Shown here: piece after piece, positions 1 through 64,000 of the stretch
How the letters are laid out: each line of letters begins with the position of its first letter
How positions within the stretch are numbered: the stretch's first letter is position 1
DNA from: Methanoculleus oceani
Lineage (GTDB): Archaea > Halobacteriota > Methanomicrobia > Methanomicrobiales > Methanoculleaceae
Length of the DNA: 64,000 bases
Direction of reading: 5' to 3'
NCBI RefSeq assembly: GCF_023702065.1
Contig: NZ_QFDM01000001.1
Coordinates: 744,001-808,000, forward strand
Made by a program: the position numbers and the translations under genes
Notes under the pieces: model-generated
The model's database searches: none
What the model was told of the DNA's origin: nothing
The model's input: only the letters and a program-made list of their open reading frames with translations

Positions 1-680
1 TGCCGGAGGAGTTCTACCCGCAGTCGATCTTTCCCGAAGCCCGGTCGGTGATCGTCATCGGCCTCCCGGTCCACCTCCCGGTGCTCGAGACCTCGCCTTC
101 GATCTACTATCACGAGCTCTATAAGACCGTCAACACCCTGCTCGACCAGTACACCTACCGGCTCGCCTCATTCCTCAATGACTGCGGCTACCCCTCGGTC
201 TTCGTCCCCCGGGACGGCTACGGGAGCATCGAAGTCCTCCAGAAAAACCCCATCGCCTTCTTCTCGCACCGTCACGCCGCGCTCCTCGCGGGGCTCGGGA
301 CCTTCGGCGTGAACAACACCCTCCTCACGCCGGAGTACGGCCCCCGGGTCCGGTTCGGCTCGGTCCTCACCGCCGCGGACCTCCCTCCCGACCCTCTGCG
401 GGAGGAGAACCTCTGCACCCGGTGCATGCTCTGCGTCAGCGCCTGCCCCGTGGGCGCGCTCGATGATCTGGACTATCCCGAGGGGCTCACGGACAAGGCC
501 GCCTGCGCGCGAAACAGCGCCGACCTCGCCCGGCGCCACATCTCCCCCTGCGGTATCTGCATCAAGGTCTGCCCGGTGGGGGAGGACCGGCGGCACTACG
601 GCCGCAAAGCCCCTGGAGGAGGCGAAGACCCTCGCCACCGCCGGGCCCGCGAGCATGTCGGGAAATTCGGCGGGCTATAG
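1..680 (+). CDS. QueG-like 4Fe-4S double-cluster protein, 5' end outside window
   Basis: The reading frame is open from base 3, so the gene begins before the window. The visible part ends with two iron-sulfur motifs: CTRCMLCVSACP (C-x2-C-x2-C-x3-CP) and later a lone Cys followed by CGICIKVCP. This paired arrangement, and the segment before it (ARSVIVIGLPV, then AALLAGLGTFGVNNTLLTP), match the epoxyqueuosine reductase-like family (COG1600). Bacterial QueG reduces the epoxide of a tRNA queuosine precursor. Archaeal homologues often lack a proven substrate, so the substrate here is unknown. The C-terminus stops soon after the second cluster, without the HEAT repeats of bacterial QueG. It converges with the next gene across a short A/T-rich spacer. 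Confidence 0.8.
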   Translation, partial: PEEFYPQSIFPEARSVIVIGLPVHLPVLETSPSIYYHELYKTVNTLLDQYTYRLASFLNDCGYPSVFVPRDGYGSIEVLQKNPIAFFSHRHAALLAGLGTFGVNNTLLTPEYGPRVRFGSVLTAADLPPDPLREENLCTRCMLCVSACPVGALDDLDYPEGLTDKAACARNSADLARRHISPCGICIKVCPVGEDRRHYGRKAPGGGEDPRHRRAREHVGKFGGL

Positions 681-699
681 GCCCGCCACAAAAAAGGGG

Positions 700-1398
700 T
701 TATTCTTTTTTCACCCTGCCCATCAACTGGTCCATCATCTCCGGCGCCCGATCGCGCAGGCCGAGCCCGACAATGATGGCGATCGCCGCACCGAGGCCGA
801 GCCCGACTCCCCAGGCGACCGGGACGACGAAGACGTAGATGATCGAGAGGTCGATCAAGAGCTGCTGGAGCGCGAGGATGGCGACGACGAAGTAGAGGAA
901 CGCCCGCAGCAGCATCGTGATCAGTCCGAAACCCTGGATCTGCTGCGTCTCACCCATGTTCTGGAGGATGTCTATCAGCCAGTCGATCAGGATGATCCCG
1001 ATGACGAGGATCAGGATGAACGCGACGATGTTCGGGATGTAGGCCACGATGGCCGCGACCGCCGCTGTCAGGGTCGGGATCTGCAGGACGCTGACCGCTG
1101 CGAGGATCGCGATGAGGTAGATGAACCAGCGGACGATGAGGTCGAAGAGGCGGCTTATGTTCATCGTGGATCGTTCAATCTGTTTGCCGGCCGATGTCTT
1201 CCGGAGTGCGTCGTCGACACCGAGCCGGTCGAGGAGCTCGGCAACGACTCTGCCGAGGATGCGTCCGATGATCCAGCCGATGATGAGGATGATGATCGCT
1301 GCAATGAGGTTTGGTAGAAACAGAATGACGTTACGGGCCAGTTCTTCAACCGGCTCAAATGGCGCCAAAATTTGCGCCGTGAGGTCTCCATTTGCCAC
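700..1398 (-). CDS. MscS-like conserved TM-helix membrane protein
   Basis: This 232-residue protein has about five hydrophobic segments (roughly residues 25-48, 88-108, 118-142, 158-180 and 188-215). It carries two amphipathic repeats typical of the conserved TM helix family related to small mechanosensitive channels: a glycine-rich GWIIGRILGRVVAELL segment, then a region with predicted pore helices. No large beta domain of MscS is present. The start is GTG at 1398. A TATA box on the minus strand at 1430-1439 puts the transcript start near 1408, giving a leader of about ten bases. A channel or membrane-stress role is family inference. Confidence 0.7.
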   Translation of the reverse strand: MANGDLTAQILAPFEPVEELARNVILFLPNLIAAIIILIIGWIIGRILGRVVAELLDRLGVDDALRKTSAGKQIERSTMNISRLFDLIVRWFIYLIAILAAVSVLQIPTLTAAVAAIVAYIPNIVAFILILVIGIILIDWLIDILQNMGETQQIQGFGLITMLLRAFLYFVVAILALQQLLIDLSIIYVFVVPVAWGVGLGLGAAIAIIVGLGLRDRAPEMMDQLMGRVKKE

Positions 1399-1429
1399 GG
1401 TATACCACCGGGGAAGGATATGGCAGGTA

Positions 1430-1439
1430 CTATATAAAC
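1430..1439 (-). promoter_or_regulatory. TATA box of the TM-helix gene
   Basis: The minus-strand sequence GTTTATATAG lies about 30-40 bases before the GTG start at 1398, at the spacing expected for an archaeal promoter with a short leader. Confidence 0.6.
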
Positions 1440-1515
1440 TTTGATGTGCCCGCTCTCTCCCCGGAGTCCGGGAGCTCCGGCCGCGGAGCCCCTGTAATTC
1501 CGGTATCCGGGGGAT

Positions 1516-3771
1516 CTACTCCGTGATTCCCGCAGCCGCCGGGACGCGGGAGTGCCCGGTGTAGCGGTACATGAGCGCGAGAACCGCCGGCATCACGACG
1601 ATCGCGCCCACGAGCGAGAACCCGACGGTGATGACCGTCACGATCCCGAAGTTGCTGATGATGTTGAATGTCGAGAGGGTGAGCGCCGAGAACCCGAAGA
1701 CTGTCGTCAGCCCGGATACCGTGATGGCCGTCCCGATCTTCTGCACGGCGGTCTGGATGGCGTCGAGGAACTCCATGCCCCGGGCGAGTTCCTCCTCGCA
1801 CCGTTCCATGATCAGGATGGTGTACTCGGACGCGACGCCGATCGTCATCGACCCGAGGACGGCCGTCAGCGGGGTGTAGTCGAGGCCGAGGAGATACATG
1901 ATCGCTCCGTTCCAGCCCACGATGAAGACGATCGGAATGACTGGCGAGACGGCGCCGAATTTCCGGTAGACCAGGAGCAGGAACCCGAGGATGAAGGCGA
2001 ACCCGAGCACGGTCATGAACGTCTTCGACTCGCTGATATCGTCCATGAGGGCAGCGAACATCTCCAGCTGGCCGGTGACCTTCACCGTCACGCCGGCCGG
2101 CGGGTTGTTCCACGCAACGTCGCCCTGTATCCTCCCGATGAGGTCGCGGGCGACGCTCATCTCCATATCGACCGTCGAGAACTCGAGCACCGCCTCCATG
2201 TTCCCGTTGAGGTAACGCTTCAGGGTCGACTCCGGGATCCGGGCGGTGACCTCGTCGATCTCTCCCCTGGTTGAGGGCAGCACCCCGTCGTTGTGCTCCC
2301 GGATCAGGGTTGCGATGCTGGTGACGCCGGTGATCTTGTCGTTATGCTCCTGCTCGTAGACCCCGAACCGATCTATCCAGGCAAGCGTCTCCGGGCTCCG
2401 GACGTCGTCTGCGGTCACGACGACCGGGATGGTGCTTGTTGCCCCCATTGTCCGGGTGATCTTCCCCAGATCCTGGAGGGCGGGCATATCGTCGGGAACG
2501 AAGGTCTTCTCGTCCGCGCTGATGGGGACCCTCTCGTCGAGGTAGTAACCCCCTGCCGCGACCACTGCAAAGAGCATGATGACGGGAAGCGGGTACTTTG
2601 CGACGGTGTAGGCCAAACGTCCGAGGAAGCGGTCATACCGTTCGATGAAGACGTTCCCGGGCTTTGGGGCGGGGTTGGAGGCCGTAGCCGCCTTCGGCCG
2701 GTAGCGGGTGGCGATTGCAAAGACCGGGACGATGATGAGCGCCGCGGTGTAGCAGGAGACGACTCCTATGGTGCAGACGATACCGAAGTCGCCCACCATC
2801 GGCACCGGCCCGAAAAGCATCGCGATGAATCCGAGCGCCGTCGCCGACATCGCGACCAGGACCGAGGGCCCCATCTGCGTGACGGTGGCCCATACGGCCT
2901 CCGGAATCGTGCCGTGCCGGATCTCCTCGTCGAACCGGGCATGGAACTGGATCGCGTAGTCGATCCCGATCCCGATGAGCACCGGGAACGCCCCGATCAC
3001 CACCATGCTGACCGGGATGCCGAAGAGGCCCATGAACCCGAAGGTCATGATCAGCCCGACGGCCACGATCCCGACGGGGAGGAGGCTGTAGCGAACGTGG
3101 GAGAAGAGAAGCATCACCGCGAGGACCATGAGAAGCATGGCCGCAAGGATCAGCATGCCCATCTGCCCCCCCATCTCTTCTTCCATCTCCTTTGAGAATG
3201 CCGGGTTCCCGGAGACCGTGACCGCGAGGCCGGGCGGGGGCTCCGATATGCCGATGGCGGACTCGATGTTCCCGAGGATCTGCATCTGGGCCTCCAGGGA
3301 GACACCCGGCTCGAGGGCGATGACGCTGATCGTCATCAGGTCCGAGGGCAGCATCCTCTCGACCATCTCCGGTGGGGCCTGTCCAATGATCCCGTCGATC
3401 TCCGCTTTGGACGACGGCAGGGTGCCGCCGTTGGCCTGTTTGAGGAGATCGACCACACCGGAGACTTCGTCGACGTAGCGCTCGTTCCTGAGGTCTTCCT
3501 GGAGATTGTCGATATACCTGAGGACATCGGGGTTCCGGACGCTGTCCGCCTCGTAGATGAGCATGATCGCGTCGGAGCCGTAGGTCTCGGTGTAATGGTC
3601 CAGGAGCGCGCCGCGTGGGGTGGACTTGTCGACGTAGGTGTCGTCGCCGGTCTGCATCGTCACCATCGAGAGCCCGAAGAACGCCACGATGAAGACGGCC
3701 GCGGCGACCCCGGCGACGGTCCAGGTGCGGTTGTTGATGGCTGCGGCGAGCCACTCGTACGGGTTCTTCAT
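1516..3771 (-). CDS. RND superfamily exporter, HAE3/MMPL type
   Basis: The 751-residue protein has the RND duplication. TM1 (about 20-37) is followed by a large extracytoplasmic loop and TM2-6. After a linker with TM7 (about 400-420), a second large loop and TM8-12 follow. The charged residue of TM4 is in GIGIDYAIQF, and the matching position in the second half is GVASEYTILIMER, with Glu in place of Asp. The family exports hydrophobic or amphiphilic molecules using the ion gradient; the cargo here is unknown. The ATG overlaps the stop of the upstream CO-dehydrogenase-like gene as ATGA, so the two are translationally coupled and probably act in one process. Confidence 0.88.
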   Translation of the reverse strand: MKNPYEWLAAAINNRTWTVAGVAAAVFIVAFFGLSMVTMQTGDDTYVDKSTPRGALLDHYTETYGSDAIMLIYEADSVRNPDVLRYIDNLQEDLRNERYVDEVSGVVDLLKQANGGTLPSSKAEIDGIIGQAPPEMVERMLPSDLMTISVIALEPGVSLEAQMQILGNIESAIGISEPPPGLAVTVSGNPAFSKEMEEEMGGQMGMLILAAMLLMVLAVMLLFSHVRYSLLPVGIVAVGLIMTFGFMGLFGIPVSMVVIGAFPVLIGIGIDYAIQFHARFDEEIRHGTIPEAVWATVTQMGPSVLVAMSATALGFIAMLFGPVPMVGDFGIVCTIGVVSCYTAALIIVPVFAIATRYRPKAATASNPAPKPGNVFIERYDRFLGRLAYTVAKYPLPVIMLFAVVAAGGYYLDERVPISADEKTFVPDDMPALQDLGKITRTMGATSTIPVVVTADDVRSPETLAWIDRFGVYEQEHNDKITGVTSIATLIREHNDGVLPSTRGEIDEVTARIPESTLKRYLNGNMEAVLEFSTVDMEMSVARDLIGRIQGDVAWNNPPAGVTVKVTGQLEMFAALMDDISESKTFMTVLGFAFILGFLLLVYRKFGAVSPVIPIVFIVGWNGAIMYLLGLDYTPLTAVLGSMTIGVASEYTILIMERCEEELARGMEFLDAIQTAVQKIGTAITVSGLTTVFGFSALTLSTFNIISNFGIVTVITVGFSLVGAIVVMPAVLALMYRYTGHSRVPAAAGITE

Positions 3772-4157
3772 CTGCGCTCCTCCTGCGTGCTCGCCCCGTA
3801 CTCGCCGACGATCGCGAGAGTCACCGCATGGGCGATCTCCGTGTCGTTCCTGCCGGCGGGCTCGATACCGTACTCCTCTGCGATGCGCCGGAGCTTCGCG
3901 GGGTCGAGAATCCGGTATCCCCGGGCGGAGGTCTCCGCCGCTACCGTGAGAACGGACGAGAGCAGGGATGTTGTGATCTCCCCGTCCATGGCGAGACGGT
4001 GGAGCAGGGCAACGGCCCGCCGGTAGTCTGCCGGGGGGAGGAACCCTGCTTCGGTCCAGACCTGGTCGGTCTCCTCGAAATGCGGCTCTTTACAGGGTAT
4101 TTTGTGGTGGGTCGGCCTCCGGCAGGGTCCGGTACTACAGGTGGTTGCGCAGTTCAC
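3768..4157 (-). CDS. Stand-alone mini CO-dehydrogenase N-terminal-like protein
   Basis: This 129-residue protein resembles only the N-terminal part of anaerobic CO dehydrogenase catalytic subunits (CooS). The first residues, NCATTCSTGPCRRP, recall the CooS B-cluster motif C-x2-C-x2-GPCR, followed by another Cys (KIPC). Residues from about 80 on (RGYRILDPAKLRRIAEEYGI, then a segment ending IVGEYG) match the CooS helical region. The C-cluster and Rossmann domains are absent. I chose GTG at 4157 because GAGGAG precedes it by about five bases. ATG at 3989 is a shorter alternative. The reading frame continues open upstream but lacks a good start there. The 3' ATGA overlap with the RND gene suggests a real, translated gene rather than debris. 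Confidence 0.55.
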   Translation of the reverse strand: MNCATTCSTGPCRRPTHHKIPCKEPHFEETDQVWTEAGFLPPADYRRAVALLHRLAMDGEITTSLLSSVLTVAAETSARGYRILDPAKLRRIAEEYGIEPAGRNDTEIAHAVTLAIVGEYGASTQEERR

Positions 4158-4388
4158 GTCTCTCCTCGTTATAAGTGGCTCATCTGTTGGGGGTACTGTT
4201 TCTGTGGGACCGGAGATGAACTTACTGCAACCCGGACGGGGACTGGTACCGGGATCCGGTGCCCGGACAGGATTCTTTGCAGCCGGTTCTCGTGTGCTTC
4301 CCATATCGATCAGTATTGGAGAGTCCGGGGGTTCAAGATTCTCCCGTATATGTACGGGTTTTATATGCGGCAGGGTTCCACACGATGT
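4158..4388. promoter_or_regulatory. Divergent control region between mini-CooS/RND and HTH regulator
   Basis: This 231-base spacer holds the ribosome site of the mini-CooS gene (minus strand, GAGGAG) with a TTATAA just upstream, and the promoter of the regulator. A perfect inverted repeat CCCGTA-TATG-TACGGG (4343-4358) abuts the plus-strand TATA box TTTATATG (4360-4367). That places the repeat over the TFB recognition element, a good position for a repressor or activator site. Confidence 0.55.
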
Positions 4389-5072
4389 ATGCGCAAGATG
4401 ACCGTCGAGGTCTGCCTGAAGGATCCGCTGATGGGCATGCCCCCCGACGCAGAGGATCTCAACCGGGCGGTGAACGACCTCCTGGACAGGGTCGAATCCG
4501 TGAACGTCCTCGAGCTGCTCAAGATGAACTTTGAGCGGGGGGAGGAGACGGTGGTCGCCGAGATCACGATGAAAGAGGGATACACCGCGGACGACCTTGA
4601 GTTCCCGGAAATCCTCGGGTCTCTTGAGGTGCTCAAGGCCGACGGCCGGACCTACACCTGTCTTGTGCGGTACGTCATCCGGGACGAGTTCCTGCTGGAG
4701 AAGATGCGCGAATTCGACCTGGACGTCATCTGGGCCTCCCCCATATACAAGTCCCGCGACCTGTTCGTCCACACCTGCATCGGCGACGCCGAGAACCTGA
4801 ACAAGATCCTCCGTCTCATGTCCACCTACGGGGAGGTCCGAAACGTCATCTTCGAGGAGGCAACCTTTTCCGGGAACGATCCGCTCTCGCGGCTCACTCC
4901 CCGGCAGAGGGACCTTTTGATCGCGGCAAAACAGTATGGCTACTACGAGTATCCGCGCAGGATCAACAGCCAGCAGCTCGCGGAGAAGGTGGGCATCAGC
5001 AAAGCCACCGCGATCGAGCACCTGCGAAAGGCAGAGGCACGGCTCATCTCCACGCTCCTTGCAGGGTACTGA
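4389..5072 (+). CDS. Bacterio-opsin activator-type HTH regulator
   Basis: The 227-residue protein has an N-terminal sensor-like region (about 1-150) and a C-terminal HTH_10 domain: LTPRQRDLLIAAKQYGYYEY, then LAEKVGISKATAIEHLRKAE. This is the hallmark of archaeal Bat-type regulators. The start ATG at 4389 (or 4398) follows a TATA box by about 25 bases, so the mRNA is nearly leaderless. Longer in-frame extensions upstream run through the promoter and were rejected. It is divergent from the mini-CooS/RND operon and is an obvious candidate regulator of it (inference). The ligand is unknown. Confidence 0.8.
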   Translation: MRKMTVEVCLKDPLMGMPPDAEDLNRAVNDLLDRVESVNVLELLKMNFERGEETVVAEITMKEGYTADDLEFPEILGSLEVLKADGRTYTCLVRYVIRDEFLLEKMREFDLDVIWASPIYKSRDLFVHTCIGDAENLNKILRLMSTYGEVRNVIFEEATFSGNDPLSRLTPRQRDLLIAAKQYGYYEYPRRINSQQLAEKVGISKATAIEHLRKAEARLISTLLAGY

Positions 5073-5466
5073 CGGCAGGCGTCGCCTGCCCCGATACACC
5101 ATAGAAACATCCCCGGGAAAGCGGTTCGGGCGGCGGCTCGGCCACGCACAAGCCCGCCGCCGGATACGTTCCAGAGCATGTTGATGACCTATCTTGGTCT
5201 TCGTAGGATATTCCTATCCGGATCTGTTCGTTTGGGTGGTATCGCTCTTGCGTGCTGCTCTCATCCGTCCTCGTCAGAGCAGCCTTTCTCGAAGGCGGGT
5301 ATGGCCCGGCCCGGCGTTCCGGCCCGTTCGGTGTGGGGCGGTGTATGCCCGGCCTCTGGCGGGCGGTTGCTCCGGTGGACGGTCTCGCGAGGAGATGGTT
5401 CTCTCTCGCTGTTCTAGCCGTCTCTCTTCGGAAACCATAAGTGTGTTGCAACTCAATAGAGGTGCA
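5073..5466. other. 394-base intergenic region
   Basis: No convincing gene was found. It begins with the hairpin at 5074-5090, one base after the stop codon. The rest is GC-rich with a short repeat GGATA-TTCC-TATCC around 5205-5220. Its end holds the promoter region of the TrmB gene, including the perfect palindrome GTTGCAAC at 5445-5452, 15 bases before the ATG. Confidence 0.5.
5074..5090 (+). terminator. 7-bp triloop hairpin after stop codon
   Basis: GGCAGGC-GTC-GCCTGCC is a perfect 7-bp stem with a three-base loop, beginning one base after the stop of the HTH regulator. No T-tract follows, so it may act as an mRNA end or stability element rather than as a terminator. Confidence 0.45.
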
Positions 5467-6222
5467 ATGACTTCGGAGATTGTCCCCGGGCTCCGGGCTC
5501 TCGGAATGAACGAGTACGAGGCGAACGTCTACTCCACGCTCGTCGGGTTGCAGAAAGCGACCGCGCGGGATATCCATGAGGTGAGCGGGGTCCCCAGGGG
5601 ACGGATCTACGAGATCTTGAACGACCTGGCCCGGCGGGGGTTCATCGGTGTGGAAGAAGGTTCTCCGGCCTCCTACTACGTGCTCGACATCGACGTGGTC
5701 TTCGATCGGCTCAAAGACGATTACATCCGTTCTCTCAATGAGACACGCGAGGCGTTGAAGAGCCTCTCGGTCAAACCGCGCCTCCCCCCTGTCTCGTTCT
5801 TCATCCTCCGGAGCGGCTGGGCAATCGACAACCATATCTCCTCGCTCTTCCGCCGGGTGAAGAAGAGCATGGTGATCCTCTGCCACAACCCCGAATTTCT
5901 CCAGAGATACTACACGGTCATCAAGCCGCTTGAGAGGAAGATCGATCTCTACGTGGTCGTACGGAGAAAGGAGGACTACGCAGACATCAACCTTCCCATC
6001 TACGAGGCCGGAGGAGCCGTCATCGACCTCCTGGACGTCCGGCCGGTGAAAGAGTCCGTGGTAGACGGCGTGAGGACGGACGAGTGTGCGATCCTGGCCG
6101 ACGGCCGGGACTTCCTCGCCATCGCCACCGCGGGGTCCGGGCGGCACGCGGTGATCGGCTCGGAGATGCCGCTCATCAACTATCTGCAGAAGACGATCGT
6201 CGAGCGGCTCACTGAGACGTGA
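5467..6222 (+). CDS. TrmB-family transcriptional regulator
   Basis: The 251-residue protein starts with a winged helix (about 1-75): LRALGMNEYEANVYSTLVGL, then ATARDIHEVSGVPRGRIYEI, the classic TrmB DNA-binding signature. A middle dimerisation helix (about 85-110) follows. The C-terminal domain resembles the phospholipase D-like TrmB effector fold (VKKSMVILCHNPEFLQRYY, then VVVRRKEDY). In the family the effectors are sugars or other metabolites; here the ligand is unknown. ATG at 5467 was chosen because the winged helix begins directly after it. The longer open frame from 5194 has no homologous content. GTTGCAAC just upstream could be an autoregulatory site. Confidence 0.83.
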   Translation: MTSEIVPGLRALGMNEYEANVYSTLVGLQKATARDIHEVSGVPRGRIYEILNDLARRGFIGVEEGSPASYYVLDIDVVFDRLKDDYIRSLNETREALKSLSVKPRLPPVSFFILRSGWAIDNHISSLFRRVKKSMVILCHNPEFLQRYYTVIKPLERKIDLYVVVRRKEDYADINLPIYEAGGAVIDLLDVRPVKESVVDGVRTDECAILADGRDFLAIATAGSGRHAVIGSEMPLINYLQKTIVERLTET

Positions 6223-6243
6223 GGGGGCGACCGGCCGGGCCGG

Positions 6244-6262
6244 ACCCTCTCTGCATGAGGGT
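6244..6262 (+). terminator. Hairpin downstream of TrmB gene
   Basis: ACCCTC-(7 bases)-GAGGGT lies 22 bases after the stop codon, preceded by a second GC-rich repeat (CCGGC-CGG-GCCGG, 6231-6243). These two hairpins are plausible 3'-end structures; no T-tract is present. Confidence 0.35.
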
Positions 6263-6363
6263 GCCCGGCACCGTTCTGCAATGGCAACCCTTCAGGCCCG
6301 GGGAATAGGCGTGCAACCGTCCGGACGTATTTGCCACCTGCACTCTGTTCAGCAGTTCCCGTC

Positions 6364-6711
6364 TCATTCGTCCGGGATCCGGACTGTCTTCAGCCGTTCC
6401 CGTAGCACAGGTATATCGGACCGTGCCGTCTCCCAGACGATCTCAAGACTGACACCGAAATAGTGATGGATGAGTTCGTCCCGCATTCCGGCGATGAACC
6501 GCCACGGAACCTCGGGGTGCCGCTTTTTAAACGACTCAGGGAGGCCCTTTACCGCTTCTCCGGGGATCTCCAGGTTCCTGACGACCGCATCCTGTGTCCT
6601 GATATCGGCAATGAACTCGTCGTATGTCATCTCAGAGGTGTATAGAAGGATGCGTTCGACGGCCTCAGTGATGTCACCGCAGAGGGGGCGGATCTCCGAT
6701 CGTTCAGGCAT
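6364..6711 (-). CDS. HepT-like HEPN toxin (DUF86)
   Basis: The protein (115 residues from the ATG at 6711) carries the HEPN RNase signature RX4HXY in RDELIHHYF near residue 80, within the helical DUF86 fold. Family members are RNases or tRNA-targeting toxins. They are neutralised when the partner nucleotidyltransferase adenylylates the Tyr of this motif, and that Tyr is present here. The start overlaps the end of the upstream antitoxin gene by eight bases, so the pair is one operon. Confidence 0.85.
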
Positions 6712-6997
6712 AAGCGACCTCAGTGGCCACCCGGTCACGGATCAGCGGCTTGAGGGCATCGGGGGTCACCAGGTCGACGGGGGCATCGAGTGCGGCTGAG
6801 AGGTACTCTTCGAGCTCGATGAAAGTGAAGAACCCGACCGGCCGGGAGAACTCAACGAGGATATCGATGTCACTCGTCTCGGTCTGCTCGCCACGTGCGA
6901 CCGAGCCGAAGATGCCGATCCGGCTGACGCAGAACCGTGCAGCAATATCACCCTTGAGGCGCTGCAGGGTCGCGAAGACTTCTTCCCGGGATTTCAT
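6704..6997 (-). CDS. MntA-like minimal nucleotidyltransferase antitoxin
   Basis: The 97-residue protein has the minimal nucleotidyltransferase signature GS-x10-DxD ([20 protein letters not shown], near residues 31-50), with both catalytic aspartates. It is encoded immediately before and overlapping the HEPN gene, the standard HEPN/MNT arrangement. Its expected role is to modify the HEPN partner with AMP and so silence it. The start ATG at 6997 follows an AT-rich stretch (around 7010-7030) that may hold the promoter. Confidence 0.87.
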
Positions 6998-7058
6998 GGA
7001 TACTGATATTCTGGTGGGGAGGTATTAATGGGTTGCTGCGATGTGAGAGGACGGCGTC

Positions 7059-7112
7059 CGGGCCGCCCCCGGGCATCCGCTGTCGCCGACAGGGGGGTGT
7101 AGGGGCGGCCCG
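7059..7112. terminator. Nested inverted repeat between MNT/HEPN and serpin genes
   Basis: An 11-bp perfect repeat (CGGGCCGCCCC at 7059-7069 with GGGGCGGCCCG at 7102-7112) encloses a second hairpin CTGTC-GCC-GACAG (7080-7092). It lies 20 bases beyond the serpin stop codon and upstream of the MNT promoter. It most likely marks the serpin mRNA end, but a control role for the toxin operon cannot be excluded. Confidence 0.45.
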
Positions 7113-7132
7113 TCCCCCTCTCCTTCCGCACC

Positions 7133-8437
7133 TTACGGGCTCTCCGGGTTTGCGACCCGTCCCATAAAGAGGATCGTGCCGGAATCCTCCTCGACGATGA
7201 GGAAGACGAACGGGTGGTCCGCCCGGAAGACGGGTGTGAAATCCTCGACCGGCGCGCTCTTTAAGTTCACGACGACCCCGGTTGCCGCCGCGGCCTCGGT
7301 GCCTTCCTCGTTCACGTCGACGAACGCCTTATGAACGACCTCGCTGATGAAGAGCATATCCGTGCCGTCCATCCCCGAGAGGTCGGCTTCACCGGTGAAC
7401 GCCGTCGGCATCCCCATCGCCGCAAGCGTCGGCGGGAGGCTGTACTCCGTCTCAAGCGTGAACTTCGGGAAGAAGACCCTGACGCGCTCGCGGACCAGCG
7501 ACTCCCGCAGTTCGGCGAGCGTCTCCGCGTCCAGCGCCTCCTCCGCAGCCGTCAGGTTGTCTTCCTTTGGGAGGAGGACGAGCATCGAGAGTTCCGTTCC
7601 GTTCCCGTGCGCGTACGGCATCTCAAGCGCCTGGAGGGTGTCGGTCTGTGCATACCCGTAGACGGCGTCCTCGTCCGTCCGCTGCATCATCCTGACCTGC
7701 ACGGTCTCGTTTTCGGCAACCCGGAACTCCTCTTCCGTTGTCTCGTTTGCGTCGAACTGTTCGACCCAGGTACCCTTGAAGTAGATCGCGTTCGTGATCA
7801 CGAGCCGGGTCAGCGGGTTGATCGAACCGGCTGGGAGGAGGTCGCGGATCTTATCTTCGGTCCGCTCCTCCACCCAGCGGTTGATCGTCTGCCGTGACGC
7901 TTCGGGGTTGTTGACGAAGTCGAGGTTCGTGGCGTTTGCCGAGTACCACCGCCCGGCGGTCTCAATATACTCCGGGAGGAACGGGTAAGTCTCCTCCGCC
8001 CAGAGGGCGTTTGCCGTGCGGAGAGTGTAGTTCGCGTCCCCGCTGTTCAGGGCGGCATCAAGCCCGGCAAACCCCGCCCGCCGGAGGCTCTCGTTCTCCG
8101 GGAGGTGCAGCACCGATCCGATCTCGTCGGCGGTCGTGCCCCGGGCGCCCTCGTAGGTGATCGCGAGGGCCGACGAGATGCTGTAGGGCGAGAAGAAGAG
8201 GTTCTGGCCCGCGTATTGCGGATCGCCTGCAAGTTGCCGGTAGAGGTCGGCCGCGAACCGGTTGTTTCCCGCCGCCACGCTGCCGTCCGGTGCCGTCCGG
8301 TTATCCGGCGTCTCCTGCCCCTCGACAGGGGCGGAATCCGCAGATGTCGTCCCCGGCATATCGGTGCACCCCGCGGCGATACTGCCGAGCGCGATGAATG
8401 ACGCCAGGACCAGTAGGCCGATAACGTTTCTGTCCAT
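7133..8437 (-). CDS. Serpin, secreted lipoprotein protease inhibitor
   Basis: The 434-residue protein begins with a signal peptide ending in a lipobox (SIAAGC near residue 24), so it is probably lipid-anchored outside the cell. The serpin fold is clear: FSPYSISSALAITYEGARG near 85, then the reactive-loop hinge EEGTEAAAATGVVV near 385, then FRADHPFVFLI. Counting from the hinge, the scissile bond would lie in VVVNLK-SAP, giving P1 Lys and P1' Ser, which predicts inhibition of trypsin-like serine proteases (inference). ATG at 8437 was preferred over an upstream start because it places the signal peptide at the N-terminus. It is rare for an archaeon to carry an inhibitory-type serpin. Confidence 0.92.
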   Translation of the reverse strand: MDRNVIGLLVLASFIALGSIAAGCTDMPGTTSADSAPVEGQETPDNRTAPDGSVAAGNNRFAADLYRQLAGDPQYAGQNLFFSPYSISSALAITYEGARGTTADEIGSVLHLPENESLRRAGFAGLDAALNSGDANYTLRTANALWAEETYPFLPEYIETAGRWYSANATNLDFVNNPEASRQTINRWVEERTEDKIRDLLPAGSINPLTRLVITNAIYFKGTWVEQFDANETTEEEFRVAENETVQVRMMQRTDEDAVYGYAQTDTLQALEMPYAHGNGTELSMLVLLPKEDNLTAAEEALDAETLAELRESLVRERVRVFFPKFTLETEYSLPPTLAAMGMPTAFTGEADLSGMDGTDMLFISEVVHKAFVDVNEEGTEAAAATGVVVNLKSAPVEDFTPVFRADHPFVFLIVEEDSGTILFMGRVANPESP

Positions 8438-8658
8438 GGTGTGCGTTATGGGATGCCGGATAGTTATACCTGGCGTTGACGACGAATCGTTTCGAAGTCT
8501 TGCGTCCGGCGAGTTCCGCTGCCCGGCCACCCCCTCGGAACCAGAATGGCAAACCCGGCTGCAGGTCCGGAAAGGTACTTTCTGGTCCCTCTCTCCTGGT
8601 GAGAGGATCAGGAGTATTCGGAGATGATCTGGATAAGTTCGAACGTAAAATAAAGAAG

Positions 8659-8730
8659 GCCAGGGCCGAGATTCGAACCCGGGTCGAGGGATCCACAGTC
8701 CCTTAGGATAACCGACTACCCCACCCTGGC
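8659..8730 (-). tRNA. tRNA-His (GTG)
   Basis: The minus strand folds as a full cloverleaf: acceptor GCCAGGG/CCCTGGC, anticodon loop CTGTGGA between AGGGA and TCCCT (anticodon GTG), and T arm CCGGG-TTCGAAT-CTCGG. The base after the acceptor stem is C, the His discriminator. CCA is not encoded. The base before the acceptor stem is T, so the G at position -1 that HisRS needs is not encoded in the gene. Confidence 0.95.
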
Positions 8731-9091
8731 AAGGTACTCATTATAGTTGGTAGCCGGATTTGATTAAGGTATCTCTCCATCATGCTGTACAATATCCCGT
8801 TCCGGGGGTCGCGGACGCACCACCGGCCCGGATCGCCGGCGGCCCCGCGATTCGCCGGGCATCCTGCTGCCGCAGTGCCGGTTCGACTGCCGTCGTCCGT
8901 AGCAGGACACGTGTCGGGGTGAATTATTAATAGACTCCATGTTCTATAACGTACCAGTGTTCCGGGTGCCGGACGGCGCCCCGGGGGTAGGGGAATCGCC
9001 CATTCTATGGCGTGGTTCAGCAAAAAACGGTCAATATTCCAGGTTTTTTGGGTTTATTCGTCCATACTTTATATACCGGAAGGTGATTATC
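8731..9091. other. 361-base intergenic region between tRNA-His and infB
   Basis: No gene is supported. The tRNA-His promoter must lie at its left end on the minus strand (AT-rich, about 8739-8771). A TTATTAATAG element (8925-8934) and a TTTATATA box (9068-9075) are the two promoter candidates for infB. The first would give a leader of over 100 bases. The second is so close to the ATG that it would only fit a start inside the present coding region. Confidence 0.45.
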
Positions 9092-10873
9092 ATGGCAAAG
9101 CAATCAGCGATCAGGACCCCCATCGTCTGCGTGATGGGCCACGTAGACCACGGCAAGACATCGCTCCTGGACAGGATCCGGGGCTCGTCCGTGGTATCCA
9201 CCGAGGAGGGCGCGATTACGCAGCACATCGGCGCCACGCTCGTTCCCATCGACGCGATCACCCGCATGGGCGGAGCCCTGAGTCAGGTCAGCGTCAACAT
9301 CCCGGGCCTCCTCTTCATCGACACCCCCGGGCACCACGCCTTTACCACTCTCCGTGCGCGCGGCGGGGCGCTCGCCGATATGGCGATCGTCGTGGTTGAC
9401 ATCAACGAGGGCTTCCGCCCCCAGACGATCGAGGCGCTCCAGATCCTGCGCAACTACAAGACGCCGTTCGTCATCGCGGCGAACAAGGTCGACCGCATCC
9501 ACGGATGGCGCGTCCAGGAGGGCCAGCCGTTTAAAAAGACGTTTGCACAGCAGAACGAGCGCGTCCAGGGCATGCTCGAGACGAAGGTCTACGAGCTCGT
9601 CGGTAAACTCTCCGACCTCGGGTTCAGCTCCGAACGGTTCGACCGGGTCTCGGACTTTGCACGGAACATCTGCATCGTGCCGACGAGCGCCATCACCGGG
9701 GAAGGCATCTCCGACATCCTCATGGTGCTGATCGGGCTCGCCCAGCGTTACATGACCGAGAACCTCAAGGTCAGCGCCGACGGCCCCGGTGCCGGCACCG
9801 TGCTCGAGGTGAAGGAGGAGCGGGGGCTCGGGATGACGCTCGACGTGATCCTCTACGACGGAATCCTCAAGGTCGGCGACGAGATCGTCGTCGCGGGAAA
9901 CGACCAGATCATCGAGGCCAAAGTGCGTTCGCTCTTAAAACCCCGGCCCATGAGCGAGATCCTGATCGAGGAGCGGTTCGAGCGGGTCAAGTCCATCACC
10001 GCCGCTGCGGGTATCAAGGTCGCCGCCCCGAAACTCGACGGGGTCATCGCGGGCTCCCCCCTCCGGGTCGTCCGGGGTGGAAACCGGGACGAGATGATCG
10101 AGCGGGTCCGGCATGAGGTCCAGGACATCCAGGTGAACCTCTCCGATATCGGCGTCATCATCCGGGCGGACACCATCGGCGCCCTCGAAGCGCTCTCCAA
10201 GGAACTCGAGAGCCACCAGATCCAGGTGATGCGGGCCACCGTCGGGCCGGTCACCCGGCACGACGTCATCGAGGCGGGGACGATCAAAGACCCCCTCTAC
10301 AGCGCGATCATCGCCTTCAACACCCCGGTTCTGCCGGACGCTGTCGACACCCTGGCGGACACCTCGATGTCCCACGTCAGCATATTCGAGGGTGGGGTCA
10401 TCTACCAGCTCCTCGACGACTACGTCGAGTGGCGCGAAGAGAAGAAACAGGAGCTCGAGCGGCAGAAGTTCGAGAAACTGATCATGCCCGCAAAGATCCG
10501 GATCCTCCCGAACTGCGTCTTCCGGCAGAGCAACCCGGCGGTGGTCGGCGTCCGGATCCTCGGGGGAAAACTCCAGAGCGGCGTCGACCTGGCCCTCCCG
10601 AACGGCAAGAAGGTGGGCCGGATCAAACAGATCCAGGCGAAGAACGAGACGGTCCAGGAAGCGGAGGCAGGCAAGGAGGTGGCGATCTCGATCGAAGGCC
10701 CAACGGTCGGCCGCCAGATCAACGTCGACGACGACCTCTATGTGGACGTTCCGGAGCGGCACGTGAAGGTGATCGAGCGGGAGATGATCAACCAGTTGAG
10801 CCCGAGCCTGCGGGAGACCCTCGAGGAGTTCACCACCTTGAGGCGCCGGGAAGACCCCTTCTGGGGCAAGTGA
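9092..10873 (+). CDS. infB: Translation initiation factor aIF5B
   Basis: The 593-residue factor is a ribosome-dependent GTPase that promotes subunit joining and positions initiator tRNA. The G domain shows G1 GHVDHGKT (16-23), G3 DTPGHHAF and G4 NKVD. The rest matches aIF5B domains II-IV, ending with the C-terminal helix region. Its length is normal for archaea, which lack the long eukaryotic N-terminus. ATG at 9092 was chosen because AGGTGAT (9081-9087) precedes it and homology begins there. Ribosomal protein S6e follows, the usual archaeal neighbourhood. Confidence 0.97.
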   Translation: MAKQSAIRTPIVCVMGHVDHGKTSLLDRIRGSSVVSTEEGAITQHIGATLVPIDAITRMGGALSQVSVNIPGLLFIDTPGHHAFTTLRARGGALADMAIVVVDINEGFRPQTIEALQILRNYKTPFVIAANKVDRIHGWRVQEGQPFKKTFAQQNERVQGMLETKVYELVGKLSDLGFSSERFDRVSDFARNICIVPTSAITGEGISDILMVLIGLAQRYMTENLKVSADGPGAGTVLEVKEERGLGMTLDVILYDGILKVGDEIVVAGNDQIIEAKVRSLLKPRPMSEILIEERFERVKSITAAAGIKVAAPKLDGVIAGSPLRVVRGGNRDEMIERVRHEVQDIQVNLSDIGVIIRADTIGALEALSKELESHQIQVMRATVGPVTRHDVIEAGTIKDPLYSAIIAFNTPVLPDAVDTLADTSMSHVSIFEGGVIYQLLDDYVEWREEKKQELERQKFEKLIMPAKIRILPNCVFRQSNPAVVGVRILGGKLQSGVDLALPNGKKVGRIKQIQAKNETVQEAEAGKEVAISIEGPTVGRQINVDDDLYVDVPERHVKVIEREMINQLSPSLRETLEEFTTLRRREDPFWGK

Positions 10874-10876
10874 ACT

Positions 10877-10899
10877 GCCCCGCCTCCCCGGTGCGGGGC
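10877..10899 (+). terminator. GC-rich hairpin after infB
   Basis: GCCCCGC and GCGGGGC form a perfect 7-bp stem with a nine-base loop, three bases after the infB stop. No T-run follows directly. Confidence 0.4.
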
Positions 10900-10993
10900 T
10901 TCTCCCGCCCGGCATTCTCCTTCAACCCCGTAAAGGTAGTCTTTTAATACCATATTCTCAAATTGTATAGGTACTTTCGAAGGAGTCGTCAAC

Positions 10994-11392
10994 ATGGCAG
11001 ATTTCAAAATCATTCTATCAGAACCGGAGACCGGGCGCTCGTATAAGGTTGATGCGACCGGCCCCGCCGCAGGAGCGCTCATCGGCAAGCGCATCGGTGA
11101 CGAGATCGACGGGGGCATCCTCGGCTTCGCGGGCTACACGATCCAGATCACCGGCGGCACGGACAAGACCGGCATTCCCGCACGCCGCGACCTTCCCGGA
11201 CCCGCAAGGAGGAGACTCCTCCTCTCCGAGGGCGTCGGGTTCCACGCGACCATGGACGGAGAGCGCCGCAGGAAGTCGGTGCGGGGCAGCGAGATCAGCG
11301 CCGATTTCGTCCAGATCAACGCCGCCGTGAAGCAGAGCGGCGCAAAACCCCTGGCCGAATACTTCAGCCAGCCCGAGGCGGCTGCTGAATAA
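10994..11392 (+). CDS. rps6e: Ribosomal protein S6e
   Basis: The 132-residue small-subunit protein has the conserved S6e core: DFKIILSEPETGRSYK, IGKRIGDEIDG, then GGTDKTGIPARRDLPGPARRR and RRRKSVRG. The long phosphorylated eukaryotic tail is missing, as in all archaea. A ribosome site (AGGAG, 10981-10985) precedes the ATG. An AT-rich block at 10940-10972 with TATA-like elements gives it its own promoter after infB. A T-run at 11401-11406 soon after the stop is a plausible terminator. Confidence 0.97.
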   Translation: MADFKIILSEPETGRSYKVDATGPAAGALIGKRIGDEIDGGILGFAGYTIQITGGTDKTGIPARRDLPGPARRRLLLSEGVGFHATMDGERRRKSVRGSEISADFVQINAAVKQSGAKPLAEYFSQPEAAAE

Positions 11393-11469
11393 ATCAGCAC
11401 CCTTTTTTCCGGAAACCTTTCGTTCCCGCAGAGGCCCCGGGACGCTTCGCCCGGCAAGGGATAGTTGTT

Positions 11470-12492
11470 CTACCGGCCGCGCCAGGGTTCCCTGAGCGTG
11501 GCGGGACAGCGGTCGCGGAGGGGGCACGCCCCGCAGTTGCGGGGGTGAGTGGGGCACCCGCACGCCGCGGCATACGCGGCGGTGAGCGCCGCTCCCGGCT
11601 CTCCCCCGTATGCAGGGGCGAGCCGTGCTGCCTCGACGGCTACCTCGTCCGGCACCGCCTCGGGGTAGTAGCCGCTCCAGGCCACGTCCTCGAGCCCCGC
11701 CTTGCGGCAGACCGTGCAGAGGTGCTCCATTTCCCCCCTCGACGGCCCGGGGTGGTAGTAGAGAACGTTGTTCGGCCGAAACCCGATGAGCCGGTAGGGC
11801 ACGCCCGGGTCGAGCGAGGCGATGAACGCTGCGATTTTGCCCGCTTCCCTGTCGGTCATGCCGGGGATCACCACTGTCCGGAAGACCCTGATGCGGTCTC
11901 GCCCCTCGTGCACGAGGTACTCTGCGTTCCTGAGCACCGGGCCCACCGGCGATCCCGTGAGGGCGCGATGGACCGGGTCCGACCATGCCTTGATCTCGAG
12001 GGTGATCACCCGGCAGAGGTCGACGATCCGCTCCATCGTTGCCTCCGTCGCGAAGCCGCCGGTCGAGATCCCGATTCCGAGATCGAGCCCCTGCCGTTTC
12101 ACTTCGGCCGCCACCTCTTCGATGTATGGGAGGTGGATGATCGGGTCGCCGCCCGTAAACCCGATCGTGCGGATACGCCGGCCCCTGTAGGCGGCAATCC
12201 GCTCCCGGGCTTCGGCTACCAGCACCGCCGCGGGCACGTGACCGGCGTAGTGCCAGCCGGGGTCGGGGTACTGCGAGATCCGGTAGGCGTTGCAGTGGAG
12301 GCAACGGTAACAGCACCCGAGCAGGGTGACGATGTAACTCGCAAGAGAGCCCGAACACATCGTCGCCGCCACCTCCGCCCGGCCGACGCGGCATACCCCA
12401 CGCTCTCCCCGGAGGCGGTTGACGCCGCACTTCCACTCGCAGAGGCGGCAGGACTCGAGATCTCCCATATCATTCCCTGGCTGTACATGCAC
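11470..12492 (-). CDS. Radical SAM enzyme with extra C-terminal Fe-S motif
   Basis: The 340-residue protein has the radical SAM cluster motif C-x3-C-x2-C in CCYRCLHC (about 60-67) and the GGDP motif (FTGGDP), as in pyruvate formate-lyase activase-like enzymes (COG1180). An N-terminal Cys set (CRLCEWKCGVNR, then GVCRV) is typical of one subfamily of that group. The C-terminus carries CPTHPRNCGACPLRDRC, spaced C-x6-C-x2-C-x5-C exactly like the [4Fe-4S] loop of endonuclease III. The substrate is unknown. A second possible ATG lies at 12468. No partner protein is evident beside it. Confidence 0.8.
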   Translation of the reverse strand: MHVQPGNDMGDLESCRLCEWKCGVNRLRGERGVCRVGRAEVAATMCSGSLASYIVTLLGCCYRCLHCNAYRISQYPDPGWHYAGHVPAAVLVAEARERIAAYRGRRIRTIGFTGGDPIIHLPYIEEVAAEVKRQGLDLGIGISTGGFATEATMERIVDLCRVITLEIKAWSDPVHRALTGSPVGPVLRNAEYLVHEGRDRIRVFRTVVIPGMTDREAGKIAAFIASLDPGVPYRLIGFRPNNVLYYHPGPSRGEMEHLCTVCRKAGLEDVAWSGYYPEAVPDEVAVEAARLAPAYGGEPGAALTAAYAAACGCPTHPRNCGACPLRDRCPATLREPWRGR

Positions 12493-12679
12493 GATAACCT
12501 TTGGGACGTTGACATGGCCTCAAAGGTGACGTGCGGATCCCTGCTTGGATGGACCGGCTTACGAAAAAAAGTGGGCGAGCGGCAGGCGTGAGTCTACAGA
12601 GATACATCCAGTTCCCTGGCGGCCATGGGTGATCAGCTATCCGACATGGGAAGAGTTACGGTTCCCGGGACCCTACCTG

Positions 12680-12720
12680 ATGTTAAAACCTCCTGACACA
12701 ATGTTAAAGTTATATGACAT
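12680..12720 (+). repeat. Tandem direct repeats, 21-base period
   Basis: ATGTTAAAACCTCCTGACAC is followed after one base by ATGTTAAAGTTATATGACAT. The shared frame is ATGTTAAA-(6)-TGACA. A period of 21 bases puts both copies on the same face of the helix, typical of a tandem regulator site. The nearest downstream gene is the GNAT protein. Confidence 0.6.
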
Positions 12721-12848
12721 AACAATGAAGTAGCATGATGTCGTCGGGTGGAGAATATTTCCCCTTCTGGTAAGGTTTTAGGATGAGATCGTTATCTGTA
12801 GCTGCCCGGGGTCCGCGGGAGAGGGGGCTCAACACAGTAAGAGGTGCC

Positions 12849-12858
12849 GTATATAAGG
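12849..12858 (+). promoter_or_regulatory. TATA box of GNAT gene
   Basis: CGTATATAAG lies 30-39 bases before the ATG at 12888, giving a very short leader, which supports that start over the upstream in-frame ATG at 12783. Confidence 0.65.
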
Positions 12859-12887
12859 TGGTTTCCCTGGGAAAGCGTCAGATACGG

Positions 12888-13412
12888 ATGGCTTCCGATT
12901 ATCTCGGGAGCATGATGGTCCGAAACTGGGATAAAATCCCCGGCGGCTACGTCACCACGATCGACCCGGCCGCGCTCCCGGAGGTCCTCAGGATCTACAA
13001 CGATTTCTGCGGTTGTGGATCGAACGGGTTATTCGGCCGTTACTCAGAGATCTTTAACCAGATCTTCTATGTTGCAAAGTTTGATAGGGAGGTCGTCGGA
13101 TACTCCACCTACTACGTCAAACCTTCGTTAACGCTCGGCGGTTTCAGGAAGTGCGCCGTACTCTACTCGATGGCTGTTGATAAGGAGCACCGAAGGCAGG
13201 GTATCGGAAGACATCTTCTTACCGTCAGCCTCCGCGAGATGCAGTTGAACGGCATCTACGAGGTCGCTCTGTATGTCAGCAAAAAGAACGTCCCTGCCCT
13301 GTCGCTCTATACAAAACTTGGATTCGCCGTAGTCGGCGAACTGCAGGATATCTGCAAGGAGGGGGAATCCTGCTATAAGATGCGGTTGGGGCTGCCGACC
13401 GCCCTGACCTGA
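12888..13412 (+). CDS. GNAT-family N-acetyltransferase
   Basis: The 174-residue protein has the GNAT acetyl-CoA binding motif: YSMAVDKEHRRQGIGRHLL (about residues 88-107, with RxxGxG), then ALYVSKKNVPALSLYTKLGF, the typical motif B. The acceptor is unknown; protein N-terminal or small-amine acetylation are both possible. The start was moved from 12783 to 12888 because the TATA box lies between them. It is preceded by the tandem direct repeats, which may control it. Confidence 0.82.
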   Translation: MASDYLGSMMVRNWDKIPGGYVTTIDPAALPEVLRIYNDFCGCGSNGLFGRYSEIFNQIFYVAKFDREVVGYSTYYVKPSLTLGGFRKCAVLYSMAVDKEHRRQGIGRHLLTVSLREMQLNGIYEVALYVSKKNVPALSLYTKLGFAVVGELQDICKEGESCYKMRLGLPTALT

Positions 13413-13428
13413 AGGCCGGAGACCTTGC

Positions 13429-13896
13429 CTACCGATTCTTTGCGGCCGATTTTTCCAGGGCGACCAGTTTGTCCTCGAATGCCACCCCGTACTTCTTCGC
13501 GAGGATGACCACCGCCGCCTCCACCCGGAGGTTGCCGTCGAAGTTGTCGGTGACGACCTGGTGGAGTTCGGCGACGACCTCCTGCGGCGGCTTTTCGGTC
13601 GCGGCGGCGATCCGCCCGATCAGCTCCTCGTAGGGGCTCTCCGCCGCTGCGAGGACGTCGGAAGTGGGCTTGAACCCGAGCGGTATCGAGACCTCCGCGA
13701 CGTCGAAGAGCGGCCGGATGGCTCCCCCGTCCACCTCGATGAGCCCTTCCGACTTCGCCCGGTCCAGGAGCTGATTCGCCTGCTCCTTGTTCATCCATTT
13801 CCGGTCGATGGCGATGTAGAAGACGAACTCGCTCCTCTGCAGCCGATCTTTGCGCATGTGCTTGAACGGCGCGGCAACCGCAATCTTGACACTCAC
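13429..13896 (-). CDS. DUF2240 family archaeal protein
   Basis: The 155-residue protein matches the archaeal DUF2240 family: SVKIAVAAPFKHMRKDRL at the start, then RKWMNKEQANQLLDRAKSEG, which looks like a winged helix, and an acidic helical C-terminal half. Its function is not known. Its ATG overlaps the stop of the preceding gene (13893-14315) as ATGA, so the two are coupled. Euryarchaeal homologues suggest a nucleic-acid related role, but nothing in the sequence proves it. Confidence 0.75.
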   Translation of the reverse strand: MSVKIAVAAPFKHMRKDRLQRSEFVFYIAIDRKWMNKEQANQLLDRAKSEGLIEVDGGAIRPLFDVAEVSIPLGFKPTSDVLAAAESPYEELIGRIAAATEKPPQEVVAELHQVVTDNFDGNLRVEAAVVILAKKYGVAFEDKLVALEKSAAKNR

Positions 13897-14315
13897 TCGC
13901 AGGCACCTTTAAGCATCTTTCGCAGGTCCATCGCGTCCAGGTCCCCGAGGCGCCCCTCCTTCGCGACGTAGCACTCCGTCACCGGACCCTTGTCGACGAT
14001 CCGGAGGAAGAAGACGTTCTCCGAGACCGGCAGCCTTGCATCGGGGGTAAGCAGCGTCCTCTGCAGGTCGATCCGAAAGTCCGCCACCTCGGTGACCTTC
14101 TCGGCGAGCGGCACCAGGGTGTCGAGATCCAGAAACTGCGTCCGTCCGTCCGCGACCTGGACGAGGGTCCGTTCCTTGACGAGACCTTCGGCGCCCCGTA
14201 CGGTCGTGTGGGTGTCGTGCATCCGTGCGATGCAGGCAAGGACCTCCCGGAACGGCCGGACGAGTTCGAAATCGAGGTCGATTGATTGGGGGAAACGATG
14301 GTATATCCTGCGCAT
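13893..14315 (-). CDS. Conserved archaeal protein of unknown function
   Basis: This 140-residue protein starts MRRIYHRFPQSIDLDFELV and is soluble, with an alternating charged/hydrophobic pattern and no cysteine motif. It ends DLRKMLKGACE. The family is not recognised. A much longer open frame upstream (to 15698) is antisense to the phosphoesterase gene and was discarded. ATG at 14315 is the first start after that gene. It forms a coupled pair with DUF2240 (ATGA), so a joint role is likely. Confidence 0.65.
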   Translation of the reverse strand: MRRIYHRFPQSIDLDFELVRPFREVLACIARMHDTHTTVRGAEGLVKERTLVQVADGRTQFLDLDTLVPLAEKVTEVADFRIDLQRTLLTPDARLPVSENVFFLRIVDKGPVTECYVAKEGRLGDLDAMDLRKMLKGACE

Positions 14316-14405
14316 CACTAGAATTGAGGTCCGCGGAACGTAAAAAGGATGTGATCCCGCCGGAGACACAAACGTTTTTTTGCACATCTTCCCCTCCCTG
14401 CATCC

Positions 14406-15845
14406 ATGACCGACCACCTCACGCTCCTGCAGATGAACGACTCGCACGGGTATCTGGAATCGCACCAGGAACTCTTCTATGCCGGCGGACCGGCCGGGTA
14501 CCGGGCGGCAGGGGGGTATGCCCGGATAGCCGCGCTCCTTGAGGGGATCCGTGGTGCGCGACCGGGAAGGGTGCTCGCGTTCGACTGCGGCGACACCATC
14601 CACGGGACCTACCCTGCCGTCGAATCGAAGGGCGAGGCACTCGTCCCGGTGCTGAACGCCCTCGGGTTCGATGCGATGACCGCCCACTGGGAGTTCGCCT
14701 ACGGCCCGGAGCAGTTCCGGAAGGTGGCCGGGAGGCTCGACTACCCGGTCCTCGCCGACAACTGCTACGACGACGCGACCGGGGACCCGGTCTTTCCCCC
14801 GTACACGGTCTGCGAGACCGAAGGACTGCAGGTGGGCGTCATAGGGATCGCCGCCACAATCGTCGACAAGGTGATGCCGGAGTCCTTCTCGGAGGGGATC
14901 CGGTTCTCCCTCGGGAACGCCGAACTCCCCGGCCATATCGCCCATCTCCGCGACGAGGAGGGGGTGGATCTCGTCGTGGTGATATCTCACCTCGGCTTTC
15001 CCCAGGAGGTGAAACTCGCCCGGGAGGTGGACGGGATCGACGTCCTCCTCTCGGGGCACACCCACAACCGGCTCTTTGAGCCTGCGGTCGTCAACGACAC
15101 CGTCATCATACAGTCCGGCTGCCATGGCTCCTTCCTCGGGCGGCTTGACCTCACGGTCGAAAACAGGCGGGTGACACGCTTCGACCACGAACTCATCGTC
15201 GTCGGCGAGGAGATCCGGCCCGATCCCGGCGTCGAGGAGATGGTCGAGGGGATCATGGAACCCCACCGCGAGTACCTCTCCCGGGTCGTCGGGGAGACCC
15301 GGACGGGTCTTAACCGGAACACGGTTCTCGAGGCCACGATGGACAACCTTCTCCTGCAGGCGCTCATCGACGCCACCGGTGCCCAGATAGCGTTCTCGAA
15401 CGGCTGGCGCTACGGCGCCCCGGTGCCGCCCGGCCCGGTCACGGTAAACGACCTCTGGAACATCATCCCGGTGAACCCCCCGGTCTCGACGGTCGAGATC
15501 ACGGGCCGGGAACTCAAGGCGATGATGGAGGAGAACCTGGAGCGGACCTTTGCGCGGGACCCCTACGAGCAGATGGGCGGCTACGTGAAGCGGTGTATGG
15601 GGGTCAACCTCTACTGCAAACTTGAAAACCCGCCCGGGCTCCGTATCCAGGAGTTCTTTGCCGGGGGGAAACGGCTCGATCCGGACGCCGTCTACCATGC
15701 GGCGTTCGTCACCGGGCAGGGCGTGCCGCCGGCCTACGGGAAGACCCGCCAGGACCTCGATCTCCGGGCGATCGAGGCGCTCGAACGCTACCTGGCGAAA
15801 GGACCCGTCAGCGCCGATCTCCGCGGGAGCGTGACGGCGATATGA
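14406..15845 (+). CDS. 5'-nucleotidase-like bifunctional metallophosphoesterase
   Basis: The 479-residue protein has the calcineurin-like phosphoesterase motifs: LLQMNDSHGYL (residues about 5-15), DCGDTIHGTYPA (about 60), DNCYDDATG (about 118) and LSGHTHNRLFEP (about 216). The 5'-nucleotidase C-terminal domain follows (NGWRYGAPVPPGPVTVNDLW, about 335). UshA-type members split nucleotides or cyclic nucleotides outside the cell, yet no signal peptide is visible, so it may act in the cytoplasm. Its stop overlaps the ATG of the next gene (ATGA). Confidence 0.88.
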   Translation: MTDHLTLLQMNDSHGYLESHQELFYAGGPAGYRAAGGYARIAALLEGIRGARPGRVLAFDCGDTIHGTYPAVESKGEALVPVLNALGFDAMTAHWEFAYGPEQFRKVAGRLDYPVLADNCYDDATGDPVFPPYTVCETEGLQVGVIGIAATIVDKVMPESFSEGIRFSLGNAELPGHIAHLRDEEGVDLVVVISHLGFPQEVKLAREVDGIDVLLSGHTHNRLFEPAVVNDTVIIQSGCHGSFLGRLDLTVENRRVTRFDHELIVVGEEIRPDPGVEEMVEGIMEPHREYLSRVVGETRTGLNRNTVLEATMDNLLLQALIDATGAQIAFSNGWRYGAPVPPGPVTVNDLWNIIPVNPPVSTVEITGRELKAMMEENLERTFARDPYEQMGGYVKRCMGVNLYCKLENPPGLRIQEFFAGGKRLDPDAVYHAAFVTGQGVPPAYGKTRQDLDLRAIEALERYLAKGPVSADLRGSVTAI

Positions 15846-16180
15846 CCCTCTCCCCGCGGGTCGTCATCCACCTGGACGAGCGCCAGAAGGCGACCCTGGC
15901 CCTGAGGAGCGCGAAAAACCTCATCACCGATCTTGCGGGTGTCGAGGTCGAGGTGGTGGTCCACGCCGACGGGGTGGAGGGACTCCGTGCAGGCGGCCCG
16001 AACACCGACCTCATGGGCCTGCTCGCGGGCCAGGGGGTCCGGTTCCTTGTCTGCGAGCAGGCGCTCCGCTCCCGGAATTTAACCCCGGAGAACTTCCCCG
16101 GCTACGTGGAGACCGTCCCGTCCGGCATCGTGGAACTGGTCGTCAGGCAGGCGGAGGGCTGGTGCTATCTCCGGCCGTGA
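15842..16180 (+). CDS. DsrE-like small protein
   Basis: The 112-residue protein has a DsrE/F-like alpha-beta layout: RVVIHLDERQKATLALRSAKN, EVEVVVHADGVEGLRAG, then LAGQGVRFLVCEQALRSRN with a Cys at the position that is often the sulfur carrier. In sulfur relay systems such proteins pass persulfide; here only the fold is claimed. Translation is coupled to the phosphoesterase by ATGA, an uncommon pairing. Confidence 0.68.
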   Translation: MTLSPRVVIHLDERQKATLALRSAKNLITDLAGVEVEVVVHADGVEGLRAGGPNTDLMGLLAGQGVRFLVCEQALRSRNLTPENFPGYVETVPSGIVELVVRQAEGWCYLRP

Positions 16181-16195
16181 AAAAAGAAAGGTATC

Positions 16196-16573
16196 TTATG
16201 CCAGCAGAACGGCGTTGACCACGCCGTCCTGGCTCGGCCTGCTGACGATCCGTGCGCGTCCCATTTCGGTCTTGATGATGGCGCCTCTGGTCAGGAGGTT
16301 CCGGCGGACATAGTTCGGGTTGGCGCTGTTTGCCTCGACCGTCTCGATCTTCGCCTTCCTGGTCTCGCCGGTTGCGGGGTTCGCGACCGTCGCGTATTCT
16401 ACCCGGAGCGCCCGGACCTTCTGGTTGCCCCCGTAGGTGCGGACAACTTTCCTGCGTTCTTCACCGATGTGCGTCTCTGCCGGAGCTCTTCCGATCTCCG
16501 ACCTCTTCTTGCCCTGGGAGGTGTGGTAGCGTCCACCCGACGGCTTCCGTACTGATCTTCCTTGCCACTGCAT
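16196..16573 (-). CDS. rps8e: Ribosomal protein S8e
   Basis: The 125-residue protein has the S8e signature MQWQGRSVRKPSGGRYHTSQ, then KKRSEIGRAPAETHIG, GGNQKVRALR and a C-terminus ending SRPSQDGVVNAVLLA. It binds 16S rRNA in the small subunit. Length and start agree with archaeal members. AT-rich DNA at about 16630-16665 (minus-strand AGTTATAGC) is the likely promoter. Confidence 0.97.
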   Translation of the reverse strand: MQWQGRSVRKPSGGRYHTSQGKKRSEIGRAPAETHIGEERRKVVRTYGGNQKVRALRVEYATVANPATGETRKAKIETVEANSANPNYVRRNLLTRGAIIKTEMGRARIVSRPSQDGVVNAVLLA

Positions 16574-16679
16574 ATGACCACCGAAATACTCTGTTGAGGA
16601 CGCGATACCCTTTCGAGGGGTAGCAATCTCTCGTTAAAGTGCTATAACTATTCGAGACCGGGATATTTAACTCTGCTGA

Positions 16680-17327
16680 TCAGGCGAGGATCGCGTCCAG
16701 CAGCGCCTCGAGCCCTTCCCCGGTCTTCATGTTCGTCCGGAAGACCTTCATCTCCGGGTTGTAGCGGTGCATATCCTCTTCCATCCGGTCGAGGTTGGCG
16801 CCGACGAACCCGGCGAGGTCGACCTTGTTGATGACGCCGATATTGCTGCTGCGAAACATCATCGGGTGCTTGTTCACCACATCGTCCCCCTCCGTCGAAC
16901 TGACGACGACGATCCTCTTCTCGGCGCCCAGCCGGAAATCGGTCGGGCAGACCATGTTGCCGACGTTTTCTATGAAGAGGATATCGATCTCATCGAGCGG
17001 CAGGTGCTCGATGGCGTGCTCCACCAGGTGGGCATCGAGGTGGCACTCCTTCCCGGTGTTTGCGTTGTAGGCCGGGACGCCGAGGGCCACGATCCGCCTG
17101 AAGTCGTCGTCGCCGTAGACGTCCCCGGCGATGGCGCCGGGGCGGAGGCCCCGCTCCTGAAGCCGCGGCACAAGACGCTCGATCAGGGCGGTCTTCCCCG
17201 ACCCGATGGCGCCGAGGAGGTCGAACGCCCGGATGCCGTGGGCCTTGAGGAGGTCTGCGTTGGCGTCTGCGATGCGGTTGTTGACATCGTAGATGTCCTT
17301 CTCCACATGGACGTCGATATGATGCAT
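16680..17327 (-). CDS. hypB: Hydrogenase/urease nickel-insertion GTPase HypB
   Basis: This 215-residue G3E-family GTPase delivers nickel to the [NiFe] hydrogenase precursor together with HypA. It has a P-loop GAIGSGKTALIE (about 40-51), the metal-binding region NTGKECHLDAHLVEHA (about 89-104), switch-region FIENVGNMVCP and the base motif NKVD. The His-rich N-terminus of some bacterial HypBs is reduced to MHHIDVHVEKD. ATG at 17327 fits a minus-strand TATA (17351-17360) about 25 bases upstream of a transcript start near it. ATG at 17345 is an alternative. No hydrogenase gene lies in the window. Confidence 0.94.
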   Translation of the reverse strand: MHHIDVHVEKDIYDVNNRIADANADLLKAHGIRAFDLLGAIGSGKTALIERLVPRLQERGLRPGAIAGDVYGDDDFRRIVALGVPAYNANTGKECHLDAHLVEHAIEHLPLDEIDILFIENVGNMVCPTDFRLGAEKRIVVVSSTEGDDVVNKHPMMFRSSNIGVINKVDLAGFVGANLDRMEEDMHRYNPEMKVFRTNMKTGEGLEALLDAILA

Positions 17328-17345
17328 GGTACGTACTGTGATCAT

Positions 17346-17382
17346 GATCTGTTTATAGGTTAACCACCCAAACCGTACAGCA
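17346..17382. promoter_or_regulatory. Short divergent promoter between hypB and srp19
   Basis: This spacer serves both directions. It carries the minus-strand TATA ACCTATAAAC (17351-17360) for hypB and an 8-bp perfect palindrome GGTTAACC (17358-17365). No clear plus-strand TATA lies here other than through the same AT patch. Confidence 0.45.
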
Positions 17383-17655
17383 ATGAGCGCTGAACGCATC
17401 CTGTACCCCTGTTACTTCGACGTCACGTTAGAGCGGCGGGAGGGGCGTCGCGTCGCAAAAAATCTCGGCGTGAAGTCCCCGGATCTTCCCGCCATCGAGG
17501 CCGTTCTGCGGAAGATGAAGGTCCCGCACCGGGTCGAGGAGCACCACCACCCTGCCCGGTGGGCGGAGCGCGAAGGCCGGATCGTGGCGGAATGGGAAGG
17601 GAGCAAGGAAGACCTGATCCGGAAGGTCGCGAGCGGTCTTGCCGGCCGGAAGTGA
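17383..17655 (+). CDS. srp19: Signal recognition particle protein SRP19
   Basis: The 90-residue protein binds 7S RNA and stages SRP assembly. It shows the family core: ERILYPCYFDVTLERREGRR, then KNLGVKSPDL, KMKVPHRVEEHHHPARWAE and a basic tail. The length is normal. The PHP phosphoesterase gene follows after two bases, suggesting cotranscription. Confidence 0.95.
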   Translation: MSAERILYPCYFDVTLERREGRRVAKNLGVKSPDLPAIEAVLRKMKVPHRVEEHHHPARWAEREGRIVAEWEGSKEDLIRKVASGLAGRK

Positions 17656-17657
17656 TC

Positions 17658-18302
17658 ATGTACGACCTGCACACCCATACCATCCTCTCCGACGGCGAAC
17701 TTCTCCCGACGGAGCTGGTTCGCCGGGCTGCCGTGCTCGGCTACGACACCCTCGCCGTCACCGACCACGCGGACGCCTCCAACCTCGCGCATCTGGTGGA
17801 GGCTGTGGGAGAATGCCGGGAATCGGCACGATGTTACGGCGTGAACCTGCTCGTCGGGGTGGAGCTCACCCACGTCCCGCCGTCCCTGATCCCGGTATTT
17901 GCGCGCGACGCAAAACGGCTCGGAGCCGATATCGTCGTGGTCCACGGCGAGACGGTGGTGGAGCCGGTCGCCCCCGGAACCAATCACACCGCATGCACGT
18001 GCGAGTACGTGGACGTGCTCGCACACCCGGGGCTCATAGCGGTCGAGGATGCCCGCGCAGCTGCGGAGCGCGGGGTTGCGCTCGAAATAACCTCCCGGGG
18101 AGGGCACAACCGGACCAACGGCCACGTGGTGCGGGTGGCCCGGGAGGCCGGCTGCCGGCTTGTAGTCGATTCCGATACGCATGCACCGTCCGATCTGATG
18201 TCAAAGGAGGCACGGTGGGCGGTCGCGCTCGGCGCCGGGCTGACGGAGGCGGAATCGCGGGAAGTCCTCTCTGTGGATAGAAATCGGCTCCTTCAGAAGT
18301 GA
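17658..18302 (+). CDS. PHP-domain metal-dependent phosphoesterase
   Basis: The 214-residue protein begins MYDLHTHTILSDGELLP, the PHP H-x-H motif, followed by LAVTDHADASN and later HVPPSLIPV, VVHGETVVEPV, LAHPGLI and DSDTHAPSDL. These supply the His/Asp ligands of a trinuclear metal site. Single-domain members act as histidinol phosphatase or related phosphoesterases; the substrate is not fixed by the sequence. ATG at 17658 lies two bases after the srp19 stop. Confidence 0.85.
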   Translation: MYDLHTHTILSDGELLPTELVRRAAVLGYDTLAVTDHADASNLAHLVEAVGECRESARCYGVNLLVGVELTHVPPSLIPVFARDAKRLGADIVVVHGETVVEPVAPGTNHTACTCEYVDVLAHPGLIAVEDARAAAERGVALEITSRGGHNRTNGHVVRVAREAGCRLVVDSDTHAPSDLMSKEARWAVALGAGLTEAESREVLSVDRNRLLQK

Positions 18303-18305
18303 GAT

Positions 18306-18375
18306 GAAGTATTTATAATTTAGCAAAATGTTTTTATACCCTCAGGGTCAATATATATATGTTACTAAATACTTC
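18306..18375. promoter_or_regulatory. gar1-tfb promoter with flanking 10-bp inverted repeat
   Basis: Two TATA boxes are visible, GTTTTTATACC (18330-18340) and CAATATATATATG (18349-18361). They are enclosed by a perfect inverted repeat, GAAGTATTTA (18306-18315) and TAAATACTTC (18366-18375). The second arm lies near the expected transcript start. Such a pair flanking a core promoter could bind a looping repressor or serve TFB autoregulation (inference). Confidence 0.6.
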
Positions 18376-18404
18376 CAACTATAGTATCCCCTAGAGGTTG
18401 CAGT

Positions 18405-18629
18405 TTGCGGTTAATCGGACGTTCTGTAAGTGTTTGTGGCAATCGCTTGTTAATCTTGCGATGTGATGCTGCACAGTTGCCCCGCCTCTACGGTGAGGCT
18501 GTGGATCGCCGGTTAAAACCCGTAGGGAAGGTAGTTGACATCTTTGGGAATATATCATCTCCCTATGCCGTAGTCCTCTGCTACAATGACTGTCCCGTGC
18601 AGGCTGGCGAGAAGATATTTGCAAAATAG
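18405..18629 (+). CDS. gar1: H/ACA ribonucleoprotein subunit Gar1
   Basis: The 74-residue protein matches the core of archaeal Gar1: RLKPVGKVVDIFGNISSPYA, then a segment ending GEKIFAK, the beta-barrel that contacts Cbf5. It assists H/ACA-guided pseudouridylation of rRNA. The start is TTG at 18405, supported by GAGGT at 18394-18398. No ATG is available in frame before the conserved part. It lies 11 bases upstream of tfb, a neighbour pair conserved in euryarchaea. Confidence 0.9.
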   Translation: MRLIGRSVSVCGNRLLILRCDAAQLPRLYGEAVDRRLKPVGKVVDIFGNISSPYAVVLCYNDCPVQAGEKIFAK

Positions 18630-18640
18630 GTGAATAATCG

Positions 18641-19654
18641 ATGGCAGAAGTAGAAAAATTGAAGCAGCTGCAGTTGCAGCGTGAGGCCCTGAAGAAGAGA
18701 GGGGAGCAGAAGGTCAAAGAGACGGAGAAGAAGCGCACCGAGGAGAGCGTCCAGTCCGTCTGCCCCGAGTGCGGCAGCCGCCAGCTCGTTCACGACTACG
18801 AGCGTGCCGAACTCGTATGCCAGAACTGCGGTCTCGTCCTCGACGAGGAGTTCATCGACCGCGGCCCCGAGTGGCGTGCATTCGATCACGACCAGCGCAT
18901 GAAGCGCTCCCGTGTCGGCGCACCGATGACGTTCACGATCCACGACAAGGGTCTCTCGACGATGATCGACTGGAGGAACCGTGACTCCTACGGCCGCGCG
19001 ATCTCGAGCAAGAACCGCGCCCAGCTCTACCGGCTCCGGAAGTGGCAGCGGCGCATCCGTGTCTCGAATGCGACCGAGCGGAACCTGGCGTTCGCGCTCT
19101 CGGAACTGGACCGGATGGCGTCTGCGCTCGGTCTGCCCCGGAACGTGCGCGAGACCGCTGCGGTCGTCTACCGCGACGCTGTGGACAAGAACCTGATCCG
19201 CGGCCGGAGTATCGAGGGTGTCGCGGCAGCGGCGCTGTATGCGGCATGCCGCCAGTGCAGCGTTCCCCGGACGCTTGACGAGATCGCCGAGGTCTCCCGG
19301 GTATCGAGGAAAGAGATCGGACGCACCTACCGGTTCATCTCCCGTGAGCTCGGTCTGAAACTCCTGCCGACGTCGCCGATCGACTACGTACCGCGCTTCT
19401 GCTCGGGCCTGAACCTGAAGGGCGAGGTCCAGAGCCGGGCGGTCGAGATCCTCCGGCAGGCAGGCGAGCGCGAACTTACGAGCGGCAGAGGCCCGACGGG
19501 CGTCGCTGCGGCCGCCATCTACATCTCCTCGATCCTCGGCGGAGAGCGGCGCACCCAGCGCGAGGTCGCCGAGGTTGCGGGCGTAACCGAGGTCACGATC
19601 AGGAACAGATATAAGGAACTGGCAGAAAAATTAGATATCGAGATCATACTCTGA
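18641..19654 (+). CDS. tfb: Transcription initiation factor TFB
   Basis: The 337-residue TFIIB homologue recruits RNA polymerase to TBP-bound promoters. The zinc ribbon uses Cys 41, 44, 60 and 63 (CPECGSRQL, then LVCQNCGLV). The B-reader/linker region [20 protein letters not shown] follows. Two cyclin repeats occupy about 140-230 and 235-330, the second ending near [19 protein letters not shown]. The N-terminal 38 residues are a charged helix, longer than usual. AGGTGA, overlapping the gar1 stop, is its ribosome site. Confidence 0.98.
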
Positions 19655-19666
19655 TCTCCTATCTTT

Positions 19667-19738
19667 GGGCTCGTAGATCAGGGGTAGATCGCTACGTTCG
19701 CAACGTAGAGGCCGCGGGTTCAAATCCCGCCGGGTCCA
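19667..19738 (+). tRNA. tRNA-Ala (CGC)
   Basis: The cloverleaf is complete: acceptor GGGCTCG with CGGGTCC, a G3-U70 wobble (the Ala identity element), anticodon arm CTACG-TTCGCAA-CGTAG with anticodon CGC, and T arm GCGGG-TTCAAAT-CCCGC. The discriminator is A. CCA is not encoded. A T-run at 19748-19755 follows and probably ends transcription. Confidence 0.96.
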
Positions 19739-19779
19739 TTGAGTGTCTCTTTTTTTACTGACTTCTTTAAACGTTCATA

Positions 19780-19847
19780 GGCGACCGCAGGTCGCCGGGG
19801 GTTTCGAAAGGGGCGAAGCCCCTTCGGTCTGTTCACCCCCGAAACCC
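19780..19847. repeat. Structured GC-rich element with three nested hairpins
   Basis: A 7-bp triloop hairpin GGCGACC-GCA-GGTCGCC (19780-19796) is followed by a long-range stem GGGTTTC (19799-19805) with GAAACCC (19841-19847). That stem encloses AAGGGGC-GAA-GCCCCTT (19808-19824). It sits between tRNA-Ala and the convergent CotH gene. The compact fold resembles a dispersed structured repeat or transcript end; no second copy is in the window. Confidence 0.5.
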
Positions 19848-19901
19848 TGGCCGACGGATTCCCGCAGCCGGTTCTCCTTGAACCATACCGGCCCTGCTCG
19901 T

Positions 19902-21665
19902 TCATCCTGTGACGGGCACCGCCTGATCCGGCAGCACCAGCATGAACCCGGTCGTTCCCTGCAGGGAGACGTCTGCGGATGCTTTGTTCGAGTACGGGTT
20001 GACGTAGGTCTCAAGCGTCGTCCGGTTCCCGGACCCGTCCTCCCGGGCGATCCGGAGATCCCACTGAGAGTAGTCGCCGTCCCTGACCGCCGCGTCGACG
20101 ACGAACCAGTTCTCCGCCGGGAAACAGCATGACTCGACGTCGTTCCTATAGTAGAGGGTCAGTTCGCCGCGGACCTCGGCGTCGCCCGCATCGAATCGCC
20201 AGCGCCGATCGATACCGGGATTGATCCCGGTCCGGTTCACCGTCGCGGCGATCGTGCCCGGCTCCGTCACCTCCGCGACCTCGAGGGTTGCAATCACCCA
20301 CCCGCCGGGGTCGGTGAAGTAGACGGTGCTCCCCTCCGGCTCTGCCGGTATCGCTGCTGAGGCAGTATAGGGCTCCCCCGAGCCGGGCGCAATCGCTCTC
20401 TCGATGAACCGGTACCGGAGCCGTACGAAGTCCAGCACCGCTTCGGTGTGGTATGCCGTGTAGCCGAGGTCGCCGTGATGGTTCTGCGGGTGCAGTGCGA
20501 ACGCGTCCTCCCCCGGCGTGATGTTCAGTCTGTCCCCGATCGCCTCCTCGTGCGCATCAAGCTGCCCGGCATAATACTCTTCGGTGAAGACCTCGTTCAT
20601 CAGGAATGCCATGCGGAGATCGAGCCGCTCACGGAGCCCTGGAGTCTCGAGGAACTTCTCCACCAGGTCATTGTCCCAACCGCTCGCTATCGGTGACTCG
20701 TACCCGAAGTAGTCGTTGACCGTAGCGCCTCTCCGGGTGTGCGAGCCGAACGTCAGGTCCTTGTCCCAGGGTATGACCATCCACTCCGCATCCGGATTGT
20801 CCGCGTCCAGGTAGAGCCAGTAGTCATCGCCGAAGGAGTCGACATCGCCGATGAGGTAGTGAATCGCCAGCCAGTCGATGAAGTTCTCCTCATCGAACCG
20901 TTCGAGAAAGCCTTCTTCGAACTCCGGGCCGGCAGGAGTCCGGTAGACCCAGCCGACAAGGTCCCGGAACGCTCCCCAGTCCGGTTCGCCCCGGCTGTCC
21001 ATGGTCGCTTCGAGGAAGGCTTCCGGATCGTCCTGCTCGTCAATGGGATATCCGAAGACCGAGGCGCGGTTGACCTCCGGCAGGTGGAAGTTGCCCCGGA
21101 AATCGTCGGCAACCAGGGTCCCGGCAGGGTCCAGGCCGTTGCTTTCGAGCAGATCGCCGTCGACCCGCTCCACGTGGACGTAGAGGCCTTCGTAGATGCC
21201 GTTGATGTACAGGTCGAAGTACTTCGTTCTCGGTGCCGGCTGCCCGAGAACGTGGAAGAGGTCCATCGACAGCCTCTCCCGCATCATCGTGGGATCGGTG
21301 TAAGTGGCTTTCAGGTTCATGTCGTTGCTGCCGAACAGGAACTCCTGAGGTTCGATGAACCGGATGTCGAATGATTTTTTCGGCAGCTCCCGTGAAGAGG
21401 TGCCCCGGAAGCGCACCCCCTCCAGTTCGATATCCTCGCCGTCGGGCGAGAGCCGTGCTGAGCCGTTCAGCCGTTCTTCGGATGCGTCTCCGCGGGTGTA
21501 CAGGTCGACGAGATCCTCCTCCTCCATGAAGAGATACAGGTCCTGCACGCCGGAATCCGGACTGCTCACGTTTTCCTGTCCCGCTGCCGTGGGTATGACG
21601 AAGGCTATTAGATACAGCACGATGAGCATGCCGGCCACAGCCCGGGCTGCTGAATCCATTGCCAT
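19902..21665 (-). CDS. Secreted CotH-like kinase-domain protein
   Basis: The 587-residue protein starts with a signal peptide (hydrophobic about 9-28, cleavage near PTAAGQ). The CotH fold follows: GVRFRGTSSRELPKKSFDIR (about 83-102), NGIYEGLYVHVERVDGDLL (about 155), then WLYLDADNPDAEWMVIPWDK with the PWD motif (about 280-299). Spore-coat CotH is an atypical protein kinase of secreted proteins. Here the role may be surface-protein phosphorylation (inference). The C-terminal third is a beta-rich extension without a recognised domain. A 17-base palindrome sits just upstream of the start. Confidence 0.85.
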   Translation of the reverse strand: MAMDSAARAVAGMLIVLYLIAFVIPTAAGQENVSSPDSGVQDLYLFMEEEDLVDLYTRGDASEERLNGSARLSPDGEDIELEGVRFRGTSSRELPKKSFDIRFIEPQEFLFGSNDMNLKATYTDPTMMRERLSMDLFHVLGQPAPRTKYFDLYINGIYEGLYVHVERVDGDLLESNGLDPAGTLVADDFRGNFHLPEVNRASVFGYPIDEQDDPEAFLEATMDSRGEPDWGAFRDLVGWVYRTPAGPEFEEGFLERFDEENFIDWLAIHYLIGDVDSFGDDYWLYLDADNPDAEWMVIPWDKDLTFGSHTRRGATVNDYFGYESPIASGWDNDLVEKFLETPGLRERLDLRMAFLMNEVFTEEYYAGQLDAHEEAIGDRLNITPGEDAFALHPQNHHGDLGYTAYHTEAVLDFVRLRYRFIERAIAPGSGEPYTASAAIPAEPEGSTVYFTDPGGWVIATLEVAEVTEPGTIAATVNRTGINPGIDRRWRFDAGDAEVRGELTLYYRNDVESCCFPAENWFVVDAAVRDGDYSQWDLRIAREDGSGNRTTLETYVNPYSNKASADVSLQGTTGFMLVLPDQAVPVTG

Positions 21666-21676
21666 GGCCCGCAGTC

Positions 21677-21693
21677 ATGCCGTCAGACGGCAT
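21677..21693 (-). promoter_or_regulatory. 17-base palindrome upstream of CotH gene
   Basis: ATGCCGTC-A-GACGGCAT is perfectly symmetric about one central base and ends 12 bases before the CotH start codon. It overlaps the region where the transcript start would lie, a typical repressor position. Confidence 0.6.
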
Positions 21694-21820
21694 TAAGGTT
21701 CCCCGGCAGGGAGATCGGGCGAAGCAGCACCGTGTACACGCTCATCCACGCCGACAGTCATGGCCGATAGGGCTGTAACACCGTTTCTAAAAGCCACTGA
21801 ATGCAGGGGAACATCGACGT

Positions 21821-21853
21821 AAAAAATCTGCAGAACAGGGGAGTCCCCCGTTC
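21821..21853 (-). terminator. Hairpin plus T-tract after beta-propeller gene
   Basis: On the minus strand, GAACGGGGGACTCCCC followed by TGTTC folds as a stem (arms GAAC/GTTC and GGGG/CCCC with one mismatch). TGCAG and a run of six T then follow (21821-21826 on the plus strand as A). It starts eight bases after the stop codon of the gene ending at 21861. Confidence 0.65.
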
Positions 21854-21860
21854 TCCCGGG

Positions 21861-23033
21861 TCACCTCCGCCGGAGACGGCCTGCAGCACCGGCGGCAGCA
21901 ACGGCGAGGAGCCCGATGAGCGCACCCGCCCCTCCGGCCCGGGTCGGCTCCGTCGTGGCGTTCTCGGTCTCTTCCGCCGTCACCGGCTCGTCGGCCGTCC
22001 GGAAGATGAATGCCCGCTCACCGGCACCCGCGGCAAGGTAATCGCCGCCGTCCGAGAGGGCGACCCCCCTGACGGGGCCCCCGGCGTCAAACGACCAGCG
22101 CACGTCACCGGTGTTGCTCCAGAGGCGCACGGTCCCATTGGCGGTTCCGGCCGCGACGGCCTCGCCCCGCCGGGATACGTCCACGCCGAGGACGTCGCTT
22201 CCGGTCCGGTCCTTCCAGAGAATCGCGTCGTTCGGCCGGTAGCAGTCTACGTCGCCGCCCTCCTTGCCGACGACCACGAACCGTCCGTCCCCGGAGAGGG
22301 TAAGCGCGAGGATCGGCGCTCCGGTGGGCATCGCCCAGGGGAGGCTTCCCGCCCGGCCGTAAATCTGAAGGGCGCGGTCCCGGCTCCCGGCAGCGATGAT
22401 CGACCCGTCACGGGAGACGTCGACCGCGGTGACGGCACTACGGGCAAGCCCCTCCCAGATCAGGTTCCCCTGCCTGTTCATGAAGAGAATGGCACCGTTG
22501 CTGCTCCCGGTGACGATGAATTTGCCGTCGTTGGTGAAAGCGACGGACGTAACGTACGGCCGGGTGTCGCCGGAGCGGGCGCCCGGCTGCATGGCGCGGT
22601 TCCACTCCTCCTTCCCTAGGTTGGTGAAGAGGACGATACGATCGCCCGCCACCGCGATCGACCGGCCGTCACCCGCGAAGGCAAGGTCGCGGACGGGTCC
22701 CGTGACGCTCTTCGTCCAGTAACGGCCGCCGTTGCCGTCGAGGAGGAGCACGTCGCCCCTCTCGGTCCCGGCGGCGATGTAGTCCCCGGCGTCCGCGACG
22801 GCAACCGCGGTTACGGCGCTTCCGGCGCTCACGTTCCAGGGGACGGTGCCGTCCTGCTGCAGGCAGACGATGCTCCCGCTTCCCGCCCCCGCGACCATAT
22901 ACCTCCCGTCAGCGGTGATCGCAACGTCGTTGACGATACCCCCCGCCGATACGCCATGATAGGAGGTCTCCGCCCCGGCAGCCGCCGGAGCCAGGGCGAC
23001 GATCAGGGCGATGATCAGTGCTGTTCTTTTCAT
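21861..23033 (-). CDS. Secreted beta-propeller (WD40/PQQ-like) surface protein
   Basis: The 390-residue protein has a signal peptide (MKRTALIIALIVALAPAAAG). About seven repeats of some 40 residues follow, each with a pattern like V-x-x-V-A-(I/V)-(S/T)-x-D-G-x-(Y/F)-(I/V)-x-A-G and a W or F blade end. It ends with a Thr/Glu-rich linker, a hydrophobic segment (GALIGLLAVAAAGAAG) and RLRRR, a C-terminal anchor. It therefore sits on the outer surface with a propeller facing out. The binding partner is unknown. ATG at 23033 was chosen because the signal peptide begins there. A hairpin and T-tract follow the gene. Confidence 0.85.
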   Translation of the reverse strand: MKRTALIIALIVALAPAAAGAETSYHGVSAGGIVNDVAITADGRYMVAGAGSGSIVCLQQDGTVPWNVSAGSAVTAVAVADAGDYIAAGTERGDVLLLDGNGGRYWTKSVTGPVRDLAFAGDGRSIAVAGDRIVLFTNLGKEEWNRAMQPGARSGDTRPYVTSVAFTNDGKFIVTGSSNGAILFMNRQGNLIWEGLARSAVTAVDVSRDGSIIAAGSRDRALQIYGRAGSLPWAMPTGAPILALTLSGDGRFVVVGKEGGDVDCYRPNDAILWKDRTGSDVLGVDVSRRGEAVAAGTANGTVRLWSNTGDVRWSFDAGGPVRGVALSDGGDYLAAGAGERAFIFRTADEPVTAEETENATTEPTRAGGAGALIGLLAVAAAGAAGRLRRR

Positions 23034-23169
23034 GGTTAACCCCTCCCCGGGTGAGTATCCCCGGAATACGTCTACTTTCTCGGGTGGGTTCTTAAACCAT
23101 TCCTGCACCGGGCCCTGCCGCGGAAACTTGAAGCCTCCAGGAGCGCAATCATCCCATCGGGTGAATTCT

Positions 23170-23640
23170 ATGGAGAATCGGTCGGAAGAGGCGGTCTCCC
23201 GCTTCATGCAGGGTTACAACTGTGCACAGGCGGTTAGTTCGGTCTTCGCCGGCGATGCCGGGGTGTCCGAAGAGGTCATCCTCCGGGCGGCCACCGGGTT
23301 CGGTGCCGGGGCAGGGCGTACCGGGGGCATGTGCGGAGCGGTTTCGGGCGCGGTTCTCGCCATCGGGCTCTTATTCGGGAGCACTGATCCCGGCGAGAAA
23401 GAGGCAAAGGACCGGACGTATGGCCTCACGCAGGAATTCATCGCCCGGTTTGTCCGGAAGAACGGCACCGTCTCCTGCACCGGGCTCCTCGGGTGCGACA
23501 TCTCGACCAACGAAGGGCTCGCCCGGGCCCGCGAGCAGAACCTCACCCGGACCCTCTGCCCCCGCTACGTCAAAGACGCGGTCGAGATCCTCGAAGAGGT
23601 TCTCGCATCCGTCACTTCCGGGCGACCCACCATGCGGTGA
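23170..23640 (+). CDS. C_GCAxxG_C_C family putative redox protein
   Basis: The 156-residue protein shows the defining cysteines of the family: YNCAQAVSSVFAG, GMCGAVSGAVLAIGLLFG, then CTGLLGCDIS and a last CPRYVKDAVEIL. Conserved cysteines in a helical bundle suggest a redox or metal-binding role; no activity is established. The last 29 bases overlap tail to tail with the acyltransferase gene on the other strand. Confidence 0.85.
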   Translation: MENRSEEAVSRFMQGYNCAQAVSSVFAGDAGVSEEVILRAATGFGAGAGRTGGMCGAVSGAVLAIGLLFGSTDPGEKEAKDRTYGLTQEFIARFVRKNGTVSCTGLLGCDISTNEGLARAREQNLTRTLCPRYVKDAVEILEEVLASVTSGRPTMR

Positions 23641-24718
23641 GGGGTGCGGGCAGGGACGGCAGCCCGAGCACCCGCCGCAGGTCGGCGGTGCCGAGGCTCT
23701 TTGCTGCAAGAGCCCGCTTCTCGACGGCGTGCCAGGAGAAGAACGCGAGAGCAAACGTCGCCAGGAACGAGAGCCCGCAGAGCGCCGGGAAGAGGAGCGC
23801 GTTCCCCGTGACCTGGATCAGCACCTGCTGGACCGGGTAGTGGTAGATGTAGATGCCGTAGGAGAAGTCTCCCGGTCTCCCGAAGGTGTTCAGGAACGGG
23901 ACCGGGAGGTGCGCGGCGTAGATGACGAGGTAGGGGATGCAGATCACCCCGGCGACGGTCACGTAGGGTGTCAGGACCGAGAGCCCGAGGAGCAGGAGCA
24001 GCGCCCCGGCGATAACCGGCCGGTAGGCGATCCGCTCCCGGTGAAGGTAGAGGTAGGCCCCGACGAGGAAGTAGAGGGTGAACCGGACCTTCGACATCCG
24101 GGGGTCGTCGAACCAGTATATCCAGACCAGGATGTTTACGGCGGCGAGGGCGGAGATGGCGCCCCACCGGTGCAGGAGCCCGGCGATACCGAGAGCCGCG
24201 ACGACCCCGTACATCATGACCTCGACGGGTATCGTCCAGAGCGAGCCGTTGACGTACGTCCACGGGTTATCCTGGAAGAGGCCTATCGCCGATCCGTCTT
24301 CAAAGAACGGGACGGTCGCGAGACCTGCCGGGGAGAAGAGGGTGCCGAAGTACTCTCCCCGGGGAAGGGACGTCATCAGTGGGCCGATGACGAAGAGCGT
24401 GACGAAGATCGCGATGACGAGAGCCGGAACCACCCGGAGGAACCGTTTCCAGGCAAACCGGAGCGGGGATGCGGTCGACTCCCAGCTCGCCGCGATCAGG
24501 TAGCCGCTGGTGACCAGGAGGGCGGCAAGCGCTGCCTGTCCGATGAGTATGACCGGGTCGTACATCCCCATCCCTGCGTAGCCGATCCTGAGCGCGTAGG
24601 CGTGCGTGACGACGATCACCGCCGCCGCGGCGAACCGCAGGAAGTCGAAGTTGTTCGAGAACCGACCCCCCGAAATGTTCCCCCCTTCAGTGACCGCCCC
24701 CGGGTGCTCTGTTTTCAT
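23612..24718 (-). CDS. Membrane acyltransferase, family 3 (OafA-like)
   Basis: The 368-residue protein has about ten membrane helices. It opens FSNNFDFLRFAAAAVIVVTHAYAL, the acyltransferase-3 signature in which the histidine is catalytic, and later has SLWTIPVEVMMYGVVA and FSYGIYIYHYPVQQVLI. Such enzymes O-acetylate surface sugars or lipids; the acceptor is unknown. ATG at 24718 is preferred because the helix motif follows it. A 14-bp perfect palindrome (24738-24751) stands 20 bases upstream in the divergent spacer. Confidence 0.86.
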   Translation of the reverse strand: MKTEHPGAVTEGGNISGGRFSNNFDFLRFAAAAVIVVTHAYALRIGYAGMGMYDPVILIGQAALAALLVTSGYLIAASWESTASPLRFAWKRFLRVVPALVIAIFVTLFVIGPLMTSLPRGEYFGTLFSPAGLATVPFFEDGSAIGLFQDNPWTYVNGSLWTIPVEVMMYGVVAALGIAGLLHRWGAISALAAVNILVWIYWFDDPRMSKVRFTLYFLVGAYLYLHRERIAYRPVIAGALLLLLGLSVLTPYVTVAGVICIPYLVIYAAHLPVPFLNTFGRPGDFSYGIYIYHYPVQQVLIQVTGNALLFPALCGLSFLATFALAFFSWHAVEKRALAAKSLGTADLRRVLGLPSLPAPLTAWWVARK

Positions 24719-24737
24719 GGCTATCGGGATCCTTTCC

Positions 24738-24751
24738 TCACTGTACAGTGA
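24738..24751. promoter_or_regulatory. 14-bp perfect palindrome in divergent promoter
   Basis: TCACTGTACAGTGA is fully palindromic and lies between the acyltransferase and YhfC-type protease start codons, next to the AT-rich box TTAAATATTTA (24758-24768). It could control both genes. Confidence 0.6.
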
Positions 24752-24787
24752 CAACTGTTAAATATTTAGTCAAAATAGTCTTCCCCA

Positions 24788-25570
24788 ATGGATCCGCTGG
24801 TTGTCGCCACGTTCGCCGTCGTCGCCCTGCTCGAGATCATCGTTCCGCTCGTGCTCGGTTACTGGATCGTCAGAAAATTCGGCGTCCCCTGGCGAATCTT
24901 CGGGCTCGGCGCCCTCTTCTTCATCGTCGTGCAGGTCGTCCACGTGCCGCTCGTCCTGGTGACGCAGACCCCACTCTACTTTGCTATCCTGCCGTTCGGG
25001 ACAACGGCGGCCGTCGCGGTCATCGCCGTCTACCTCGGCCTCCTTGCCGGCCTCTTTGAGGAGATTGGCCGCTATCTCGTCTACCGCTACTACTTCCTGC
25101 GCCGGGATATCGCCCTCACCCGTGAGAATGGCCTTCAGTTCGGGGCCGGCTGGGGCGGCGTCGAGAGCATCTTCGTCGCGCTCCTGGTGCTCACGAGCAT
25201 GGTCTCCTATATCGTCATCACGAGCGACGGGTCGATGTTCCCCCTGCCCGACGACCCCGCCGTCCAGGGACAGATCGAAGCCGTTCGGGCCCTCGCCCCA
25301 CTCGACATCCTGCCCGGGCTTGCCGAGCGGATGATGGTCATCCCCCTGCACATCGCCTGGTCGCTTATGGTGCTTGCCGCCGTCGTCTACGGCAGAAAGA
25401 CACTCCTTGCGCTCGCCATCCTCTGGCACGCCGCCGTGGACGCTGCTGCCGTCTACCTCGTCCAGATGTACGGCCTTTTCGTGACCGAGGCAGCGGTATT
25501 CGTCTTCTCGGTCATCGGCGTCGCGTATATCTTCTGGGAGTGGCGGCGGATGGGGACGCGGGCAGTTTAA
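24788..25570 (+). CDS. YhfC-family intramembrane metalloprotease
   Basis: The 260-residue protein has about seven membrane helices and the YhfC (CPBP-related) motifs: GLFEEIGRYLVYRYY with paired glutamates (about 84-98), GAGWGGVES (about 118-126), IPLHIAWSLMV and LAILWHAAVDAAAVY. The Glu/His residues would bind a metal for peptide cleavage in the membrane; the substrate is unknown. The AT-rich box TTAAATATTTA 20-30 bases before the ATG implies a leaderless transcript. It is divergent from the acyltransferase across a palindrome. Confidence 0.85.
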   Translation: MDPLVVATFAVVALLEIIVPLVLGYWIVRKFGVPWRIFGLGALFFIVVQVVHVPLVLVTQTPLYFAILPFGTTAAVAVIAVYLGLLAGLFEEIGRYLVYRYYFLRRDIALTRENGLQFGAGWGGVESIFVALLVLTSMVSYIVITSDGSMFPLPDDPAVQGQIEAVRALAPLDILPGLAERMMVIPLHIAWSLMVLAAVVYGRKTLLALAILWHAAVDAAAVYLVQMYGLFVTEAAVFVFSVIGVAYIFWEWRRMGTRAV

Positions 25571-25625
25571 AATCTCATCATAATAGGCTGCGCCCCAAGG
25601 ATCCCTAAAACAAGAGAAATAAGAT

Positions 25626-26699
25626 TTACTTGTCAAACAAACTCTTTTGTCGACCCGGTGACAATACAAATTTTCTAATCTCAGCGCCCTTGCTGATGAC
25701 ATCGTTCGCTGCAATCTGCTCTTTTTCGCGAATATAGTCGACAACGGTGTTATGCTCATGCAAGATTTGCTTAACCTGTTGGGTCTCGTTGTATTTTCTT
25801 ACAATATTGATTTTCTTTGCATCAGGGAGCGATATGTCCGGTTTTCGTACGTAACCATAGGTTATGGGATCAAAGAGTCTGGGACCATGATTTCTGCTCT
25901 GCTTTATTTTAATCCATCCGTCTGTGGATACTGGGGGCGGGATATGATTCGTGCCGATGACGTCAATACCCATTGTAATTGCTATGAAGTCTTTTGCAAG
26001 AACTGTATTGGCGTTTTTCAAGAACTTACCTTCTCCTGAATTAATGTTATACAAAAATCCCTCTTCCAAAATACCTAAGTCATATAATTTTCTCTGTAGC
26101 GACTTTAACCATGATAAGTTACTATACAAAGCAGATCCATCTGAATCTAACACAAATGATGTTATATCATGAGTATAGTAGATATCGAGAATTCTTGGCA
26201 CATATTGTCTTGGGAGCTTTGTTGGAATCAGTCCCAAGACAGATTTATTGTTTAGAGTCTCGACAATACGTAGATATTCCCGAACGAAATCAGTGAACTT
26301 GCAGAAGAGGTTTTCACCGGTATTTTTGCTGATTATCCTTGGGCATAACGGGACAATAGCAGCATCGCTGTAGGCATACTGCACATCTGCAATGACCTCC
26401 ATATCCTCACTGTTTGGGATTATCTCGTCACTGTATGAAATAAAGGCGAAGTTCAAGGATTCATTTGAGCAAGAACTTAAGATGCCTTTGTTAAATTTCT
26501 GCTCTTCAGAAGCATCACTTTTAATTTTGTGAATCTTCTTGAGATCTATATTTTTAAAAATCTCGTTGAATCCTTCTGCAGCAAGCGCTTTATTTATAGA
26601 TTTTGTTGGGGTCTCTACCCTTTTTCCTGCCAGAGTTATCTCGCGATGTTTTAACAACAGTTCTTCATCAGCATCTCTCACGCCGACACTTATTTTCAT
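25626..26699 (-). CDS. Unknown protein, third gene of low-GC island
   Basis: I do not recognise this 357-residue protein. It has low GC (near 40%) compared with its surroundings. The central part (about residues 100-270) alternates strands and helices in a TIM-barrel-like way: MEVIADVQYAY, SVLGLIPTKLPRQYVPRIL, then HDITSFVLDSDGSALYSNL and FIAITMGIDVIGTNHIPPP. The C-terminal 90 residues are charged and helical (EKEQIAANDVISKGAEIRKF). No membrane segment or signal peptide is present. The ATG lies one base after the stop of the PIN gene, so it belongs to the same operon. It could be the effector or a regulator of the upstream pair. Confidence 0.7.
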   Translation of the reverse strand: MKISVGVRDADEELLLKHREITLAGKRVETPTKSINKALAAEGFNEIFKNIDLKKIHKIKSDASEEQKFNKGILSSCSNESLNFAFISYSDEIIPNSEDMEVIADVQYAYSDAAIVPLCPRIISKNTGENLFCKFTDFVREYLRIVETLNNKSVLGLIPTKLPRQYVPRILDIYYTHDITSFVLDSDGSALYSNLSWLKSLQRKLYDLGILEEGFLYNINSGEGKFLKNANTVLAKDFIAITMGIDVIGTNHIPPPVSTDGWIKIKQSRNHGPRLFDPITYGYVRKPDISLPDAKKINIVRKYNETQQVKQILHEHNTVVDYIREKEQIAANDVISKGAEIRKFVLSPGRQKSLFDK

Positions 26700-26700
26700 A

Positions 26701-27288
26701 TTAACATCTCTTTAACTCTTTTAAGAGTTCTTCTGTTATATAAAAGGTGCTTTCCCGCAAATTGGCAATTATCTCATCGATTTCCTCATTTGAAAGACAT
26801 CGTTTCTGATACAATCGTCTAATGAGGCCTATTGTACCTGTATGGTTGAAACTCTGGATCTGCATCTGACATACATTGGTAATCTGCGGGGACGCTATAA
26901 TCTCGTCAATTCGCCTTCGCATTGTCCTATCATCGGTGACGAAAAAATAACTCTCCCCAGAACAAGCGTAATCAAGAAGTGCAAGGGTGAAGGCAGATAA
27001 TTCTCCCTCGTGTAGGTATGGATATCTGTCACACAAATATGAGATAATCTGTGTGAATTTCTGATCCTTTGCTTTATCTCGTATCTCTATTTGGCACTCT
27101 TTTGTTACCCGATGTCGGTTGCCTCCACATGCTTCGTGGAACACTTCCATGCTGGTGACCATTGCATAGTTTTCGTTGCAGATAGATAGCAAATCAACTG
27201 CCTTTATCTCATTAATGGCTGCAGATATTACGGTATTGTCCAGTATCTTTGTTGTCTTCAAGAGCGCCACCGAATCCCTTGACTGCAC
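26701..27288 (-). CDS. PIN-domain (DUF3368-like) ribonuclease toxin candidate
   Basis: The 195-residue protein has the PIN acidic residues: ILDNTVISAAINEIKAVDLL (first Asp near 17), HEGELSAFTLALLDYA (Glu near 95) and FFVTDDRTMRRRI (Asp pair near 118). The C-terminus has GTIGLIRRLYQKRCLSNEEI, then LRESTFYITEELLKEL, the tail typical of DUF3368 proteins. These are PIN-like RNases usually paired with UPF0175 antitoxins. Its ATG overlaps the end of the upstream gene by 31 bases. The DNA is AT-rich, unlike the rest of the window. Confidence 0.78.
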   Translation of the reverse strand: MQSRDSVALLKTTKILDNTVISAAINEIKAVDLLSICNENYAMVTSMEVFHEACGGNRHRVTKECQIEIRDKAKDQKFTQIISYLCDRYPYLHEGELSAFTLALLDYACSGESYFFVTDDRTMRRRIDEIIASPQITNVCQMQIQSFNHTGTIGLIRRLYQKRCLSNEEIDEIIANLRESTFYITEELLKELKRC

Positions 27289-27845
27289 AAGGTTTCACCA
27301 AATTCGATAGGATCCTGACCTGCAATCTCTGCAGCTTTGGAGAAACTCACTTTATTCTTTTTTAAGAGGCCTATTGCGAGTTCTAGCCTCTGCGGTTTTA
27401 ATTCATCCCATTTGATTGATTCACTTATGTAGTCAGGGTAAGATACATATATGAAGGTAAGCACTTCTTCGTCCGATAGGTCGTGCAAAAACGCTTTAAA
27501 ATCTTCAATCACACGAACTAAGTCCGGTTTAGGATCGAGTGCATTGAATATGCGTAACCCGTTCTGAGATAGTTGATATTTAGACCCTCTCTGCTCCACT
27601 AACTCCAATTTTACCAGAGACTCTAGAACATCATTTACCGTCTCACTATATGGTCCCAGTAGGTGGGGTTCAAATTTTAACAACCCCTGAAAGCCTTTGA
27701 ACACGTTGGAGACGAGAAACAGCAACTTCTGGATCTTGACTTTGCTTCGTAATGGGGTGTTGTCGAGAGCGCCCAACGAGTATAGTATAAGCTTCTCCTC
27801 ATCGTTGAGATCCATGTGCGCTGAAAGGGTCATACCAGATTCCAT
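27258..27845 (-). CDS. YwgA/Panacea-like winged helix fused to UPF0175-like tail
   Basis: This is a 195-residue protein. Residues 15-105 resemble YwgA/SocA-Panacea proteins: KVKIQKLLFLVSNVFKGF, then FEPHLLGPYSETVNDVL and a winged-helix-like KYQLSQNGLRIFNAL. The last 45 residues (ELAIGLLKKNKVSFSKAAEI, then DPIEFGETLCSQGI) look like the UPF0175 antitoxin fold. So it appears to fuse two antitoxin-type modules, and it directly precedes a PIN toxin candidate. ATG at 27845 is 30-40 bases after a minus-strand TATA box; ATG at 27815 is an alternative. Confidence 0.7.
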   Translation of the reverse strand: MESGMTLSAHMDLNDEEKLILYSLGALDNTPLRSKVKIQKLLFLVSNVFKGFQGLLKFEPHLLGPYSETVNDVLESLVKLELVEQRGSKYQLSQNGLRIFNALDPKPDLVRVIEDFKAFLHDLSDEEVLTFIYVSYPDYISESIKWDELKPQRLELAIGLLKKNKVSFSKAAEIAGQDPIEFGETLCSQGIRWRS

Positions 27846-27877
27846 CAGAGTGATTGTTTGAGCACTATACTACGGAC

Positions 27878-27887
27878 ACTATATACC
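27878..27887 (-). promoter_or_regulatory. TATA box of the low-GC island operon
   Basis: The minus-strand GGTATATAGT gives a transcript start near 27855 and a leader of roughly ten bases for the first gene of the three-gene operon. Confidence 0.6.
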
Positions 27888-27918
27888 TACGCCATACGCG
27901 GGGCGAAAGTGTTGCTTG

Positions 27919-27985
27919 GGTGACTTCTCCTTCCAGTAGCAGTGCTTTGCACATAGTGTTTACTGCTATCTGTGATAATGTCACC
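27919..27985. repeat. 67-base nested inverted repeat at island edge
   Basis: The outer arms GGTGAC (27919-27924) and GTCACC (27980-27985) and the inner arms TAGCAGT (27937-27943) and ACTGCTA (27962-27968) share one centre near 27952. The internal spacers are nearly equal at 12 and 11 bases. It lies between the island promoter and the 3' end of thiL. Confidence 0.6.
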
Positions 27986-28009
27986 TTTTGATTATTCAGC
28001 GCAAGGAAT

Positions 28010-28870
28010 TCACCACTCGTGCAGGTAGCCCCGGCGATCGAGCGGTTTTCCGTCCGCGAGGATCGTCCGCTCTACTATGACCCTGCCGATGACGTGCGCC
28101 TCGACCCCCGGGACCGGGAGGATGCCCGGGGGGGCGCAGAAGAGGAGTTCGAAGTCCCCCCCGCCGTAGAGCGCAAGCTCACGCCCCTCGTCCTCCGGCA
28201 CGCCGGCAGGGAGCGGGAGGCGGCCGGTGTCGATGGAGAAGCCGCAGTCGTTCACCGCGAGAAGGTCATGGAGGGAGAGTGCAAGACCGTCGGAGATGTC
28301 CATCATCGCCGAGACCCCGGCACGGCCGAGCCCCAGCCCCTCTTTCACGCGGGGCTGGGGCTCCAGGAGTTCTTTCCTGTGCCGGTCGTAGCCGTTCAGG
28401 GCGGCCTGCGCCTCCCCGAGCGGCCCGGTGACCGCAATGACGTCGCCCGGCCGTGCTCCCCGTCTCCGGACGAGGCGCTCCGGGGCGACCGTCCCGAGCC
28501 CCGTGCTCACGATCGTCAGTTCCCGGTGGGCGTCGAGGTCTCCTCCCACGAGTTCGGCACCGAACGCCGTGCAGCAGTCCCGGGCGCCCTCCATGATCCC
28601 GCGAAGCCGTTCCGGCTTATCAAGGCCGACCGCGAGGAGCACCTGCCCCGGCGCCGCGCCCATGCTCGCGATGTCCGAGAGCGTGACCGCCGTCGCCATC
28701 CAGCCCGCCTGCCAGTCGGTCATCCCGGCGGGGAAATCGGTCGTCTCATGGAGCATATCGGTGCTCGCGACCATGAGGCGGTCGCCGCAGGGGATGACGG
28801 CGCAGTCGTCCTCGAGCCGTTCCGGGGCGATGATCGTCCCGATCAGCCGGTGCAGGCTCCGTTCATCCAC
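28010..28870 (-). CDS. thiL: Thiamine-monophosphate kinase
   Basis: The 286-residue enzyme makes thiamine diphosphate from the monophosphate with ATP. It belongs to the PurM-like superfamily: DDCAVIPCGDRLMVASTDML (about 21-40), ATAVTLSDIASMGAAPGQVL (about 59-78), ELVGGDLD, then MMDISDGLALSLHDLL and GGGDFELLFCAPP. The N-terminal ~20 residues are slightly shorter than in bacteria. It overlaps the end of the DUF460 gene by eight bases. Confidence 0.92.
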   Translation of the reverse strand: MDERSLHRLIGTIIAPERLEDDCAVIPCGDRLMVASTDMLHETTDFPAGMTDWQAGWMATAVTLSDIASMGAAPGQVLLAVGLDKPERLRGIMEGARDCCTAFGAELVGGDLDAHRELTIVSTGLGTVAPERLVRRRGARPGDVIAVTGPLGEAQAALNGYDRHRKELLEPQPRVKEGLGLGRAGVSAMMDISDGLALSLHDLLAVNDCGFSIDTGRLPLPAGVPEDEGRELALYGGGDFELLFCAPPGILPVPGVEAHVIGRVIVERTILADGKPLDRRGYLHEW

Positions 28871-30821
28871 CGCGGCGCACCTCCTTCTCCCGCTCGCTCC
28901 GGTACTCCTTGAAGAGGTATTCGACCCGCTCGGCCTCCTGCTCGCGCCGGAACTCCTTCTGCTCCTCCTCCCATTCTCCGATAGCCTCCTCGACGGCTGC
29001 TGTCCTTGCCGCTCCGGTCCTGCCCCGGATATCCGGCCTGACGACCTCTGCGGAAAGGAGTGGGAGGGCGGCTTCCCGGGCGACCCGGACCAGGTTCGGG
29101 TCGGGGGGTTCCTCTGGCCCTCCGCCGACGACCAGTGCCCGGACCCCCGTCCCCGCGAGGTCCTTCACCACGCCCCGTCCCCAGCCGTGGGCCCGGGGGA
29201 CGTAGAGGACGTCTCCTTCGGCGATGCCGACCCCCTCCTGGAGGTTCCGCACCCCCTCCCGGGTGAGGGAGTCGAGCACCTTGAGCGGGGTGTAGTCCTC
29301 GGAGACCTCGATCTTCGCGACGGTCTCTATCCGCTCCAGGCGTTTCTTCAGCCGCCGCGACCGCCGCCGTTCGCCGCGGAGTTGCTCGCGCAGACTCTCG
29401 ATGGTCGCGTCCTTCGTCGCCAGTTCAGCATCCCGGCGGACCTTCCGCTCGGTCGCGGAGCGTGCCCGGCGCAGGCCCTGCCGCAGCCGCTCCATCTCCC
29501 GGTCGCGCTCCCGGAGATCCTCCTGCAGTTCCTGCACGTAATTGCGGAGCCTTTTGACCATCCCGTCGAGCGCCATCACCCGCTCGTCCTCGACCGGGCG
29601 CTCCGGGGCGGGCGCCTCAGGTTCGGCCTCCTTCTTCGCCGCCGGAACTCCCTGCAGGTCCGCGAGGACCGTATCGAGCGGCTGGCCGCGGAGCACCCGT
29701 GCCCGCACCTCGTCGAGGTCGAACCCCGGCCCCACTCTTTTGGCGATGTTCCGAAACTTGTTCTGGAGGCTCCGGTAGGCGTCCAGCGCCGCCGAGAGAG
29801 CGTCGCGCTCGTGGTCGTTCGTGTAGGAGAACGGGGCGGTCAGGTCGTACTTCGCCTCCACCGAGAGCGACTGCTTCGGGGTGTAGGGGATGGCGTTGAA
29901 CGCCCGGCGGATCTTCTCGACCGAGTAGGGCATCTGCTGGACGTCGGAGGCGACGATGAGCGGTTTTCCGGCACGGTAGAGTTCCTCGACGATATCGGAC
30001 ATCGTCATCTGCCGCGAACTCGAGAGGAGGACGAGGTTGCCGTCGAGGTCCACGGCGGCGATGCCGGTGGTCGTCCCGGGGTCGAGCCCGACGATCAGGT
30101 AACGGGGGCGGCTGGAGAGCGGTTCGAACCGTATCCGGTCGAGTTGCCTCCCCATCACCCGGACCTGGACGTCGGCGCCCCGGGAAGAGTGGACCGGGAC
30201 CATGTCCCGGGGGGCGACGACCCGGAAGGCGACCCTTGAATACCCGCCGAAGGCTTTCGTCTCCTTCTTCTCGTAGTCGAGGCCGGCGCCCCGGAGCCGG
30301 GCCTCGATCTCCCGGGCCTTCTGCATCACCCCCCCGTGGATCTTCCTCACATAACGGTTCTGGCTCCACCCGCCCCGTCCCGGCGAGCGGTGCCTGCTCA
30401 CCACGACGTCGGTGGTGTTCTCGAACGCTATCACCTCGACTCCCGCCCCGAGGGAGGCGACCCGGGCGGTGGTCCGGGCCTCGGCGTAGGGGTCGAACCT
30501 GTTGAAACTGATGTTGTAGCGGGCGGCGACTTTCCCGAGACTCTCTTTCTTCTCGCCGCCGGTTACCTGGACGAGTTTTGTTGCGGGCGGGAGCGCCTGC
30601 AGGAATGCATGGAGTTCGCGCTGGTCGGTAGCGATCTCCTGGAGGCTGTCCACCGCGAGGATGTCGGGCTGCTCGGCGGCGAGGAGGCGCTGGAGCCGGA
30701 ACCCGGTGACCTCCTCGACACCCTGGACCTCGCCGTCTTCCACCCGGCAGAGGGCGTAGACGGGCCGCCGCGTACGGGAACGAACCGAACCTTTGATGAT
30801 GTCGATCCCGAAGACCTTCAC
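28863..30821 (-). CDS. DUF460 archaeal RNase H-fold protein
   Basis: The 652-residue protein is of the archaeal DUF460 family. It begins KVFGIDIIKGSV, and a second RNase H-like segment opens YLIVGLDPGTTTGIAAVDLD (about 250). A long coiled coil covers about 400-490 (KRLRNYVQELQEDLRERDRE). The C-terminus contains KVLDSLTREGVRNLQEGVGI and GWGRGVVKDLAGTGVRALVV. The fold suggests nuclease or nucleic-acid binding; the function is not established. GTG at 30821 overlaps the RIO2 stop (GTGA), so the two are coupled. Upstream in-frame ATGs fall inside RIO2. Confidence 0.85.
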   Translation of the reverse strand: MKVFGIDIIKGSVRSRTRRPVYALCRVEDGEVQGVEEVTGFRLQRLLAAEQPDILAVDSLQEIATDQRELHAFLQALPPATKLVQVTGGEKKESLGKVAARYNISFNRFDPYAEARTTARVASLGAGVEVIAFENTTDVVVSRHRSPGRGGWSQNRYVRKIHGGVMQKAREIEARLRGAGLDYEKKETKAFGGYSRVAFRVVAPRDMVPVHSSRGADVQVRVMGRQLDRIRFEPLSSRPRYLIVGLDPGTTTGIAAVDLDGNLVLLSSSRQMTMSDIVEELYRAGKPLIVASDVQQMPYSVEKIRRAFNAIPYTPKQSLSVEAKYDLTAPFSYTNDHERDALSAALDAYRSLQNKFRNIAKRVGPGFDLDEVRARVLRGQPLDTVLADLQGVPAAKKEAEPEAPAPERPVEDERVMALDGMVKRLRNYVQELQEDLRERDREMERLRQGLRRARSATERKVRRDAELATKDATIESLREQLRGERRRSRRLKKRLERIETVAKIEVSEDYTPLKVLDSLTREGVRNLQEGVGIAEGDVLYVPRAHGWGRGVVKDLAGTGVRALVVGGGPEEPPDPNLVRVAREAALPLLSAEVVRPDIRGRTGAARTAAVEEAIGEWEEEQKEFRREQEAERVEYLFKEYRSEREKEVRRGG

Positions 30822-31675
30822 TCCACCACCCTTGCCAGTGCTTCGTCGAAGGCGTATTCGAGGCCGTATTTCCGTTTGAAGTACTGGAGGATGTTCTCGA
30901 TATCGCGGGCGAGGATCTCGCCGGCGTTCGGGTGGGCGGTCTCCACCCACTGGGGCCAGTCGATCAGCCAGCACTGCCCCTCGTCGACCATGACGTTGAA
31001 CTCGCTCAGGTCCCCGTGGACGATGCCGAGGCGGTAGGCCTCCCGGACGTTATCGAGGATCTCGTCGAGGATAATCTCCGGCTCCGCAACGGTTGCCCGC
31101 GAGAGGTTGACACCCGGCACAAACGACATCGCCACGACATGCCGGTTCTGGTCGATGGGGAGCGGCACCGAGACGGCGGGGTGGAGGGTCTTTAGAGCGT
31201 CGTACTCCATCTTCGCCGAATTGCTCGAGGCGAATATCCAGGGGCAGTGCCCGGCCTCCGGCATGTAGCCCCGCTTCACACGGGCCGACTGGAACGACCG
31301 CTGCCCGACCCGGTGGAACTTCAGCACCACGACGCCGAGCCCCATCGCCTCGTAGACCTCCGACTCTTTCCCGACACCGATCAGGGTCCCGAGCGCCTGG
31401 ATGGTGCCCCGGCGGGTGAGGGTGTGAAGGGCCAGGCTGTCGTAACCGTTGAAGACGAGGGCGTAACCCTCGTAGGGGACCTTCTCGTACCTGACCATGT
31501 CCATGGCCATCAGTCTGCCCAGCCGGTAGGAGAGCTCGGACTCCGAGAACCTGGTGGCCGACTTGAGCACCTCGAGCGGCACCCACCGGTACCGGCGCAT
31601 GAGGCGTTCGAGGGCGAGCAGGATCCGGAGTTCGTAAGCATGCAGGGATCGCACGTATTCTGCAGGAACAGGCAT
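30818..31675 (-). CDS. rio2: RIO2-type serine/threonine kinase
   Basis: This is a 285-residue atypical kinase of late small-subunit ribosome maturation. It has an N-terminal winged helix (about 1-85), then a nucleotide loop GVGKESEVYEAM (about 99-110), the ATP-binding VVVLKFHRVG, the catalytic loop GIVHGDLSEFNVMV (about 222-235) and LIDWPQWVETAHPNA, in which the metal-binding Asp is present. This is the RIO2 pattern. It diverges from a tRNA thiolase gene across 49 bases. Confidence 0.95.
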   Translation of the reverse strand: MPVPAEYVRSLHAYELRILLALERLMRRYRWVPLEVLKSATRFSESELSYRLGRLMAMDMVRYEKVPYEGYALVFNGYDSLALHTLTRRGTIQALGTLIGVGKESEVYEAMGLGVVVLKFHRVGQRSFQSARVKRGYMPEAGHCPWIFASSNSAKMEYDALKTLHPAVSVPLPIDQNRHVVAMSFVPGVNLSRATVAEPEIILDEILDNVREAYRLGIVHGDLSEFNVMVDEGQCWLIDWPQWVETAHPNAGEILARDIENILQYFKRKYGLEYAFDEALARVVE

Positions 31676-31724
31676 CTTCTACACCATTTATGTGGCGCGG
31701 TGATAAAAGAATGATCGAGACAGC

Positions 31725-32636
31725 ATGCAGTGCAGCAAGTGCCGCCGCGACGCGGTCATCTACCAGCGATACTCGGGGCTGCACCTCTGCGAGCAGCACT
31801 TCAACCGGGATTTCGAGGCGAAGGCGAAGCGGGCGATCCGGGAGCACCGCTGGATCGAGTCGGGCGATACGGTGGCGGTGGCGCTCTCGGGGGGCAAGGA
31901 CTCGAGCGCCGTCCTCTTCTTCCTCCACCGGCTCCTCGGCGAGCGCCGGGACGTCCGGCTGATGGCGATCACCGTGGACGAGGGGATCTCCGGCTACCGC
32001 GACCCGAACCAGGCCCGGAAGATCGCCGACAGCATGGGCGTCCCCTGGGTGACGGCCTCGTTCGCCGACGAATACGGGATCACACTCGATGAGATCGTGG
32101 GCCGGAAGGGGACGGGGCTCTCCTGCTCCTACTGCGGCGTGCTGCGGCGGGCGCTGATAAACCGGATTGCCCGCGAAGAGGGCGTCACGAAGTTCGCCTA
32201 CGGGTTCAACCTGGACGACGAGGCCCAGTCGGTGCTGATGAACGCCCTCCGGGGGGATGCGGACCGGCTCACCCGCCCCATGCGGGAGGTCGAGGGCATG
32301 GTCCCCCGGATCAAGCCGTTCACGTACATCCCGGAGCGGGAGGTGGCGCTCTACGCCTTCCTCCACGTCGAGGGGTTCGACCTTGCGGGCTGCCCCTACG
32401 CGGGCGACGCTCTTCGGGGGGACGTCCGCGGCATCCTCGACGACTACACCTACCGCCACCCGGCGACGAAGTACTCGCTCGTCAACCTCGGCGAGGCCCT
32501 CCGGGGGGCGGAGAGGGTTACCGGCGAAGGGCTCCGGGTCTGCGAGCGGTGCGGCGAGCCGTGCGGGAGGATCTGCCGGACGTGCCAGATTCTCGATGAA
32601 TTGCGGGATGCGACTGCCCGTAGGACAGGACCTTGA
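31725..32636 (+). CDS. tRNA 2-thiolation enzyme (TtuA/NcsA family)
   Basis: The 303-residue protein has an N-terminal zinc finger (CSKCRRDAVIY, then LHLCEQHF), the PP-loop VAVALSGGKDSSAVL (about 49-63), the Fe-S cysteine motif CSYCGVLRR (about 130) with a third Cys in AGCPYAGDAL, and a C-terminal zinc finger (CERCGEPCGRICRTCQI). TtuA/NcsA enzymes activate U34 or U54 of tRNA and insert sulfur. Which position is modified here is not fixed by the sequence. A hairpin directly follows the stop. Confidence 0.93.
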   Translation: MQCSKCRRDAVIYQRYSGLHLCEQHFNRDFEAKAKRAIREHRWIESGDTVAVALSGGKDSSAVLFFLHRLLGERRDVRLMAITVDEGISGYRDPNQARKIADSMGVPWVTASFADEYGITLDEIVGRKGTGLSCSYCGVLRRALINRIAREEGVTKFAYGFNLDDEAQSVLMNALRGDADRLTRPMREVEGMVPRIKPFTYIPEREVALYAFLHVEGFDLAGCPYAGDALRGDVRGILDDYTYRHPATKYSLVNLGEALRGAERVTGEGLRVCERCGEPCGRICRTCQILDELRDATARRTGP

Positions 32637-32653
32637 GAAGACCCGAGGTCTTC
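32637..32653 (+). terminator. 7-bp triloop hairpin directly after stop codon
   Basis: GAAGACC-CGA-GGTCTTC begins at the first base after the TGA of the thiolase gene. A second stem (CGACGA with TCGTCG, about 32660-32685) follows. No T-tract is present. Confidence 0.45.
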
Positions 32654-32709
32654 GAGGTGCGACGAGCCTGAAGTGTAGTCGTCGAGGGTCCTCCGGACGC
32701 CCCGTCTCC

Positions 32710-33432
32710 CTACCGCATCACAAGACATCCGCCGGTCACGTCGGAGAAGATCTCCATGAACTGTTCGGGGTGGTTCAAGAACGCGACCGACCGGGGCCGC
32801 CCGATGAGTTCATAGAGCGCGACCTCTTTCTCGATCCCGAAGTCCGGGACCTCTACCGGGTTGCAGTAGCGCACCGGCGGGGCGTCGTGGTAGCGCGGGT
32901 TCTTCACCAGCGCCCCGCCCTCCATCTCGTAGTAGGCGGCGCCCTGTAGTTCCGCGTAGGGGCCGTAGTTGCTGGAGAATTCCGACGAGACGAGGTTTGC
33001 CATCACGAGATCCTCCCTTCCGGGGTTGATCGTCACGTGGCCGTACCCCGGCGGGATCAGGATCTTGTCGCCGGCGGTCCCCTCGATCATCACCACGTCG
33101 TCGGCATTTTCGGTCTGGAGGAGGTAGTGCCCCGTCCCCTCGAGCACCTCGTAGATCTCCGGGTAAAGTTCACCTGCCGGGTTCACGGTGTGGTAGTGCC
33201 CCTTTGTCTTGACGTACTCCCCGCAGAGGGTCCGGGCGGGAATGACGGTGATATCGTAGCGGACGTGGTGCTGCCGGAGCCAGTTCCGGTCGCTCTCACT
33301 CCGGGCGAGATCCCGGTACATAAAATAGAGGGGCTGATCGGAGGTGCAGCCGGGATCTGCGAGAACATCCCGCATTTCCTCGATTGTCCTTGCCTGCGGC
33401 TCCGGTTTAGGGCCGTCCCAGTACCCGTTCAT
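32710..33432 (-). CDS. pgiA: Cupin-type glucose-6-phosphate isomerase
   Basis: The 240-residue enzyme interconverts glucose-6-phosphate and fructose-6-phosphate. It belongs to the archaeal cupin PGI family, not the bacterial one: the metal-binding motif is KGHYHTVNPAGELYPEIYEV (about 77-96), closed by PPGYGHVTINPG (about 127). The family's extended C-terminus is present. The ATG overlaps the stop of the COG1361 protein (ATGA), an odd partner for a sugar isomerase. Confidence 0.93.
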   Translation of the reverse strand: MNGYWDGPKPEPQARTIEEMRDVLADPGCTSDQPLYFMYRDLARSESDRNWLRQHHVRYDITVIPARTLCGEYVKTKGHYHTVNPAGELYPEIYEVLEGTGHYLLQTENADDVVMIEGTAGDKILIPPGYGHVTINPGREDLVMANLVSSEFSSNYGPYAELQGAAYYEMEGGALVKNPRYHDAPPVRYCNPVEVPDFGIEKEVALYELIGRPRSVAFLNHPEQFMEIFSDVTGGCLVMR

Positions 33433-34715
33433 CTCTGTTTCTTACGGTACACGAATATATAATACCCTGCTCCGATGATGACGGCCGCAAGAACGACGAG
33501 GAAGGCCGGATTGGTGAAGATAGTGTCCTGTCTCCTCTCAAGCGCGACCCGTACTTTCATGGTATCCGATATCTTGCTGTTGTCGAGGTCGTCGCGGTAG
33601 CGGATCTCGGAGTCGATTCCGTACTCCTTCTCGGTACCGTCGCCGTCGACGTTCATCTCGAACCGTGCCGTCGCGGTCTCGCCCGGGGCAAGGTCGCCGA
33701 GGAAGGCGGTGTCGTCGCTGCTGGTGAAGGGGTTGACGGCGCTGATCCGGGCCTGGGCGTTATAGACCGTCGCCGCCCCGGTATTCCGGTACACGACCTC
33801 GAGGATGCTCTTCTGCCCCAGGTAGAGCACCGACGTCGGCGAGACGACCTCGAAGGCGATCTTGCCGCCGACGGGAAGACCGATCGTCGCCGACCGCGAG
33901 GTCACCGTCTTCCCCTCGTAGTCTTCGTAGGTGACCGCGACGTCGAGCGGGTACGACTGGGGCTCGGCGGTGTCGGCGACCGAGACCTTGAACTTCACGT
34001 CCACCGTCTCCCCCGGCTCGAACGTCCCGACATAGGCACTGCCGTCGGTGGGGATGAGCGGGCTCGCGCCGCTCCTCGTGACCTTCGCGATGGCCTTGTT
34101 CGCCGTGTCGTGCCCGATGTTCTTCAGGGTCAGGTAGACATAACCTTCCGTGCCGACGTTCAGCGACTCGGACCGCACGTCCAGGACCTCGACGCGGAGA
34201 TCGGGCGTGACCCGCACCGTCAGCGGCAGGGTCTTGGTCGTCTTCTGGTAGTTGTAGCGGAGGACATCGCTCCCGTACTCTTCCGCATCCAGCAGGTAGG
34301 TGTAGGTCACCTCGAGCGGCAGCACGTACGTGCCCGGCTCCGCGGAGTCGGCAACCTTCACGTCGAACGTGGCGGTTCCTGAGGCGCCGCCCATGATGTC
34401 GCTCAAGAACTGGGGATCCGTCTTGATGGTAAACGGCGTATCGGTGCTCTTGAGCGCCACGGAGACCAGTTTCGCGGTGTTCGGCTGGTCGTCGGGGGTG
34501 ATGAGCGTCGAGCCGACGATCTTGTGGGTGTTCAGCCCGCTATTGGATATGATGACCGCAAGCTGGGTCTCGGCACCGGGTGCGAACTCATTGGTGCCGG
34601 AAATTGTTGCCGATAAATCGGGACTTCCATAGAGGTACTTGGTGCCCTGCGCCGTCCCCGGCACAACCAGGAGTGCCAGCAGGAGCATCAATACCGGTAC
34701 ATGTTGCCAACGCAT
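33429..34715 (-). CDS. COG1361 S-layer-like membrane-anchored protein
   Basis: The 428-residue protein has a signal peptide (MRWQHVPVLMLLLALLVVPG), three tandem NEW3/CARDB-like beta domains with recurring phrases (GTATFDVKVADSAEPGTYVL, FEPGETVDVKFKVSVADTAE, LAPGETATARFEMNVDGDG), and a C-terminal helix (AFLVVLAAVIIGAGYYIFVY) ending RKKQR. It is therefore exposed outside and membrane-anchored. Its role is structural or accessory to a transporter, by analogy. It is divergent from a TrmB regulator, with a palindrome between them, so it may be that regulator's target. Confidence 0.85.
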   Translation of the reverse strand: MRWQHVPVLMLLLALLVVPGTAQGTKYLYGSPDLSATISGTNEFAPGAETQLAVIISNSGLNTHKIVGSTLITPDDQPNTAKLVSVALKSTDTPFTIKTDPQFLSDIMGGASGTATFDVKVADSAEPGTYVLPLEVTYTYLLDAEEYGSDVLRYNYQKTTKTLPLTVRVTPDLRVEVLDVRSESLNVGTEGYVYLTLKNIGHDTANKAIAKVTRSGASPLIPTDGSAYVGTFEPGETVDVKFKVSVADTAEPQSYPLDVAVTYEDYEGKTVTSRSATIGLPVGGKIAFEVVSPTSVLYLGQKSILEVVYRNTGAATVYNAQARISAVNPFTSSDDTAFLGDLAPGETATARFEMNVDGDGTEKEYGIDSEIRYRDDLDNSKISDTMKVRVALERRQDTIFTNPAFLVVLAAVIIGAGYYIFVYRKKQR

Positions 34716-34779
34716 CTCTTCACCTTGTTGTTATATTAGCAACAACATTTATTGCTGAACCGTATATATACATAATGGA
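34716..34779. promoter_or_regulatory. Divergent promoter with TTGTTG/CAACAA inverted repeat
   Basis: TTGTTG (34725-34730), nine bases, then CAACAA (34740-34745) form a perfect 6-bp inverted repeat over an AT core. The TATA-like boxes CATTTATTG (34746-34754) and CGTATATATACAT (34761-34773) complete the divergent control region of the S-layer-like and TrmB genes. Confidence 0.6.
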
Positions 34780-35571
34780 ATGAAGGCTCCCCGGAATGTT
34801 CCAGATGCTCTCCTCGAATCACTTAAATCACTGGGGCTTACAAGATACGAAGCTCTCGTATACATCGGGCTCCTCAGGGTAGCCGGGGCGACCGCGACGG
34901 AGGTCCACGAGATCTCCGGCGTGCCGCGCGCGTCCGTCTACCCCGTTCTCGACCGGCTCGTCCAGAAGGAACTGGTCAGCGTCTCCCACACCACGCCCAA
35001 ACGGTTTGACGCGGTCCCTCCCGACCAGGGCGTCGAGAACCTGATGCGCCGGATCGAGAGCGACGCCCAGAGTGCCCGGACAGCCCTCGATGCCCTCTAC
35101 CGGGAGAAGAGGCCGGAAGGCCGGGGCGACCGGGAACAGATCTGGACTCTGTACGGGGAGGAGAACATCCGGACCCGCCTTGCCGATATGTTCCGGAGCG
35201 CGGAACGGAGCGTGGAGGTGCTGGCGGCGTGGGATCTCCTCCGGGAGAGCGTGCTCCCGCTGCTCGAAGCCGTCCCCGACTCCATACCGGTCGAGATCGT
35301 CACCGAGCACTGGGAGGGGGAGCAGCCTTCCCGGTTCCGGCTCCATATCCTTTCCCTCGCCGCGTTGCACGGGACTCATTTCCCGACGGAGAACCTGCTG
35401 CCGTATGAGAGGTCCGGTGTCTTCCTGGTGGACGACGCCCGGGCGCTGCTCTGGATGGAGGGGGCCGACGGGCAGCCCTCGGCCCTCTACTCTGAGTCCG
35501 CGGGGCTCGTCCTGTTTGTGCGGCGGCATATCACCAGCGTCACGGAATGGGCGAAGACCGCCGGTCAGTAA
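34780..35571 (+). CDS. TrmB-family transcriptional regulator
   Basis: The 263-residue protein has a winged helix at 12-85 (LKSLGLTRYEALVYIGLL, then ATEVHEISGVPRASVYPVLD), a coiled-coil linker (about 95-115) and an effector domain with VEVLAAWDLLRESVLPLL and GVFLVDDARALLWMEG. It is a paralogue of the first TrmB protein in the window (5467-6222). The ligand is unknown. It is divergent from the S-layer-like gene; the TTGTTG/CAACAA repeat in the spacer is a likely operator. The last seven bases overlap the convergent NrpR-domain gene. Confidence 0.85.
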   Translation: MKAPRNVPDALLESLKSLGLTRYEALVYIGLLRVAGATATEVHEISGVPRASVYPVLDRLVQKELVSVSHTTPKRFDAVPPDQGVENLMRRIESDAQSARTALDALYREKRPEGRGDREQIWTLYGEENIRTRLADMFRSAERSVEVLAAWDLLRESVLPLLEAVPDSIPVEIVTEHWEGEQPSRFRLHILSLAALHGTHFPTENLLPYERSGVFLVDDARALLWMEGADGQPSALYSESAGLVLFVRRHITSVTEWAKTAGQ

Positions 35572-36311
35572 TCCTCCAGGTAACCCATCTCCCGGATATC
35601 GATCAGACCTTTGAGCGCCCGTGTCACCACAGGTCTTCCTGCCTCTTTGACGGCCGCCATTGCATTGGTGCCCCCGACCATCGCCACGCCCACGTACTGC
35701 GGGCTCACCGGAACCCCGAGCAGGGGGAAGTTCGGCGCGCCGATGTCCAGAATGCCGGAGAACCCGATGGCCGTCAGTTCGTCGAGCACCGCGCCCATGA
35801 GCGGTTCGGCCTCCATGTGGCATTCCCGGATGTTTGCGAGGATATTGCCGTTCCGATGACGCATGACGTCGAGGATCGATGTGGCCTCCTGGGAGATCAG
35901 GACCTCAAGGGGGTCGAGCGTGGTATCGCGATAGAGGATCATGCTCGTGAACCGCCGCGGAACCCTTCCTTCGACCTCGACGATCCCTCCCCCGATCGGA
36001 TTGATCGGGATGCCGCGCCGGAGAAGGAGGGCATCGAGCGTGATGCTGCACATCGTGCAGACGGCATGCTTGCCGTCCGGCACGGTGTAGCCGTCGACCT
36101 GCTCCCCCGGCCCGGCGACCAGGAGCCGGTCGCTGATGGTGATGCCCGCTGTGTGGGCCTCTTTCATGATGGAGAGCGTGAAGTCGAGGTCCGGGCTCTC
36201 GATGAGCGAGAGGTTGTAGATGATCGTCCCGGTGTCCTCCTCCGGGCGGTAGGTCACCCTGAGCGCGTACTCCTCGATACGGTGATTGGTGAACTTCAGG
36301 GGGACATGCAT
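35565..36311 (-). CDS. Stand-alone NrpR regulatory domain (DUF128)
   Basis: The 248-residue protein is one NrpR (DUF128) domain. Recognisable parts include TIIYNLSLIESPDLDFTLSI, AGPGEQVDGYTVPDGKHAVC, CSITLDALLLRRGIPINPIG and ILDIGAPNFPLLGVPVSPQY. In full-length NrpR, two such domains sense 2-oxoglutarate and a winged helix binds DNA to repress nitrogen genes. Here no HTH is present and only one copy occurs, so it may be a separate sensor subunit. ATG at 36311 is the start; upstream in-frame sequence is low complexity. Confidence 0.78.
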   Translation of the reverse strand: MHVPLKFTNHRIEEYALRVTYRPEEDTGTIIYNLSLIESPDLDFTLSIMKEAHTAGITISDRLLVAGPGEQVDGYTVPDGKHAVCTMCSITLDALLLRRGIPINPIGGGIVEVEGRVPRRFTSMILYRDTTLDPLEVLISQEATSILDVMRHRNGNILANIRECHMEAEPLMGAVLDELTAIGFSGILDIGAPNFPLLGVPVSPQYVGVAMVGGTNAMAAVKEAGRPVVTRALKGLIDIREMGYLEDY

Positions 36312-36516
36312 TATCAGATCTCTCGCACGGCAGGGGAAAAAGTGTTGCCTTCGGAGTCCGGCATATGCGCCCGGCAGGAGGTTCCGGGGCGACCCGGTGC
36401 AACCCGGTTTTCGCCGGTTGCGGCTCACACCCGGCGGACTCCCGGGACCTGCCCCCCGGCCCGATCTCCCGCAGAAGGGAAAAGTTGTTCTACCTCACTG
36501 TGGTATTGTACGGTGA

Positions 36517-37482
36517 ATGGAGAGTGGGACTCGGGAAAAAGCCCGGAACGTACTGAAGCGGATCCTGATTGCGGCCTCCTACGACGTCGAGGAAGTCGGC
36601 GACCCGCTGGATCTCTCCGCAATCGGGAGTGAAGACGCCCTGGTGGTGCTCTGCTCGGACGACCCGGAGACGATTGAAAATTTCGATTCGATGACCTATC
36701 GCCTGCGCACCGGCGACGACGACTGGGTCTGCAGGAAACTACTCTTCGCCCTCGATCCGGAGGTGCAGACGGAGGACTGCATCCGGTGGGGTGCGGACGA
36801 GTTCGTCCGTTACGCGGGCAGGGCCGCGCTTGCGGAGGTGCTCGGGCAGAGCCTCGTCCTGGATCTCCCCGGACCGGTCCGGGCGATCCGGCGCGAGACG
36901 GCGGAGGCCCCGCACGCGACGGTGGAGGAGGGGCCGGCCGAGGGGCCGGAGTTGCCCCACCTCCCGGTGCAGGTCACCGAGAAGCGTGCCTGCGGCATCG
37001 CCGGGCTGCACGGGTCGGCGAAGTGCCGGTTCATCCCGTACTGGAACTACCGCTACGTGAGCAACGGCGAGCGCGAGGTGAAGGACCGGCTGATCTCCTT
37101 CGACGCCGAAGGAGCCGGGGCCGTCAACGCCATCAACGGCATAAAGATGGAGATCGACCCCGACACCATCGAGCGGGGACCGGTCCCGTTCGGCTCCGAG
37201 ATCGTGCCCGCCCGGCTCGTGCGGGAGGACGTCGAGGAGCAGCTCGTGCGCGATGTCGTCGACCGGCTCACCCAGCGGGTGCGGTTCCGCTACGAGAAGG
37301 GCGATGCCATCTTCTACGAGGAAAAGACCCTCAAACCCGACCGGAACAACATCAGGGTCGAACTCGAGACTGTCTACGTGCCGGTCTGGCAGGTGCGGGG
37401 CGGGAGCAAGATCGTCGAGGTCAACGGGTTCACCGGCGAGGTTCTCTTGATGCCGATGGACGAGGGTGTCGAACTGCTGTAG
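36517..37482 (+). CDS. Conserved protein of unknown function next to flavoprotein
   Basis: I do not recognise this 321-residue protein. The N-terminal third (about 1-115) has an alternating alpha/beta pattern: KRILIAASYDVEEVGDPLDL, EDALVVLCSDDPETIENFDS and WVCRKLLFALDPEVQTEDC. The middle is proline-rich. The C-terminal half is beta-rich with two Cys (RACGIAGLHGSAKCRFIPYW) and ends VNGFTGEVLLMPMDE. No membrane segment is seen. Its stop is six bases before the flavoprotein ATG, so it is probably one operon. Confidence 0.65.
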   Translation: MESGTREKARNVLKRILIAASYDVEEVGDPLDLSAIGSEDALVVLCSDDPETIENFDSMTYRLRTGDDDWVCRKLLFALDPEVQTEDCIRWGADEFVRYAGRAALAEVLGQSLVLDLPGPVRAIRRETAEAPHATVEEGPAEGPELPHLPVQVTEKRACGIAGLHGSAKCRFIPYWNYRYVSNGEREVKDRLISFDAEGAGAVNAINGIKMEIDPDTIERGPVPFGSEIVPARLVREDVEEQLVRDVVDRLTQRVRFRYEKGDAIFYEEKTLKPDRNNIRVELETVYVPVWQVRGGSKIVEVNGFTGEVLLMPMDEGVELL

Positions 37483-37488
37483 GTAACC

Positions 37489-38808
37489 ATGATCGTTGTC
37501 ATCGGTGGCGGGCCCGCGGGAAGGCTCGGGGCGATGCATCTCGCGCAGGCCGGGGCGGAAGTCCGGCTCGTTGAGCAGCGCAGCATCGGCGGACAGTGCC
37601 TCCACGAGCGGTGCATGACCATCTGCGCCTTGAACGACGTCGCCCGGCTCATCGAGTATGCCCGGACCCAGAAGGACCTCGGGATCCTCGACTCGGTTCC
37701 GGCCGTCTCCTACCCGGCGATCCGGAGACGGATCTGCGAGGTCCAGGAGAAACTCTCCTCAGTCCTCGACGTCGAGACCCGCCGGAGCGGGGTCGAGGTC
37801 GTCTACGGCGCCGAAGGCCGCCTGGAAGGCAACCGGGTATTCATCGGCGACGAGGAGGTCCGGGCCGACGCGGTCCTCGCGGCCACCGGGTCGCGGCCGG
37901 CAGTCCCCGGGTTCCCCGGCACCGATATTCCGGGCGTCTACACCTACCAGACGCTCCCCGCGATGCCCGACCTCCCGCGCCGCATGGTCGTCGTCGGCGG
38001 CGGGGTGGTGGCGGCGGAGTTCGCCCACATATTCCGGGCGTTCGGGTCCGAAGTCGAGATCGTCGCCCGGCACAGGCTGCTCGGGGACCTCGATCCGAAG
38101 ATGCGCTCCGCCGCGCTACGCGACCTCGCCGGGGTTGGCATCCGCGAGCAGGCCGCCGTCGCAAGCATCGAGGGCGGCGCCCGGGTCCGCTCGGTTCTCC
38201 TCGCCGACGGCGAAGAACTGGCGGCCGATGCCGTCCTGCTTGCCACCGGACTCGTCCCCCGGTCGGAGTCGCTTCAGGGTCTTGAGAAGGGCCCGGACGG
38301 CGCCGTCGTCGTCGACTCGAGGATGCGCACGAGCGTGAAAAATGTCTACGCAGCCGGAGACGTCATCGGCCCGCCCTACCTCACCCCCGCCGCTCGCCGG
38401 GAAGGCGTGGTGGCGGCCGAGAACATCCTCGGCCGCGAGACCGTCATGGACTATGAGGGCATCCCCCAGGCGATGAGCCTCCGCTACGACTACGCTTTCG
38501 CCACGGTCGGCGCCGACGGGGGCGTCACCCTCTCGGCGCCCGCCCCCGCAGGCCCCGGCTCGTTCTGGGACGTGGCCGGGGGCTGGGCGGGGCTTGCACA
38601 GATCCGGGTCGATCCCGGGAGCGGCCGGCTCATCGGAGCCGCTGCCGGTGTTCCCGGAGCATCTACCCTCCTTTCCTACCTCGGCTACCTGATGAAACAG
38701 GGCGTCACCGTCGGCGACTTCGACGATATCGTCGAGGTCCACCCCTCGACCGACGGCGTCTACGGGCTCGCCCGCTACGCTGCGGGGATGCTCAAGAAGA
38801 AAGAATGA
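37489..38808 (+). CDS. Dihydrolipoamide-dehydrogenase-like flavoprotein
   Basis: The 439-residue class I pyridine nucleotide-disulfide oxidoreductase binds FAD ([19 protein letters not shown], 4-22) and NAD(P)H (VVVGGGVVAAEFAHIFRAFG, about 166-185). The redox-active pair is C-x4-C in GGQCLHERCMTIC (about 36-48), with a third Cys after it. The C-terminal dimerisation domain ends HPSTDGVYGLARYAAGML, where the active-site His-x4-Glu of true lipoamide dehydrogenases is not conserved. So the disulfide substrate may differ. Its neighbour upstream is the unknown gene at 36517. Confidence 0.85.
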   Translation: MIVVIGGGPAGRLGAMHLAQAGAEVRLVEQRSIGGQCLHERCMTICALNDVARLIEYARTQKDLGILDSVPAVSYPAIRRRICEVQEKLSSVLDVETRRSGVEVVYGAEGRLEGNRVFIGDEEVRADAVLAATGSRPAVPGFPGTDIPGVYTYQTLPAMPDLPRRMVVVGGGVVAAEFAHIFRAFGSEVEIVARHRLLGDLDPKMRSAALRDLAGVGIREQAAVASIEGGARVRSVLLADGEELAADAVLLATGLVPRSESLQGLEKGPDGAVVVDSRMRTSVKNVYAAGDVIGPPYLTPAARREGVVAAENILGRETVMDYEGIPQAMSLRYDYAFATVGADGGVTLSAPAPAGPGSFWDVAGGWAGLAQIRVDPGSGRLIGAAAGVPGASTLLSYLGYLMKQGVTVGDFDDIVEVHPSTDGVYGLARYAAGMLKKKE

Positions 38809-38823
38809 ACCGTCCCGGCGGCG

Positions 38824-40446
38824 TCAGAGCTGCCGGAACATCTGCCCGAACTTCGGGATAAAATCTTTTTTCCGGGACATGACGCCCTCGAGCCGGACGG
38901 GCTGGTCCCGTAGGTCCAGTTTGGTGATGCAGGCCTCGTCCCCGGCGGCGAAGAGGTCGCTTGCGTTACTAAAGACGTTCGTGAAGAGGGCGAAGAAGCA
39001 GTCGACCCCCATCGTCGTCCGCAGGCGGTCGAGTTCGGCCCGGATCTCCTGTGCGTGGGTCTCTGAGAACGCAAACGACGACGTCATCACCTGCGAGACC
39101 ATGATGCTCCGGCCGAAGAGGTTGTAGCGCTTCATATCCCGGGTGAGGAGTTCTTCCTTCGGGAGGGCGTCGAGGTCCATGCCCTTCCGGATCAGTTCCG
39201 GCCCGAACTCGGCCGGGTCGACCCCTGCGATGTCCGCGAGGTGGTCCGCCGCCCGGATGTCCGCGGGCGTGGTCGTCGAGAGTTTCATCACCATCGTATC
39301 CGAGAGGATCCCCGAGAGAAGGAGCCCGGCGGTCGACGGCGTTGGCTCCACGCAGGCCTCGATGAACTTGTTCGCGACAATCGTCGAGGTCGACCCCACG
39401 GGGTCGTTGAGGAACCGCACCGGCTTTAAGGTGGAGATCGCGCCGAGGCGGTGGTGGTCGATGATCTCGAGGATGTCCGCCTGCTCGATCCCGTCCACGG
39501 CCTGGGAATACTCGTTGTGGTCGAGGAGGATCACCGACTTCTGGACGTCCTGCATCAGCGTCGTCCGGGATATGAGCCCGATGTGCTGCCTCTCTTCCCC
39601 GACGACGCAGGCCGTCCTGAACTTGGAGTTCGAGACGACGCTTTTTGCGTACTCGAGCGAGTCCTCCGTCCGCACCGTGGGAACGTCGGTCTCCATGATC
39701 ATGCTCGCGGGGAGAGAGAGGCTGATCATCTTGCCGACGCTGAAAGCGTCGAGCGTCGTCGCGAGCACCGAGGCACCTCTCGTCCGGGCGGCGTCGATCA
39801 CCCGCTCGCCCACCGGCGCCCCTTCGGCGATGATGAGCGCGGCGACCCCCGCCGATATCAGGGCGAGCTGGGCCGGCTCGTTGTCCCCGACGATCGCGAT
39901 GTCGTCGGGCGTCATCCGGGAGAGGGTGACGTGCAGGGCGTCGATCACCGTGTAGACCCGGCCTTCCCCGAGCACCTCGCGCGCCGGCACGACCGTCCGG
40001 GCGTCGAGGATGCGGGCGAGGGTCCCAAGCGGCATCGGGACGAGCGAGAGCTGCTCCCGGGGGTTCTTCCGGACGTAGGCCCGGGCGAGGCCGTACTCGC
40101 TGACGAGGCCGACCAGGGTCTCGTTCACGTCCGTGATCGGCATGTTCCGCATATCGTAGGTGTCCATCAGGGCGGCGACGTCGACCGTCGGGACGTCCTG
40201 CCGGACGCTCCGGGTATCGAGCGGTATATCCGATACGGTGGGCTCGACGCTCGCTATGTAGACCGGAGCCTCGGCGCCGAACGTCTCGAGCGCGAACCTC
40301 GTCTCCGGGCTCACCTCCCCGCACCGGGCAGGGATGTACTTCCCCGGTTCGGCGTGGTTCAGGAGCTCGGCGTAGCCGATGACGCTGCAGATGCTGTCGG
40401 TGTCGGGCTGCCTGTGCCCGATGATAACGATCTTGTTCTGTCCCAT
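38824..40446 (-). CDS. ppaC: Mn-dependent inorganic pyrophosphatase with CBS and DRTGG domains
   Basis: The 540-residue family II pyrophosphatase hydrolyses PPi. The DHH-type metal site is split by an insertion: GHRQPDTDSICSVIGYAELL (about 10-29), then after two CBS domains and a DRTGG region (about 70-290) come SVILLDHNEYSQAV and LEIIDHHRLGAIST, and DHHA2 ends the protein with RLEGVMSRKK. The CBS pair usually senses adenine nucleotides, so ATP status probably controls activity. ATG at 40446 follows a minus-strand TATA (GGCATAAAACC, about 40508-40518). Confidence 0.93.
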   Translation of the reverse strand: MGQNKIVIIGHRQPDTDSICSVIGYAELLNHAEPGKYIPARCGEVSPETRFALETFGAEAPVYIASVEPTVSDIPLDTRSVRQDVPTVDVAALMDTYDMRNMPITDVNETLVGLVSEYGLARAYVRKNPREQLSLVPMPLGTLARILDARTVVPAREVLGEGRVYTVIDALHVTLSRMTPDDIAIVGDNEPAQLALISAGVAALIIAEGAPVGERVIDAARTRGASVLATTLDAFSVGKMISLSLPASMIMETDVPTVRTEDSLEYAKSVVSNSKFRTACVVGEERQHIGLISRTTLMQDVQKSVILLDHNEYSQAVDGIEQADILEIIDHHRLGAISTLKPVRFLNDPVGSTSTIVANKFIEACVEPTPSTAGLLLSGILSDTMVMKLSTTTPADIRAADHLADIAGVDPAEFGPELIRKGMDLDALPKEELLTRDMKRYNLFGRSIMVSQVMTSSFAFSETHAQEIRAELDRLRTTMGVDCFFALFTNVFSNASDLFAAGDEACITKLDLRDQPVRLEGVMSRKKDFIPKFGQMFRQL

Positions 40447-40576
40447 GCTCTCCTCGGATCCCCGGCAGGGGAACGGTTGTCTCCAGAGGTATCGCCCTCT
40501 GCCGTCAAAGGTTTTATGCCGGCCCCCGGGCACTGCGGGGGTAACGTTGAAGTAGAGGCTCTCTCCATTCTTCCAC

Positions 40577-41713
40577 GTGGGAACCGATCGTCCCGGCCCA
40601 GTTCCGGCCCTGCTCATCCTGGCATGCCTCCTCGTCTCCCCGGCACTGGGAGCCCCGGGAGACGTGACGGTGACGTCCGTCGCGGTCGACCCGGAGGTCC
40701 TGATGCCGGGCGATGAGGGTTTCGTCACGGTCGCCGTGCAGAATACCGGCCCCTCGACCGTCCCGCTCGGCGGGGCCCGCCTCTACGAGGACGGTGTCGT
40801 CCCGACGGGCGAACCCTACCCTTCGGTCGGGAATATCGGGGCGGGCCTCAGCCGGACGTTCACCTTCGCCGTCCGGGCGGATGCTCCCGACGGGACCTAC
40901 TACCCCCGTTTCTCCCTCGACCTCCGGGAGAACGGGACTCTCAGCCACCCGGTCCCGGTCCGGGTCGACGGCACCCCGCTCAGCGCGTCGGTGGTCGAAA
41001 AACCGGATGCCTTCGTCGAAGGCCGGACGGCCGCCATCACCGTTCTGGTCGGCAACCCCCGCCCGAACGCTGCCTCCGCCGTCCAGGTCGTCCCGCAGGG
41101 GCCGGGCTTCTCCGTCACCCCGTCGAGCGCCTTCATCGGCGCCCTCGAGCCGGACACGTCCGGGGCCGTCACCTTCAACCTGACCCCCGCCGCGGAGACG
41201 AACGTCACGTTCCAGGTAGTCTGGCGGAACGGCATCAACACCCGCACCGCCGACCTGGTGCTGCCGGTCGCGTTCGGCGAGGACAGGCGGCAGGCCGACC
41301 CCGTCATCACCAACGTCGAGGTCGTGATGGAAGGCGACGTATACCGGGCGACGGGCGACGTCATGAACGCGGGCCTCGAGCCCGCGCGGTCGGTGCTGAT
41401 CACCCCCGGCGCGCCCGCGACCCCCACCGACCCGTTCCGGGTCTACGTCGTCGGGACCCTCGACCCCGACGACATCTCGACGTTCGAGGTGACGTTTACG
41501 GCCGGTGCCGGCGTGACCGAGGTCCCGCTCGTCGTCGAGTACCGGGACGACGACGGCAACCTCTACACCGCCGCACGGCCGATCTCGCTTGAGAACCGCA
41601 CCGGAGAGGAGGAAGGGGATGGCGGGATAGCGGTCCCGGCCGCCGTCGCGGTGGTGCTGATCGTCGCCGCCGGCCTGGTGATCTTCTGGTACATCCGGAG
41701 ACGGCGGCGATGA
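40577..41713 (+). CDS. COG1361 S-layer-like protein leading an ABC operon
   Basis: The 378-residue protein has a signal peptide (ALLILACLLVSPALGAPG), repeated CARDB/NEW3-like beta domains (MPGDEGFVTVAVQNTGPS, FVEGRTAAITVLVGNPRP, DDISTFEVTFTAGAGV) and a C-terminal helix ([21 protein letters not shown]). It is exposed and anchored. GTG is the start. Its stop overlaps the ATG of an ABC ATPase (ATGA). This suggests it works with the exporter as an outer substrate-handling or adaptor part (inference). Confidence 0.85.
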   Translation: MGTDRPGPVPALLILACLLVSPALGAPGDVTVTSVAVDPEVLMPGDEGFVTVAVQNTGPSTVPLGGARLYEDGVVPTGEPYPSVGNIGAGLSRTFTFAVRADAPDGTYYPRFSLDLRENGTLSHPVPVRVDGTPLSASVVEKPDAFVEGRTAAITVLVGNPRPNAASAVQVVPQGPGFSVTPSSAFIGALEPDTSGAVTFNLTPAAETNVTFQVVWRNGINTRTADLVLPVAFGEDRRQADPVITNVEVVMEGDVYRATGDVMNAGLEPARSVLITPGAPATPTDPFRVYVVGTLDPDDISTFEVTFTAGAGVTEVPLVVEYRDDDGNLYTAARPISLENRTGEEEGDGGIAVPAAVAVVLIVAAGLVIFWYIRRRRR

Positions 41714-42384
41714 ACGGCGAGCCCATTCTCAGGTTCGAGGATGTCACCAAGGTCTATCCCCTCCCGGCCGGCGACGTCGTGGCGCTCGACCATGTCTCCC
41801 TCACCGTTGACGCGGGCGAGTTCATCGCCGTGATGGGCCCCTCAGGCTCCGGGAAGTCGACGCTCTTAAACATGATGGGCTGTCTCGACGTCCCGACTAC
41901 CGGGAAGATCTACCTCTCCGGACAGGAGATCTCCCGGATGAGCGATGACGAACTCACCCGGCTCCGGCGGGACCGCATCGGGTTCGTCTTCCAGCAGTTC
42001 AACCTTATCCCGCTCCTCTCGGCGGTCGAGAACGTCGAGTTCCCCATCGTCCTTACCACCGGCCGCGAAGAGAGCCGGCGGCGTGCAATCGAGGTCATGC
42101 GGGCGATGCACCTCGACGACACCCTCTTCTCCCACAGGCCTGGCGAGCTCTCGGGGGGCGAACAGCAGCGTGTCGCGATAGCCCGGGCGCTCGTGAACGA
42201 CCCCGACCTCCTCCTCTGCGACGAGCCGACCGGCAACCTTGACACAAAGACCGGGACCGCGATCATGGACCTCCTCGCGGCGGAGAACCGGGAGGGCAAG
42301 ACGATCGTCATGGTCACCCACGACCCGCGCGTCGCCGGGTATGCCCGCCGCACGATCCGGATCGTGGACGGGAGACTGGCGTGA
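41710..42384 (+). CDS. ABC transporter ATPase, LolD/MacB type
   Basis: The 224-residue ATPase has Walker [10 protein letters not shown] (about 43-51), Q-loop [20 protein letters not shown], signature [16 protein letters not shown] and Walker [13 protein letters not shown], followed by the H-loop MVTHDPR. The Q-loop and signature context is that of the LolD/MacB group, which drives mechanotransmission without carrying cargo through its membrane part. Overlaps (ATGA) on both sides tie it to the surface protein and the first permease. Confidence 0.94.
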
Positions 42385-43583
42385 TGTTCTTCTCGTTCGC
42401 GGTCAGGAATCTCCGGAGGCACTGGATACGCTCGGCGCTCTCGATCATCGGGATCGTCATCGGGGTGATCGCGATTGCATCCCTCGGCATCATGGGCAAC
42501 AGCATCAACCTCCTCGTCGCGAACATCATCACCGACGTCGGCGACACCATCGTGATCACCCCGCACACCGCGATCGGCGGGACCTTCGCCGGAGACCCGC
42601 GGACAGCGGTCGAGGCCGCCATCCCCGCCCGCGAGGTCGAGGAGATCCGGCGGGCGGTAAACCCGCATCGCACGATCCCGGTGCTCCAGGGAGCGGACGA
42701 GGTGGAGTTCGGCCGCGGCGAGAGCGGGTATACCCAGATCATCGGGCTTGCATCGGACGATATCCCCATCCTGCTCGACCTTGAGGGGGGGCAGTATCCC
42801 CGGCAGAACCAGGCGGGCGCGCTCGTCGGGACCTACCTTGCCGCGGAGTACGGCGTAGCCCCGGGCTCGAGGCTCACGATCGGGAACGAGAGCATCCGGG
42901 TGGTCGGCGTGCTTGCAGAGCGCGGGTTTGCCGCCGACATCAACCCGGATTATGCGATCGTCGTCCCCGACGGCTGGTACGAGAGCCATTTCGGGACCAG
43001 AGACGCCTACCCGCTGGTCATCGTCCGGGTCGGCGATGTGGAGCAGATCGACGCGGTGAAAGAGGCGATCGAGAACCGGATCAACCGGCGCGAGGAGATC
43101 GTGGACGTATTCGACTCGCGCGACATGCTCCGGCAGTATGAGGAGATCTACCAGCAGATTACGGCGTTTCTCGTCGGGATCGGAGGGATATCCCTCATTG
43201 TCGCCGCCGTCAACATCTTAAACGTCATGTACATATCGGTGACCGAGCGTATCCGGGAGATCGGCGTCATGAGGAGCCTCGGGGCGCTGCGGCGGGAGGT
43301 CCTCCGGATGTTCCTCTACGAGGCGATGATCCTCGGGCTCATCGGAAGCGTCATCGGCGGCATCGTGAGCGCCGCCTCCGGCTACCTGATCAGCCTCGCC
43401 GCGGTCGAGGTCTTCACGGCCGGGACGACCTTCGGTGAGAACTTCACGGTCTTCGACCAGAGCGCGGTCGGGTTCATCGTCTTCGGGATGGCGTTCGGCA
43501 TCGGAACCAGCATCGCCGCAGGGTTCTACCCGGCCTGGATTGCCTCGCAACTGGCCCCGGTCGATGCTATGCGGAAGAAATGA
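42381..43583 (+). CDS. ABC transporter permease, MacB/FtsX fold (1)
   Basis: The 400-residue protein begins with the MacB N-terminal helix and coupling region ([20 protein letters not shown]). A long extracytoplasmic domain (about 45-270) contains [19 protein letters not shown] and [20 protein letters not shown]. The FtsX part has three helices, starting [20 protein letters not shown]. Together with the second permease it forms the membrane dimer. The ATG overlaps the ATPase stop (ATGA). Confidence 0.93.
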
Positions 43584-43599
43584 AGAGGTGTGATGGGGT

Positions 43600-44793
43600 A
43601 TGATCTTTCTCGATCTCGCGGTGCGCAACCTCAAGCGGCACAAAGTCCGCTCGTTCCTCGCAACGGTCGGCATCATCATCGGTGTGATAGCCATCGCCTC
43701 TCTCGGCATCATGGGGAGCAGCCTCTCGGTGCTCTTCGGGGGGCTGGTCTCAGATGTCAGCGACACCGTGCTCGTCACCCCGCACCTCGCTGCATCGAGC
43801 GGCGACCCGTTCGACCCCAGAAACACCCTTGCCGCGCGCATCTCCGAGAGGAACCTGGGGTTGATAGAGAAGGCCGCCGGGCAGCACCGCGTCATCCCCA
43901 TGATTCTCGCGTCGGATCGGCTGCAGGTGCGGGATGCGGGGGGCTACGTGACGATGTATGCCCTGCCTGCAGAAGATATCCCCTTCCTGCTGCAGCAGGA
44001 AGCCGGGATCTACCCCCAGGGAAGGTCGTCGGGGGTGATGGTGGGCTCGCTCCTTGCCGATGAACTCGACCTCCACCCGGGGAGCCGCATCGAGGTCGGG
44101 GGCGAGAGCGTCCGGGTCGTGGGGATCGCGGCGGAACGCGGCCTGGGCATCGATATCAACCCCGACTATGCCCTCATCGTCACGGAAGACTGGTACACGG
44201 AGCGGCGCGGGGAACAGGACTACAGCCGGGTCGTCGTGAAGGTCAGCGATCTCTCGGAGATCGAGGGGGTGAAGGCCGCCATCGACCAGCAGATCAACCG
44301 CAGAAAGGAGGTCGTGGACGTTTTAGACTCGCGCGAGATCCTGGAGATCTACTACGAGACCTCCGACGCCATCAACATCTTCCTTCTCGGCATAGGCGCG
44401 GTATCGCTTCTCGTCGCCAGCGTGAGCATCTTGAACGTCATGATCATATCGGTCACGGAGCGAACGGGGGAGATCGGGCTGATGCGGAGTATCGGGGCGC
44501 GAAGGAGGGAGGTGCTCTTCATGTTCCTCTACGAGAGCCTGTTCCTCGGGATCGCGGGAAGCCTCGTCGGCGGCCTCGTCAGCATAGCGGTCGGCTACTA
44601 CGTCAGCGCCTCGGTAGCGGAGTTCTTCACCGGCTTCGCCGTGTCGGGAGGGGTCGGTATCCCCATCTCCGTGGTGATCGGCTACGTCGCCTTTGCGATG
44701 GCGTTCGGGACGGCAACCAGCATTCTCGCCGGGTTCTACCCCGCGTGGAAAGCGGCGCGCCTGAACCCCATCGAGGCACTTCGCTACGAGTGA
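43600..44793 (+). CDS. ABC transporter permease, MacB/FtsX fold (2)
   Basis: The 397-residue paralogue of the first permease has the same layout: RNLKRHKVRSFLATVGIIIG at the N-terminus, an extracytoplasmic domain containing GSLLADELDLHPGSRIEVG and VVGIAAERGLGIDINPDYAL, and an FtsX part beginning VTERTGEIGLMRSIGARRRE. The pair is clearly a duplication. It lies 16 bases after the first permease and closes the operon. A GC-rich inverted repeat (44815-44840) lies beyond its stop. Confidence 0.93.
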   Translation: MIFLDLAVRNLKRHKVRSFLATVGIIIGVIAIASLGIMGSSLSVLFGGLVSDVSDTVLVTPHLAASSGDPFDPRNTLAARISERNLGLIEKAAGQHRVIPMILASDRLQVRDAGGYVTMYALPAEDIPFLLQQEAGIYPQGRSSGVMVGSLLADELDLHPGSRIEVGGESVRVVGIAAERGLGIDINPDYALIVTEDWYTERRGEQDYSRVVVKVSDLSEIEGVKAAIDQQINRRKEVVDVLDSREILEIYYETSDAINIFLLGIGAVSLLVASVSILNVMIISVTERTGEIGLMRSIGARRREVLFMFLYESLFLGIAGSLVGGLVSIAVGYYVSASVAEFFTGFAVSGGVGIPISVVIGYVAFAMAFGTATSILAGFYPAWKAARLNPIEALRYE

Positions 44794-44814
44794 CGGGTTT
44801 TTGCCGGGTGCGGT

Positions 44815-44840
44815 CCGGGGGTGAGGGGTCGCCCCCCCGG
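44815..44840 (+). terminator. GC-rich hairpin between ABC operon and DUF3303 gene
   Basis: CCGGGGG (44815-44821) and CCCCCGG (44834-44840) pair over a 12-base loop. The element lies 22 bases after the permease stop and immediately before the next TATA box. Confidence 0.4.
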
Positions 44841-44847
44841 TGCAGGC

Positions 44848-44857
44848 TTTTTATACC
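44848..44857 (+). promoter_or_regulatory. TATA box of DUF3303 gene
   Basis: CTTTTTATAC is 31-40 bases before the ATG at 44888 and 13 bases after the hairpin, giving a short leader with a ribosome site. Confidence 0.6.
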
Positions 44858-44887
44858 CGGGGCGATATGGGGGAGCCGGTGAAGACG

Positions 44888-45142
44888 ATGCTGTTTGTCC
44901 TGTGGTACCAGTTCGAACCGGAGCACGCCCATCAGGTCCTGGAACTCTGGAAGCACTTCCAGTACCCCTCCGATGTGAAGATCCATAACCGCTACCTCCT
45001 CATCGGGAGGCACATGTCGGTTGCCGTCTTTGAAGCGCCGGACGAGCGCTCTATCTTAAAGATCACCGCGCCGTTCAGCTCGTACGGGGTTGCCCACGTC
45101 GCACCGGCAATGTCGCTCGAAGAGGCGATCAAGACAGTCTGA
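44888..45142 (+). CDS. DUF3303-like small protein
   Basis: The 84-residue protein matches the DUF3303 family: MLFVLWYQFEPEHAHQVLEL, then YPSDVKIHNRYLLIGRHMSV and FEAPDERSILKITAPFSSYG. It is a ferredoxin-like fold of unknown role, akin to antibiotic-biosynthesis-monooxygenase-like proteins. ATG at 44888 is preferred over 44867 and 44840 because GGTGA (44879-44883) precedes it at proper spacing. A 7-bp triloop hairpin follows the stop. Confidence 0.75.
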   Translation: MLFVLWYQFEPEHAHQVLELWKHFQYPSDVKIHNRYLLIGRHMSVAVFEAPDERSILKITAPFSSYGVAHVAPAMSLEEAIKTV

Positions 45143-45152
45143 TCGGGACGCC

Positions 45153-45169
45153 GGGCGGCACCGCCGCCC
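45153..45169 (+). terminator. 7-bp triloop hairpin with T-rich tail
   Basis: GGGCGGC-ACC-GCCGCCC starts ten bases after the stop of the DUF3303 gene and is followed by ACTATTTTCC, making it the most terminator-like of the hairpins in this window. Confidence 0.5.
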
Positions 45170-45333
45170 CACTATTTTCCTTCCCTGCAGGGCCGTCGCA
45201 TGGTTCCCGTCCGGGTTCTCCCGGAACGCAGCCGTCTCCCCACGACAGGGTTGCCGCCCCCGGTTCCCGGCACGATCCCCCCGGGGCCCACCGCGGGGGT
45301 GACCCCGGCGATGCCCCTTGTGGTGATGAGACC

Positions 45334-46644
45334 ATGCGTAATTTCATAGTCCAGGAGACCGGAAACTCTATGAGCACTTGTAGGATGATAGACTTCCCTG
45401 TCAGGAAGTGCTCCGACCTCCATCCGGTCCTCAATACGATAGCAATACCCAGCTGTGTGAAACGAATGTTGCAGATGATTACGTGGCTCGACAAAAACTT
45501 CAGCTCGCTTCAGCCGACGCGAGCGGTCATCATGAGAGCGCTGCGCCACCTGCGCCCTGCGGATCGAAAGAAACTCTTCTCCGAGGATATCCCCGAGATG
45601 CGGACCGCCGAAGGGCGGTGGTTCGAGGCGATCGTCTACGAGATGATCCTCGACCTATCGCTCAAGACCGACCTCATCCTCTCTGTCGTGGCCCGGGGGG
45701 CCGACGGTCCCGGAAAGGTCCGGCGCGCGCAACTCGGCCAGAACGGTCTGTTCTACTCGAACATCGGGGATATCAAGGTCCGGGGAAACGGCCAGGATCT
45801 CGCCGAAGTCGACATGATGCTCGTCGACCACACCGGGGCACTGACGTTTGGCGAGATCATCACTTCTCCTGCCGACTTAAAAGAGTTCGAAGCGGAGATT
45901 CGCTACAAGAAACAGCTCTTCGGCTATCTCTACGGGCAGCCGACCGTGCCGTTCCTCCTCATCTCCTCGGTTGACATCTCCCGGACGGCCGTCGTCCGCC
46001 GTCTTCTGCGGGAACCCGACAACGCCCTCCTCACCACCCCCACCTGTGAGGACTTGAAGGCCCTGATCCGCCCCCGCGACATGAAGCGGAGCCCGACCCG
46101 CCAGATCCGGCACAAGAAACTGGTCTCGATCGCCGATATCCCCCCGCGTCGGCCGTTCGATTACAAGAAACTGCACGACGAGCGGATGCAGAGCATCATC
46201 GCCGCCGTCACCACCCGGCGGGGCGTCGGGGAACTCGGCACGCCGGACGAGATCCCGCCGATCGTGAAGAAAGTTCTCTTCGGCGGGCTCTACCCATCCG
46301 CCCTCCGGATGCTCGATGCCCGCTACCCTATCCGCATCAAAGGGAAGACCTACGACCCGGATACGATCCAGAAGCAGTTCTCGAAGGTCATCCTGGCGGT
46401 GAACATCCCGGATTACCGGCCGATCATCTACCTGCGGACGCGCAACAAGAAAGAGTACCTCAAGATGGTGCCCAACCGGACGGGCGGGTTTAAGTTCGAG
46501 AGCCGCCGGACGCCCCACATGGCCGGGTTCTTCCTCTGGCTCGAGTCCGTTCAGCCGTCGCTCGGGGCTGAACTGACGCGGGAACTCCTCGACGCGTTCC
46601 CCGCGGTCCACGTTCCCGAAGCGGCGCCGACCGGCAAACCGTAA
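45334..46644 (+). CDS. Unknown protein with PD-(D/E)xK-like nuclease-fold core
   Basis: I do not recognise this 436-residue protein as a whole. The part around 90-200 looks like a restriction-endonuclease fold: GRWFEAIVYEMILDLSL, then AEVDMMLVDHTGALTFGEII and RYKKQLFGYLYG. In an active nuclease the second motif would read (E/D)xK; here it is E-I-I, so the lysine is missing. The C-terminal half is basic (RNKKEYLKMVPNRTGGFKFE). GGTGAT at 45322-45327 supports ATG at 45334; ATG at 45469 would drop a non-conserved-looking lead. It may bind nucleic acid without cutting. Confidence 0.6.
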   Translation: MRNFIVQETGNSMSTCRMIDFPVRKCSDLHPVLNTIAIPSCVKRMLQMITWLDKNFSSLQPTRAVIMRALRHLRPADRKKLFSEDIPEMRTAEGRWFEAIVYEMILDLSLKTDLILSVVARGADGPGKVRRAQLGQNGLFYSNIGDIKVRGNGQDLAEVDMMLVDHTGALTFGEIITSPADLKEFEAEIRYKKQLFGYLYGQPTVPFLLISSVDISRTAVVRRLLREPDNALLTTPTCEDLKALIRPRDMKRSPTRQIRHKKLVSIADIPPRRPFDYKKLHDERMQSIIAAVTTRRGVGELGTPDEIPPIVKKVLFGGLYPSALRMLDARYPIRIKGKTYDPDTIQKQFSKVILAVNIPDYRPIIYLRTRNKKEYLKMVPNRTGGFKFESRRTPHMAGFFLWLESVQPSLGAELTRELLDAFPAVHVPEAAPTGKP

Positions 46645-46702
46645 GGTACCTATGTGCCCCGGTTCCATACGCCCTCATGGTCCTGGAGTACGGTGATCCG
46701 GA

Positions 46703-47353
46703 ATGGATCTGATGACGCAGGTCGCCGGGTTTATCGGGCTCATCCTGGTTGCGATCGCGTCGATCACCGCGGTGATGAACCCGGCCTCCACGACTGCGGT
46801 TTACACGGCGCTCACCGAGGGGATGAGCCGGAGCGAGCGTCAACAGGTCATCACAACGGCACTCCGGATATCCTTCACCGTCCTCGCGTTCTTCGCCCTC
46901 ACCGGGCAGTTGATCTTCTCGGTCTTCAACATCACCGTCCCGGCGTTCCGGATCGCCGGGGGTATCCTGCTCGTCACCGTGGCGACCGGGATGCTCGGTT
47001 CGCGCGGCGAGTCCTACCGGGCCGCGGACCTGGAGAATATCGCCGTCGTCCCGCTGGCCTTCCCGCTCTCGTGCGGCCCGGGAACGATCACGACGGTGAT
47101 CCTGCTCGCATCCGACCCCGGGAGCCCTTCGGCCCTGGTCGCCGTCTTCATCGGCATCATCGCGGCCCTCGGCCTCTCCTACGTCGGGATGCTCTACGGC
47201 CCGTGGATCTTTGCCTTCATCGGGGAGGGAGGACTGCGGGTCGTCCCGAAACTGATGGCGATCATCGTCCTTGCGATCGCCGTTCAGTTCATCATCAGCG
47301 GGATCGCGGAGGCGATGCCCCAGCTCTTTGCGAACGTCGACTTTGGCGGGTAG
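46703..47353 (+). CDS. MarC-family membrane protein
   Basis: The 216-residue protein has six membrane helices and the MarC signatures: ITAVMNPASTTAVYTALTEG (about 20-39), FRIAGGILLV (about 82-91) and PLAFPLSCGPGTITTVILLA (about 118-137). Despite the historic name, MarC proteins are not proven drug pumps; the transported substrate is unknown. Three bases separate it from the PAP2 gene. Confidence 0.9.
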   Translation: MDLMTQVAGFIGLILVAIASITAVMNPASTTAVYTALTEGMSRSERQQVITTALRISFTVLAFFALTGQLIFSVFNITVPAFRIAGGILLVTVATGMLGSRGESYRAADLENIAVVPLAFPLSCGPGTITTVILLASDPGSPSALVAVFIGIIAALGLSYVGMLYGPWIFAFIGEGGLRVVPKLMAIIVLAIAVQFIISGIAEAMPQLFANVDFGG

Positions 47354-47356
47354 AGT

Positions 47357-48331
47357 ATGGCGGACATCCAGATCACACTCATCCAGACGCTCCAGGCCCA
47401 GGCGGCATGGCTCGAGGCCCCGATGCGGCTCTTCTCGTTCCTCGGGCAGCCGGAATTCTACCTGCTCGTCATCCCGATCCTCTACTGGTGCTGGGACCCC
47501 CGCCTCGGGCTCCGTCTCGCCCTCCTCATGGGGATATCGGGCGGGCTCAACGAGGCCCTCAAAGTCGCATTCCATCTCCCCCGCCCCTACTGGGTCAGCC
47601 CGGAGGTCAGGGCGCTCGGGAGCTACCCGTCGTTCGGGCTGCCGTCCGCGCATGCTCAAGGAGCGGTGGCGCTCTGGGGCCTGCTCGCCTTCGACGCCCG
47701 GCGCCGGTGGTTCTGGGCCTTCGCGGCCGTGATGGCATTCCTCATCGGTGGATCCCGGGTCGTTCTCGGGGTCCACTTCCCGACCGACGTCGTCGCGGGC
47801 TGGGCGGTCGGCGTCGTCGTCCTCCTCGGCTTCCTCGCCCTCGAGGAGCCGGTGGGCCGCCGGGTCGCCGCCCTCCCGCTCTCCCGGCAGGTGCTCGTCG
47901 CGTTCGCCGGTTCCCTCGCGCTGGCGCTGGCCTCGTTTGCCGCCCTCGCGGCACTCGGGGACTGGCAGGTTCCCGCGTCCTGGGCGGCGGGGGCGCTCGA
48001 GCGATCCGGGGAGCCCATCCACCCGCTCTTTCTCCGGGACGCCGTCACGGCATCGGGGCTCTTCTTCGGGTTCGCTGCAGGTGCGGCCGTAGAGCACCGC
48101 CGGGGAAGCATGTGCGCCGTCGGGAAGGGGTCCGTCCGCCTGCTCCGCTACATCTTCGGGATCGCCGTGACGGGGGCGATCTGGTTCGGGCTCGGACTCC
48201 TCGTCCCGCCTGACCCCCTTGCCGCCACCTACCTCCTCCAGTACCTCCGGGCCGCCGTTGCCGGTGCCTGGGTCTCGTTCGGCGCTCCGGCGGTCTTTGC
48301 CCGCACAAACACGCTCCGGGGCGGAGAGTAG
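47357..48331 (+). CDS. PAP2-type membrane phosphatase
   Basis: The 324-residue integral membrane protein has the PAP2 triad: KVAFHLPRPYW (K-x6-RP, about 69-79), LPSAHAQGAVALWG (about 95-108) and SRVVLGVHFPTDVVAG (about 134-149). These residues dephosphorylate lipid or isoprenoid (di)phosphates at the membrane face. The long C-terminal part adds four more helices. In archaea a role in polyprenyl phosphate recycling is plausible. It is cotranscribed with marC. Confidence 0.91.
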   Translation: MADIQITLIQTLQAQAAWLEAPMRLFSFLGQPEFYLLVIPILYWCWDPRLGLRLALLMGISGGLNEALKVAFHLPRPYWVSPEVRALGSYPSFGLPSAHAQGAVALWGLLAFDARRRWFWAFAAVMAFLIGGSRVVLGVHFPTDVVAGWAVGVVVLLGFLALEEPVGRRVAALPLSRQVLVAFAGSLALALASFAALAALGDWQVPASWAAGALERSGEPIHPLFLRDAVTASGLFFGFAAGAAVEHRRGSMCAVGKGSVRLLRYIFGIAVTGAIWFGLGLLVPPDPLAATYLLQYLRAAVAGAWVSFGAPAVFARTNTLRGGE

Positions 48332-48334
48332 GGG

Positions 48335-48341
48335 TATATAT
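48335..48341 (+). promoter_or_regulatory. TATA box of archaellin-like gene
   Basis: TATATAT within GGGG-TATATAT-CCCC lies about 25 bases before the ATG at 48364, which fits a leaderless transcript. Confidence 0.65.
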
Positions 48342-48363
48342 CCCCTGCAGGCGAGGATCCTGT

Positions 48364-48954
48364 ATGGATCCGGCGGACGGCGGTCTCACGGTGCTCGATG
48401 GGGCTATCCTCGGTGTCGTGACGGTCCTGCTCGCCGCACTTCTGCTCCACGCCCCGGCCGTTCCCCCCGCCCCTCCGGCAGGCCTCGTCTGCTCGGCCCT
48501 CGAGGAGACCGGGGGATGTCTGGTGGTCTCCGGCGACGTCTACGGCTACGCGCTCGCGGGCGGGAGCGTCGACGGCACCGACCCTTCACGGATGGGGTCG
48601 ATCTCCTGCAGTGTCCGCCTCTTCGTCGGCGATATGGGGAGCGTCGATATGAGCCGGGCCACGGTCGAGATCGCCACCCGGGACCGGACCGAGCGCCCCG
48701 GGAGGACCACGGAGACGCCGGTAAGGCCCGGGAACTGGACGATCGTCCGGATGGGGCACACCGTCCCGTTCCGGCAGGCGGACGACGATTCCCTCCTCGA
48801 GCCCGGGGAGCAGTTCGACCTGCTCGTCTACCCCTCCCGGCCGCTTTCACCCGGCGAGCCGTTCCGGCTCAGCATCATCCCGCCCGGCGGCGTCCCGCTC
48901 ACGGTCGAGCGGGTCGTGCCGCCCCGGATCACGCCGGTGATGGATCTCGGCTGA
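48364..48954 (+). CDS. Archaellin-like secreted protein
   Basis: The 196-residue protein starts MDPADGGLTVLDGAILGVVT, a short polar lead and hydrophobic stretch resembling a class III (archaellin/pilin-type) signal. The C-terminal 60 residues resemble archaellins: DDDSLLEPGEQFDLLVYPSR, then FRLSIIPPGGVPLTVERVVP. Middle parts contain SCSVRLFVGDMGSV. No fla genes are nearby. TATA (48335-48341) is 23-29 bases before ATG 48364, so the mRNA is leaderless. It may be a minor filament component. Confidence 0.6.
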   Translation: MDPADGGLTVLDGAILGVVTVLLAALLLHAPAVPPAPPAGLVCSALEETGGCLVVSGDVYGYALAGGSVDGTDPSRMGSISCSVRLFVGDMGSVDMSRATVEIATRDRTERPGRTTETPVRPGNWTIVRMGHTVPFRQADDDSLLEPGEQFDLLVYPSRPLSPGEPFRLSIIPPGGVPLTVERVVPPRITPVMDLG

Positions 48955-48970
48955 AATCGTTCTTCAGCAT

Positions 48971-48980
48971 GCTTTTATAG
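48971..48980 (+). promoter_or_regulatory. TATA box of nfeD-SPFH operon
   Basis: GCTTTTATAG is 22-31 bases before the ATG at 49002, so the nfeD message is probably leaderless. Confidence 0.6.
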
Positions 48981-49001
48981 CCGAAAGCCGACTCACTCCC
49001 C

Positions 49002-49457
49002 ATGCTTGCAGAGGGGATCGCTCTCGGCTGGGTGCTGATCGTGCTCGGGGCGGTGCTGCTTCTGGTCGAGGTCTACCAGCCCGGGTTCTTCATCGCCGTT
49101 CCCGCGACGGTCCTGATCATCCTCGGGATCCTCCTCCTCGGCGTCGATATCCTCAGTTCCCCCACCGGCCTCATCGTCGGGGTTCTTGCGGCGATCGTTG
49201 CGGCGTCCGTCACTGTCTGGCTCTACGGCCGTCTCACGCCGGGGCGGGGGCCGCCGACGACGCTCTCCCGGGATTCGCTCATCGGCCTCGAGGGGACAGT
49301 GATCACCCCGGTCGATCCGGAGACCCTTGCGGGGAAGGTGCGGCTCGGGAGCATGGAATGGAGCGCCCGTTCCGCGTCGGGAGAGATCCCGGCCGGGAGA
49401 AGAGTTATTGTCGTACGCTCCGAGGGGGTGCACGTCATCGTGAAGGAGGTTGTGTAA
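49002..49457 (+). CDS. Short NfeD membrane protein
   Basis: The 151-residue protein has three helices near the N-terminus (about 8-75) and a C-terminal OB-fold domain: LIGLEGTVITPVDPETLAGK, then GEIPAGRRVIVVRSEGVHVI. It is the short NfeD form without the protease domain and pairs with SPFH proteins to organise membrane microdomains. GAAGGAGGT at its 3' end is the ribosome site of the next gene. Confidence 0.92.
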   Translation: MLAEGIALGWVLIVLGAVLLLVEVYQPGFFIAVPATVLIILGILLLGVDILSSPTGLIVGVLAAIVAASVTVWLYGRLTPGRGPPTTLSRDSLIGLEGTVITPVDPETLAGKVRLGSMEWSARSASGEIPAGRRVIVVRSEGVHVIVKEVV

Positions 49458-49458
49458 C

Positions 49459-50550
49459 ATGCTTTTAACCGGACAGATTCCGTGGACCGGGTTGATCACG
49501 GTCTTTCTCATCATTGTCATCATCATCATCTTCGCCCGCGGCGTGGTGATCGTGCAGCCGTACGAGCAGGGGCTCCAGATACGTCTCGGGCAGTACATCG
49601 GGAGGATGAACCCCGGATTCAGGTGGGTGGTCCCGCTGATCACGGTGGTCAAGAAACTCGACCTCCGGACCGAGGTGATGGACGTCCCGCGGCAGGAGGT
49701 GATCACGAAGGACAACTCACCGACGAACGTGGACGCGATCGTTTATGTCCGGGTGATCGACCCCGAGAAGGCCTACTTTGAGGTGATGAACTACCGGTCG
49801 GCGACGGTGGCGCTGGCGCAGACGAGCCTGCGCGGGATCATCGGCGACATGGAGCTCGACGAGGTCCTCTACAACCGGGACGTCATCAACGCTCGCCTCC
49901 GGGATATCCTGGACCGCGAGACCGATGCCTGGGGCGTGAAGGTCGAGCGGGTAGAGATCAAGGAGGTCGACCCGGTGGGTGCGGTCAAGCAGGCGATGAC
50001 CGAGCAGACCGCGGCCGAGCGTGAGCGGCGTGCCGCGATCCTCCGGGCGGACGGTGAGAAGCGTGCGGCGATCCTGCGGGCCGAGGGGAGCCGGCAGAGC
50101 ATCATCCTGGAGGCCGAGGGCGAGCGGCAGAGCAAGATTCTGCGGGCCGAAGGCGAACGGTTATCGAGGATCCTGCAGGCACAGGGCGAGGCGCAGGGGC
50201 TGCGCATCCTCTCGGTCGGTGCCCGGCCGCTGGATCGGCGGGCGATCACGGTCCTCTCGCTCGACGCCTTGAAGCAGATGGCCGAAGGCCAGGCGACGAA
50301 GATCATATTCCCGTTCGAACTCTCGAGCGTCGTCAAGCAGGCCGCGGAGTACCTCGGCGCCACGGCCGAGGCTCCGGATGTCCCCGAAGGCACGGAGCTG
50401 CCTTCCGAGGATATACTCGGGGAGATTCCGGGCCGGGATGTGGTCCGGACCGCGGAGGAGGCGGTAAAGAGCATCGAGACCGATATCAACGTGGAGATGC
50501 AGAAGAAGTCGCGGGACCTGATCGGGAAGGGAGAGGAGGAGGGGCTGTAA
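49459..50550 (+). CDS. SPFH/stomatin-like (band 7) protein
   Basis: The 363-residue protein has one N-terminal helix (about 8-28), the SPFH domain (about 35-180: VVIVQPYEQGLQIRLGQYIG, DVPRQEVITKDNSPTNVDAI, NARLRDILDRETDAWGVKVE) and a coiled coil with repeats of about ten residues resembling ILRAEGERQS (about 190-245). The C-terminal 70 residues are acidic. ATG at 49459 is one base after the nfeD stop, with GGAGGT (49445-49450) at good spacing. Stomatins oligomerise on membranes and influence proteases and channels. Confidence 0.94.
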   Translation: MLLTGQIPWTGLITVFLIIVIIIIFARGVVIVQPYEQGLQIRLGQYIGRMNPGFRWVVPLITVVKKLDLRTEVMDVPRQEVITKDNSPTNVDAIVYVRVIDPEKAYFEVMNYRSATVALAQTSLRGIIGDMELDEVLYNRDVINARLRDILDRETDAWGVKVERVEIKEVDPVGAVKQAMTEQTAAERERRAAILRADGEKRAAILRAEGSRQSIILEAEGERQSKILRAEGERLSRILQAQGEAQGLRILSVGARPLDRRAITVLSLDALKQMAEGQATKIIFPFELSSVVKQAAEYLGATAEAPDVPEGTELPSEDILGEIPGRDVVRTAEEAVKSIETDINVEMQKKSRDLIGKGEEEGL

Positions 50551-50732
50551 GGCCCGGATCCTACCTGTTTTTCATCGGACCCGAATTCTTTCGGCTACGG
50601 TCCCCGGCCATGAGCATCCTTCAACGCCCGGGAGGTGCAAAACGTTTCCAGGAGGACTGGTTTTCGGTATAAGCCACGGTGCTTCCGATACTAAAACGAA
50701 ATGGTTATTCCCTATCTCATAAAGTAAATCTT

Positions 50733-51995
50733 ATGAGAAGGGTCTCATCAGCATTCGTGCTTATCATCCTTGCAGCAATCGTCTTTGCCTGCGGGTGCAC
50801 TGGAACACAGACTTCTACCACGCAAGAGGGGGCCGTGCAGGATATCGTCGTCGGCGCCCTCCTGCCGCTTTCCGGCGATTACGCCGGGGGTGGGGAGGCG
50901 AGCCGGGTCGCCCTCGAGGTGGCTGCCAGGGACATCAACGATTACTTCACCGCGATCGAGTCTGACTACCGGGTCGGAATAATCATCGAGGATACAAAGG
51001 CCGATCCTGCCGTCGCGCTGGAGAAACTCCAGACACTTGAAAAGCAGGGGGCGGGGATTGTTATCGGACCCGGCACCAGCACCGAACTTGAGGCGATCCG
51101 GACGTATGCCGATGAGCACGGGATCTTGATCGTCAGCACCATGAGCACGGCGCCGTCTCTTGCAATTGCTGGCGATAATGTCTACCGGTTTGTGCCGCCG
51201 GACACCTACCAGGCCGACGTCGTGGCATACTACCTCAAGGAGCAGGGAGTAACGGCGATCGTGCCGGTATGGCGCGGCGATATCTGGGGCGACGAACTGG
51301 AGAAACTGACGACGGCGGCGTTTGCGAGGGGCGGCGGGAAAGTCCTCGACGGAGTCCGGTATGTGCCGGACGAGGAGGACTATGCCGGTATGGCGGCGGA
51401 CCTTGACGCCCGCGTGGCTCAGGCGATCGCGGCGTACGGGAGTGAGAAGATCGCTGTCTACCTGGTCAGCCTCGACGAGGCGGCGGCGATCATGGAGGCG
51501 GCTACAGCGACCGAGAACCTGTCGAAGGTCCGATGGTACGGGTGCGACGGCAACGTCCTCCTCGATGCGCTGGCGACAGGTGAGTCTGCCCGTTTTGCGG
51601 AGCAGACGAAGTTTACCGCCCCAGCGTTCTGGAATCAGGACAATGTTGCATCGAATACGGCCATCATCCAGAAGATGCGGGAGCCCCTCGGGCGGCATCC
51701 CGACGGTTACAGCCTCGCGACCTACGACGCGCTCTGGGTCGTCGCCATGACCCGGACGCAGACCGATACCAGGGACGCCGCCATGCTGAAGACTGCGTTT
51801 GAGAGAACTGCAAGTGAATCCGGCGGACCCCTGTTCGGGCCGGTGAAACTGAACGGTGCCGGCGACCGGTCGACGGCGCACTACACCTTCTGGACAGTGG
51901 AGGCCGACGGCGAAGCCTGCCGGTGGGTGCCGACCATCCAGTACAGTTTCTGGTCAGCAGGCTCCCCTCCGGAACTCGAGTGGATCGGCGCCTGA
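50733..51995 (+). CDS. Ligand-binding lipoprotein, branched-chain amino acid receptor type
   Basis: The 420-residue protein has a lipoprotein signal (ILAAIVFACGC, lipid Cys near 23), then a periplasmic-binding-protein type I fold: VGALLPLSGDYAGGGEASRV, GIVIGPGTSTELEAIRTYAD and VVAYYLKEQGVTAIVPVWRG. It resembles LivJ/LivK-type receptors for amino acids or amides; the ligand is unknown. ATG at 50733 places the signal correctly. No permease or ATPase lies beside it, so it may serve a distant transporter or act as a sensor. A T-tract (52014-52021) ends the transcript. Confidence 0.88.
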   Translation: MRRVSSAFVLIILAAIVFACGCTGTQTSTTQEGAVQDIVVGALLPLSGDYAGGGEASRVALEVAARDINDYFTAIESDYRVGIIIEDTKADPAVALEKLQTLEKQGAGIVIGPGTSTELEAIRTYADEHGILIVSTMSTAPSLAIAGDNVYRFVPPDTYQADVVAYYLKEQGVTAIVPVWRGDIWGDELEKLTTAAFARGGGKVLDGVRYVPDEEDYAGMAADLDARVAQAIAAYGSEKIAVYLVSLDEAAAIMEAATATENLSKVRWYGCDGNVLLDALATGESARFAEQTKFTAPAFWNQDNVASNTAIIQKMREPLGRHPDGYSLATYDALWVVAMTRTQTDTRDAAMLKTAFERTASESGGPLFGPVKLNGAGDRSTAHYTFWTVEADGEACRWVPTIQYSFWSAGSPPELEWIGA

Positions 51996-52013
51996 GTGCC
52001 GATAACATCCCTG

Positions 52014-52021
52014 ACTTTTTT
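52014..52021 (+). terminator. T-tract terminator after ligand-binding gene
   Basis: A run of T with one interrupting C (GACTTTTTTTGAAACG) lies about 20 bases after the stop codon, in the convergent spacer. Confidence 0.5.
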
Positions 52022-52157
52022 TGAAACGATATTCCAGAGAGTGCTCTGTCCCTCTTTTCGCGGGATATACGGCCAGGCGTTTCCGGGCGGAGATCCGGCA
52101 GACAATGGCTTTGCCGGGCCGGTTTTCCTGCTCAGCCACGATAAAAGAAGAAGGGGT

Positions 52158-53489
52158 CTACCCCATCGTCAGGAAAAACCGCACCGCCGCGACGATCATC
52201 GGCATCGTGATGAGGAGGATCAGCATCACCGTGATGAACCCGCTGATTGAGGCGACGACCCGATGCGCGTACCGGGACCAGCCCCGCCGCTCGAAGAACC
52301 GCTCCACCCCTTCCTTCATCATGTAGCCGCCGTCGAGCGGGACGATCGGGATGGCGTTGAACATCCCGACCAGCAGGTTGAACCACCCGGTCCAGAAGAA
52401 GAGGTGGACCGTGCCCCAGAAGAAGGGGAACGGCTCCTCCCAGGCTATCTGCTCGGGGGTGTCGGTGAGCAGGATCGCAAGCTGCTGGGTGTTGCCCTGG
52501 ATGAAGGCGTCGATCGGGGCTATCGTAAGGTAGAGCGGCGCGAGGAGACCGAGGTCCGCGATGTTTCCGATATGCTCCTTCACCGCGGGCGCGTTGTAGT
52601 AATAGACCCCCATGAACCCGGAGTCCCGGTCGCCGCCGAGCACCTCCGGCCACCCGGCAAGGGTGAGCGTGTAGGTGCTCTCGACCCCGTCTTTTTCGGC
52701 CGTCACCGTGACCGTATCTCCCGGCCGTGTCCCGTCCATGATCGCCGATACCTCCTCCTGGCTCGCCACCGGGATGCCGTTGATGCCCGTGATGACCGAG
52801 TAGCCGGGGAGCCCCGCCTCTGCCGCAGGGAAGTCCTGGTAGACCCCCTGGACGAGCGGGACGGAGAGAGGCGTCGCCATCCCCAAAAGGAGGAACATCG
52901 CCGCAAAGCAGGCGAGGCCCATGACGATGTTGTTCGTGATCCCGGCGCCGAACATCCGAATCTTGGGCATTCCTTTCGCCGCTTCGACGTCTGCTTCGTC
53001 GGGCTCGACGAACGCCCCTATCGGGACGACGGCGATGAGCAGGCCCATGCTCCGCACCCGCATATCCTCGACCCGGGCGAGGATCGCGTGGCCGAACTCG
53101 TGGATGACGATGGTGAGCAGAAGGCCGATGATGACGGCCGCGGTGATCGGTATCGCCTGGTTGACTCCGGGTATCGCGAGGATATTCCGGGGATCGTAGA
53201 TGCCGGTCGGCTCCGGGGTATGCACCAGATACTGGGGGACCGCGAGGACCAGGGCGAGCGTCATGAAGGCCGAGACCACCACGACCATGACGACCCCGAG
53301 CGTCGCGTAAGCCCGGAGCAGCGTCTTGAACTTCCGGAACCAGTCGAAGAAACCGACCCGTTCGGTCTTGATGGCGAGGATAGGGCCGAAGAACATGACG
53401 TGATCGCGAAACAGCCCGCGGTCACGGATGTAGAAGGCGATCAGGGCGTAGGCCGCGACGAGAAGAAGGAGTATCTGGAGCCAGCTCAT
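52158..53489 (-). CDS. Site-2-type intramembrane metalloprotease with PDZ domain
   Basis: The 443-residue multi-helix protein has the zinc motif HEFGH (130-134) inside a membrane helix (LLLTIVIHEFGHAILARVED) and the second metal site PIVPLDGGYMM near 375, where Asp is the ligand. A PDZ-like insert at about 205-265 includes GYSVITGINGIPVASQEEVS. This is the S2P/M50 architecture of regulated intramembrane proteolysis. The substrate is unknown. It is convergent with the ligand-binding gene. Confidence 0.93.
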   Translation of the reverse strand: MSWLQILLLLVAAYALIAFYIRDRGLFRDHVMFFGPILAIKTERVGFFDWFRKFKTLLRAYATLGVVMVVVVSAFMTLALVLAVPQYLVHTPEPTGIYDPRNILAIPGVNQAIPITAAVIIGLLLTIVIHEFGHAILARVEDMRVRSMGLLIAVVPIGAFVEPDEADVEAAKGMPKIRMFGAGITNNIVMGLACFAAMFLLLGMATPLSVPLVQGVYQDFPAAEAGLPGYSVITGINGIPVASQEEVSAIMDGTRPGDTVTVTAEKDGVESTYTLTLAGWPEVLGGDRDSGFMGVYYYNAPAVKEHIGNIADLGLLAPLYLTIAPIDAFIQGNTQQLAILLTDTPEQIAWEEPFPFFWGTVHLFFWTGWFNLLVGMFNAIPIVPLDGGYMMKEGVERFFERRGWSRYAHRVVASISGFITVMLILLITMPMIVAAVRFFLTMG

Positions 53490-53529
53490 TACTCACGGTT
53501 GGCGCGCGGGGGGCATAAAATCTTCCTGG

Positions 53530-54159
53530 TTATGAGAAATCCCGCATCGTCGTCTGGTAAAGGTTCGTCACCGTCTTCCAGCTCCGGCGGGCGCAGGGCG
53601 GCGGGACCCCGTATTCCCGGATGTAGCCCCGGAGGAACTCGATCGTCACCGCGTCCGAGGGGTAACCGCTCCCGATCTTCCCGTACTGCTGCTCGAGTTC
53701 CCGGATCGCCCGGTCCCGGGTGACCTTCGCGACGACGCTCGCCGCACCAACGATCTTGTGCCGGGCGTCCGCCCGGTGCTCGGCGACGATCTCGCAGGGG
53801 AAGTCGAGGTGGGCCGCGACCGTCCGGCCGTAACGCTCCGCATTCACGTCACAGGCGTCCACGTAGGCAGACTCCGGCCGGAGCCCCGTGAGCGCCTCGG
53901 CATGGAGCTCGGCCACGCACGCGTTCATGGTCATCCTGCTCCGTGCATCGTCGATCCCGGCGGCGTCGATCGTGATGATGGCGATCGAGAAGTCGCGGAA
54001 GAGGATCTCGTAGAGTGCCTCGCGCTGTTTCGGCCGGAGGACCTTCGAGTCCCGGATGGGGAGGGGCGCAAGGTCCTCGGTCGCCCGGCACCCGACGGCG
54101 GCGACTACCATCGGGCCGAGGACCGAGCCTTTCCCCGCTTCATCCACCCCGCAGATCAC
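53530..54159 (-). CDS. rnhB: Ribonuclease HII
   Basis: The enzyme cleaves RNA in RNA-DNA hybrids. It opens ICGVDEAGKGSVLGPMVVAA with the Asp-Glu pair, then KVLRPKQREALYEIL, YVDACDVN (third acidic residue) and VGAASVVAKVTRDRAI. I chose GTG at 54159 because homology begins there and a purine-rich stretch (AGAAGGT) precedes it. A TTG at 54189 would add ten residues. About 209 residues is normal. It diverges from the TrkA-type gene. Confidence 0.92.
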   Translation of the reverse strand: MICGVDEAGKGSVLGPMVVAAVGCRATEDLAPLPIRDSKVLRPKQREALYEILFRDFSIAIITIDAAGIDDARSRMTMNACVAELHAEALTGLRPESAYVDACDVNAERYGRTVAAHLDFPCEIVAEHRADARHKIVGAASVVAKVTRDRAIRELEQQYGKIGSGYPSDAVTIEFLRGYIREYGVPPPCARRSWKTVTNLYQTTMRDFS

Positions 54160-54212
54160 ACCTTCTGGTTTATTCGCAAGGTATTTCAATGCTGACGATT
54201 GAATCCATCTGG

Positions 54213-54878
54213 ATGTACACGATCATCGTCGGCCTGGGCGGAATCGGCCGGAATCTAACTGCGATCGCCGTGAACGCCGGTGACTCCGTGGTGGTGATCG
54301 ACCAGAGCGAGGCGCGTGCGAGCGACGTCCTGGAGCACTACGACGTTCTCGCCATCACCGGAAACGCGACCGACAAATCGGTGCTGCAGGACGCCGGGAT
54401 TGAGCGGGCGGACGCCCTGGTCGCTACCACGAGCGACGACGCCGTGAACCTGATGACCTGCTGGCTCGCCAAACGCTACAATGTAAGGAACGTCGTCTCG
54501 ATCGTCAACCAGAAGGAGCATTCGGATCTCTTCAACGAAGTCGGGGTGAAGATCAGCGAGAACCCCGACGAACTGGTGGCGACCCGGCTCTATTACTGGG
54601 CGAAGAGCCCGAACCTCCAGCAGGTCGCCTCGATCCCCGGCGGGACCATCTTCGAGATCGTCGCCGACGAGGGCGCGCCCATCGTCGATCACGAGATCCG
54701 GGACCTCGAGGTCCGGGACTTCGTCTTCATCGCCATCCGGCGTGCCGGGGGCGACCTCATCATCCCGAGCGGTACCGTCCGTATCCGACCCGGCGATGTC
54801 ATCACGGTCTTTACAAAAAAGGAAGCGGAAGGGGAGACGCTAAAGACCCTCAACAAACAGTTGATACGGTCAGACTAG
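54213..54878 (+). CDS. TrkA-type potassium uptake regulator
   Basis: The 221-residue protein has a TrkA-N Rossmann domain ([15 protein letters not shown] with GxGxxG, then [20 protein letters not shown]) and a C-terminal TrkA-C domain (about 140-215: [20 protein letters not shown], then [20 protein letters not shown]). It binds NAD(H) or ATP and gates a K+ channel. No TrkH/KtrB channel gene lies in the window. ATG at 54213 fits the TATA-like GGTTTATTC near 54165; ATG at 54189 is an alternative. Confidence 0.88.
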
Positions 54879-56066
54879 AGTATCTCTGAGGGCTTTCAGT
54901 TCGAGGAGCATCTTCGGGTTCCGCTTGATCAGTTCCTTGATGAGAGCCGAGACCGAGAACTCCTTGAGGCTGATACTGGCGATCGAGTCTGCGAGGGTGT
55001 TGAGTTTTGCATCGTCGAGGGTGATGAAGTATTCTTTGACCTTGTAGTTCCGCTCGAGGATCGTGCCCATCCGGGATGCGCGCCATTCGGTGTCGTAGGG
55101 CATCAGCGCCTCTTTCGAGCAGTTGCCTCTCTCGATGCACCTCGAGGCCACCTGGGCGGCGAGCCTTCCGGTATACATGGCGTTCCCGATCCCGCCACCG
55201 GTTATGGGATCGACGACTCTTGCCGCATCGCCGATGACCATAAGGCCGTCGGCGACCGTGCAGGCGAGCGGCCGGCAGACCGGAACGCCGCCCGCGATCG
55301 CCTCGATAGTCTTCCCGTCCGGGAAGTTCTTCGCGACGAACCGGTCCAGGTAGTCCTTTGCCCGGGACCCGTCACGGCTCTTCCTTCCCGTGATGCCGAT
55401 CCCGACGTTTGCCGTCCGATCGCCCTTCGGGAAGACCCAGAGATAGCCTTCGGGTGCGATCTCGTTGCCCAGGTAAAAGTCCGTCGAGCCCGCGTCGATA
55501 TCGATGTCGGTCATCAGGTATTGTGCGCAGCTCATCATCTCCCGGAGGGGGACGGTGGTGTCGAGCCCGGCCCAGCGGGCGAACTGCGCCTCCGTGCCGT
55601 CGGCGGCGAGGACCACTTCGGCCCGGATATCGGCCGGCATGCCGGCCGAAAGCACCTTCGCGCCCCGGACCGCCCCGTTCTCCATGATCGGCGCGATCGC
55701 CCGGGTCTTGACGACCACGTCCGCCCCGGCCTCGGCCGCCTGCCAGACGAGTTCCCGGTCAAAGACCTTCCGGTCGAGGACGTAGCCGACCTCGTTTCCC
55801 GCCCTGTCCTGTTCGAGGCTGACGGAGGTGCCGTTCGGGGCGATGAGCCGGGCACGCTCGATCTCCGCGGAGATCCAGCGGGGGTCGGGCTTGATGTATT
55901 CCTTTAAGAGTTCTTTGCCGATCCCCTCCGCACATCGGACCGGCGTGCCGATGGCGGGACGCTTCTCGATGATGCAGACCGAGTTGCCGGCTTCTGCCGC
56001 CGTCTTCGCGGCAAGAGCACCGGCGGGGCCGCCCCCGATGACGAGAATATCGTAGTTACTCTTCAT
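54870..56066 (-). CDS. Geranylgeranyl reductase family flavoprotein
   Basis: The 398-residue FAD enzyme saturates the isoprenoid chains of archaeal membrane lipids. The FAD site is [20 protein letters not shown] (5-24), and the family motifs are [29 protein letters not shown] and [19 protein letters not shown]. The C-terminus is the shorter form without a C-terminal domain. ATG at 56066 overlaps the ferredoxin gene by 11 bases. In Methanosarcina the neighbouring ferredoxin supplies the electrons, which probably applies here too. Confidence 0.93.
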
Positions 56067-56241
56067 GGACGACCTCCAGTGCTCCGAGCGGGCACGCCCG
56101 CGCGCAGATCCCGCAGGCGATGCACTCCCGCTCAAGGCTGAGGTAGGCGTCGATCAGCTCGAGCGCATCCTCGGGACAGACTGCGACGCAGGTGCCGCAG
56201 TATCCACACTTATCTCGGTTTATCCTGAGCATTGTACTCAT
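56056..56241 (-). CDS. Small 2[4Fe-4S] ferredoxin
   Basis: The 61-residue protein carries two C-x2-C-x2-C-x3-CP motifs: [12 protein letters not shown] (about 12-23) and [12 protein letters not shown] (about 40-51). It is likely the electron donor of the overlapping geranylgeranyl reductase. A TATA-like box on the minus strand (GCATAAAGG, about 56262-56270) puts the transcript start at about the ATG, so it is leaderless and leads a two-gene operon. Confidence 0.93.
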
Positions 56242-56373
56242 AATGTTGTCGTCCTCGCAAAAACCTTTATGCTCCTCGCTTCAGTTGCTGCACCGGAATC
56301 CCCGTCCGGAAGCTGGATCGATGCCCGGTCGTCCCGCGCCGCCCAGGCCCGGGCGCCGAGACGCCTCACTGCG

Positions 56374-56384
56374 CTATTTAATAG
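56374..56384 (+). promoter_or_regulatory. Promoter box of the cbi operon
   Basis: CTATTTAATAG is an odd palindrome of eleven bases and the only TATA-like element before cbiT. It predicts a transcript start near 56405. CACAA (56392-56396) and TTGTG (56410-56414) could pair over the GTG start codon of cbiT. No cobalamin riboswitch consensus was seen. Confidence 0.5.
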
Positions 56385-56411
56385 AAGTTAGCACAAATTA
56401 ATCTGGGTATT

Positions 56412-56951
56412 GTGAATGTTATGGGGCTGAAGGGTGGACCAACGCAGGACGAAGTCATGGCCGTCTCGCTCGCGAAACTCGACATCCGCCCGGGCGACCG
56501 GGTGGCCGATATCGGGTGCGGGACCGGAAAGGTCGCCGTCGCCGCATCGAAGACGGCGGAATGTGTCTACGCAATCGATAAACGGCCGGAGGCGATCGCC
56601 TGTGCCCGGCAGGAGGCGGCTGCCGCCGGAGCCGGGAACATCGAATTCTTCGAGGGCGATGCGGTGGATCTCCTCCCGGGGCTGGGCCGGCTCGACGCCG
56701 CCTTCGTCGGGGGATCCCGCCGCCTGCCGGAGGTCCTCGACCTTCTCGCCGGGAACGTGCGGGGAAGGATCGTCGTGAACGCGGTGATGGTCGGGACGCT
56801 TCAATCGGCGATAGAGAACATGCAGCGCCTCGGGATCTTCGTGGAGGCCGTCCACCTGCAGGTCTCCCGGTCGGCCGGCATCGCCGGCGGGGTGATGTTC
56901 AAACCCATAAACCCCGTCTACATCATCGTCGGAGGTGCGGGATGCTCGTAG
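56412..56951 (+). CDS. cbiT: Cobalt-precorrin decarboxylating C15-methyltransferase
   Basis: The 179-residue SAM enzyme decarboxylates the C12 acetate side chain and methylates C15 of the corrin ring. Motifs are GGPTQDEVMAVSLAKLDIRP, then VADIGCGTGKVAVAASKTAE (SAM site, about 33-52) and FFEGDAVDLLP. GTG at 56412 starts the frame, and ATG at 56421 (MGLKGGPTQDE) is nearly as good. It opens the cbiTLFGHCDE operon and overlaps cbiL by ten bases. Confidence 0.92.
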   Translation: MNVMGLKGGPTQDEVMAVSLAKLDIRPGDRVADIGCGTGKVAVAASKTAECVYAIDKRPEAIACARQEAAAAGAGNIEFFEGDAVDLLPGLGRLDAAFVGGSRRLPEVLDLLAGNVRGRIVVNAVMVGTLQSAIENMQRLGIFVEAVHLQVSRSAGIAGGVMFKPINPVYIIVGGAGCS

Positions 56952-57559
56952 GCGTGGGGCTCGGGCCCGGCGACCCGGAACTCCTGACCCTGCGGGCGGT
57001 CAGGCTTCTCTCCGAAGCGGCGACGGTCTTCGTCCCCGGAAACCTCGCCTACGACCTGGTGCGGTCTTACCGCCCGGATGCCGTCGTCCTCAACTTCCCG
57101 ATGACGAGCGACGAGGCCTACATCCGAACGTGCCTCGAAGAGAACGCCGACCGGATCGCGCCGCATGCGAAAGACGGCCTTGCAGTCTTCGGGATCATCG
57201 GGGATCCGAATTTCTACTCGACCTTCTCGCGGCTCTGCGAGGTGATTGCCGGCCGCTACCCGGAGGTCTCGTTTGCGACCGAGCCCGGGATCAGCTCCAT
57301 CACCGCGTTCGCCTCGGTGGCGAACGTCCCGGTGGCCGGGGGGTTCTTCGTCTCGGACGGGAACGGGCCTGAGTCGCGGATCTTCATGAAGGTCCGGCGG
57401 CCGGCGGCGCTCGCGGCCTCCCTCTCGGAGGAGGGCTACTCGGAGTTCGTCCTCGTGGAGCGGATGTTCATGCCGGAGCAGCGGGTCTACCGGGGGGACG
57501 ACCTCCCCGAGAAGAGCGACTACTTCTCGATCCTCTTTGCGAGGCGGTCCCGTGCATAA
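56942..57559 (+). CDS. cbiL: Cobalt-precorrin-2 C20-methyltransferase
   Basis: The 205-residue tetrapyrrole methylase has the SAM-binding opening MLVGVGLGPGDPELLTLRAV (1-20) and the motif GDPNFYSTFSRL (about 81-92), with EPGISSITAFASV following. It performs the first corrin-specific methylation, at C20. Translation overlaps cbiT upstream and cbiF downstream, so the operon is tightly coupled. Confidence 0.94.
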   Translation: MLVGVGLGPGDPELLTLRAVRLLSEAATVFVPGNLAYDLVRSYRPDAVVLNFPMTSDEAYIRTCLEENADRIAPHAKDGLAVFGIIGDPNFYSTFSRLCEVIAGRYPEVSFATEPGISSITAFASVANVPVAGGFFVSDGNGPESRIFMKVRRPAALAASLSEEGYSEFVLVERMFMPEQRVYRGDDLPEKSDYFSILFARRSRA

Positions 57560-58268
57560 GTTCTACATCGTGGGCGCGGGACCGGGGGCGCCCGATCTCA
57601 TCACCGTCCGGGGGATGGATCTCCTCCGGCGGGCGGACGTCCTCATCTACGCGGGGTCGCTCGTGAACCCGGCGCTCGTGGAGGAGTCGGGCGCTGGTGT
57701 GAGACTCGACAGCTGGGGGATGGCGCTTCCGGAGATCGTCGGTGCGATCGAAGAGCACGTCCGGGCGGGGAGACTCGTCGTCCGGCTCCATTCAGGTGAC
57801 CCGGCTCTCTACGGCGCGATCGTCGAGCAGATGTCGGAACTCTCCCGGCGCGGGATCGAGGCCGAGATCGTCCCCGGGGTCTCGTCGCTCTTTGCGGCCG
57901 CGGCGGCCCTCGGGACCCAGTTCACGCTCCGCGACGTCTCCGAGAGCCTGATCGTCACCCGCCCGGCGGGGGCGACGCTTGAATCGGACCTGATTCCCGA
58001 GTTCTCGCGGCTCGGGCAGACGATGGTGGTCTTCCTCGGGACCGAGCGGATGGAGGAGATCCTCGCCCGGGTGGAGTGCCCGCCCGATACCCCGGCGGCG
58101 GTCGTCTACCATGCCTCCTGGCCCGACCAGAAGGTCGTCTTAGGGACGGTGGCCGATATCGCGGCAAAGGCCCGGGCTGCCGGGATCGAGCGGACGGCGC
58201 TGATCGTCATCGGGAAGGTGGTGGAACCGGCAACCTCAGGGTTCGGGAGGTCGGTCCTCTACTCATGA
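57552..58268 (+). CDS. cbiF: Cobalt-precorrin-4 C11-methyltransferase
   Basis: The 238-residue methylase has KFYIVGAGPGAPDLITVRG at the N-terminus, IYAGSLVNPAL (the CbiF/CobM signature, about 34-44), LHSGDPALYGAIVEQM and PGVSSLFAAAAALG. It methylates C11. The start is GTG at 57552, overlapping cbiL by eight bases. The stop overlaps cbiG (ATGA). Confidence 0.95.
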   Translation: MHKFYIVGAGPGAPDLITVRGMDLLRRADVLIYAGSLVNPALVEESGAGVRLDSWGMALPEIVGAIEEHVRAGRLVVRLHSGDPALYGAIVEQMSELSRRGIEAEIVPGVSSLFAAAAALGTQFTLRDVSESLIVTRPAGATLESDLIPEFSRLGQTMVVFLGTERMEEILARVECPPDTPAAVVYHASWPDQKVVLGTVADIAAKARAAGIERTALIVIGKVVEPATSGFGRSVLYS

Positions 58269-59137
58269 CCGGGACAGTCGTGATCGCGCTCGAGCGGTTC
58301 CTCCCCGACGCCCGCCGGATAGCGGGCTCGCTCGGCGCCGATGTCCTTCCCTACGGCCCGGATGCCTTCAGGGCGGCGTTTGCCGGCTACACCCGGATCG
58401 TCGCCCTGATGTCGGCCGGGATCGCCGTCCGGGGGATTGCCCCCCTCCTCGCCGACAAGTGGCGGGACCCGGCGGTGGTGGTGGTCGGGCCGGACCTCCG
58501 CTACGCCGTCCCGGTCGTCGGCGGGCACCACGGCGGAAACGACCTTGCCCGGGAACTCGCCGTCCTCGGGATCGAGCCGGTGATCACGACCGCGACCGAG
58601 ACCAGAGGGAGGGAATCGGTCGAGGGCATCGCCGCCCGGTCGGGGTGCGATATCGTGAACCGCGATTCAACCCGGGCGGTGAACGCCGCGATGCTGGACG
58701 CCGACGTGCCCCTCTACGCCGTCACCGGACCCGGGATCGTCGTCGCGGGTCCGGGGGTCTCCCTCCTCGTCCGGAAAGGGGAGTACGTCGTCGGCGTCGG
58801 GTGCCGGAAGGACGTCGGGGCGGCCGAGGTGGGAGAAGCCGTCCGGCAGGCACTCCGGAAGGCCGGGATCTCCCCCGACGCGGTCCTCGTCTACGCGACG
58901 ACCACGAAGAAACGCGGGGAGGCGGGGCTTCTCGAGGCCGTTCTGGATCTCGGCGGCAACCTTGTCTTCTTAGACGACGAAACACTGAACGCACAGGAGG
59001 CCCCATCCCCCTCGCGGGCCTCCCTGATCGGGCTTGCCGGGGTCGCGGAACCCGCGGCTCTCGCGATCTCGAAGCGCAAAGTTCTGGTTCTTGCCAAGCA
59101 GACCTATGGGAGTGTTACCGTTGCAATCGCACGATAA
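58265..59137 (+). CDS. cbiG: Cobalt-precorrin-5A hydrolase
   Basis: The 290-residue protein opens the delta-lactone of cobalt-precorrin-5A and releases acetaldehyde. Key parts are IVALMSAGIAVRGIAPLLAD (about 35-54), VVGGHHGGNDLARELA (about 80-95) and a C-terminal CbiG domain (VGVGCRKDVGAAEVGEAVRQ, about 176-195). It is translationally coupled to cbiF by ATGA. Its 3' end overlaps cbiH by 32 bases. Confidence 0.94.
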   Translation: MTGTVVIALERFLPDARRIAGSLGADVLPYGPDAFRAAFAGYTRIVALMSAGIAVRGIAPLLADKWRDPAVVVVGPDLRYAVPVVGGHHGGNDLARELAVLGIEPVITTATETRGRESVEGIAARSGCDIVNRDSTRAVNAAMLDADVPLYAVTGPGIVVAGPGVSLLVRKGEYVVGVGCRKDVGAAEVGEAVRQALRKAGISPDAVLVYATTTKKRGEAGLLEAVLDLGGNLVFLDDETLNAQEAPSPSRASLIGLAGVAEPAALAISKRKVLVLAKQTYGSVTVAIAR

Positions 59138-59900
59138 TGAAGGAAGACTGTATATCGTCGGCACCGGTCCCGGCGACCTGCTGCAGATGACGCCCCGGGC
59201 GTTAAAAGCCCTCGGCGAGGCCGACTGCGTTATCGGCAACGGATTCTATCTCGATCTGGTCGAGCCGATGCTCGCCGGAAAGGAGGTCATCCGGAGCAGC
59301 ATGGGCCGGGAGGTCGACCGGGCGGCAAAAGCGCTCGTCCTTGCCGAAGACCGGGTCGTCGCGATGGTGAGCGGCGGCGATGCCGGGGTCTACGGGATGG
59401 CGAGCATCGTCCTCGAGGTGGCCGAACGGTCGGGCTCGACGGTCGAGGTCGAGGTCATCCCCGGCATCACGGCCGCGGTCTCGGCGGCGGCACGGCTCGG
59501 CTCGCCGCTCTCGGGCGACTACGTCACGATGAGCCTCTCGGACCTCCTGACGCCCTGGGAGGAGATCGAGCGGAGGCTCGACCTTGCGTTTCGGATGCGG
59601 GTGCCGGTCGTTCTCTACAACCCCCGGTCCCGGGGGAGGCCGCACAACCTTGATGCGGCGGTCGGGATCGCCCGCCGCCACCTCCCGGACGCGACCCCGG
59701 TCGGGGTGGTCAGGAACGCCTACCGGGAGGGGGAGGAACGGCTGATCACGACGCTTGGGGAGTTTAACGACCACTTCGCCTTCGTGGACATGCACTCGAT
59801 CGTTTTTATCGGCGGAGAAGAGACGAGGATCTGGAGGAGTGAGACTGATGGGAGAGGAATCATCACGCCCCGGGGATACCACCGGAAATACGTATACTGA
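59106..59900 (+). CDS. cbiH: Cobalt-precorrin-3B C17-methyltransferase
   Basis: The 264-residue methylase has RLYIVGTGPGDLLQMTPRA (about 14-32), VSGGDAGVYGMASIVLEVAE (about 89-108), PGITAAVSAAARLGSPLSGD and LYNPRSRGRPHNLD, the CbiH/CobJ pattern of ring contraction and C17 methylation. ATG at 59106 begins inside cbiG; a TTG shortly after is a weaker option. Confidence 0.94.
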   Translation: MGVLPLQSHDNEGRLYIVGTGPGDLLQMTPRALKALGEADCVIGNGFYLDLVEPMLAGKEVIRSSMGREVDRAAKALVLAEDRVVAMVSGGDAGVYGMASIVLEVAERSGSTVEVEVIPGITAAVSAAARLGSPLSGDYVTMSLSDLLTPWEEIERRLDLAFRMRVPVVLYNPRSRGRPHNLDAAVGIARRHLPDATPVGVVRNAYREGEERLITTLGEFNDHFAFVDMHSIVFIGGEETRIWRSETDGRGIITPRGYHRKYVY

Positions 59901-60528
59901 CCTTGCGGCGGTCACGCCGGAGGCCTACGCGATAGCGAGCAAGAGCCGGAACCTGGCCCGGGAGAGGGTGGGAAACGCCACCCCCGAGGACCGGATCCGG
60001 CAGCGGTGCTCGGTCGCGGTCGGCGACTTTGCGATGGCCGACCTGATGCGCTTTGCCGGCGAACCGGTCGAGGCGGGTATCTCTGCGCTCGGGCGGCAGG
60101 CACCGGTCATCACCGATATCCGGATGGTGCAGGCGGGAATCCTGAAACGGGGGCATGCAAGCGAGATCCTCTGCGCCCTCGATTACGGGGAGGACATCGC
60201 ACGCGAACGCGGGATCACCCGGACGTCCGCGGGGTTTTTTGCCCTGCAGGACCGGATAGAGGGCGCGATCGTGGTGATCGGGAACGCCCCCTCGGCGCTT
60301 CTTGTCGTCTGCGAGATGGTCCGGGCCGGAGTCCGGCCGGCGCTGGTCGTCGGGACCCCGGTGGGGTTCGTGAACGCGGCGGAGTCGAAGGAGGCGCTCC
60401 GTGCCCTCGACGTGCCGTCGGTCACGAATGCCGGCACCCGGGGCGGGACGCCGGTTGCGGTGGCGGCGATAAACGAGATCATCACGATCCTCGCCGAGCG
60501 TGCTGGCCATGCGGGACCCGGTTACTGA
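59848..60528 (+). CDS. cbiC: Cobalt-precorrin-8 methylmutase
   Basis: The 226-residue enzyme moves a methyl group from C11 to C12. Motifs are ITDIRMVQAGI (about 90-100), TRTSAGFFALQDRIEGAIVV (about 125) and PVGFVNAAESKEAL, with NAGTRGGTPVAVAAINEI at the end. The active-site His usual in this family (K-R-G-H in LKRGHASEILC) is present. ATG at 59848, preceded by GGAGGAG, overlaps cbiH by 53 bases. Confidence 0.94.
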   Translation: MGEESSRPGDTTGNTYTDLAAVTPEAYAIASKSRNLARERVGNATPEDRIRQRCSVAVGDFAMADLMRFAGEPVEAGISALGRQAPVITDIRMVQAGILKRGHASEILCALDYGEDIARERGITRTSAGFFALQDRIEGAIVVIGNAPSALLVVCEMVRAGVRPALVVGTPVGFVNAAESKEALRALDVPSVTNAGTRGGTPVAVAAINEIITILAERAGHAGPGY

Positions 60529-61522
60529 CTTCGAGTACCCCGACGCGTGGGTGGCGGCCTGCCGCTCCCCCGACCTCCTCCCCGACGTCGAGCGGGGTCT
60601 CGCGGTCCTGACGGCGTCGGGATCGGTGCTTCGCCGGGGGTTCACGACCGGGACGACAGCGGCTGCGGCCTGCAAGGGGGCGGTCCTCTCGCTCGCCTTC
60701 GATACCATAGAGGAGGTGGGAGTCACCCTTCCCTGCGGGATTGCGGTCAGGCTCCCGGTAGACGCCTACCGGGGGCGGGCGTCGTGCTGGAAGGACGCCG
60801 GGGACTACCCCTCTGACGTGACCGCGGGGCTCGAATTCGTCGCGACCGCGGTCCCTTCCCTCTCAGGTGGGGTCCAGTTCGTCCCCGGGGAGGGTATCGG
60901 GAGTTTCGGCCGCAACACCCGTCGCCACCTGCAGGGGACGCCGGCGATCAGCGCCCCGGCGCTCGACTGCATCCGGCGCTCGATCAACGAGGCGGTGGAC
61001 GAGGCGGACCTCCACGGGACGACGGTCATCCTCACGATTCCCCGGGGGGCTGAGGTGGCCCAGAAGACGCTGAACCCGAAGATAGGGATCCTCGGCGGGC
61101 TCTCAATCCTCGGGACGACCGGGTTCGTGGAGCCCTGGGACGATCACATGGTGGAGGGGGTGCTCGACCGTATCACCCGGGCTTCCGGGGGGATCGTGCT
61201 GACGACCGGGCGGCTCGGCCTGCGCTACTCGCGTCTCCTCTTCCCGGAGCACGAGGCGATCCTCGTCGGGAGCAAACTCACGGAGGCGCTCCGGGTGACC
61301 GACGGCGACGCGGTGATCTGCGGGCTCCCCGGCCTGATCCTGAAGTTCATGAACCCGGACGTCCTCGAGGGGACCGGGTGCGTGACGGTGGAGGAACTCT
61401 CGGCGACCCCGCTGTGGGAGGCAGTGGCCCGCCGGGAGCTTCGCGCGTTCCAGGTCCGCTACCCCCACGTCCGGGTCGTGATCGTCGATCGTGACGGCCG
61501 GGTCATCGGAGAGTCACCGTGA
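60509..61522 (+). CDS. cbiD: Cobalt-precorrin-5B C1-methyltransferase
   Basis: The 337-residue enzyme has the CbiD hallmark GFTTGTTAAAACKGAVLSLA (about 45-64), then GEGIGSFGRNTRRHLQGTPA, TIPRGAEVAQKTLNPKIGIL, GGLSILGTTGFVEPWDDHMV and TTGRLGLRYSR. It methylates C1 with SAM, using a fold unlike the other methylases. ATG at 60509 is chosen; GTG at 60500 is possible. It overlaps cbiC by 20 bases. Confidence 0.94.
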   Translation: MRDPVTDFEYPDAWVAACRSPDLLPDVERGLAVLTASGSVLRRGFTTGTTAAAACKGAVLSLAFDTIEEVGVTLPCGIAVRLPVDAYRGRASCWKDAGDYPSDVTAGLEFVATAVPSLSGGVQFVPGEGIGSFGRNTRRHLQGTPAISAPALDCIRRSINEAVDEADLHGTTVILTIPRGAEVAQKTLNPKIGILGGLSILGTTGFVEPWDDHMVEGVLDRITRASGGIVLTTGRLGLRYSRLLFPEHEAILVGSKLTEALRVTDGDAVICGLPGLILKFMNPDVLEGTGCVTVEELSATPLWEAVARRELRAFQVRYPHVRVVIVDRDGRVIGESP

Positions 61523-62091
61523 AGGTCGTCGGCGTGGGCTGCGGCCCCGGTATGCTGACCGCGGAGGCTGCGAGCGCCATCGCGGGCGCGTCGATCATTT
61601 ACGGCTCGGCCCGGGCGATTGCGCTTGCGCACGATGCCATCCCGCCGGGATGCGAGGTGCATGAGATCGCGGATTACCGGAGCCTCCGATCCCTCCCGTC
61701 TCACGCGGTCGTCCTCTCGACGGGGGATCCGATGCTTGCGGGACTCGGCTACCTTCCGGGCGAGGTGGTCCCGGGGATATCCTCTCTCCAGGTCGCCTTC
61801 GCCCGCCTGAAGATCCCGCTGACGAAGGTGGCGGTCGTCTCGGCCCACGGGAAGGACCATGCCCGGGCCGTCGCGGAGGCCCGGGAGGAGGTCATCGCGG
61901 GCCGGGTCGTCTTCCTCATCGCCGATCCGACCTTCTCGGTCGGGGCGTTCGCGGCCGCCCTCCCGCCGGAGACCCGGCTTGCCGTCTGCGAGGACCTCGG
62001 CTACGCGGCAGAAAGGATCACTGTCGGGACGGCGACAGAACCCCCGGCGCCCCGGGGCGACCTCTTCGTGGTGGTGGCGGGGGCATTCTAG
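61519..62091 (+). CDS. cbiE: Cobalt-precorrin-7 C5-methyltransferase
   Basis: The 190-residue methylase has KVVGVGCGPGMLTAEAASAI (2-21), LSTGDPMLAGLGYL (about 66-79) and PGISSLQVAFARLKIPLT. With CbiT it finishes methylation of the ring. GTG at 61519 overlaps cbiD (GTGA). Its stop is three bases from the end of an IS5 remnant on the other strand, so it is the last gene of the operon. The reductase cbiJ and the cobaltochelatase are not in this cluster. Confidence 0.94.
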   Translation: MKVVGVGCGPGMLTAEAASAIAGASIIYGSARAIALAHDAIPPGCEVHEIADYRSLRSLPSHAVVLSTGDPMLAGLGYLPGEVVPGISSLQVAFARLKIPLTKVAVVSAHGKDHARAVAEAREEVIAGRVVFLIADPTFSVGAFAAALPPETRLAVCEDLGYAAERITVGTATEPPAPRGDLFVVVAGAF

Positions 62092-62094
62092 CCT

Positions 62095-62418
62095 CTACGG
62101 CACGGGAGACCGGAGGTCCTCCGCGGCGCATCGTGCGGCCTCTCCCTTCCGGAACTCGTAGCCGGCCCGGAGGAGGTCGAGAAAGATCGCCTGGTAGGCC
62201 CCCCGCTCGCAGAGCTCGAGGTGGTAGCGGTGCACCGTCGATTTCGTCCCGTACGTCGCCGGCACATCGCTCCAGGTGCACCCGGTAGTGAGGACGTACA
62301 GGACACCGTTGAAGAGGTGCCGGGGATCCCGACGGGGCCTCCCTATATGGGGCTTCTGGCGTGGGAGGTGTCTGCAGACGATCTCCCAGAAGTCATCGTC
62401 GATCTCCCGGAATGCCAT
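62095..62418 (-). pseudogene. IS5-family transposase fragment (first ORF only)
   Basis: The 107-residue frame matches the N-terminal helix-turn-helix ORF of IS5-type elements: DDDFWEIVCRHLPRQKPHIG, then RDPRHLFNGVLYVLTTGCTW and GTKSTVHRYHLELCERG. The last residues (about 95-107) diverge, and the DDE-carrying second ORF is missing because cbiE begins at the junction. No terminal inverted repeats could be seen. It is a dead remnant. Confidence 0.75.
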
Positions 62419-62506
62419 GGGCCTCGCATATCCGCAGAGGGTATTATAGTTATGGGATGGTCCCGGAACGAAGAAGAACGGGTTTCCAGGGACCCTGCAT
62501 CGGACG

Positions 62507-63442
62507 CTATCGCTCTGGATCGTGCGGGTCATAGTTCGTGACGATGATCTCGCGGATCTCTCCCCGCTTCGTCCCGTCGCAGTTGATCGTCCTTCTCGCC
62601 GGAACCCGGTCTATGCGGTATCCGGCGTAGAGCTCATCGAAGAACCCGTCGTCCGGGTCGGTGTTCTTCGGGTCGGAGTTGCTCAGCATAAGTCTCGCGC
62701 CCTTTGCGTCGCACCGTGCGTAGAATGCCGCGAGACGCTTCTGTTCCTCGTCGGAGAACCTGTTCTTCGAGTACTGCGTGAACGACGACGTCCGGTTCAG
62801 GGGCCGGTACGGCGGGTCGAAGTAGACGAAGGCATCCTCCGAGATGCAGGGTTCCGACAGCGTGAAGTCGCCGAGGTGGACGGTCGTATTCCGGAGCGCG
62901 ACGGAATCGGCCCGGAGCACCTCTTCATGCAGGACCGTCGGGTTCCTGTACCTGCCGAACGGGACGTTAAACCCGCCCCGGGAGTTTACCCGGTAGAGAC
63001 CATTGAAGCACGTCCTGTTGAGGAAGATGAGTTGACCGGCCCGTTCTATCCAACCCTCACCGTACTGCCCGAAATCGATGGCGCCCCGCTCGCGGTTGAA
63101 CGCATCCCGCACGGCGTAGTAGTACTCCTTCCGCCCGGGATCGTTCCTGGGCAGGAACTCGTCTGAGACGTCGCTTAAGTAGTCGATGAGGGCGGAAACA
63201 TCGTTCTTCACGACGCTGTAAGCGAGGACCAGTTCCTCGTTGATATCGAAGAGATGACACTCCCTGAACTCAAAGACGCTGTTGAAGTGGAAGTAGACCG
63301 CTCCGCCGCCCATGAACGGCTCGACAAAGACCGGGAGGGTCCCCTCAGTGAGTTCGCGGGGGACTCTCCTGGTGAACGCATCGAGCAGTTGCGCCTTTCC
63401 GCCTGCCCACTTGAGGAACGGTCGTACGGTGGGTGTTGCCAT
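62507..63442 (-). CDS. Dam-type (D12 class) adenine DNA methyltransferase
   Basis: The 311-residue enzyme transfers methyl to N6 of adenine. It has PFLKWAGGKAQLLDAF at the start (AdoMet site), FVEPFMGGGAVYFHF (motif I, about 40-54), YFDPPYRPL (motif IV DPPY, about 210-218) and LMLSNSDPKNTD. This is the Dam/DpnII group, whose best-known target is GATC; the target here is untested. No restriction gene is seen before the window end, and a second methyltransferase is encoded upstream in the same direction. Confidence 0.9.
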   Translation of the reverse strand: MATPTVRPFLKWAGGKAQLLDAFTRRVPRELTEGTLPVFVEPFMGGGAVYFHFNSVFEFRECHLFDINEELVLAYSVVKNDVSALIDYLSDVSDEFLPRNDPGRKEYYYAVRDAFNRERGAIDFGQYGEGWIERAGQLIFLNRTCFNGLYRVNSRGGFNVPFGRYRNPTVLHEEVLRADSVALRNTTVHLGDFTLSEPCISEDAFVYFDPPYRPLNRTSSFTQYSKNRFSDEEQKRLAAFYARCDAKGARLMLSNSDPKNTDPDDGFFDELYAGYRIDRVPARRTINCDGTKRGEIREIIVTNYDPHDPER

Positions 63443-63569
63443 CGGTCTCTTCCATCCGGCATGAATCGCGGTATCGACAGAAATTTGTTCTGAAACACGT
63501 TAGCGTTGTCTATATCCTGCGACCGTGTTCCCTGTTACATCCTCGCACCACGAAACCATCGGCCCGGAT

Positions 63570-64000
63570 TCAGACGCCCTTGCCGCTCCCCCCTCTTCCC
63601 GGACCGGTCTGCCTGCTGCCCGTCCGAACGCCCTGAATCTTGAGCATCTTCTCGATGGACCACCGGCCCCGGCCAAGTTCTCTTCCCAGTATCTCGACGG
63701 CCTTCCTCTTTGTCTCGCCGGACTCGACGAGCCCGGCGAACCGGGAGACCAGGATCTCGCGGTCATCGTCCGTCCAGGGCAGGCCCCGGTTCTCCTGCCC
63801 CCCGGTCTGCGGGGCTCTCAGCGACGGCAGCAGGTATCCCTCGCCGGTATTCCGCAACTCTTCGATCTTTAAGTCGAATACCCGGCCCGAGATCTCAAAC
63901 CCGGTCGCCCGGCGGTTGAGGCCGATGGCCGTCCTGGCGGTCGAGAACCCGCCAAGGAACATATCGCAGACAAGGTCGCCCTCGTTGCTGCTGTACTGTA
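63570..64000 (-). CDS. N4/N6 DNA methyltransferase, C-terminal part, cut by window end
   Basis: The frame is open to base 64000, so the 5' part lies beyond the window. The visible end reads QYSSNEGDLVCDMFLGGFST, the motif I region of group beta DNA methylases (usual form DPFLGSGTT, here altered to DMFLGGFST), then NRRATGFEIS. A C-terminal extension of about 95 residues follows, with a Myb-like segment (LPWTDDDREILVSRFAGLVE, then WSIEKMLKIQGVR) that may bind DNA. A Dam-type enzyme follows 127 bases downstream, suggesting a modification cluster. Confidence 0.75.
   Translation of the reverse strand, partial: QYSSNEGDLVCDMFLGGFSTARTAIGLNRRATGFEISGRVFDLKIEELRNTGEGYLLPSLRAPQTGGQENRGLPWTDDDREILVSRFAGLVESGETKRKAVEILGRELGRGRWSIEKMLKIQGVRTGSRQTGPGRGGSGKGV

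Follow-up and report, generated by a model that had tools for sequence, protein, structure and literature searches.

The closest described relatives of the protein reported here are CooS, the catalytic subunits of Ni-containing CO dehydrogenases (CODH; TIGR01702 / PF03063), proteins of 630-700 aa in which two helical modules, A and then B, follow the B/D-cluster cysteines. The small protein, at about 130 aa, has both modules in common with CooS, whereas it lacks the cluster ligands and the catalytic domain, carries the modules in reverse order and is encoded in a different genomic context. The mini-CooS (Techtmann 2012, placed in clade G) is likewise short and CooS-like, but keeps a complete metal-cluster motif (PMC8776680) where the small protein has none. 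At least one CODH survey dropped hits below 400 aa (PMC8776680) and would therefore not have seen the small-protein family. A 2026 study of CODH genomic context reports that clade B CODH is linked to transporters, and mentions neither RND exporters nor TrmB regulators (PMC13056359).

AcrZ and WatS1 are small proteins known to bind RND pumps (PMC10710835). As small proteins serving a specific RND pump they resemble the present case by analogy only: AcrZ, of 49 aa, is a membrane helix and WatS1 has 55 aa, whereas the protein described here looks soluble and is enzyme-derived; the known small RND modulators do not share this origin. Literature searches on CooS permutation, on HAE3 in methanogens and on RND with TrmB returned nothing on the small-protein family, and no HAE3 operon with a CooS-derived partner. 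To our knowledge, no substrates of archaeal HAE3 RND pumps have been reported.

The locus and its conservation

The features of interest in the window, a 64,000-nucleotide stretch of the Methanoculleus oceani genome, are collected in Table 1. The initial annotation had described a 129-residue reading frame with its own ribosome site and an ATGA overlap with an RND gene. All of this was confirmed; the minus strand had gone unstated.

Table 1. Positions of the small gene, its modules, signals and neighbours in the window
Feature	Position	Strand	Remarks
Small gene, stand-alone protein, very probably a permuted CooS helical domain	3768..4157	-	GTG start, 129 aa
N-terminal tail, residues 1-27	4077..4157	-	Cys-containing, not conserved, predicted disordered
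Module B, residues 28-77, EETDQVWTEAGFLPPADYRRAVALLHRLAM	3927..4076	-	matches CooS segment T..vWk.aGi.Pr..dREiVEamHR.hMG
Module A, residues 80-121, GYRILDPAKLRRIAEEYGI...GRNDTEIAHAVTLAIVGEYG	3795..3920	-	matches CooS GYqItD..KL..iA.eyGI...Gr...EiA...a..leEyG
GAGGAG ribosome-binding site of small gene	4162..4167	-	kept in most of the genus
ATGA, small-gene stop TGA / RND start ATG	3768..3771	-	-4 overlap, 19/19 genus loci measured
HAE3-type RND exporter, 751 aa	1516..3771	-	TIGR00921
Small MscS-like channel	700..1398	-	follows the RND gene in most genus members
Inverted repeat CCCGTATATGTACGGG, 16 bp	4343..4358	.	candidate operator
HTH_10 (bacterio-opsin-activator-like) regulator	4389..5072	+	divergent from small gene
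TrmB-family regulator, 251 aa from likely start	about 5467..6222	+	

A TATA-like TTATAA adjoins the ribosome site of the small gene and raised the possibility of an untranslated N-terminus. This was rejected: the GTG is the sole start to retain the conserved ET..VW motif, which other starts lose, and translation from the GTG thus stands. The neighbouring exporter scores 518.8 bits against TIGR00921 (cut-off 351.9); it is a clear member of the HAE3 family and the only HAE3 transporter above that cut-off in this genome. The palindrome CCCGTATATGTACGGG, a candidate operator, separates the small gene from the HTH_10 gene that diverges from it. This genome contains a single copy, and many loci of the genus with the divergent HTH_10 gene conserve it. 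The TrmB regulator is linked to the small-gene/RND unit in other families too.

Of 35 Methanoculleus genomes, 29 carry the small gene, among them all that are at least 90% complete; the six genomes without it are fragmented assemblies with 80-87% completeness and 330-660 contigs. Across the genus the reading frame keeps the same start, stop and overlap, and pN/pS of the core is 0.42, indicating purifying selection. Genome-wide profile searches located small genes in three of six families, and within the sampled phylum the matches outside Methanomicrobiales are almost all full-length CooS. The initial annotation had allowed for a decaying fragment, should relatives carry a full-length CooS at this position. 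None was found among the relatives' loci examined, every one of which holds the small gene; full CooS genes lie elsewhere. The protein is indeed a partial CooS homologue, and decayed copies do exist (second copies in L034 and L036-L038; also L057 and L067), but the constant frame under selection, the permuted modules described below and a full CooS-like gene elsewhere in this genome argue against the small gene being a decaying remnant of a full CooS gene. This explanation, which we consider scarcely credible, was rejected on the conservation of the small gene and the selection acting on it.

The full CooS-like gene of this genome is a divergent one on another contig (L080:4742-6673; 440 bits against PF03063), and is followed on its 3' side by a sulfite/nitrite-reductase-like gene and a TrmB-family regulator. 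In the decayed copy at L067:5985-6668 the C-terminus of the small gene is fused by a deletion to the second half of the RND gene.

CooS helical modules in a different order

The relationship to CooS and the non-catalytic nature of the protein, both proposed in the initial annotation, were supported. PF03063 (Prismane) matches residues 66-127 with an E-value of 6.7e-4, and a PDB search with the small protein finds CODH at E 2e-4. No Pfam or NCBIfam model is above its cut-off for the small protein: PF03063 gives 18.9 bits against a gathering score of 27 bits, and TIGR01702 gives 12.7 bits against a cut-off of 478 bits. A family profile of residues 79-121, spanning module A, finds CODH in the PDB with E 3.5e-8, and the module A profile scores 45.9 bits on CooS (shuffle maximum 6.6). 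The module B profile reaches 31.9 bits on CooS, where the maximum from about 1,000 shuffles is 12.3, and in most CooS sequences it lands on one common site with 20-32 bits. In the PDB module B alone is weak, with CODH at E 0.036 and outranked by repeat-summed protein A hits; its match, residues 181-213 of 6t7j, is the sole hit with a single significant stretch. CooS and the small protein have the module A motif in common, as well as the T, W, P and H of module B, which are invariant. The homology of the helical modules is statistically significant and supports a CooS-derived origin.

The small protein ends after module A and has no catalytic C-cluster domain. Conserved, collinear B-/D-cluster cysteines are also missing, as is the complete metal-cluster motif of a mini-CooS; there is no conserved Cys set. 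An AlphaFold prediction for the small protein, made with four sequences, is all-helical at low confidence (pLDDT 65). A Foldseek search of the PDB gave nothing significant, CODH ranking second with E 1.4; for a permuted domain such a search says little.

The initial annotation had the cysteines followed by the next helical segment of CooS. CooS-like helices are present as it said, but they are not in CooS order: CooS has module A then B, the small protein B then A. In a genome-wide search the family profile falls on many CooS genes in two pieces, profile positions about 43-98 upstream and 2-40 downstream, and these swapped two-piece matches occur in many independent genomes with E-values from 1e-5 to 7e-7. 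Exchanging A and B in silico in 25 CooS sequences raised the median single-domain score of the family profile from 34.7 to 59.6 bits, and the examples listed among the reordered alignments cover positions 2-97 of the 97 in the model. The order of the modules, B-A and not A-B, led us to reject the plain N-terminal truncation of CooS implied by the initial annotation. The small protein is very probably a permuted derivative of the CooS helical domain, and with its relatives it is best read as a new, non-catalytic protein family of Methanomicrobiales in which the CooS helical domain is circularly permuted. Such a protein would descend from the CooS helical region just after the B/D-cluster cysteines, and the B-A order would result if a tandem duplicate (A-B-A-B) lost both its ends. 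A REIVExxH-like helix flanks module A on both sides in CooS, and these helices may have provided the crossover point.

A second stand-alone type with the CooS order A-B and 81-112 aa was found in Methanomicrobiales with a profile built from the weaker hits. The 101-aa protein of L134 and its relatives in L144-L147 comprise A, a spacer and B; in the shorter members (L127-L132, L148-L152) the end of A is retained, followed by B. Without reordering, the collinear profile covers positions 3-61 of 68 on CooS and scores 19.2 bits, where shuffles reach at most 5.1. The genes for the shorter proteins run up to or into the first codons of another HAE3 RND, around 47% identical to that of the window, with a TetR gene divergent; the 4-nt overlap with the RND gene is seen in this type also. 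Recoding at an in-frame TGA in the 96-aa hits was considered and rejected, the TGA being the stop of the A-B gene just before the RND. The native-order 101-aa proteins at L134:2574-2876, L144:3776-4081 and L146:3733-4038 have a divergent TetR gene adjoining and no adjacent RND.

If module A alone came from CooS and module B were a chance look-alike, the small protein would be an A fragment with a new N-terminus and there would be no permutation. Module B is short and has only the weak PDB score given above, and an A-like helical motif is found also on the tail of an archaeal TatA (L138). Set against this, the module B scores recur at one site in most CooS sequences and lie above the shuffle maximum, the swapped matches come from many independent genomes, and the collinear small proteins share the same B, joined to A by a CooS-like spacer. 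A chance origin of module B thus appears improbable to us. It is rare for part of an enzyme to be circularly permuted in nature and to have both collinear and permuted stand-alone descendants in one archaeal order. The L138 protein (G234:C37:66470-66562) is TatA-like, and its tail, KLEKVAKDLGVETEGRSDEEIARDI, is similar to module A of CooS.

The N-terminal cysteines

The initial annotation took CATTCSTGPC as a CooS-like N-terminal Cys set that might bind one Fe-S cluster and act in redox sensing. The cysteine columns were judged on an alignment of 24 sequences of the genus. TGPC occurs only in the window and L002, where an 8-residue deletion has made it; the other 22 sequences have extra residues between 'TG' and 'PC'. 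The three main columns hold Cys in 22, 18 and 19 of the 24 sequences respectively, and the L086 ortholog has none in its N-terminal tail. Outside the genus, families that carry this operon have unrelated N-terminal tails and lack these cysteines. The spacing differs as well, C-x2-C-x4-C in CooS against C-x3-C-x4-C in the small protein, and AlphaFold predicts residues 1-24 to be disordered (pLDDT below 50). Variable cysteines, a TGPC created by deletion, different spacing and a disordered tail together mean that the Cys set is not the CooS cluster B site.

To judge from the sequences, an Fe-S cluster in the small protein is unlikely. In favour of N-terminal cysteines that bind one cluster and sense redox state for the pump, small proteins of the genus have up to five Cys within the first 30 residues, and the first ten residues are conserved in the genus (pN/pS 0.29). 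The uneven columns, the ortholog with no cysteine, the lineage-specific deletion behind TGPC, the absence of the cysteines from other families with the operon and the spacing unlike that of CooS all weigh against it, and leave such a sensor highly improbable. Both the CooS-like Cys set and the redox sensor were therefore given up, the cysteines being neither CooS-homologous nor conserved.

Association with HAE3 pumps and possible roles

The initial annotation had proposed a search for the same gene beside RND genes in other Methanomicrobiales, and this linkage was found. Both types of small gene are mostly directly upstream of, and coupled in translation to, particular HAE3 RND clades with TrmB or TetR nearby, and none of 21 other HAE3 RNDs of the order, several of them from the same genomes, has a small gene upstream. 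In the RND tree the A-B-linked pumps form one clade (100*), and the B-A-linked pumps need 3 changes against 21.8 with shuffled labels. Almost all of these methanogens have HAE3 RNDs (48 of 51 genomes sampled in the class). Many of these pumps lack the small gene, which HAE3 function in general therefore does not require. Tandem RND pairs were observed in four genomes (L034, L036, L037 and L038); in each, one small gene is intact and the one preceding the second RND has decayed. The unit has thus been duplicated, and this suggests that one small protein acts for both RNDs. At about ten loci the small gene is accompanied by a regulator with no adjacent RND, and the gene thus occurs in other contexts than beside a pump.

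The genomic linkage gives an even chance, in our estimate, that the small protein is a cytosolic, non-metal protein partner or modulator co-regulated with the pump. A regulator would switch on the small protein and the pump together, and the small protein, in the cytosol, would then partner or modulate its pump through protein-protein contact. Modulation could concern assembly of the pump, its activity or the presentation of a hydrophobic substrate, and would use the helix-packing surface of the old enzyme with no metal centre. The association suggests an enzyme fragment recruited as a partner of pumps. Rather more tentatively, the CODH helical domain may have been cut out of the enzyme, undergone circular permutation in one lineage, and become a cytosolic subunit or gatekeeper dedicated to Methanomicrobiales HAE3 RNDs. 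If this recruitment is real, the small domain exists in nature in both collinear and permuted form, and RND pumps have a partner of a new class. The family offers the first handle that we could find on the control of archaeal HAE3 RND pumps.

The small protein might instead bind the linked TrmB or TetR regulator (or its ligand) and tune its own operon, the pump being only the target. Nearly every locus has TrmB or TetR adjoining the small gene, even where no RND is adjacent, and the divergent promoter region holds a unique, conserved 16-bp palindrome. The loci with no RND leave room for such a role, or for a pump encoded elsewhere. On the other side, TetR regulators already possess a ligand-binding domain, and the small protein persists while the type of regulator changes (TrmB, TetR, and HTH_10 inserted in the genus). 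In some genera (L047, L048 and L050) TrmB is convergent at the far end of the RND. What was shown to predict the small gene is the RND clade, not the regulator, and a regulator adjoining the operon it controls needs no contact with the product. We therefore consider the co-regulator role rather unlikely, and favour the pump partner.

Several of the loci with no adjacent RND have other neighbours. L058 and L064 contain TrmB and an FMN-reductase-like neighbour, and L133, L134 and L144-L147 have TetR with the small gene. In L072 and L078 the permuted small gene and TrmB lie beside molybdate/tungstate-type ABC genes.

Follow-up and report, generated by a model that had tools for sequence, protein, structure and literature searches.

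A radical SAM protein family with a predicted PFL-activase-like fold and a conserved C-terminal four-cysteine motif in methane archaea and other lineages

The gene described here lies on the minus strand of the window (the whole 64-kb stretch of DNA that was analysed) at positions 11470–12468, and encodes a radical SAM protein of 332 amino acids from the ATG at 12468; the host genome comprises 2.46 Mb in three contigs. The preliminary description had opened the frame at the GTG at 12492, which adds eight residues (340 amino acids), but this start is not retained because the ATG at 12468 is favoured both by the alignment of the family and by an AGGGA box located 5 bases upstream of it; all cysteines are numbered below from this ATG. 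The dN/dS values against nine orthologues are 0.12–0.19, and the gene is therefore under purifying selection where it is present. Elsewhere in the window, positions 7133–8530 (minus strand) encode a serpin, i.e. a serine protease inhibitor (PF00079, 399.7 bits), in a methanogen genome.

Three groups of cysteines are recognised in the protein. The first, C-x2-C-x3-C-x11-C (C7, C10, C14 and C26; 12391–12450, minus strand), is N-terminal; the second is the radical SAM cluster motif CxxxCxxC (C52, C56 and C59; 12292–12315, minus strand) of PF04055; and the third, C-x6-C-x2-C-x5-C (C305, C312, C315 and C321; 11506–11556, minus strand), with the letters CPTHPRNCGACPLRDRC, is C-terminal. No other string with the spacing of this last one occurs in any of the window's six frames, and when the protein, with its 17 cysteines, was shuffled 20,000 times, the pattern arose by chance in 23 cases. 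When the window protein was aligned with 47 rows out of the 53 loci L053–L105 (alignment A2, 48 members), the rows of which share 34–92% identity with it, exactly 11 cysteines proved invariant, namely the four N-terminal, the three radical SAM and the four C-terminal ones. Alignments of 28 (A3) and 46 (A4) members further define an invariant C-terminal core, G-C-x4-R-x-C-x2-C-x5-C. The preliminary description had reported the exact C-terminal motif in a PFL-activase-like radical SAM protein with extra N-terminal cysteines, and had counted up to three sites; sequence, frame and motif are as it stated, PF04055 is matched, and judging from the sequence, the three invariant groups can fairly be taken to represent up to three metal sites.

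Relatives were gathered from 40 genomes of the Methanoculleaceae, from a class sample (match in 34 of 232 genomes at an E-value of 1e-25, a few of them fragments), from a phylum sample (match in 54 of 392 drawn genomes at 1e-40 with profile A1) and from a collection scan, of whose 509 relatives the best 80 were kept; the outgroup is therefore a sample. Loci L053–L105 were assigned to the family and L106–L132 to the outgroup by score and not by motif, full-length family rows scoring at least 312 bits and outgroup rows at most 125 bits. The C-terminal motif is kept in 79/81 distinct full-length family proteins, a count made after ten distinct rows had been excluded as too short (those at contig ends, those of broken genes, and the incompletely extracted L038, L039 and L049); the other two are a frameshifted record (L037, which is the same as L064) and L156, where a one-residue insertion gives C-x7-C. 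The exact N-terminal motif occurs in 72/81 of these proteins. Among the 27 outgroup rows from the best 80 of 509 relatives, none carries the C-terminal motif (L120 being cut by a contig end) and all contain an N-terminal C-x2-C-x3-C-x8-12-C; thus the N-terminal group is shared, while the C-terminal group marks the family. As for homologues without the C-terminal cysteines, to which the preliminary description had looked as counter-evidence, none was found within the family, and those that exist are the 27 distant outgroup rows. No description of this family was found in literature titles and the beginnings of abstracts, a coverage that also took in passages of PMC12413448 and outside which subscription papers mostly lie.

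The window protein matches PF04055 with 73 bits (cut-off 29.5), and a Pfam scan at an E-value of 1 returned only Radical_SAM and Fer4_12, with no SPASM, PF10588 or HhH-GPD model. Its best NCBIfam models are glycyl-radical activases and the AmmeMemoRadiSam enzyme, all below cut-off: YjjW (64.9 against 250.2), TIGR04337 (AmmeMemoRadiSam; 55.1 against 220) and PFLA (53.7 against 231.75). TIGR04337 matches 48/48 members, and models named for twitch or SPASM domains match 18–19 of the 48, the matched segment not being given. The AlphaFold model, which is cofactor-free (mean pLDDT 88.1, pTM 0.83), finds its best fold match in the PFL activating enzyme, with a Z of 21.8 and an rmsd of 2.6 over 224 residues (range 29–264 of the model), followed by NifB (Z 16.8). 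Most of the 50 PDB alignments listed stop near residue 264–270, with three (5hr7, 5hr6 and 9gm3; Z 12–14) extending to residue 327–331. The remaining C-terminal extension, about residues 265–332 (11473–11676, minus strand), is modelled as helices followed by the cysteine loop.

Several known enzymes are close to this protein. It shares with PflA (PDB 3cb8/8fo0) and YjjW-type activases the radical SAM motif and, in the model, the fold over residues 29–264 at 19% identity, but it scores far under their family cut-offs, bears extra four-cysteine groups at both ends, and its host genome yielded no match to PF01228 (Gly_radical) or PF02901 (PFL-like), and hence no PFL-type glycyl radical enzyme. 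The canonical work of a glycyl-radical activase is unlikely for this reason. The AmmeMemoRadiSam enzyme resembles it, by eye, in the radical SAM core and the N-terminal CxxCxxxC...C, but the host genome's own member of TIGR04337, a different gene which meets the cut-off with 344.1 bits, carries paired CxxC motifs in its tail (by eye). L003 of the host genome, which we take to be a PflX-like activase homologue, has by eye the same N-terminal C-x2-C-x3-C-x11-C spacing, but no C-terminal cysteine cluster, and is 27% identical over residues 12–174.

The tail loop resembles known iron-sulfur loops in its C-x2-C-x5-C part. PF10588, the His-Cys cluster loop carried by both NuoG and [FeFe]-hydrogenase, matches 6/28 tail peptides (best E 4.2e-7), against a noise level gauged by an unrelated complement C7 module that matches 3/28 (best E 0.018). 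Ten full-length members tested gave no PF10588 match over cut-off (best 24.1 against 27), and the best PDB sequence match of the tail profile, a weak one, is the Fe-hydrogenase alpha subunit 7p5h (E 0.51). The NuoG-type pattern H-x3-C-x2-C-x5-C can be read in the histidine-bearing family members, but the histidine is missing in many others while the first cysteine of the tail motif is invariant, so that the four cysteines are the likely tail ligands. Predicted alone, the tail (75 residues) forms a small helical unit (pLDDT 82.5), to which none of 8 aligned PDB chains matched with a Z of at least 2, which is not proof of a new fold. The tail is probably an iron-sulfur loop of the C-x2-C-x5-C kind that is convergent in origin, and we infer an auxiliary iron-sulfur site serving electron transfer or substrate contact.

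The family occurs in methane archaea, Thermoplasmatota, Hodarchaeota, Wukongarchaeota and a few bacterial records. On a tree of 49 rows it forms two main branches, one well supported (33 rows) and one weakly supported (16 rows). The former, which holds the window protein, comprises Methanomicrobiales, Methanophagales (ANME-1), Methanosarcinales and ANME-2 kin, together with three rows labelled only Euryarchaeota; the latter comprises Thermoplasmatota, Hodarchaeota, Wukongarchaeota, Methanopyri, Methanocellales, Methanomicrobiales and several bacterial records. The nearest genus-named relatives of the window protein on this tree are Methanoculleus records. The family label requires two changes, because two tail-less outgroup rows from Thermoproteota (L125 and L127) are placed at the family base on a long branch; a single origin is for this reason not fully settled.

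Within the genus the gene is patchily distributed, being present in 18/35 genomes and not found in 17/35, some of which are incomplete drafts (80–90% complete). Remnants of it adjoin the gene for ribosomal protein S6e, as in the window's gene block, in two genomes (G003 and G007; L028:1501-1608 and L052:4405-4485). This absence, together with the remnants, indicates that the gene is dispensable there and has been lost at least twice. G109, from a different family of the same order, likewise holds a broken copy. In G036 a fragment covering the first 30 residues (L051:16512-16601, 73% identity) is located some 11 kb away from the intact copy, and is perhaps a partial duplicate.

No conserved neighbour across lineages was seen in the loci compared, and a conserved operon was rejected as clusters shared beyond the window's close relatives read as antisense frames or generic families. 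Local associations were nevertheless recorded, among them that with a MEMO-like gene taken up below. Some ANME-1 loci (L085:6004-6957, minus strand; also L149, L157 and L158) contain a methanogenesis marker 12 homologue convergent with the family gene, that of L085 matching TIGR03281 with 329.9 bits. A second radical SAM gene, encoding about 270 amino acids, lies directly downstream of the family gene in two loci (L095:6020-6838 and L103:5966-6778) and near it in a third (L086:2670-3419), and its product may work together with the family enzyme in that branch. This gene was found in 5/232 class genomes, one of which (G223) also has a family member, and in none of the window's genus; it thus does not explain the window's gene and was discarded as its partner.

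The reading we favour, with a probability of roughly 0.55, is that this is a radical SAM family of the PFL-activase fold with three metal sites, including an auxiliary [4Fe-4S] cluster in the tail, which probably acts on a protein; it draws on sequence comparison and the structural model. The [4Fe-4S] cluster held by the central CxxxCxxC would cleave SAM to yield the 5'-deoxyadenosyl radical, which would in turn take a hydrogen atom from the target held on the barrel's open side. Given the kinship with the activases, the target would most likely be the backbone or a side chain of another protein. A PFL-type glycyl radical enzyme is an improbable target, since none was found in the host genome; the substrate may also be a small molecule. 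The four C-terminal cysteines would bind the auxiliary [4Fe-4S] cluster, which could relay an electron into or out of the active site or else fix the substrate; an electron-transfer role is plausible. The four N-terminal cysteines, common to PflX-like and AmmeMemoRadiSam-like enzymes, may bind a further cluster or zinc.

The alternative that fares best, though rather unlikely, is that the tail loop is a structural zinc or iron-sulfur knuckle without redox function, which serves to stabilise the tail or to dock a partner protein. Four cysteines with such spacing could form a zinc site, and the prediction of the isolated tail as a small helical unit is compatible with it. By eye, paired CxxC motifs resembling zinc ribbons are found at the tail end of many outgroup rows and of the host genome's own AmmeMemoRadiSam enzyme, and because these motifs stand at the same end of the protein, the metal site of the tail may be a docking element. 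The C-x2-C-x5-C spacing, however, resembles the iron-sulfur loops matched above through PF10588 and, weakly, 7p5h, and not CxxC ribbons, which argues against this alternative.

It is quite improbable that the protein is a second AmmeMemoRadiSam-type enzyme acting with a MEMO-like protein. Such a role would fit the matches of TIGR04337 to all 48 members, as well as the MEMO-like gene that converges on the family gene in three loci from Thermoplasmatota (L086, L094 and L098), its copy in L086 scoring 299.9 bits on AmmeMemoRadiSam protein B. The window protein nevertheless remains far below the TIGR04337 cut-off, its genome already possesses a proper member of that family, and a homologue of that MEMO protein was found in no other locus compared, the flanks being short.

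For the branch of methane archaea, one could further conceive of a three-cluster enzyme that places an unassigned radical modification on one of the proteins of methane metabolism, conceivably methyl-coenzyme M reductase, with the tail cluster serving as a built-in electron relay. Very little likelihood is attached to this proposal. None of the results of the analysis ties the gene to methyl-coenzyme M reductase.

The preliminary description had called the tail loop endonuclease III-type and saw in the unusual combination a hint of a nucleic-acid or special electron-transfer role. On a corresponding reading, a true EndoIII-type iron-sulfur loop would bind nucleic acid and the enzyme would modify DNA or RNA. 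The C-x6-C-x2-C-x5-C spacing is indeed identical to that of the EndoIII loop (PF10576), and in the host genome the radical SAM gene is the second-best match of this model (17.1 bits) after one that passes the cut-off with 35.2 bits. For the profile search for both motifs in one protein, proposed in the same description, the window protein gives a match above cut-off to PF04055 and one below it to PF10576 (16.9–17.1 bits against a cut-off of 20.5). At an E-value of 1 the model matches only 1/28 C-terminal peptides, namely that of the window; at 0.2 the orthologues are absent from its matches in the sister genomes searched, and frames of 24–53 residues score about as high as the radical SAM gene in these genome searches. 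An hhalign comparison of the family tails (77 rows, 53 after filtering) with archaeal EndoIII tails (14 rows) gave a probability of 46%, which exceeds all ten shuffles with the cysteines fixed (0.4–26.6%), yet much of this score is spacing and is not enough to warrant a claim of kinship from the sequences. Kinship beyond spacing was consequently rejected, and with no HhH-GPD domain in the Pfam scan and no nucleic-acid gene seen travelling with the radical SAM gene, neither the endonuclease III relationship nor the nucleic-acid hint is upheld; the chance that the enzyme modifies DNA or RNA is very slight.

The host genome also encodes a split NrdD (L163–L165; G000:C1:595589-598738, outside the window), the large part of which lacks the glycyl-radical end and contains an intein-like insert of about 1.4 kb, while the glycyl-radical end is a separate protein of 120 amino acids with several CxxC pairs (L164:1312-1674; C1:269364-269723). 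That the radical SAM protein, given its predicted activase fold, activates this split anaerobic ribonucleotide reductase is highly unlikely and was disfavoured, as the small glycyl-radical protein is present in 39/40 family genomes and NrdG2 in 38/40, including the window's genome and every one in which the radical SAM gene was not found; the only two with no NrdG2 match (G024 and G032) do carry the radical SAM gene, but are drafts (84% and 82% complete) from which NrdG2 may simply be missing.

The results thus delineate a coherent radical SAM family, so far without a name, which is set apart by a tail cysteine cluster absent from the outgroup rows (drawn from the best 80 of 509 relatives). 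Other activases carry a ferredoxin-like insert, and SPASM and twitch domains are other solutions for housing auxiliary clusters. If the tail cluster is redox-active, the family would offer a compact alternative to these, and a simple means of studying the role of auxiliary clusters. The patchy distribution of the gene inside one genus provides natural comparisons of genomes with and without the gene.
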